27,153 nt of DNA from Zoopage sp. CT-All (lineage: Eukaryota > Zoopagomycota > Zoopagomycetes > Zoopagales > Zoopagaceae): contig QZWS01000098.1 of NCBI GenBank assembly GCA_004114245.1, positions 1 through 27,153 of the forward strand, read 5' to 3'. Under the pieces are notes generated by a model. That model was not told the origin of the DNA and searched no databases. It saw only the letters and a program-made list of their open reading frames with translations. Positions 1-27,153 of this stretch are shown piece by piece. Position 1 is the first letter of the stretch; each line of letters opens with the position of its first letter. The position numbers and the translations under genes are program-made.

Positions 1-162
1 TCGGAAGATGTTCTGAGAAAGGCAAATAGTGGGAACGCGCCGCGCCACATGGCTCGGCAAATTCGCAACAAGCACGCACTCGGCGCCACTCGGTGCAGAA
101 AGCAATGCTGCATCAGCCCGACTGACGATTCTTCGGTGCTGGACAGTCACGGTGTTGCGTAA

Positions 163-1782
163 ATGCTGTTGCCAGCTGAAATATGGATACACATCGCCGT
201 GCATCTCGTCGACGACCGCACCTCGCTCGCTCGTTTCGCCCGTATGTGCAAAAAGGCGCGCAGGTATGTCCGTCCGACGCGAATGGCTGGCGGCTGAACA
301 TACCCTGGCAGCGTGGTGGACCACCCCAGTGTGTGGCGCTTGATGTTCTTCCTCGAGTTCGGCGTCCTGTGTCCTGCACATTTACGCCGACGCATCGTGC
401 AGAGAGATTACCACATCGATTGGAAGAGCGAAGTGCGCAGCTGCCGGTCGATGCGGGCGGGTTGGATGCCGCCGATTTTGCATGTGAATTCGTCGTCAGC
501 CGCCCTCGAGGCACCCATCGTCGACGCGATTGGCGTTTCCATGTCGGTCAAAGGCATTGATGGCGCCGAGCAGCGCGCTCGTAAGCGAACCAGAACTGAT
601 CCTGAGAACGGCACTGCGCGGGGTCTACGCGCTTCTCAGCTCCAAACGAAATCGATACGCCTCAACCGTCTTTTTCCGGGGCTGCGCAATTGTCAGCTGG
701 ACGATTACATTGTCATTGCGGCCGAAAACGCGCGGGATAGCCCAAAGACTCGCACCATGGCCATAGGGCTGATGGATACGGACTCGAAGAAGTCTCTTGG
801 CGCACTGCTCTTCTTGCTCCCGTCTATGCGTCTTTTACGACGCTGTCTATGGAAGTCGCCCCGCGCCAATCTCGATTTCCCCGTCGCCATTGCCCCTGAA
901 GAAAATCTGCTCATTGGCACTATCAATACAAATGACACTGACCACATTGCACAGGCGGTGCTTTGCAGCTGGCAGCCCGCGAAAGGCGCTTCGCGAGAAG
1001 TCACAGTGGTGCTGCTGGAGGAGCTTTTTGAGCTAGTTGTTGTGGCCAACCAAGCGCTTAGACAGATTTGGGTATTTGGACGCGATGGAGAGAATGTGCG
1101 GGTCGTACTTTACGTATATCCCATGGACATTGACGCGTCGAGCCCTTCACCTATTTCGCGCACAGACTTTTCGACAGGCCGAACGGTCGAAATGGTGTCG
1201 CTCGAGGAAGCCATCATGTCCATCATGGTGACGGTGCACACCGACAACACTGTCGCCGTTTGGCGTATCGAAACAGGCGAGCTGCTGACGACGCTCACGG
1301 TTCCGAGTCATTTCCAGCACCGGTACATTTTCGACATATGGTACGAGCCCACATTCACGCATGTGGGCGAGATGCTTACACTAACGGCACACCTTGCGTC
1401 GAATATTATTGCTGTCTGGTGCCTGGATATCGCTTACGCTGCCGTCCTTCCGGAAAAATTGCCAGGCACGGTGTTCATCGCCTCGGAAATCACTGGTCAG
1501 GAAGACCAGCCCAAGACGATCGTTGCACACCACCGCGGCATCGTTGTGCTCGCAAATAATGCAGGAGATATGTCGGTCTACGACGTTACCGGTGGCGGAA
1601 GCGGGACGAATGCGCAGGGATACACCAAGGCAACAGAGCTGGCGGTGATGAGCCTCGAAATGCCCTGGAAAGGTCGGAACCTGTGGAACGATGTATTTCT
1701 GATCTCCGACCGTCGTCGTATTTTGATGATGTCGCTGCGCAATCCTATCCACGGGTGGGGTATTTATCCTCGTGCGAAATAA
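163..1782 (+). CDS. F-box / WD-like propeller protein, copy 1
   Basis: Two exons, 163-263 and 312-1782, joined across a 48-nt GTATGT...CAG intron, give about 523 aa. Exon 1 is the start of an F-box (LPAEIWIHIAVHL..., then a hydrophobic helix and CKKAR) and the F-box ends just after the junction at VWRLMFF. The rest has propeller-like strands ending in W or Y plus an acidic residue: IWVFGRD near residue 335, NTVAVWRIETGELL near 395, NIIAVWCLD and DMSVYDV further on. F-box proteins are substrate adaptors of SCF ubiquitin ligases, with the C-terminal propeller usually holding the substrate. The substrate here is unknown. The gene is followed after 127 bp by a clear paralogue in the same orientation. 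I chose the ATG at 163 because it opens the F-box directly; an intronless model starting at a GTG would lose the F-box. The F-box call is fairly sure, the propeller less so. Confidence 0.75.
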
Positions 1783-1909
1783 AGACTAGCTACGATGTCG
1801 CCCATATTCTGCCTTTTACATGCCGAATGGGTTTGATATTAGCGGTACACAGCACAAGCGGGAGCAATTAGTACGGATGCACAGCTGAAGTCACCCGCAC
1901 TTCTGCTTG

Positions 1910-3469
1910 ATGGAACTTCCCGATGAAACCATCCTGCAAATCGCCCAATGGCTCGTAGATGGCCCTGCGACCCTCGCTCGCCTCTCTCGATCATGCAAAA
2001 AGCTGCATTCGTATGCTTTGCCTGGTTCAATGTGACCATAGACGGTGCATAGGCTGGTCGAAAAGTCAGGGCTTTGGCGCGAGGTGTATTTCCGCCGCAA
2101 CAACGTTCTATGCCCAGCTGAAATTCGCCGCAGGATCCTCGAGAGGAATTATGATGCTGGCTGGAAAGATGAGGCGAGGAGATGCTTCACGATGCGGTCA
2201 GGGTGGAAGCGTCCCGAGACCTCTGCGGCGACCGACATCGTCGCCAATCTTGTACCCGGTCTGGGCGATGAGCAGCACGGCTCACCCGATTTGAAAGGCA
2301 ATGCTGGAGCTTCAAGTGACCGGCGCCGTACGCGTCTCAAACCGAACCAGCTTCGAGCACGATGCGTTCACCTCCACCGCCTCTTTCCTGGTCTTCGCAA
2401 GTATCAGTTCGACAATCTGATCGTGGTTGCGTCGCCAAGCTCGAGAGATGCACCAGGGACACGGACAATGGCTATTTCTGTAAACGACACATCCTTGGGA
2501 AAAACCGTCGGGATGTTGCTCTACTCATTGCCCTTGCTGCATCTGCGACGCCGATGGATGTGGACAGTGCCCCGGCCGTACGCCGCGTACCCGTTCGCCA
2601 TGGTCCCTGACGATGACCTCTTTGTCGGATTTGTTTACACCAGCAATGAGCTTGCGGTAGCCAAGGCGATCTTCTTCTTATGGCATCCTGTCCTAGGCGA
2701 CGAGCACGAGATAGTGATTCCCCTTCCAGAGCGGATGCATGCGCCGCTGATGACTGTTTGTCAGGATCGGCGCCAGGCCTGGGTATTTGGCCGCGATGAG
2801 AGCAATATGCAACTGACGCGTTTCGTGTACTCACTTGCACCAAAATCGACACATGAGCTTCCACTCTCGCGTGTAGACTATTCGAATGGACGGCCGATCA
2901 ATGACGTGGGTGTGGACGACGATGTGCTGTCGGCGCTTACAACGGTTCACGGGGACGGCAGCATGGTAGTGTGGCGAATGGAAACCGGAGAGATGCTCAC
3001 CATGCTCAGCGTTGGCGACGAAGTGGGCCAGTATCCAACGGACAGTGTCTGGCTCGAAGCTACCTTGGGCAGCGTTGATGATATCATCACGTTTGCGGCG
3101 CATCTCGCGCCAAACATACTTGGCATATGGACGCTTGATTTGGCACCTGGCGCTGTATATCCTGCAAAATCGTTCTGCCAAATGGTCGTCGCTAATGAAG
3201 TATCAGGCAAGGAAGACTCGGCCAAGACGCATATTGGCTACCATAAAGGCATCTTCCTGCTGGCCAATGATGCTGGCGAAGTCTCTGTCTACGACGGTGC
3301 GCTTGTAAACGAGGGAAAGCGTGACTTGGGCGCCAAGGCATGTGAACTGGCTGTGATAGACCTGGGCATGCGTCCAAAGTGTCATGTACAGTGGGACGAC
3401 GTGTTTGTTGTGGCAAATGGACGGCGGCTCATGGCATTGTCGCTGCACAGCCCCATTCGAACGATGTAG
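1910..3469 (+). CDS. F-box / WD-like propeller protein, copy 2
   Basis: Exons 1910-2010 and 2053-3469 are joined across a 42-nt GTATGC...TAG intron, giving about 505 aa. Exon 1 (MELPDETILQIAQWL..., SRSCKKLHS) is 101 nt long and ends in the same phase as exon 1 of the preceding gene, so the two are tandem duplicates that kept their gene structure. Shared landmarks in order are FRRNNVLCPAEIRRR, LHRLFPGLRKYQ, AWVFGRDESN, VWRMETGEMLT, the AHLAPNILGIW block, GKEDSAKTH, EVSVYDG and a C-terminal VANGRRLMALSLHSPI. The predicted role is an SCF-type ubiquitin ligase adaptor with an unknown target. The two proteins have diverged widely in the propeller surface while the strands stay aligned, which fits an old duplication. 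The F-box is supported by sequence; the role is inferred from family knowledge. Confidence 0.75.
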
Positions 3470-3607
3470 TTTGAAGAAGGCACAGCATAGTCTCATACAT
3501 GCCAAAAAGAATGTTGCATCTTCGAATATCCCAGTTCTATAGCCCCGTCATAGACATGCCGGTGGTGGGTGTCCAAACACATTCGCACGACCCTGCCAGC
3601 CGCCCAC

Positions 3608-6247
3608 ATGACCCCCGCCACTGCGGCGATCCCACCGCTGCTGCACCGTCTGCGCGTACTCATCACCCGCACCGTGCGCGCATCAACTCCAGCAACCTCG
3701 GCGACGCACTACACGCTGCTTCGGCACATCCTCGCCCGACCGTCCCCGGCCCTTCCCTACGCGCTTCTCCTCACGTCCCTCTTCTTCCTTCGCGAATCCC
3801 GCCGCGACCTTCTCCGCGGAAATGTTTGGAAACGCCGTGCCGAGGTCGCGGAGTGGTGCGCTGCCAGAGTGGTGCGGTGCTGTGGTGGCGGTATTGGCTG
3901 GCGCGGCGTCGTCGAGGCGTTGACGTACGATTTCTCACCCCGACAGCGTGGCATGCGACGGCACAGGCTGCCCGACAGCACATCGGCACCGGTAAGGTCC
4001 GACAGAAGGTCTCAATATGGGAATGGGGAGGAGGCAGGGGCATCATCGCTCCGAAGGGAGCCGGTGCTCAACAAGAGCACAAGTCATGGGCAGCTCTCCA
4101 CCACTGCGTCGCGTCTGCGTGCGCCAAGCTCCGTTTCGCAATACCAAGCCAACACCGGCTCCAACGCGAGCACGTTTCAATCGGCAACATCGCGACTGAT
4201 CGTGGCTCAAGCGGGATCGACGCTGAGCTCGTCCGACACGGATATGCAAGCGCCGTACGCACACATCATGTCTCCATCTGCTTCAGACATCGAGCAAGTG
4301 AACTCGGTACGTGCTTCATGGTCTCACGACGATGATGGATCGCTGGATCCGCTGCTTGCGCCGCACTCGGCGCTGTCCACTCCACGGGCCCCGTCGTTCA
4401 TTTCTGACGCAGCGACGGCAGCCACATCAGTTCGCGGCCGACCTTTGCCTCGTCGGCCAGGAAGCGCCACTGGCGAAAGCATTGCCGCGACAGAAGACTA
4501 TGGCACGTATTCCGAGGCAATGTCGGAGAATGGCGATGATGCAGCCAGCTTTCTCCTGAGCGACGGTCCCACATCAGCCCCACTAGGCACCGCAGCCGAA
4601 AACGACGACGATCGGATGAATGCGCTAGAAATTGCTGTGCTTGCCCGCTCGAGAATATTCTGCTCGGATCCCGTTGTTAGCGCCGTTGTCGACGCCTGCT
4701 GGGATGGGCGTATCTCGTTCTACGTCACAGCCGTCGATGGTGCATCATCTGTAAACACGTCGCCGAATGGCACCACGAGCATTGTGCATATTCACGGTGG
4801 TGGTCGTGCTATGGGCGAAGATCCGCCGAGCACATGGCAAGAGCTGTGGCGAGTGTCTCGGCTTCGATCGCCACGCGTTGCTCACGTCCTCAGCATGCTT
4901 TCCTACGCCGGCTTTTTGATGCTCTTTGTTCAAGTCTTGCTGCACCGGCAACGATCTCTGGATATGTCCGTTTCGCAAATATGGGCTGAATTCTTTCTCG
5001 TGCTCTGGACGATAGCGTACATAGCGGACACAGCCTCGCGGATATATCGCTCTGGATGGAGGTTCTACATTCATCATTTGATATCACCGCTTGACCTCGC
5101 CTCCCAAGGCTTGCTCCTTGGGTTTGCCGCCATTCGTCTTCGCGCCTATATTCGTCCTCTACTGCCCGATGGCCTTCTTTTGACATGGTTTCGACCCAAG
5201 CCCACCCCTGCACAAGAGGACGCTGAAATGTTGACACGCGCTGCATATGACATTCTAGCGCTTGCTGCTTTCCCGCTTTTCACGCGATTTGGCACGATGA
5301 TGGACAAGTGGCGATGGGCTGGTCGTCCACAGGCCGTCCTGAGGCGCGTCATGCGGCAGGTGTGGTGGCCGTTGGTTGGGTTTTGGCCACTGGCTGTGCT
5401 GGGTGTTGCCTTTGCGCTGCGGGGTCTTGAACTCGGGAAGGACAGGGTCGCAATATCAGCTGCGTCGGGATCGTACAATCCACGCGATCCATGGGACGGT
5501 GTTCCGGACCAGCCGTTCGTGCGTATTCTCTATATTCTCAGTCGGGCAGCAGTGGGAGCCGTGGATTCTGCGTTCGCGTCTGCACCCTCCTTCCACCCCG
5601 TGCTGGGCCCGGCCCTGTTTCTGGCGTTCATGTCGCTCCTTGTTATGCTTCCTCTCGCTCTTTGCTTTGCCGTTGTGTTAGATACCTACCGTGAGACGGC
5701 GGTAGACGATCACCGCGCGCTTGCGCGGTATCGGTACGAGTTTACGCTGCAGGTCCTCGAACAGGCTCGGTCGGAGCCCCTGTTTCCGCTCCCGCCCCCT
5801 CTCAATCTGCTCAGTCCAGTGCTGCACATGTTTGAGCGCATCGCGGGATCAACCCGGCACGCTTGTCTTTGCCGAGCCCTATTACGATGTCTGTTCTGGC
5901 CGGTGCTTGTGGTGTCGCTGGTTTGGGAGCGGGCCGAATCGAATACGAGGAGGGCCCTGATCCTAGGCCCAAACGGCTTTGGTTCTGGCGCAGGCTCGTA
6001 TATAGGGGCATCTGTTTTTGGCCAAGGCCTGGCTCGTGTGGAGGATGTCCTTGCATCGGCTGGCTGTGAAGCCGACAACGACGCCGTCGTGGTTGCACCC
6101 GACGAGAAGAAGAAGCTCGAGCGCGAAGTGAAAGATTTGCGCGAGGCCATGTCGCGGCTGGAGAAGGCTCTTGCCCGTGCCATTCCCAGTACCAACGGAA
6201 TGTCACACGAGAATTCGTCGCAAACGCGGCTGCCTGGAGGTATGTAG
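3608..6247 (+). CDS. YVC1-like TRP cation channel
   Basis: An intronless frame of 879 aa from the first ATG (3608); the upstream in-frame codon at 3569 is GTG. Order: an N-terminal region with a hydrophobic stretch (about 48-60), a long Ser/Ala-rich disordered stretch (about 120-335), a folded cytoplasmic part, then membrane segments near 424-445, 457-480, 490-511, 546-560 and 585-606, and a last hydrophobic pair around a pore-like segment at 640-695 (FHPVLGPALFLAFMSLL). After TM6 comes the YVC1 signature: a long helix with RYRYEFTLQVLE, then LFPLPPPLNLL. A charged coiled coil (EKKKLEREVKDLREAM) lies near 832-855. Fungal YVC1 is the vacuolar Ca2+-release channel, opened by stretch and Ca2+. 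The order of landmarks around TM6 makes the family assignment good; vacuolar location is inferred. It is longer than yeast Yvc1 (about 675 aa), mainly through the disordered insert. Confidence 0.8.
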   Translation: MTPATAAIPPLLHRLRVLITRTVRASTPATSATHYTLLRHILARPSPALPYALLLTSLFFLRESRRDLLRGNVWKRRAEVAEWCAARVVRCCGGGIGWRGVVEALTYDFSPRQRGMRRHRLPDSTSAPVRSDRRSQYGNGEEAGASSLRREPVLNKSTSHGQLSTTASRLRAPSSVSQYQANTGSNASTFQSATSRLIVAQAGSTLSSSDTDMQAPYAHIMSPSASDIEQVNSVRASWSHDDDGSLDPLLAPHSALSTPRAPSFISDAATAATSVRGRPLPRRPGSATGESIAATEDYGTYSEAMSENGDDAASFLLSDGPTSAPLGTAAENDDDRMNALEIAVLARSRIFCSDPVVSAVVDACWDGRISFYVTAVDGASSVNTSPNGTTSIVHIHGGGRAMGEDPPSTWQELWRVSRLRSPRVAHVLSMLSYAGFLMLFVQVLLHRQRSLDMSVSQIWAEFFLVLWTIAYIADTASRIYRSGWRFYIHHLISPLDLASQGLLLGFAAIRLRAYIRPLLPDGLLLTWFRPKPTPAQEDAEMLTRAAYDILALAAFPLFTRFGTMMDKWRWAGRPQAVLRRVMRQVWWPLVGFWPLAVLGVAFALRGLELGKDRVAISAASGSYNPRDPWDGVPDQPFVRILYILSRAAVGAVDSAFASAPSFHPVLGPALFLAFMSLLVMLPLALCFAVVLDTYRETAVDDHRALARYRYEFTLQVLEQARSEPLFPLPPPLNLLSPVLHMFERIAGSTRHACLCRALLRCLFWPVLVVSLVWERAESNTRRALILGPNGFGSGAGSYIGASVFGQGLARVEDVLASAGCEADNDAVVVAPDEKKKLEREVKDLREAMSRLEKALARAIPSTNGMSHENSSQTRLPGGM

Positions 6248-6287
6248 CACTGATGTAACAATATAAAATGAGTTGATCAGGATCAAT

Positions 6288-7052
6288 TTAATCGACTTTA
6301 TGAGCGATGCTGAGCGCGGGTTGGGTGACTGCAAGTCTAGGAGCCTCATCCAAGATGCAATCAAGGAACGGAAAGCCACAGATCAGCATCCCCATGCTCC
6401 ATGCGACTAGCTTTGCCATCGGCATGCCGTGGCTGGCGGCCACCCATACGCCGGTCGCCGTCTCGAATGAGTGCAACGCGACGAGGCCGGAGAAGGCCGC
6501 ATATACCAGCCAGTTATACGGTGCAGAAGCCCCATCAACGAGCGGTATAATGTGTAGATATTCAGAGAAGAAGAAGAGAGCCGAGCAGAGGCCTCCTGCA
6601 GCTAGAGTGGCAAAGCATTTCAGAAGGGGCGGCGTCTTTGGCGTAAATGCACGCTGGGCAGTCTTCCGGGATGCTCCCTTTGATGCCAGGACCTCTCGAT
6701 CGGCAGCTAGCAAAGGCATCAATAGCCAGACACCCGTCAAGCCGACACCCGCGGTCCACAGACTAAGTCGCCAGCCACGCCAGCCATGCACATGCTTCAT
6801 AACACGAATGGCAATGCCGATTTCAGCAGAGTGCGCTACGACAAGGAACCAGTACCATGCATGAATAGGCTTTGCATCGACTCGGAGAAAATCGAGAACG
6901 GCGATGGAGGCCGGAGAGGAGGGATGAAAGTGCATGTAGACGGCAAACATGGTCGTAGCGACGAGGCCGATGAGGACGACAGTCGGCGGCTGTTTTGGCG
7001 CAAACTCGGTTGCAACGCCCTCGCAGTTCTCTTGGTCCGGGTTCTGATGCAT
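6288..7052 (-). CDS. Multi-pass membrane protein with internal duplication (DUF4499-like?)
   Basis: 254 aa from ATG at 7052. Hydrophobic segments lie near residues 24-40, 66-83, 97-115, 146-162, 179-196 and 212-231, so about six membrane spans. Residues 66-115 (WYWFLVVAHSAEIGIAIRV..., then W, T/G-rich helix) resemble residues 180-231 (WLVYAAFSGLVALHSFETATGV...), including an H-S-x-E core in each half and a hydrophobic helix ending in L/F-L; I read this as an internal duplication. The helix-H-x-x-E-helix pattern recalls the DUF4499/TMEM254 type of small membrane protein, but this is a weak resemblance and the function is unknown. It lies directly downstream of POP5 on the same strand, and the open frame of the last POP5 exon runs into it. 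It is not a recognised transporter. Confidence 0.6.
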   Translation of the reverse strand: MHQNPDQENCEGVATEFAPKQPPTVVLIGLVATTMFAVYMHFHPSSPASIAVLDFLRVDAKPIHAWYWFLVVAHSAEIGIAIRVMKHVHGWRGWRLSLWTAGVGLTGVWLLMPLLAADREVLASKGASRKTAQRAFTPKTPPLLKCFATLAAGGLCSALFFFSEYLHIIPLVDGASAPYNWLVYAAFSGLVALHSFETATGVWVAASHGMPMAKLVAWSMGMLICGFPFLDCILDEAPRLAVTQPALSIAHKVD

Positions 7053-7144
7053 AGTTCGCGGTGTCTGCTAATGAGACCGACGCGTGCAGTGTATCGACGC
7101 GCGGGAGTATATTCGGGCGCAATATGTAACTGCTAGGAGAGCAA

Positions 7145-7760
7145 TATGGGTCCAAGGCACGAATGGCCGCTTCTGATTGCTCAATTTTGCGCCGCACAGC
7201 TCCATCCTTGCTGCTCGCCTGCCTTCGATGCTGAGCACATTGAAGCAGCAGTGCGCGGCCATGCTCCACAGCCCTCTCCTGTGCCGCTCGAATAGTTCCT
7301 GGAGCAGCAATCAGTGAAATGCATCACAGCGGGTAACGAACCACTTGTATGGAGTATGCGGAACATGCACGGTATGCTTTCACGGATTCTTGCTACCAAC
7401 GTGACAGCGGAGCGAAGCATTCGGACATGGTCGCGGGCCACCCTGACGATGCCCATATTCGTCTCCGCGTTGAAATACTTGACTAGGCCACAAAACTAAA
7501 CTCAAATGGCTATGAAACGATGGGTAAATACCAACGAGATTATCCTGGATGCATCCGGTGCCGTGGTCGCCAAAATTCAGCTGGACCGAATCGCGGATGC
7601 TTGCTGCGATGTCGCGATGAGTCAGCGCTGGCTCGGACGGCGATGAGCCACGCGCGTGCAGCGGTGCCAGCGGCGAGAGATAGGTGAGACTTGCGGGGTT
7701 TGTGTCGGCAACGACCAGGTGGATCTCAAACAGCAGGTAGCGGTTCTTGAAGCGAACCAT
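7145..7760 (-). CDS. POP5: RNase P/MRP protein subunit POP5
   Basis: Three exons on the minus strand: 7760-7532, 7482-7342 and from 7298 downward, with introns of 49 nt (7483-7531) and 43 nt (7299-7341). The join restores MVRFKNRYLLFEI at the N-terminus, then VKYFNAETNMGIVRVARD, RESIPCMFRILHTSG and TIRAAQERAVEHGRALLLQ. These match the conserved POP5 order MVRFKxRYLL..., Y-N-x-x-T-x-x-G-I-V-x-x-R, P...F...LHxxGTIR. POP5 is a core protein of the RNase P and RNase MRP ribonucleoproteins, which process tRNA 5' ends and pre-rRNA in the nucleus. About 174 aa are reached near 7145, the usual length, but no in-frame stop occurs there, so the 3' boundary given is approximate. There may be another small intron (a GTGCCT donor near 7158) or a sequence error. 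Identity is secure; the end is not. Confidence 0.85.
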
Positions 7761-7969
7761 GTCGGCGCAGGAGGTTTGTTTTTGCCGAATCAGCTTGTCG
7801 CGTCAACAGCCTTGTGTGCACTTGCACTTGCTCGTATTGATGCTAAGGCCCAATACAGGCATTACACTCTCTTGTGTGCACTTGCACGCATTGATTCGCG
7901 AGATACCCAACGTAAATGCACAGTAAACAAAATATTACAGCTTACAGCCGCTCGCCGCCTGCTGCACGG
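7761..7969. repeat. POP5/permease interval with a 60-bp direct repeat
   Basis: This is the interval between the permease stop and the POP5 start, hence the POP5 upstream region. Two copies of CTTGTGTGCACTTGCAC start at 7811 and 7871, exactly 60 bp apart, and each is followed a few bases later by ATTGAT. The first copy ends in CTTGCTCGT, the second in GCATTGATTCG, so the second unit has lost a few bases. Each copy contains the palindrome GTGCAC. I see no gene here. The repeat could be a duplicated upstream activating element for POP5 or a chance local tandem duplication. Confidence 0.6.
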
Positions 7970-9619
7970 TCAGCACTCTTCGCCCTTGCCAAGGCTACTC
8001 CATCCTGCAGCCCGCAGCGTCGCAGCATCGTCGTGGCATTCAGACATATTGGCGTGAAACGTTTGGCCAAATCCAAGCAGCCACGCGACCGAGGCGCCGC
8101 AAAATAGGATGGCAAGCTCGACACCGGACCAATTCATATTCCCAAGCGTCACTACTGGGCCCTCTTTGGGCAGGAGAAATAGCACCGTGATCAGACAGAC
8201 CCATGCTGTAGCCAGCCATGCGACGACTTGCGAGAACGCGCCGAGATGGAAAGGGCCGGGCCGGAAGCTGGACCACCGGGACGAGTGCACAATGAGCCGC
8301 ACCATGACGGGAATGCCATAGCTCAACGACAGTGCCACGGTGGCCAGGGACGTCACGGCGGCAAACGCGGTTTCCGAGCCGAGATAGGGCAGACCGAGGA
8401 CGATGGCAACGACGGCGGAGGCCCACACAGCGGGAACCGGGGCCTGGAGGTGTGGGTCGATGTGCGCAAAAAGCTTGGGCAAAGCACCATCACGCGCAAA
8501 TGCATACATGGTTCGAGAAGCCGATGTCATGGCGGCCACCGAGGAGAAGAACATTGCGCCCATGATAATGACGAGCATGACGATGGCGCCGGTGGAGCCA
8601 AGGCAGTCCAGAAAGATCTGCGCAATGGCTGAGCCTGTGGGCGAGTCGACCACAGCTTCATAGTCTTGGACGCAGAAAAGCAGCGCAATGAGAAGCGGCC
8701 AGCCCACGACTGCCGAAACCAGGACCGACATGACGACGCCGGCGGGAGCAGCAACCGCAGCATTGTGCGTCTCCTCTGCAGCGTGCGTTGCCGCATCATA
8801 CCCGCAGAGGGTGAACTGCGACAGAAGCAATGACAGCAAGATGGCGTATACTGCGCCTCCTGTGTCCCCAAATGTAAAATTCCACCCGGTTCGATTCGTG
8901 AATCCCGTAAACACCCATTCTGCCGATTGCCACGTGGGCGCGCCTACCAAGCAAGCGATGAGAATGACCACTGTTCCGATGATGTGCCAGTACACGGACA
9001 CCGTATTGAGAAGGTTCAGGCCGCGGATGGCGAATGTGTTGACGCAGCCGTGGGCTACAACAATGCCAATGTAGATGGCGACCGGAACCCAGGCCGCGTC
9101 GGTGGCCGGCTCGCCGGTGGCGATGCTATACGTGGCGAGCACCATCAGCGCCAGCCCAAAGTCCCCGGCCGCGAGAATCGCAAATTGGCCGAGCAGATTG
9201 CACCAGCCCGTGAGCCACGCCACATAGGTGGACCAGCCGCGCTGGGGGCCACCGATTCGCGCCGCCCAGAAGTACAATCCCCCTGCGTGCGGATACCGCG
9301 AACACACTTCCGCCATGGCGCCCGCCACACACGCTGTGAAAAGGGACACGATGACCCAGCCCCAGACAAGACAAGCCGGGCCGCCGGCGCGGAGTCCGTC
9401 GCCAAGAAGCGCGCCAAAGCCAGTGAGAATGGAGATGGCCGAGAAGGATACGCCGAAATTGGCAAAACTGGTCAGTTCGCGCCGCAATTCCTGCTTGTAG
9501 CCGAGCGCTGCAAGCTGGTCCGAGTCATCGGTGCCGGTCAAAGCGGTGGCTGCAGCAGCGGCAGGAGGTAGATGCTTGTCGACAACGCCAGAACTGGAGG
9601 CGCCGGTCAAAGAAAACAT
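7970..9619 (-). CDS. APC-family amino acid / GABA / choline-type permease
   Basis: 549 aa from the ATG at 9619. The open frame continues 55 codons upstream, but that stretch is not conserved-looking and MFSLTGASS starts the usual short cytoplasmic N-terminus. About 12 membrane segments follow. Diagnostic stretches near the N-terminus are LTSFANFGVSFSAISILTG (TM1 with a broken helix), GGPACLVWGWVIVS, AMAEVCSRYPHAGGLYFWAA and GWCNLLGQFA. In the middle are CGYDAATHAAEETHNA (the TM6-TM7 substrate region of this subfamily) and GWPLLIALLF. These place it in the fungal ACT group of the APC superfamily (UGA4 GABA, HNM1 choline and related permeases), which imports nitrogenous compounds at the plasma or vacuolar membrane. 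The exact substrate cannot be read from sequence. The short C-terminal tail ends in GKGEEC. Family confidence is high. Confidence 0.9.
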   Translation of the reverse strand: MFSLTGASSSGVVDKHLPPAAAAATALTGTDDSDQLAALGYKQELRRELTSFANFGVSFSAISILTGFGALLGDGLRAGGPACLVWGWVIVSLFTACVAGAMAEVCSRYPHAGGLYFWAARIGGPQRGWSTYVAWLTGWCNLLGQFAILAAGDFGLALMVLATYSIATGEPATDAAWVPVAIYIGIVVAHGCVNTFAIRGLNLLNTVSVYWHIIGTVVILIACLVGAPTWQSAEWVFTGFTNRTGWNFTFGDTGGAVYAILLSLLLSQFTLCGYDAATHAAEETHNAAVAAPAGVVMSVLVSAVVGWPLLIALLFCVQDYEAVVDSPTGSAIAQIFLDCLGSTGAIVMLVIIMGAMFFSSVAAMTSASRTMYAFARDGALPKLFAHIDPHLQAPVPAVWASAVVAIVLGLPYLGSETAFAAVTSLATVALSLSYGIPVMVRLIVHSSRWSSFRPGPFHLGAFSQVVAWLATAWVCLITVLFLLPKEGPVVTLGNMNWSGVELAILFCGASVAWLLGFGQTFHANMSECHDDAATLRAAGWSSLGKGEEC

Positions 9620-9928
9620 GGAGTCCTTTAAGAATAATAGAATGGATAGGCGTGAGTCGTGAAAGAAAGGTGCGTCGTTGGGGCTGGTGACGGCTAAATT
9701 GGAAATAGTAACGGGGGATGGTAGACGGAGATGGTGGAGAAGGAGGAGGATCGATTTGCACGTTCCACGGAGAGAGCAGTGCAAAATGCACGTGCGAAGT
9801 ATGTCTCAAAGGGAAGAAAACTTGCGCTGACAACTAACAACTGAGCTGTGCTGCCGAGCAGCAGGAATGCGCTGCTTCCTAATCAAATACTTGTAATATA
9901 CGCATGGAAACATTATATCAACGCTGGC
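9620..9928. promoter_or_regulatory. Permease upstream region
   Basis: Intergenic region of about 309 bp between the permease start and the 3' end of the next minus-strand gene. Read on the minus strand, it is rich in C/T tracts (for example TCCTCCTTCTCCACC) up to the ATG, as is common in fungal promoters. I see no separate gene; the 55-codon open extension of the permease frame into this region begins in a composition typical of a leader rather than a protein. Confidence 0.4.
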
Positions 9929-11524
9929 TCAGGGTCGGTCCGCGCCGGCTAGCACCATCGACTCGCTCATCCCTGCAATTACGTCATCCACGTCCAGCTC
10001 ATACTGTTTGCGCTCTTCGGCCACTGCCAATGCCAGAGCTATCGCATGCTCGGCTGGTTGTGGCGATGTTGGGCAAAAATGGCTCACTTCGTTGCTGGTA
10101 TACATGGAAACAATTCGGCGTGGGCTTTGGGAGGTCGCGTCCTTGGACGCTGCCTTTGGCCGCAGCCCCGGGGTCCTGGGCGACGTTTCGGCTTCCGGTG
10201 CCGCTGATCCCTGACGACCGCGCTGATTGGACCGCTGTGGAATCGGAGGAGGTGCGTTGCTGCGCCGCGCAATGATAGGGATGTCCTTGGCGATGGCCGC
10301 CAAACGTCGAGGAGCGGTTACAGGCGACTTTCTCACGGCACCGGCGATTGTCATGCGCTTGCTCGCGGCTGAGAGCGACTCGCCCGCTGCCCCGTTCGTG
10401 GCGCTCAGCTCGACCGAACTGTACCTGTTGCTCGAGGGATCGTCCAAATAACTCGTCTCGTTGGTCGGGCGATTTTGCGTAGAGTTACGATAGCGCGCTG
10501 CGGATGGGCGCGGGATGGGCGGAGCCATTCCGGCAACAAGATCATTCCTTGTGCTGATCCTGGGCTTGACATCCGATACATCGACACGCCTCGCCTCGGG
10601 CACGCGTGTATGACCGCCACCCGGTGTATGCTTGATGTTTTCTCGGGTGTTGAGTTTGGCAGGGACATTTTCGAACTGCTTCAGCTTCCAAAGCCGCGGC
10701 TTGGGCGGTGCCTCCTCGACCAGCTCTCGGGACTCGATCCTGCGCATTGATCTCCCACTGGAGTTCTGGGTCTCCGCGTCATCCTCGCCGGCTTTGGACT
10801 TGCGTTGCGACACTTGGTCAATGAGTGGGATGCGGTTGGCGCTGACCGGCGTCTTGGACCGCTTCTTTCCTATAAACTCGGGCTCTGGTGCTGCAAATTT
10901 CGGATTGTATGTGATGTGGCGGTTCAGCGGCGGCATAGGCGGCGCCGGCTCTGCGGCAATGCTGGAATTCCATGCGGGCCGGTCAAACGACTTTGAATGG
11001 CGCAGCATGCGCGGCTTCTCATTGCCGCCCATATCCTTCCCAATGGATTCCGAGCGGCGATTGCGCGAGGAAGATGCCGGCCCCTCGCCATCTGTGGTGC
11101 ATCCGCTTATGGTGCGCGTGTGTCGTTTCACGGTGGCCTTGGTAACCCCCGATCGCCTATTCCACGATGAGGCTGTTCCCTCGCCGTCTGTGAGACACCC
11201 GCTCAGCGGCCTAGTGTGCCTCTTTGTGGTGGCAGTCGGCTTGGGAGCCGAGCTGGGCGTCTGCGCTTGCCGGGTCGCCGATTTCCCGCGGGCGGAGGGG
11301 GAGCGCAGCGCCGGCCCTGCGGCCGCTCCCGGCGTCGCACCCCTCGGCCGCTCCTTCTCATTCGTCGCCCGGCTGACTGAACGCGAATTTCGCCGAGAAT
11401 CATCGACGGTGTCGTCGGTGGTGGTGACGGATGGCGTGGTCGGACCGGGCGAGACGGCGGAATCCACGGCCTCGTCCTCAAGCCCCAGCTCGACCAGGTC
11501 CTCGGCCAGTAAATTATCCGCCAT
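9929..11524 (-). CDS. Disordered basic protein with one tau-like tubulin-binding repeat
   Basis: 531 aa from MADNLLAEDL (ATG at 11524); the frame extends 25 codons upstream without a convincing start. It is Ser/Arg/Pro-rich and mostly disordered. An acidic N-terminus (about 1-20) is followed by a tandem pair of KRHTR-x-x-SGC-x-TDGEG motifs at about residues 101 and 133, 32 residues apart. At 284-304, FENVPAKLNTRENIKHTPGGG resembles the microtubule-binding repeat of tau/MAP2/MAP4 (K-[I/L]-x-x-x-x-N-[I/L]-x-H-x-P-G-G-G). Later parts are basic with proline patches (APPPIPQR near 424), and a C-terminal helix near 493-515 (ALALAVAEERKQYELDVDDVI) is the only other likely ordered part. It is probably a microtubule- or cytoskeleton-associated protein; that role rests on one repeat. 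I do not recognise an orthologue by name. Confidence 0.65.
   Translation of the reverse strand: MADNLLAEDLVELGLEDEAVDSAVSPGPTTPSVTTTDDTVDDSRRNSRSVSRATNEKERPRGATPGAAAGPALRSPSARGKSATRQAQTPSSAPKPTATTKRHTRPLSGCLTDGEGTASSWNRRSGVTKATVKRHTRTISGCTTDGEGPASSSRNRRSESIGKDMGGNEKPRMLRHSKSFDRPAWNSSIAAEPAPPMPPLNRHITYNPKFAAPEPEFIGKKRSKTPVSANRIPLIDQVSQRKSKAGEDDAETQNSSGRSMRRIESRELVEEAPPKPRLWKLKQFENVPAKLNTRENIKHTPGGGHTRVPEARRVDVSDVKPRISTRNDLVAGMAPPIPRPSAARYRNSTQNRPTNETSYLDDPSSNRYSSVELSATNGAAGESLSAASKRMTIAGAVRKSPVTAPRRLAAIAKDIPIIARRSNAPPPIPQRSNQRGRQGSAAPEAETSPRTPGLRPKAASKDATSQSPRRIVSMYTSNEVSHFCPTSPQPAEHAIALALAVAEERKQYELDVDDVIAGMSESMVLAGADRP
10613..10675 (-). other. Tau/MAP2-like tubulin-binding repeat
   Basis: Encodes residues 284-304 of the 531-aa protein: K290, N296, I297, K298, H299, P301 and G302-G304 fall on the conserved positions of the animal tau/MAP repeat. 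The usual G-S after the first Lys-Ile is replaced by N-T. Only one copy is visible, where animal tau-family proteins carry three to five. Confidence 0.6.
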
Positions 11525-11911
11525 CCGAGTGCAAGATGGGAAGATGCTATGTGTGTTGCGTGGGTGGTGGCAGTGGTTGGCGGGAGGAGATTTGATCACA
11601 GCAAAAGAGCCAGGGAGCGCGGATCCTTAAAATTGCAATTTGCCCGGCCATGCGCCATCATCAGCACCTTGGACCCAGCCGGGCTGCCTCGATAGGTTTT
11701 CACGCGATCTGGGGGCGGCAATCGCTTCTCATTTATGCCATCGATTGTCTTGGTCGTGTTGATCGGAGAATAGGCCAGAATGGTGAGTGGGGTGCTCAGA
11801 CTCGGAGTATGCCTACCAGGGCTGACGTGTTGGGTGGGTTGAGGATGGTACCAATGCGTCATAGATACATGCTGGCTGTCAGCAGCACTAAATTATGATC
11901 TTAGATACAGT
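11525..11911. other. Intergenic region; doubtful small minus-strand ORF 11596-11862
   Basis: Upstream region of the tau-repeat gene. An 88-aa minus-strand frame (11862 to 11596) is open and contains KTIDGINEKRLPPPDRVKTY, which looks more protein-like than its surroundings, but it matches no family I know, has no obvious splice partner and runs toward the next promoter. It could be a small gene or a chance frame; I give it low weight. Normal CpG density ends near 11912. Confidence 0.25.
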
Positions 11912-12826
11912 CGGGATATCTGTGTGTATCTCTGCATGAATTGCTTTAATGCAGACATCATTGATAATGTATTTGTTTGCCAATTTATAGCAGTGAATGT
12001 TGTACATTACAGCCACCTCTGGTGCTTATGTTCTGGAATGGGATGCTTATATAGGCTTACTTGATGAACTAGGCAATGATGGTATAGTATATATTTTAGA
12101 CACTATATATATAATATTAGTGAAATGTGCCTACTTGCTACTTGGACAATTACTGATGTACTCCATGCTGCTCTTCTGCCATAGTGTATGACGAAATCAA
12201 TGAGGTACTAGGTGTGAGGTGTTGGAATTGGATGCAGTACAATGTATATTTAGATCAATACTGTTATTGGTTAGATAAGCAAATGCATATACTACTAAGT
12301 GGTTGACCTTCATAAACCAGGCCAGTTCTTTACCATGTGCTCTAATGAGTGACTTTCATACTAGAATTATCAGGGTTATATCCCTTGTTGTAATAGTCTT
12401 GTCTTATTTTTCATAATTAATATTAGTTTTATACTAAAATTGCTACTTTTTTCTGTAATCCTGCCAACAAGAGTTGCTGTTAGCCAGCAATCATTTATTA
12501 TATATATTCATAGTTTGCATCCCAGCTAAAATAGCATAGGATTACTTAGGCATTCAATAAAGGCAATATATATTGATTAGAGCTCAAACTCTAACCTTTG
12601 CTGTAATAGAATGTGATAGCCTAGTCAGGCATGACAGCTTGAAATCCAGCATAATCCAAAGAAACAAGATATCATCATGATGATAACATGACATCAATAA
12701 TCCCATAGTATAAAAGGAGAAATACAACTGCCTCCTGAAAAATGCATAAATTCTATTATCCTGAATGCATCTGAGATCTTACTCAACACAGCAACCTTGC
12801 ATGTCAGAGTGGAGTTCAGCTGTGAT
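11912..12826. other. CpG-depleted AT-rich island
   Basis: About 915 bp with only one CpG (at about 12192) between the CpG at 11912 and the one near 12828, while the flanking DNA has many CpGs per 100 bp. It is rich in TA, TG and CA, with TATATATA tracts near 12106, 12500 and 12567. No ORF in it looks like protein; the 64- and 69-codon frames are chance. Two loosely similar blocks, GGAATGGGATGC near 12036 and GGAATTGGATGC near 12225, are each followed by a TATATTTTAGA or TATATTTAGA block, hinting at an old internal repeat. The pattern fits a decayed element mutated at methylated CpG, or foreign DNA, or a specialised AT-rich chromosomal site. See findings. Confidence 0.7.
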
Positions 12827-12953
12827 GCGGCAATAAAAAACAGCAGCCACGTTTTGATTACATTGTGTACCACGAGTCCAGCCCACAGCACTGCACCAGT
12901 CACATTTTCATCCCATCACCCACCGCCACACCCCCTATTTACGCCCGCTTCAC

Positions 12954-14372
12954 ATGTTCATGCCCAGCACACTTGCTATTCTGTCGCTGTTAAGCGTCGC
13001 CTTTCTTGGTGCAGATATCCTCCAGCCGACCACGGCCTCAGCCTCGACCTCAGCCTCGACCTCTGCCAACCTCCCTCCTACCACTTCCATACAGCATCTA
13101 TGGCCGGCAACACCCAACACCCCACCACTGCCGCAAGCGAATACTGCAGATTCTACAGCAAAGTACAGAAAGCGTGTAGCTCTCGACTCGGCCCAGAATC
13201 CTCCTGCTTATGCCAATACGCGCACCGCATCACCGCCCCTGTCCAAGTCCACGTCAGACATCAATCCTCTTCGCTTGGCGCTTGGCGCTCCCAGATCCCA
13301 AGGTGCTTTAGGTAAAGCGAGGCCGCTGAGCAAGTCACAGGGGGCCCATGCATCCGCTAGTCAAGCCGTGTTCCGCCTGCCGCCCAGCACTGTCAGGGTC
13401 CCCCAGTCCGCAAATGCAAAGTACCGTATTCATCGTGAAAGAGCCACCACGCGATGGTGTCTGCCAAAGTTTAAAGCAGATAGTGCTGATGCGTTGCTCG
13501 AGAGGGCATATCGCCGGCACCAGGGCACGGCGTTCCTCGCGCAATACACCGCCATCGAGATGCCTTCCTGGACTACTTCTGTCTTGCCTACTCCAACCCT
13601 CTTAACTGTTCCAGCGCAGTCGGCTGCCACAGGTGGCGAATCTTCACTTGGCCTATGGGAATTGGTCTTCTCTCTTCCCACCAGCAAGGGTCCAAATTCC
13701 GCCCCTACCTTTCCTTTCCTTGCTCCCACTCCGACTACGGCTGTACAGTATCCGGTGCTACGAGCGCTGACAAAAGTGCTCAAGTCTGGCATGATGAGTG
13801 GATTCGATGATTTGATCTATAGTAGCAGGGACGCTACCGCTTTGGTAAACCCATTGACAATACGAAACGTCGCAAGGTTTCACGCCAGCACCGATGATAC
13901 TGCGATCGACAAGGCGCTGGAGTACACTTTTATTGCGACCGATAACATACTTATGCTTCCGGACATCATGGCCGTGATGGATTTCATCAACCCGCTCACG
14001 ACGGATGCAATACTGAGCGTTTTCTATGCTGGATTCCTCCAAGCCCGTGAAGAAACCAAGCATGCGGCGGCGGCCGCCTATTCCTCACAGATACCAGTCC
14101 CAGTCATGATTCGTGTGGGACACAGCGCTGTAGATACGGAATCGAAAGTATACTTACTCCAGACAACGCTGCAGATGATCGCGGCCCGAGCGACTCAAGT
14201 ATCTCTCGTTGTGCCTGCCGGCAATTTTGGCAACGTTTGGCAACGTGCGCAGCAACTGGCAGAAAGAATTTGGCCCAAGAATTTGCAGTCCATCGAGTTC
14301 AACACGATCGTGTTCAATACTGTGACGCTGTATCATATGGGAATGTTTAGTCCGGCGCACCGAGGAATATAG
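12954..14372 (+). CDS. Orphan secreted protein
   Basis: 472 aa, intronless, starting 128 bp past the AT-rich island. MFMPSTLAILSLLSVAFLG is a clear signal peptide, with likely cleavage around residues 20-31. A Ser/Thr/Ala/Pro linker follows, partly built from a 12-bp repeat (TASASTSASTSA), then a basic YRKR site that suits Kex2-type processing, another disordered part to about 150, and a more ordered C-terminal domain (about 260-472) with hydrophobic helices (for example LMLPDIMAVMDFINPLTTDAILSVFYAGFL). It has a single cysteine (in RWCLPK). I recognise no family. Its architecture (signal peptide, linker with dibasic site, C-terminal domain) is the same as that of the array at 18704-23220, but I could not align the domains. 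Confidence 0.65.
   Translation: MFMPSTLAILSLLSVAFLGADILQPTTASASTSASTSANLPPTTSIQHLWPATPNTPPLPQANTADSTAKYRKRVALDSAQNPPAYANTRTASPPLSKSTSDINPLRLALGAPRSQGALGKARPLSKSQGAHASASQAVFRLPPSTVRVPQSANAKYRIHRERATTRWCLPKFKADSADALLERAYRRHQGTAFLAQYTAIEMPSWTTSVLPTPTLLTVPAQSAATGGESSLGLWELVFSLPTSKGPNSAPTFPFLAPTPTTAVQYPVLRALTKVLKSGMMSGFDDLIYSSRDATALVNPLTIRNVARFHASTDDTAIDKALEYTFIATDNILMLPDIMAVMDFINPLTTDAILSVFYAGFLQAREETKHAAAAAYSSQIPVPVMIRVGHSAVDTESKVYLLQTTLQMIAARATQVSLVVPAGNFGNVWQRAQQLAERIWPKNLQSIEFNTIVFNTVTLYHMGMFSPAHRGI
13027..13072 (+). repeat. Short Ser/Thr/Ala-coding tandem repeat
   Basis: Imperfect repetition of a 12-bp unit (CCTCAGCCTCGA) just after the signal peptide coding region of the orphan secreted gene, encoding SASTSASTSA. 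Likely prone to length variation. Confidence 0.5.
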
Positions 14373-14434
14373 AAAGCTTCCAACTGTATGCAGCACTTCT
14401 GAACTTAGATTACACAAGCAATAGGCACCCGGCC

Positions 14435-15744
14435 CTACCACCGACGCGGCTCGTCTGTGCTTGGTCGCGCAGGCATTGCCATTGGGTCGCAGCTGCCATT
14501 GCTCGCAGCTGAAGTTCCACCGAGTCCTAGAGTGGCCAGCCCACCCTTGATGCTGCCGGTAATGCTCTGCAAGCTCGACGCAGCCCCACCACCGATATTG
14601 TTCCCGCTCCGGGCGCTGTCGATGCTGACTGTAGAGCTGGCTCTGTGTCGATGGCCAGCGCCCGTGCTGCTCGCTGGCGAGCGAGAAAACGAGGGGTTGG
14701 GGCGGCGAAGAAGTCTATTGGGATTTGCCTTCCGTGTCTGGTATATTTCTCGGGCCGTGTCTGCGAGCGAGTGGGTTGATGACGCGGGATTTAACGGGAT
14801 GAGGTACCTTCGAGGTGTGTGCGCACTTGAAGCGAATATGCCCAGTCTGCGGCAGCCCAGCCCAGATGGTTCCTGATCATGTAGCGGCTTCCGCGGAGAA
14901 TCAATATATCGATGGTCTACCAAAGGACGACAAAGTCGCTGATTACGATCACTGAAAGAATGTAAAATTACCGAAATGTTCCCATAGGCAGCGGCACTGG
15001 GCAGGGAATGAGATTACAGCAAGCAAAATTGCAACGTACTAATGCAGAGGCGTTGATCCATCCCTATCGATTTGATCCACTTCCTCTCCCCAATCCAGCA
15101 ACAGCTAGTAAGCAGTATATGGTCACCAACCTTGCTTTGCAATATGGACTACCTCGACGAGCTCATCACGCCCATATTTGGCGGCCGCGTGCAGCGTGCG
15201 TATACCTGCTGCGTCCATGGCCTGAATCAACTCTGGGAACAGCTGGGCATACATTTGGAAGGCCTAGTAATGCATCAACTACCAAGAACCTGGCGATGAA
15301 TAAACGCACGTCATCGGCCCCGTATTCTGCTGTAATGTGCAGCACATTCTGGCCTTGATAGTCCTAGACGATCACCAGTCAGCCGGGAAATGGGCGCAAG
15401 TCGCGACACACCACTGACGGCCCGGCAGCCTCATGCCCTACCTCCAGCAAATACCTAACGATCTCCAGGTTGCCCGCGATCGCGGCATACATGATCGTTG
15501 TCCACCCGTCACGAGGATTCACAACGCGCAGGTTTGCGGGAAGCCGCCCCTTTGCGCGTAACCGCTGGATCAGCGCGAGGTTCTGATTTTGCACGGCCTC
15601 GATGAGCTGGCGGCATGCGGTGGGAAGGAGCGGGTCGAGGCGGCGCAGAAGGGCCGGGTTGACGGTGGCGGAAGCAAGCGCAGGGGCTGTTGGTTTGGCC
15701 GGCATTGGGAAGACTTGGTCTGTTGATCCGGCCAACCGTGGCAT
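14435..15744 (-). CDS. AVO2: TORC2 subunit AVO2 (ankyrin repeats)
   Basis: Seven exons on the minus strand: 15744-15412, 15363-15310, 15263-15153, 15104-15040, 14996-14972, 14916-14808, 14760-14435. The six introns are 48, 46, 48, 43, 55 and 47 nt, all GT...AG. The join is in frame throughout and gives 340 aa. It restores an ankyrin series: DGWTTIMYAAIAGNLEIVRYLLE, GQNVLHITAEYGA, AGIRTLHAAAKYGRDELVELLL, DGSTPLHYAAAYGNISTIDILI, then NHLGWAAADWAYSLQVRTHLEDTAREIY. That last stretch, with a Trp/Tyr-Ser motif followed by LEDTAR, is the hallmark of AVO2 just after its ankyrins. AVO2 is a non-essential subunit of TOR complex 2 at the plasma membrane. The Ser-rich tail is disordered. The ATG at 15744 directly abuts the start of the divergent gene; a second Met at 15705 may be the real start. 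Identity is inferred from the ankyrin layout plus the post-ankyrin signature. Confidence 0.8.
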
Positions 15745-16061
15745 ATGCTGCCGTCATCCACTGCCGAGCAGCTCCGAGGTCCGTTTGTCTAAGCACAATG
15801 GGTTTCTGAGCCGAAATAGCGCTGACGGCGGCCATCGAAATGCTGCACGGAGAGGCGGAGCGGCTTGCTGGGAACTGCGCGCGCCTAGGGGAGTATCAGG
15901 CCTCGCTCCTCGTTGTCTGCGAGCACTGGGTCAGTTGGCAATCTGCGAAGGCAGCATCATTCTCACTGCCAATGAATACAGGTGGATTGGATGGCGAGGG
16001 CGAAGGAGCACGACACGCGGGATCTGCACACCAAATGACTCCTCTGTCCACCCAGCATTGA
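15745..16061 (+). CDS. Small coiled-coil protein, probable DASH subunit DAD2
   Basis: Exons 15745-15778 and 15820-16061 are joined across a 41-nt GTCCGT...TAG intron, giving 91 aa: MLPSSTAEQLRALTAAIEML, then a helix with GEAERLAGNCARLGEYQASL, VVCEHW and SAKAASFSLP, and a Gly/Ser tail. A long helix, a spaced Trp and a following A-S-x-S-L segment is the pattern of the DASH/Dam1 subunit Dad2 (...LxNWxxVxxAIxxASLxL). DASH/Dam1 couples kinetochores to microtubules in fungi. The length suits the family. The match rests on pattern, not on close identity, so another small coiled-coil subunit is possible. Its start codon touches the first AVO2 ATG, so the two genes must share a divergent promoter or have overlapping leaders. 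Confidence 0.45.
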
Positions 16062-16178
16062 TGCCTGCTCGATTATGTAATTAGAGAAATGGCTGGCTAG
16101 AGACACCTTTATTTGTTAACCAGCGCGACACTTTAATTCGTGTCTATCATCGCACCAACGGGTGGTTGTCTCGCATCT

Positions 16179-17699
16179 TTAGTCCACCGTTGCTCGCTGC
16201 TTCTCCCATATCTATGCAGTTTAATCAGCTTCAGGTCGTAATGAGCATTCACAACCCACCTGGATATAGCTGTTACTGAGGAAAATGACCTGTGGCATGA
16301 CCACTTTGACCGTCAAATCCTGAAGCATGTACCACTGTTCAGACGGGTCACCAGCATCTGTTGCAGCCTGGAGTTGTCGTCGCAGAAATACCTTGTATGA
16401 GGCCGCTTCCTCCCTGCCTTCATGGCATATATTCGCAACTAGGTCGTATTTTCCCGAATCAGGGCCCATCATCTCCAAGTCCGTAAGCGGAAAATTGACC
16501 ACCGTCGGGTTCCTCTCCCGTGTCGTCCACAGCAGTTGTTTGGTGAATCGCCTGATGCAGAGCACGACGTAGTCCGGCCATGATTGGACTGTGTACTTCT
16601 TGCTCACATCGCTCTCGTCCTTGGCCATGCGGCCATTGAATTTTTCCAGGAGAGCGACAAGCGACACCTGTGGAATAATAGAGGCATGCGTGTATGTGTC
16701 TTGAAAGAGCGGAGCGGGCGGTAGGTCCAGCGAAAGGAATAGGAATGGAGAGGTGGTGATAATTGGTTCGCCCTTGCTCAAGTCAGGGGTGCTGGTATGT
16801 GCTGAATTGGCATCGGCATCGACGCCAGTGGCCGCGGTCAGCTTGCGGGTTTCGACGCGTACACGCCCTTGGAACGTGTGCGCGACAATCCCTTTTGTCG
16901 CTCCTTCTTTAACCGCCTTGAGGTCCTGTGCGATCCCATTCAGCAAAAACACCAGAAGATCGAGCGGATCATTGTTTGAATCGACGGGAAACCGATTTCC
17001 ACTGACCCGGGCGACAGCATGCACGAGATCATGCGGGCTGGTATGGCCCTTGAATGCACGCGCATTCCAGATGCGCCGGCACAGCCGCGCCATCTCTCCA
17101 AGCAGTCCGCCGTCAGAAGCAGTATCGGAAGAAACGACAGCATCGTCGATAAGAAGAAGCATGTCTCGGAGCGGCGGCACGTGCACCAGCACCTGCACGA
17201 CCGCGTTGAGGGCATCGGAGCCCTTGATGCTGTTCAGCCCAACAAATCCGGGCACAAACTCCCGGCCGGCTAAATCACGATGCAAAACATCGGACGACGT
17301 GTCCAGCACATCGATGGATGCGATGGAATAGGACGGCGCCACGACCTGCTTGATATCGTCCAGCGAATGCCCCACGTATTCGTAGGCGTCGGCGTCATCG
17401 GGCGGCATCACCCACACGCCGCCCGCGATCCCGTCGCCACCATCCCGCCGCATCCACACCCTGTGCCCTTCGTTGAGCGTGTGGAAATGCGCGGGGGTGA
17501 CGGCGCCACGGCCGTGCAGGGAGATGCCGCACACCAGGCAGGTGTACACGTTGTGGGTGCGGAGCGTGGAGGCGCACACCGGGCGGAAGTCGAAATCCAG
17601 GCGCGCGCGGGCGACGGTGTCGAGGTACAGTTCGTCAGACGATGCCGCGGCAGCGGACGCCACAAAGGTTCGCCGGCGCTTGGCGACTGGCGACGACAT
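16179..17699 (-). CDS. SAD1: SAD1 / USP39-type tri-snRNP assembly factor (inactive USP)
   Basis: Exon 17699-16260 and a last exon 16211-16179 are joined across a 48-nt GTGGGT...TAG intron, giving 490 aa ending SYIQIWEKQRATVD, the expected USP39 end. Without the intron the protein would end in an unrelated tail. Order: basic N-terminus (AKRRR), zf-UBP with C54-x2-C57 and H73/H79 (VYTCLVCG...HFHTLNEGH), a YEYVGHSLDDIKQVV stretch, then the ubiquitin-hydrolase fold from GFVGLNSIKGSDALNAVVQVL. In active USPs this box holds the catalytic Cys; here there is none, as in USP39/Sad1p. Near the end are YDLVANICHEG and WYMLQDLTVKVVMPQVI. SAD1 is needed to assemble the U4/U6.U5 tri-snRNP in the nucleus. 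It converges with the DAD2-like gene, with 117 bp between the stops. Confidence 0.92.
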
Positions 17700-18001
17700 C
17701 GAGACGAGTGTTGACAGAGCCGGATGACTGGCCTTCTAAATTGGTTGCAGCACGAATGTCGCCCACAGGTTTTGTGTACAACGCGTTTCGCGGAGAAAAA
17801 GACGCCGGCTTTAAAATAGCATAACCCCGCGCGGTCCGCCAGCCGATCCGGACGAACAGGGAGTCGTGTCCGAGGCACCGCCGGCATCATCTTCAAGCTC
17901 ATCTACTTTCTGCTATCCTGATTGGCTATGCTTGTGCATCGCTCTGGATCTGCGTTTCTGCTGGCTACGTTACAACCCGGTAACACGTGGCTAAATCTGA
18001 C
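17700..18001. promoter_or_regulatory. Divergent promoter between SAD1 and the small TM protein
   Basis: About 302 bp without a gene. A CACGTG palindrome lies at 17984-17989, 12 bp before the ATG at 18002; the same hexamer, followed by GG or GGC, recurs upstream of the first secreted gene (18618) and of MCMBP (24511). CACGTG is a classical bHLH-factor site in fungi. Whether it acts here is not shown by the sequence. Confidence 0.35.
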
Positions 18002-18328
18002 ATGGATCCGTACCAGACGCCGAAGCCGGCAGATGCGCCGCGCAGCCACCCCCGCCGCGGCTCGCCCACCCACATCGCGAAGCTCTTGCGCCGCTCCTCA
18101 ACCATCGAGGCCGTGCGGCCGCCCGGATGGACACGCGTGACGCAGGCCGTGGGGTATGTGCTGTGCATCGGCGTCGTCGGGTACATGGCGTTTGCAAGGA
18201 GCAGTGGCGGCGAGGAGGATTGCTTTTCGGGGTCGCGGCGGTGGTGGGCGCGTCAAGTGGATGCGTTTTGGTCGCTGTCGGAGGAGGAGCAGAGGGTGGT
18301 CGAAGGGGATCGCATCAACAGCGCGTAG
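18002..18328 (+). CDS. Small single-pass membrane protein, unknown
   Basis: 108 aa from the first ATG (18002); the frame opens five codons earlier at a GTG. The N-terminal 40 residues are basic and Pro/Ser-rich (RSHPRRGSPTHIAKLLRRSS), one membrane span lies at about 46-65 (VTQAVGYVLCIGVVGYMAFA), and the C-terminal 40 residues are charged (SRRWWARQVDAFWSLSEEEQRVV). The arrangement is like a tail-proximal anchored protein of the ER or mitochondrion, but I recognise no family. The frame, the single TM and the base composition make it a believable gene. Confidence 0.5.
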   Translation: MDPYQTPKPADAPRSHPRRGSPTHIAKLLRRSSTIEAVRPPGWTRVTQAVGYVLCIGVVGYMAFARSSGGEEDCFSGSRRWWARQVDAFWSLSEEEQRVVEGDRINSA

Positions 18329-18703
18329 ACGTGCTGTTGATGCTGAGTACACTGGCTTGTATTGCATGGAGGTATAACCTGGATAGAAAGTAATCGCCGA
18401 GTCTGTTGTATAGAGTGGGTGGGGAGCGGAGGGCGGAGTCATTAAACAGACTGAGTTGTACAGCCTGGGTGTCACAGCAGCGCACTCCCTTCTAATTATC
18501 TAGAAAGCAGCATGGCCCCTTCTATGCACAGTCTGTTGCATCCAGGTCGTCGGGTCAAGGGTCAGGGGTCGGCTGCGTAGACTGCCCAGTGAGTAGCGCT
18601 GGCATCTGCCGGTGGCCCACGTGGTAGCGGCCCGTTTTTCCTCAGCTTGCTTTGCTACACCACCCAGATCGCGTCTCGCCTCCGCCCCCGTCCCTCAGAA
18701 ACA
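18329..18703. promoter_or_regulatory. Upstream region of the secreted gene array
   Basis: 375 bp between the small TM gene and the ATG of the first array gene. It has a CACGTG at 18618-18623, a C/T-rich leader (CTCCGCCCCCGTCCCTCAG) just before the ATG, and no convincing ORF. It does not share the conserved leader found in front of copies 2 and 3 of the array. Confidence 0.4.
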
Positions 18704-20497
18704 ATGACTTCCAGGAAGGTCCACGCAAAACGCTCGTCTTCAGCGCTAGTGCTGGGCGCCGTGCGGCTCCTTCCGCTCCTCATCGCCGTCCTCACGCCCG
18801 GCCTCGCCATCGTCCATGCAACAGGCCCTCCATCACTCTCCAGCAGCAGAGGCACTGACGCAAGCAATGCTGGCATTGCTTCGGGTCCAGACACTCTTTC
18901 AACCACTCCGTCAGGCGCTCTGACGAATTCAGGGCCCACAGACAGAGACGCCGTCACGCACTCGCAGACATATCCCGTGCTTGGTTACAGGTCGAAACGC
19001 CTTGAGGGGTTTCCGGGCAAGAAACAGAGCAAGTCATCTGAGCCCGAAGTTTTTCCGCCGCCTCTTCCAGACTCTTATTTAAAGCCGCTGGTGGTTGGCA
19101 AGCGACAACGGCCTGTTGAGCAGCCGTCCCGTGCACCACCGTTCCCTGGATTATCGCGTAGCCAAAGCTCTTCAAGGAATGATCAGTACATCGATATTGA
19201 TAGCGCTCCTGTGTCCGGGGATGGGCGAAGCCGGGACTATGGCTCCATACCAACTACACTCACCTTTGGAAAGACATATCGCAATAGCCTAGAGGGCACT
19301 CCATTGTCAAGTCCGGTACTCCAACCTACCACCGACACTATCGACAAGCAGGTCTTGGAAACGCCGTTAAGCCCCGAGCATAGTGACCTTAAACACACGC
19401 CCTGGCGCGCTGTGCACTCTAAAAGTGACAAGTCAATACCGTCGCCAAACGTTGCCACTGCAACCACCACGACCACCACGACTGCAACCACCTCGAACAC
19501 GATGAATCCTTCAACAAACCCGGCATCAAAGACAGCCACGACAGTAACAACGACCTCGGCTTACGGCGTCGCTATGCCTCCGGGTTTTGATATTGTCGGC
19601 CCTATGAGGCAATTCTTTAAGTTCATCGAAAATACCAAGCCATGCGCGATAGAACTCTATCGCGGCAGTTCAACCGTTGCCCCGCAGTTTGCTAGCGAGC
19701 TGATTGCACTCGACCCCTCGCATAATTATATTTTCAATGCGCTTGTATCGAAATGGACTCCGCTGAAATCGACATTAGATGGCGCTCAGTCGCCTGAAGC
19801 GAAAAAGGCTGCTGAGCAGCAGATGCTAACGTTTATCAACAACGTTAGCGGGGCTGTCAAGAGCATGATTACTAAAGCACCCGATGAAATCATCCCGTAT
19901 ACCAGTTGGAAACCCTTGGTCGACGATCTCGAGCGTATCCAAGTGGTAATGGACGAGAATTCGAAAGCGAAATTCCCCGAGGACGGAAAAGACCCGGCCC
20001 AGGTTAAGTCGGTGCCCATCAGCACACTGGATATTAGTGCGCAGCTGGCCAAGCGCTTCTTCGATGGTTTATTGGCAAAGCCAGTCAACTTGAACTTGAA
20101 TGCGATGCAGGCTGTAGTCGTTCACATCATGACCCTCATCCGCCTCCGTCCCCTTTTTCCTCTCGGGGCCGTTACGTTACCGTTCGAATCCGAATACGGC
20201 GTAGACCAAATAAACCTCTATAAAGAAGTCATGAGGATGTCGACGGGACACCAAAACCTTACATTTGGCATGCAAAGCATGCTCTTCCGACAGCCTCTGA
20301 AAAACGTGCCCGGTACGGAGATCAAACGCATAGGTGATGCGGTGAGGGAATTTTTCAAGGTGGTAGTAATTTCATTCGATGACGTTTTCCCTAAGGAATG
20401 GGTGAAGATGGTCAACGATAAGGTTGCGGCAGCGAAAAGTCGTGGACATGTGTGTCCGGCGGCAACGAGAGTAGATGCCCCAAAGACTGCTGTGTGA
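18704..20497 (+). CDS. Secreted two-cysteine family protein, copy 1 (long form)
   Basis: 597 aa from ATG 18704, intronless. After a short basic start comes a signal peptide (LLPLLIAVLTPGLAIVHATG). A long Ser/Thr/Pro linker (about 40-280) includes dibasic KR sites at 98-99 and 133-134 that suit Kex2-like processing, and a Thr run encoded by an (ACCACG) microsatellite near 19460. The C-terminal domain (about 290-590) begins FFKFIENTKPCAIELYR and carries a WKP, VVHIMTLIRLRP and EFFKVVVISFDDVFPKEW in that order, ending with GHVCP. The same landmarks occur in the two following genes. The protein has exactly two cysteines, C314 and C584, at the two ends of the domain. I recognise no known family. 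Secretion is well supported; function is not known. It probably founded the array, since copies 2 and 3 share features it lacks. Confidence 0.7.
   Translation: MTSRKVHAKRSSSALVLGAVRLLPLLIAVLTPGLAIVHATGPPSLSSSRGTDASNAGIASGPDTLSTTPSGALTNSGPTDRDAVTHSQTYPVLGYRSKRLEGFPGKKQSKSSEPEVFPPPLPDSYLKPLVVGKRQRPVEQPSRAPPFPGLSRSQSSSRNDQYIDIDSAPVSGDGRSRDYGSIPTTLTFGKTYRNSLEGTPLSSPVLQPTTDTIDKQVLETPLSPEHSDLKHTPWRAVHSKSDKSIPSPNVATATTTTTTTATTSNTMNPSTNPASKTATTVTTTSAYGVAMPPGFDIVGPMRQFFKFIENTKPCAIELYRGSSTVAPQFASELIALDPSHNYIFNALVSKWTPLKSTLDGAQSPEAKKAAEQQMLTFINNVSGAVKSMITKAPDEIIPYTSWKPLVDDLERIQVVMDENSKAKFPEDGKDPAQVKSVPISTLDISAQLAKRFFDGLLAKPVNLNLNAMQAVVVHIMTLIRLRPLFPLGAVTLPFESEYGVDQINLYKEVMRMSTGHQNLTFGMQSMLFRQPLKNVPGTEIKRIGDAVREFFKVVVISFDDVFPKEWVKMVNDKVAAAKSRGHVCPAATRVDAPKTAV
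19459..19500 (+). repeat. Thr-coding ACC/ACG microsatellite
   Basis: A run of ACCACGACC-type codons in the linker of copy 1, encoding ATTTTTTTATT. A plausible site of length variation between strains. Confidence 0.5.
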
Positions 20498-20512
20498 ATG
20501 AAGCAGTGCGGC

Positions 20513-20662
20513 ATATTAAAATCTTACCCCTGTAAACGGGACAACCGCCAATGCTCGAGACGCTTTTTCTCCTCCACCCTACAGCCGCTGCATCCGTCCT
20601 CTGTGAGGCCAAGATTGCGCCATCCCACTCTACACCACACACTCGTACACTCTCGCTACACC
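20513..20662 (+). promoter_or_regulatory. Conserved leader/promoter of array copy 2
   Basis: From a TATTAAA-like box near 20513 and a CCGCCAATGC block (CCAAT box) at 20546 up to the ATG, nearly every base matches the region before copy 3 (21927-22074). The shared stretch includes GACGCTTTT, CACCCTACAGCCGCTGCATC and GAGGCCAAGATTGCGCCA. A CCAAT core suits a HAP/CBF-type factor. Confidence 0.6.
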
Positions 20663-21727
20663 ATGCATATCTCCGTCGCCTCCTCATCGACATCGAGCTT
20701 CCTGCGGCTGGCTCCGCTGCTCGTCGCCCTTGTCGCAGCTTCCCTGGACATGTCGTCAGCCTCAAATCGATATGCGGTCAAGCTTGACGGGCCACCCGAT
20801 TTCACGGCTTTTGCTAACAATCAACAGCAGCCAGGCCCAGTGGTGCCACCGGGCCCAGTAGTGCTGCCACAGGCTCAAGTATTGCCACCGCCGGTTCAAG
20901 TAGTGCCGCAGCAAGTCAATGCTAATATTCAAAATGTGGACCCGAACTTCATCGATGTACCAGCGGATCTATCACTGAGCAACGTGCTGCTAAAGGCCTT
21001 CTATTTCATTGAGACAAATGGCCCATGCCACCTTGAGCTCTACCGGAACAGCGCGCCCACGACAAAGCCGACAGCGCTCAGCATTATTCAAGGTATGTTC
21101 TCTCTCCTTGATAACATCATTTAACGTGAGATAGGCATTTCTGGGGGTAATAACATGGAGACATCGCTTACGTTCGATAAGACTAACTTAAACGCTGATC
21201 AAATCAAAGAAGTTGTCTTCTCCGTGAGTCGTGCGATCAAGCTCATTCTCACCCACGCCCCGATCAAGATCATTACCGGGGACGAATGGAAGCCGACTGT
21301 CAACAAGCTTCTAGCGCTTCAGGTGAAAAAAGGAAAGCAGACGCCGGTCACGGCAAGCGATATCAAGGTGGAGCTGGTGAGAGGCTTCTTTACCAAATTA
21401 AGCAACAAAGCCAAGGACAGGGCATCGTTACGAAAGCTCGTGCTTGTGCATCTCATGACCTTGATACGCATACGGCCGAGCAAAGCCAATCCGGCGAACG
21501 CTTTCGACTTCCCTCAGTCGCAGAAGAACATTCTTTTTACCTTTTCCAGCATGCTCCTGCCGATGTCCCATAACAACCAGGATGCCAAACAGGTCGGCAA
21601 GCTGGTACTGGAGTTTTTCAAGGTGCTGGTGGTGAATTTCGATGCGCTATTCCCCGAGCTTGTCCAGAGCGTGGCAACGAACGTCGGAGTGATTACCGGT
21701 ACTCTTGGCGGCTTGTGTCCGCCGTGA
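20663..21727 (+). CDS. Secreted two-cysteine family protein, copy 2
   Basis: Exons 20663-21092 and 21135-21727 are joined across a 42-nt GTATGT...TAG intron, giving 340 aa. There is a signal peptide (FLRLAPLLVALVAASLDMSSA), then a Pro/Val/Gln linker (PGPVVPPGPVV, about 55-90). The domain starts FYFIETNGPCHLELYRNS and carries EWKP, LVLVHLMTLIRIRP and LEFFKVLVVNFDALFPELV, ending GGLCPP. There are exactly two cysteines, C122 and C338. It is a clear paralogue of the genes on both sides and closest to copy 3, with which it shares the intron position and length, the leader and the 3' flank. No known family is recognised. It has no Kex2-like KR after the signal peptide, unlike copies 1 and 3. Extracellular role unknown. 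Confidence 0.8.
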
Positions 21728-22074
21728 GTGCGAGTGTGCATGTGTTGGGGCCGCTGGCGGTCCTCTAGAATACAGAGGAATGATTCCTGTATTCTCCCAG
21801 AATTAGATGAGCAGCAAACAGCCCTTATATCCTCCATTGTCCTAGCTCGTGATCATGCCCAGGGGTGTGTCGGGTTGGTGGCGATTTCCGGGTCAGAATT
21901 TGACTGCCTGTCAGCCCGACCGCAAATATTAAATTCATACACTAGTAAAACCGGGCAGCCGCCAATGCCCGAGACGCTTTTCTCCCCACCCTACAGCCGC
22001 TGCATCCGTCCTCTGTGAGGCCAAGATTGCGCCACCTCACTCTACACCACACACTCGTACACACTCGTTACACC
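21728..22074 (+). promoter_or_regulatory. Interval between copies 2 and 3 with conserved leader
   Basis: The first part (to about 21762) repeats the 3' flank seen after copy 3, ending GGGCCGCTGGCGGTC. About 160 bp of unshared sequence follow. From a TATTAAA box at about 21927 and CCGCCAATGC at 21959 to the ATG at 22075, the sequence nearly equals the leader of copy 2. It contains no gene. Confidence 0.6.
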
Positions 22075-23220
22075 ATGCATCTCTTCGTTGCTTCATCGAC
22101 AGCGGACTTCTTGCGGCTGGTTCCGTTGCTCGTCGCTCTTGCCACAGCTACCCTGAGCATGGTATCAGCCGGGGATCGCCCTAAACGACACGGGGTCCGT
22201 TTTGAACAAACACCCACTTTTCCGATTATTGGTGGCAGCAGACAGCCAGGCCCTCTGGTGCCAGTAGTGTTGCCACAGGTTCAAGTGCTGCCACCGCCAG
22301 GTCAAGCGCCGCCAGGTCAAGCGCCGCCAGTTCAAGCGCCGCCAGTTCAAGCGCCGCCATCGGCAGTTGAAGTGGTCCTGCAGCAGATCATTACTGACCC
22401 TCTGGATGACGGCTCCAGCGTTCTCAATGTGCCAGAGGATCTGCCATTGGACAATGTGCTGGTTAAGGGATTCGAATTCGTTGAGAAGCATGGCCCATGC
22501 CACCTCTCGCTCTACCGAACTAGTTCACTCACGACAAAGTATGTAGCTGAGCGTATTATACGAGGTGTGCACACTCTCCTTAACATCCTCAATTAACGCA
22601 TGAAAGGCATTTCCAAGGGCAAGACCCTGGAGACATCGCTTGGGTTCGTCGAGAATAGTTTAAACGGCGATCAAATCAAAGAAGTCGTCTTCGCTGTGGG
22701 TCGGGCGATCAAGCTCATCTTTGCCTTCGCCCCGACCAAGATCATCAGCATAGTGCGATGGAAGCCGCTTCTCAAGAAGCTCATAGGATTCCAGATGGGC
22801 AAAAAAGGCGATGCGCCACTCACGGCAGCAGAAATCCAGGCGAAGATCTCGCATCAGCAGATGAAAGAGTTCTTTACCAGGGAAGCCAGACTACCCAAGC
22901 CACCTCAGGTCAATGCTATGCAGCTGAAACTCGTCCTCGTACATCTCATGTCCATGATTCGCGTGCGACCGGGCAATCCAGATCCGACATCCTTTGATTT
23001 CCCTCAGCTGCAAAAAAACCTAGTATTCACCTTTCCCAGCATACTCCTGCCTATAGCTGAAGTCGAGAGGAAGGATGTTGCATTGGTCGGCAAGCTGGCA
23101 ATTGAGTTTTTCAAGGTGGTGGTGAAGAACTTTGATGCGCTTTTTCCCGAGCTTGTCGATGATGTTGCAGAGAAGGTTAATATGCTCACCGGAAGGCTTG
23201 GCGGCTTGTGTCCGGCGTGA
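22075..23220 (+). CDS. Secreted two-cysteine family protein, copy 3
   Basis: Exons 22075-22564 and 22607-23220 are joined across a 42-nt GTGTGC...AAG intron at the same place as in copy 2, giving 367 aa. Signal peptide (FLRLVPLLVALATATLSMVSA), then a KR site at 37-38 (RPKRHG). A linker with four QAPP units (about 77-95) leads to the domain starting FEFVEKHGPCHLSLYRTS, with RWKP, LVLVHLMSMIRVRP and IEFFKVVVKNFDALFPELV, and an end of GGLCPA. There are exactly two cysteines, C142 and C365. Compared with copy 2, the domain carries a short extra helix (AKISHQQMKEFF). Unknown family. The conserved pieces group around the two Cys and the FFKVxVxxFDxLFPE stretch, which suggests one folded domain tied by a disulfide. 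Function is unknown. Confidence 0.8.
22300..22360 (+). repeat. 15-bp tandem repeat coding QAPP(G/V)
   Basis: Four units of (G/T)TCAAGCGCCGCCA-G in frame, with a G or T at the first base giving QAPPG or QAPPV. Copy 2 has only irregular PGPVV/VLPPP in this place. Likely length-variable. Confidence 0.75.
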
Positions 23221-23319
23221 GTGTGAATGTGCGTGTGCTAGGGCCGCTGGCGGTCATACACCACGAGCAATGCATAATTTGCTGCCTCCGTCCAGTAGTG
23301 TATTGCCCGCACGATCACC

Positions 23320-24288
23320 ATGTCCAAACTTCCCGATCGCATATTCCATGCGCTTTCAGTAGCGACTGCTTCCGACGCCGACAGCGCAAACACATCAATG
23401 CAGGTGCAGTACGACTCGGATGCGGAGGATATGGTGTACGAGGAGGACGAATTGGTGGAGGACATTGATGAGATGGAGCTCCTGCGGTATCACGACAATG
23501 CCACTCCGGCGCTCGATGTGTGTCAAGCGCTGCTGAAACCCGACGCGGATCTGGAATCCTTGTGCGTGTTTTCACCGGGCGAAGCACGCGATTTTCTCAG
23601 CCGCGGGTGGACAGTCGTTGACGGCCCAACTCTGCGTGGACATACGGCCCATGACGTTGTACAGCCTTCGATGGCTGCCAAGGCTCGAGAGGGGGCGGAG
23701 ATGTTGGCACGCTCGGGAAAACTTATTCCAGCATCGGACGCTGTGGCGGCCAAGGAAGGCGAGGGCGACAGCGATCCATTCCAGGATCGTCGAGCTCGCG
23801 ACGACATCCACTGCTGGCTCCATCCCGACGAGGTTGTGATCGACGCTCCGGTTTTGACAAATTTAGTTGCCTGGTTCAACACCACCCTAGCGCGCGACAT
23901 CAACGCGTTGGTGCACCTTCGCGGACCGATCGAGTATCAACTTGCATGCTACGCTGCAGACGCCCAATCGCGATATGAGCGACACCGCGACGCGTTTCCC
24001 ACGGATGATTTAGATGACGCAGAACAGCGACGCGTCACAGCAATACTGTATCTGGCAGATCCGGAAGTGCCGGTCGAAGGCGTCGGCAGTCTGCGACTGT
24101 TTGGAGCAGGCGATATTGGCGAGGGCGGTGACAGGGCGGACGTGGACGTTGAGCCGAGAGATGGCCGGTTAATTGTGTTTCTTAGTGGTGTATGGGATCA
24201 TGCTGTGCTGCCGACAGCGGGAGGAGTGCTCAATGGTAACGACGACAAGGTGGTGGGGAGGGCAGCGCTTACTGCGTGGTATAGGTAG
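23320..24288 (+). CDS. 2OG-Fe(II) dioxygenase, EGLN/prolyl-hydroxylase-like
   Basis: 322 aa from MSKLPDRIF. An acidic stretch at 31-55 (DAEDMVYEEDELVEDIDEME) is followed by an all-alpha part and the double-stranded helix core at about 200-322. The iron ligands are visible: H222 and D224 (YERHRDAF), and H294 (VWDHAVLP). R314 (VVGRAALTAWY) is the likely 2-oxoglutarate ligand. The strands RRVTAILYLADP, GSLRLFG and VDVEPRDGRLIVFLSG match the EGLN/PHD order (V-T-x-I-Y-L, G-x-L-R-I-F, I-E-P-x-x-x-R-L-L-F-F). Related animal enzymes hydroxylate a proline of HIF; fungal relatives act on other proteins or are untested, so the substrate is unknown. The fold call is strong; whether it hydroxylates protein proline is inferred. 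Confidence 0.85.
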   Translation: MSKLPDRIFHALSVATASDADSANTSMQVQYDSDAEDMVYEEDELVEDIDEMELLRYHDNATPALDVCQALLKPDADLESLCVFSPGEARDFLSRGWTVVDGPTLRGHTAHDVVQPSMAAKAREGAEMLARSGKLIPASDAVAAKEGEGDSDPFQDRRARDDIHCWLHPDEVVIDAPVLTNLVAWFNTTLARDINALVHLRGPIEYQLACYAADAQSRYERHRDAFPTDDLDDAEQRRVTAILYLADPEVPVEGVGSLRLFGAGDIGEGGDRADVDVEPRDGRLIVFLSGVWDHAVLPTAGGVLNGNDDKVVGRAALTAWYR

Positions 24289-24549
24289 ATGAGGTATTGG
24301 CATTTTGAGTTCCCCCAGTTTATTTTATTAGCTAGTTGGTGTGAATGGTGCTGCCAATATGTGCATTGAAGCAGCCCATGCAGAGACGCACACCGACGCC
24401 AGGCTGGCGGCCACGTCAGGGATTGACCTTTGGATATTTTGAGGGCAGTAGCAGATGCCTGATCATATCTGCAATGCACGGCGTTGGTTTGATTGCGGTG
24501 AACAACCTGACACGTGGCGAATACGAGTACATTAAGGTTTGCCTCTGAA
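24289..24549. promoter_or_regulatory. Region between the dioxygenase and MCMBP
   Basis: About 261 bp without a supported gene; a 67-codon frame in it is not protein-like. A CACGTG at 24511-24516 lies about 34 bp before the MCMBP ATG. Confidence 0.35.
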
Positions 24550-26556
24550 ATGGCAGCACTCGACATTCACGCTGATGCAGTGCTTCGGCCAGCAGCCCTG
24601 GTGCAGCGGCTTTTCCGTAAATTCAACACTCCGGAGGTTGCTCATAGCCGCCATCCATAGAGGAGCATATCGTTGCAGGGGGCTCGCATGATGCCGCTGA
24701 TTTTGGCGTCGAGTCGGTTGTTTCCGGCATTCCCTTGCACAAGGTGTCGTTCAAGATGCTTCGACCGCATTTTAATCCTTTTAGATTCCTTGCATTAATC
24801 TAATATCGCGAGATGCGGCGATGGACGTACGCCAGGGCCAGCTGGTGCGCATCGTGGGAATGATTCAGGATCCGTCGAGTCTGGGCCAGGAGATCGCAAT
24901 CGACGCTGTTCGTGATCCCAGCGGGGTAGATGCGGTTGCTTCATGTTATGTGGGATTAACTGTTACAATGTGTAGAGCTGGAGAACGCTGAGGTACTGTC
25001 ACGGAGTGCTGCACTCGTCCGCAACTGATAACGGCGCTCAGCCCGCGCTTGTCGATCACGACGACGCATTCACGATCGATGATAATCGCCATACGTTAAT
25101 AGAGCATCATCTTATGCGCGTGGTGTGTACCTCTGCGTGCTCGACACCGGGTGCTACTGCTGGCGATGGCACCTCTGATCGTATTTGGCATTCCTATTTT
25201 CCACCCGATTCATGCCTCATAGTCGCCAAGGAAATGGTGCAAATGGATATTAAAGATGCGGTCTCCAGCGTTGTTGTCAGGTTGATGTCAACGTCAAGCG
25301 CCGATAGTAGCGGCAATGGCGGGACATATCATGCTGGCGAAATCGTCGACGTAATCGGAGTTCTCTCCCATCACGCTGCCCAGTACATTTTGCTCAATCC
25401 CCCAAATAATTTTGACGCTTGCATAGTACATTTGAAGGATCAGAGGAGAGTGTGACATTGGAGCCATGCATCAATGCGGTCACTATTCGATCCGTCGGAT
25501 ATCCCGAACCCTCGACAGCTATTGACAGTGAATAGTGTATTTATGTCGCGATCGATTATACTGATCCCTAGTAGCCGCTGCACGCGATGTCCTACGCAAG
25601 AAGACGATTCAGGCACTGGCAACTGCTCTTGACGGCGACTTGCAGGCCGCTGAAATCATCATGCTAATGCTCATTTCGCGCATGTAGGACCTACACGATT
25701 TCAAATCTTATCGCTCTAATATTGCTGAAAGTTATCACCGAGAAGGCTCCACGCCGCTTGGCGCGTTGCCCATCAACCTTGTCACTGACCGGCCAGACAT
25801 TGCCGATCGGCTGTTCAAATTCATTGAGCGAGCCATGCCTTATAGGCACCGCGAGATGGCCACCATTTCTGCCCTCAATACACGTCCATTATGGCCTGAA
25901 GACAAGGGCGATGGTCGCGGATTATCTCGCTCGTCACTGCAGCTCCCTGCTGGTAGTGTGCTGTTCCTCGATGAAACTCGGCTTGCGGAGGGCACCCTAC
26001 TCGATAACGGCGTCAGGAACGTGCGAGCGATAGCGCAGATCTGCACTGAACAGCAACTAGGATACGAGTTTCCGTTTGGCGGCGGCGTGCATCTTCCTGT
26101 GAACATACGAGTGTTGAGCGTATCCAAGTCCAAATCGATGTTCCCTGTACCCCACATGATATAGCGACAGCGATGAGCTAATTTGTTTGATAGGGCATGG
26201 CCACAGTACGTCTGGTGCCCCTGACGTCCGAATCTCGGGAATATTCCGAACCGAGTAATGAGGACATTGGGGATATTCGCCAGTTCCTCATGCATTGCCA
26301 CCACTCTGAACTCTCTGTCGGCTTGCCGGAGGCTGTGTCCAAGCATATCCAAGATGCGTTCGTCACTGAGCGACGCGTCGCAGCCGAGACTGCGTCGCAG
26401 CGTGGAACAGCACCGATACTGCCAACCGATACGGATCTCACATTTCGGTTGACGGTGGCGCGCTGGCTGGCAGTGGCGAATGGCCAGGCAGAAATATCGA
26501 GAGCAGTGTGGGACCGAGCTGTGGAGCTGGACAAAATCCGCCAGAGCAGGCTGTAG
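24550..26556 (+). CDS. Mini-chromosome maintenance complex-binding protein (MCMBP)
   Basis: Eight exons: 24550-24616, 24661-24743, 24785-24925, 24976-25382, 25427-25527, 25572-25683, 25732-26146, 26194-26556. The introns are 41-50 nt, and the join is in frame to a 562-aa protein. Landmarks in order: LFQEHIVAGG near residue 22, QGQLVRIVGMIQDPSS near 65 (family: LVRFxxMIQDM), GEIVDVIGVLS near 225, KKTIQALATALDGDLQAAEIIMLMLISRIY, PLGALPINL, SSLQLPAGSVLFLDETRLAEGTL, GGGVHLPVNIRVLSVS, and a C-terminal DIRQFLMHCHH with RLTVARWLAVANGQ. These match MCMBP along its length. MCMBP binds MCM3-7 in place of MCM2 and helps load or unload the MCM helicase and maintain cohesion. Four exon ends depend on splice sites chosen to restore the family frame. 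Human MCMBP is about 640 aa; the disordered middle is shorter here. Confidence 0.85.
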
Positions 26557-26760
26557 CCAATGCAGGCCGCAACAGCGCCATAGAACCGTCAGCCACAAGA
26601 TGGAAGACCTCTTTGGGGGATGCAATTTCCTCTTACGAGCTGTCTGCAAGGGATGGTGAAGTACCGCAAAACCATCAGAGGCGACTTGTGATCTGATGGC
26701 CTCCTATTTGGTTTATCAGCATGCTGGCCCTGTGCCACCCCCACGTCCCCTTTCCCCACA
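26557..26760. promoter_or_regulatory. Upstream of the MFS gene
   Basis: About 204 bp; a C-rich leader (CACCCCCACGTCCCCTTTCC) precedes the ATG. I see no gene. Confidence 0.3.
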
Positions 26761-27153
26761 ATGTCCTCGCTATGGCGCTACCTTCGCACGCACCCCTTCC
26801 GCCTCACCGCCTCCTTCTTTTCCGCGGCCCTCTCTATGCTCTCCGCCGGCACCCACTACTGCTTCCCGCTCTTTGGCCCGCACTACGCCGACCGCCTCGG
26901 ATACAACGCCCTGCAGACATCCATGCTCGCAACCGCATGGAACTACGGCTCGGTGTCCGGCCCGGTGCTGGGCGTGGTCGTGGAGCGGGTCGGGGGTCGC
27001 TGGATGGCTGCGTTTGCTGCCATTGGGCTGTTCAGCGGCTACATGGCAATCGCGTCGGCGATTTCCCCCGGCGCAGAGGCGTCTGCGTCCCACGCACTAT
27101 GGCAATCGCTACTCTACTTTCTCATGCTTGGGATCGCCAATACCGCAGCGTAT
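26761..27153 (+). CDS. MFS transporter, Nodulin-like/MCH1 type (cut by the window end)
   Basis: The frame from MSSLWRYLRTHPFRLTASFF is open to the last base (131 aa seen). TM1 (LTASFFSAALSMLSAGTHYCFPLFGPHYADRLGY) is followed by NALQTSMLATAWNYGSVSGPVLGVVVERVGGRW, where the VVERVGGRW loop is the MFS motif A region. The third helix follows, then part of the fourth. The start after a tract of C/T and the LFGPHY-x-x-x-L-x-Y pattern suit the Nodulin-like/MCH1 group of fungal major facilitators (monocarboxylate-transporter-like). Substrate unknown; the protein is partial. Confidence 0.75.
   Translation, partial: MSSLWRYLRTHPFRLTASFFSAALSMLSAGTHYCFPLFGPHYADRLGYNALQTSMLATAWNYGSVSGPVLGVVVERVGGRWMAAFAAIGLFSGYMAIASAISPGAEASASHALWQSLLYFLMLGIANTAAY

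Follow-up and report, generated by a model that had tools for sequence, protein, structure and literature searches.

A tandem array of three predicted secreted proteins with a possible, highly diverged RhoGAP-like domain in a fungus

The closest described systems to the locus reported here are the RhoGAP domain itself (Pfam PF00620), the exported RhoGAPs of wasp venom and, in idea only, bacterial RhoGAP toxins. The Leptopilina venom RhoGAPs (LbGAP and EsGAP1-3) provide the precedent for exported RhoGAPs; RhoGAP is their sole domain, and they are duplicated, fast-diverging and found in wasps that also carry ordinary RhoGAPs (PMC2156102, PMC8446075). LbGAP is described as retaining K111 and R115, and the GAP domain of bacterial ExoS as having a tertiary fold unlike that of eukaryotic RhoGAPs (PMC2156102). 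Among the matches listed for our search terms in open-licence PMC text, judged by title and opening lines of the abstract, none dealt with a RhoGAP secreted by a fungus.

The window analysed here, a stretch of 27,153 nucleotides, comes from the incomplete assembly of a fast-evolving and probably early-diverging fungus, which a USP39 search and tree most likely place outside Dikarya. IFT57 and IFT46, sought as markers to separate a flagellated chytrid from a zoopagomycete, gave no match, an absence that carries no weight because the IFT46 control was silent everywhere and a single tubulin match was found. It contains three adjoining genes, P1, P2 and P3, in tandem on the + strand at 18704-23220. 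The reading that we favour, tentatively, is that they encode tandem secreted proteins with a highly diverged RhoGAP-like domain, derived by duplication.

Gene models and shared architecture

The features of the array are as follows.

18704..20497, + strand: P1 gene, 597 aa, one exon; predicted signal peptide ~1-39, Ser/Thr-rich linker ~40-290, putative RhoGAP-like domain 291-597 with C314 and C584
19574..20494, + strand: putative RhoGAP-like domain of P1; codons of R320 at 19661, K386 at 19859 and N518 at 20255
20535..20740, + strand: 5' flank and signal-peptide coding region of P2, 87% identical to the P3 counterpart
20663..21727, + strand: P2 gene, 340 aa, with an intron at 21093-21134
20663..21092, + strand: P2 exon 1, predicted signal peptide, Pro/Gln-rich linker and domain start including C122 and R128
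20839..20906, + strand: tandem repeat in the P2 linker, 21-nt unit, 3.2 copies
21093..21134, + strand: P2 intron (gene model), 42 nt, GTATGT...TTAAC...TAG, phase 1
21135..21727, + strand: P2 exon 2, remaining domain including K179, N275 and C338
21949..22149, + strand: 5' flank and signal-peptide coding region of P3, counterpart of 20535-20740
22075..23220, + strand: P3 gene, 367 aa, with an intron at 22565-22606
22075..22564, + strand: P3 exon 1, predicted signal peptide, Pro/Gln-rich linker and domain start including C142 and R148
22294..22359, + strand: tandem repeat in the P3 linker, 15-nt unit, 4.4 copies
22565..22606, + strand: P3 intron (gene model), 42 nt, GTGTGC...TTAAC...AAG, phase 1
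22607..23220, + strand: P3 exon 2, remaining domain including K199, N301 and C365

Pairwise identities are 47% for P2 and P3 (E 2.6e-100), 28% for P1 and P2 (E 1.3e-23) and 29% for P1 and P3 (E 8.9e-22), and the common origin of the three is far beyond chance. The original prediction of three neighbouring paralogues, each with a signal peptide, a linker and a domain, is borne out by the gene models, this pairwise similarity and hydropathy. Its low-complexity, variable linkers were also recovered (long and Ser/Thr-rich in P1, Pro/Gln-rich in P2 and P3, with repeats in the latter two), as were exactly two conserved cysteines, which we counted over the full-length proteins and found at the domain ends in all three (P1 C314/C584, P2 C122/C338, P3 C142/C365). 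The internal landmarks keep their order, with one exception to their wording: the motif given as VHxMTLIRxRP reads VHLMSMIRVRP in P3. The description of the genes as fast-changing needs tempering, as divergence is moderate and dN/dS between P2 and P3 is 0.58; this value, being below 1, reflects coding constraint between the two.

The introns of P2 and P3 were absent from the original prediction. Both are predicted at 42 nt, GT...AG and phase 1, with TTAAC at an identical offset, and in each gene the sole in-frame stop ahead of the gene end falls inside the predicted intron. The similar stretch shared by 20535-20740 and 21949-22149 had no further match in the incomplete genome assembly. A neighbouring secreted gene at 12954-14372 was considered as a fourth member and ruled out by a family profile score of -2.4.

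From the placement of the two cysteines, a single disulfide closing the domain is likely. AlphaFold2, run on the family's own sequences only, produced two mainly helical models (mean pLDDT 42.5 and 44.2) that are too low in confidence for a fold or a Cys-Cys distance, and Foldseek with the second of them returned 61 matches at E <= 10 and none at E <= 0.001. Pfam matches to Cas6, Gag p19 and Big_3 (E 0.03-0.09, below their own cut-offs, one member each) were taken as chance.

Relationship of the domain to RhoGAP

No relatives of the three-gene family were found in the protein, viral and prokaryote collections searched, in line with its having been called undescribed. Pfam hmmscan at E <= 10 reported RhoGAP (PF00620) in 0 of the 3 members, and a two-sequence profile of P2 and P3 had no PDB match at E <= 10. 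Each of these results favours a competing explanation, which we regard as a real possibility: that the secreted domain is all-helical but an orphan, with no kinship to RhoGAP and a similarity that arose by chance among helical proteins. Closed by one disulfide, the secreted protein could then quite conceivably be peculiar to this lineage and serve either in binding or in the wall.

The best PDB matches of the full family argue against an orphan. When the three-sequence profile was searched against 177,635 PDB sequences, four matches were obtained at E <= 10, and the two best were the human ARHGAP5 RhoGAP domain (E 0.0074 and 0.0087), covering helix A, the finger loop and helix B. The P1 domain alone gave just two matches at E <= 1 (0.43 and 0.81), both to p190A RhoGAP. 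Another profile search gave E 0.011, a value that is not independent of the three-sequence search and that includes two read-through rows carrying intron-coded residues. With a model built from 11 RhoGAPs, the P1 domain scored 9.9 bits, and none of 3000 of its own shuffles exceeded 7.1; P2 and P3 were not among the matches listed (to about E 25), and one P2 shuffle (10.8 bits) and one P3 shuffle (11.2 bits) beat P1.

Aligned with hhalign to a profile of nine RhoGAPs, the three-sequence profile matched over 172 columns (10-221 of the family against 4-175 of 180 in RhoGAP) with a score of 31.7 and P 0.00043. The hhalign probability was low, 13.5% and 33.9% in two alignments, which counts against the relationship. 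None of 300 column permutations scored as high (maximum 23.3), and the reversed profile reached 14.1. The score was likewise equalled by none of 297 unrelated real-protein triples (maximum 20.6) and none of 149 unrelated targets (maximum 18.4), although the real-protein nulls were all taken from the USP39 family and so lack independence from one another. We also observed that the score grew with the input, from 20.5-22.6 for single sequences to 26.2 for P2 and P3 together and 31.7 for all three. Such colinearity above the permutation and real-protein nulls also counts against an orphan domain.

Two p190/ARHGAP5 rows had been put into the RhoGAP set because they were the PDB matches. Leaving out these two p190-type rows lowered the score from 31.7 to 23.0 (P 0.012, 82 columns), with the register unchanged (10-103 against 4-85) and 0 of 200 permutations higher (maximum 22.3). 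With ARHGAP12/15 also left out, the score was 20.2, which the highest of 200 permutations exceeded (23.3), and the two RhoGAPs of the fungus's own genome as sole rows gave 15.5 in a different register, below the permutations (19.4). The RhoGAP case leans on the p190/ARHGAP5 subfamily, because the score falls without those rows. This control lowers our confidence in the RhoGAP reading and raises it for the orphan domain, as most of the profile match is gone without the p190-type rows; the persistence of the register weighs on the other side.

Individual residues also divide the two explanations. The finger-Arg position is invariant in 3 of 3 (R320, R128 and R148 in P1 to P3), lying in LYR aligned to GIFR/GLYR. 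So is the helix-B Lys (K386, K179, K199; K in 9 of 9 RhoGAP rows), which corresponds to K111 in LbGAP and K122 in p50, with the Pro at +7 kept, and so is the helix-F Asn (N518, N275, N301; N in seven and S in two of the nine rows). These three invariant functional positions speak against an orphan, while the missing motifs favour one: the FGP (FGPxLL) motif is gone, as are the Met and the Gly that precedes the finger, LPxP keeps its first Pro alone (the second is K/K/E), and the K+4 Arg of helix B is replaced by T390, T183 and A203.

The loss of the K+4 Arg also bears on a second alternative, which we think unlikely, in which the domain derives from RhoGAP, has lost catalysis and, secreted or held at the cell surface, now acts as a scaffold or adhesive head carried by a flexible stalk rich in Pro/Gln or Ser/Thr. 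In LbGAP, R115A abolished detectable Rac1 binding (PMC2156102); the linkers are long and variable, and N518 of P1 doubles as an N-glycosylation sequon, both of which would suit such a role. Against it, the K+4 column is R in seven of nine RhoGAP rows and A and S in human ARHGAP5 and p190A, respectively, so the Arg is absent there as well, and the finger Arg and Lys are invariant in 3 of 3 despite 28% identity. p190 is an active GAP.

The P2/P3 phase-1 intron lies near the end of helix A2, two residues away from a phase-1 intron in the C200 RhoGAP gene when counted from the finger Arg. This is weakly compatible with a common origin, the argument being weak because four RhoGAP genes were compared.

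The original statement that the domain could not be placed in any family is weakened, since profile comparison gives RhoGAP at moderate strength, and stands insofar as there is no strong match. A strong match to an intracellular family, named there as counting against the prediction, is approached by RhoGAP; the match is not strong, and the N-terminal signals stay. We consider the RhoGAP relationship tentatively supported, short of proof.

Export and proposed mode of action

Each protein carries one N-terminal hydrophobic stretch (Kyte-Doolittle 19-residue maximum 2.16 in P1, 1.68 in P2 and 1.96 in P3) with a cleavage site of the -3/-1 type, and past residue 45 no further 19-residue window exceeds 1.6. 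N-terminal hydrophobic signals are present in all three, with signal peptides called by hydropathy and the -3/-1 rule only, and from these we infer export. It is improbable that the N-termini are not signal peptides and that P1-P3 are the fungus's own cytosolic or membrane-tethered proteins: RhoGAP, the suggested family, is normally intracellular, the calls are by hydropathy and the -3/-1 rule, and basic residues and Ser abound at the start of P1, but a hydrophobic core and a -3/-1 site occur in 3 of 3 with no second strongly hydrophobic segment, the sole two Cys, one at each end of the domain, suit an oxidising compartment, and P2/P3 dS is 0.29 in 33 signal-peptide codons versus 0.61 in the domain.

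On the preferred reading, the secreted and highly diverged RhoGAP-like proteins probably go back to the gene of an intracellular RhoGAP, or to its domain, that acquired a signal peptide together with a linker prone to repeats. One disulfide would have closed the domain by joining the Cys that precedes the arginine-finger loop to the one that follows the last helix, and the modified gene would then have duplicated twice. Because the finger Arg, helix-B Lys and helix-F Asn are kept, binding of Rho-family GTPases would be the most likely mode of action. The targets would be the Rho-family GTPases of the organism touched by the fungus, whose GTP hydrolysis may perhaps be stimulated in the manner of the wasp-venom RhoGAPs. 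Delivery into a partner cell and GAP activity may be supposed, and a host-interaction role is plausible. The full proposal, of disulfide-armoured secreted RhoGAP effectors directed at partner GTPases in an early-diverging, possibly parasitic fungus, independent of wasps and bacteria, is doubtful.

If true, exported RhoGAP domains arose in a fungus too, beside parasitoid wasps and, with another fold, bacteria, which would be a third origin of the exported-GAP tactic. Were GAP activity absent, a cytosolic signalling domain would still have been remade as a disulfide-closed extracellular fold. The RhoGAP reading also gives a cheap, concrete GTPase-directed hypothesis for genes otherwise left as 'hypothetical secreted protein'.

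Comparison with known GAP systems

RhoGAP (PF00620), with ARHGAP5/p190 RhoGAP nearest by profile (PDB 2ee4, 2ee5, 5irc, 3fk2), shows, in the nine-row profile alignment, the same order of elements as P1-P3 and shares the finger Arg, the helix-B Lys with a Pro seven residues on, and the helix-F Asn. ARHGAP5 resembles P1-P3 further in having a Cys in the finger loop and no K+4 Arg. Unlike PF00620, the three proteins have a predicted signal peptide and a second Cys past an extra C-terminal stretch, they have no FGP motif, Met or second LPxP Pro, and the Pfam model is silent on them.

The Leptopilina venom RhoGAPs resemble P1-P3 in being a duplicated set (here three tandem copies) beside ordinary RhoGAP genes; the fungus's own genome has RhoGAP matches above the curated cut-off on six other contigs. 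They differ in being insect proteins, injected with venom and carried in vesicles, and the EsGAPs are recognised as PF00620, whereas P1-P3 are not. We draw this likeness by analogy, with no claim of common origin. The bacterial RhoGAP toxins of the ExoS type would be alike in idea only, that of an exported GAP acting on another organism's Rho GTPases, by another fold and another route.

The paralogue array and its gene structure

The tandem paralogue array of the original prediction was borne out: three + strand genes, P1, P2 and P3, lie head to tail at 18704-23220 of the window, which is one contig (C346) of an assembly of 8.62 Mb in 419 contigs. Their features are as follows.

18704-20497, + strand: P1, a single uninterrupted ORF of 597 aa
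19841-19849: N-glycosylation sequon N380 of P1
20255-20263: N-glycosylation sequon N518 of P1, at a position equivalent to a RhoGAP asparagine
20663-21727, + strand: P2
20839-20906: tandem repeat in the P2 linker, 21 nt unit, in frame
21093-21134, + strand: P2 intron (gene model), 42 nt, GT...AG, TTAAC inside
22075-23220, + strand: P3
22294-22359: tandem repeat in the P3 linker, 15 nt unit, in frame
22565-22606, + strand: P3 intron (gene model), 42 nt, GT...AG, TTAAC inside

TTAAC sits at an identical offset in the two introns, and in both unspliced reading frames a stop codon falls within the intron. Short introns seem usual across the genome; a cyclophilin gene on another contig (C11) is, by eye, apparently interrupted by several. 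Separately, one of this genome's ordinary RhoGAP genes (L026, contig C200) carries what appears by eye to be a phase-1 intron, at most 2 residues from the P2/P3 intron position when the finger arginine is taken as reference.

Each protein has exactly two cysteines, as claimed, one at each end of the homologous part (the domain), spanning 217 to 271 residues with both counted. P2 and P3 are 47% identical over their full length, and P1 is 28-29% identical to them within the domain. A protein search of the assembly found these three copies and no more, which is a lower bound because the assembly is apparently incomplete (a single tubulin match; 5.8S rRNA not found). Hydropathy analysis, used here in place of a trained predictor, found at each N-terminus a single hydrophobic stretch accompanied by suitable -3/-1 sites and no second strongly hydrophobic segment in any of the three. 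The C-termini, inspected by eye, are not hydrophobic and thus give no sign of a GPI anchor. The linkers do vary as predicted, being unlike in length and composition: that of P1 has ~250 residues and is Ser/Thr-rich by eye, while those of P2 and P3 are Pro/Gln-rich and, since they are built on differing short in-frame repeats, probably alter in length by slippage. N-glycosylation sequons are absent from P2 and P3; N518 of P1 would be masked if its sequon is used.

Coding constraint acts on P2 and P3 (NG86 dN 0.33, dS 0.56, ratio 0.58; 334 codons). Their 5' flanks (139/171 aligned bases identical) and signal-peptide codons (dS 0.29; 33 codons) are more alike than the domain (dS 0.61; 242 codons) or the intron (29/42 positions identical), a pattern compatible with conservation of the promoter and leader or with partial gene conversion. 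Across the assembly, a 206-nt leader element matched at P2 and P3 only.

Likeness of the domain to RhoGAP

The domain had been described as unplaceable in any family; Pfam agreed, as no family was reached by any array member, whereas profile comparison points to RhoGAP. Against the PDB, the P1 domain alone had two matches at E <= 1, both p190A RhoGAP (0.43 and 0.81). A profile of all three domains had four at E <= 10, the best two being ARHGAP5 RhoGAP (E 0.0074 and 0.0087) and the others de novo proteins (E 0.63 and 0.65); the P2+P3 profile had none. Aligned by eye, array FIExxGPCxxxLYRxSS corresponds to RhoGAP IExxGLxxEGIYRxSG, VxxAxKxxxxxAPxxII to VAxxLKxFLRELPEPLL, VHLMTLIR to helix-E HLxxV, NLxFTFxSMLL to NLAIVFGPTLL, and EFFKVxVxNFDxLFPE to the last RhoGAP helix. 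Profile-profile alignment reproduced this register, both with eight RhoGAP rows (82 columns, P 0.0021) and with nine fuller rows (172 columns, P 0.00043, score 31.7).

Column permutations reached at most 23.3 (n=300) against this 31.7, and 24.2 (n=200) against a real score of 27.6. The reversed profile scored 14.1, unrelated three-row profiles up to 20.6 (n=297) and unrelated targets up to 18.4 (n=149). The P2+P3 profile scored 26.2 (permutations to 22.2). Single-sequence profiles scored 20.5-22.6, with P1 and P3 not above the best of 200 permutations and P2 barely so. Without ARHGAP5 and p190A, rows chosen for being the PDB matches, the remaining seven scored 23.0 over 82 columns in unchanged register, just exceeding the best of 200 permutations (22.3). 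Removing ARHGAP12 and ARHGAP15 as well lowered the score to 20.2, below the best permutation (23.3), and the two own-genome RhoGAPs alone scored 15.5 in a different register, below permutations (19.4). With an 11-RhoGAP model, P1 scored 9.9 bits, more than any of 3000 shuffled versions of itself; for P2 and P3, shuffled versions reached 10.8 and 11.2 bits, exceeding P1's score, and P2 and P3 themselves were absent among the matches listed. Given this row dependence, the blank P2+P3 PDB search and the shuffle scores, we treat the relationship, mainly a p190-type likeness, as a supported hypothesis and not as established homology.

Relatives, source organism and neighbouring genes

In a collection of 5.8 billion protein sequences, whole P3 had no relative at E <= 0.1 among 7997 scored candidates, chosen as sharing most words, where linker words may have occupied many places. 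P2 residues 98-340 had none at E <= 1 among 512 candidates, under a length limit just short of P1's 597 aa. Viral and prokaryote contigs also held no relatives. The neighbouring USP39 gene, used as a control, matched at least 100 proteins, the best from Thamnocephalis sphaerospora (41%), followed closely by Mucorales, chytrids and Syncephalis among the matches listed; the collection therefore contains early-diverging fungi. In a 45-row tree (the query plus 44 hand-picked from the 100 listed matches), the window's USP39 sits on a very long branch (3.42) close to the base of fungi, adjoining Thamnocephalis and Syncephalis in an unsupported grouping. This tree suggests that the source organism is an early-diverging fungus, perhaps of the Zoopagales; a single-cell paper (PMC6784888) covers early-diverging mycoparasites of such kind, as context and not identification.

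The window also holds a second tandem pair, + strand ORFs 343-1782 and 2192-3469 (38% identity across an alignment of 437 residues, E 3.7e-100); the former has beta-propeller Pfam matches only, all sub-threshold, and the latter no Pfam match. A secreted-looking orphan at 12954-14372 (472 aa, N-terminal hydrophobic stretch, one Cys, linker Ser/Thr/Pro-rich by eye) is unrelated to P1/P2/P3 and was ruled out as an array relative. It has no Pfam match at E <= 1, and its part 13401-14369 no PDB match below E 1.1. Immediately upstream lies an AT-rich stretch, 12001-12950, with no ATG ORF of at least 100 aa (GC 0.378 in 12001-13000 vs 0.51-0.61 for the remaining 1-kb steps).

Functional residues and known exported RhoGAPs

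All three array members share the finger Arg, the helix-B Lys and the helix-F Asn, and the Arg four residues after that Lys (K+4) is not kept. Its loss need not imply inactivity, because that position is A in ARHGAP5 and S in p190A, and p190 is an active GAP. The finger-loop Cys and the near-C-terminal Cys could close the domain. The array proteins are not classed as RhoGAP members, because tested RhoGAP features fail; P1/P2/P3 are best described as RhoGAP-like and probably derived. The preferred reading is a putatively secreted RhoGAP derivative, for which GTPase targeting would be the likeliest action.

In open-licence PMC text, the papers listed for secreted or fungal RhoGAP effectors were mostly on wasps or Drosophila, two were on psyllids, and the fungal ones dealt with other subjects. 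Exported RhoGAPs are already known from Leptopilina (PMC2156102; PMC8446075). For the wasp venom protein LbGAP, the first of these papers reports Rac1 interaction as undetectable with K111A and R115A and weaker with R74A and S190A (PMC2156102).
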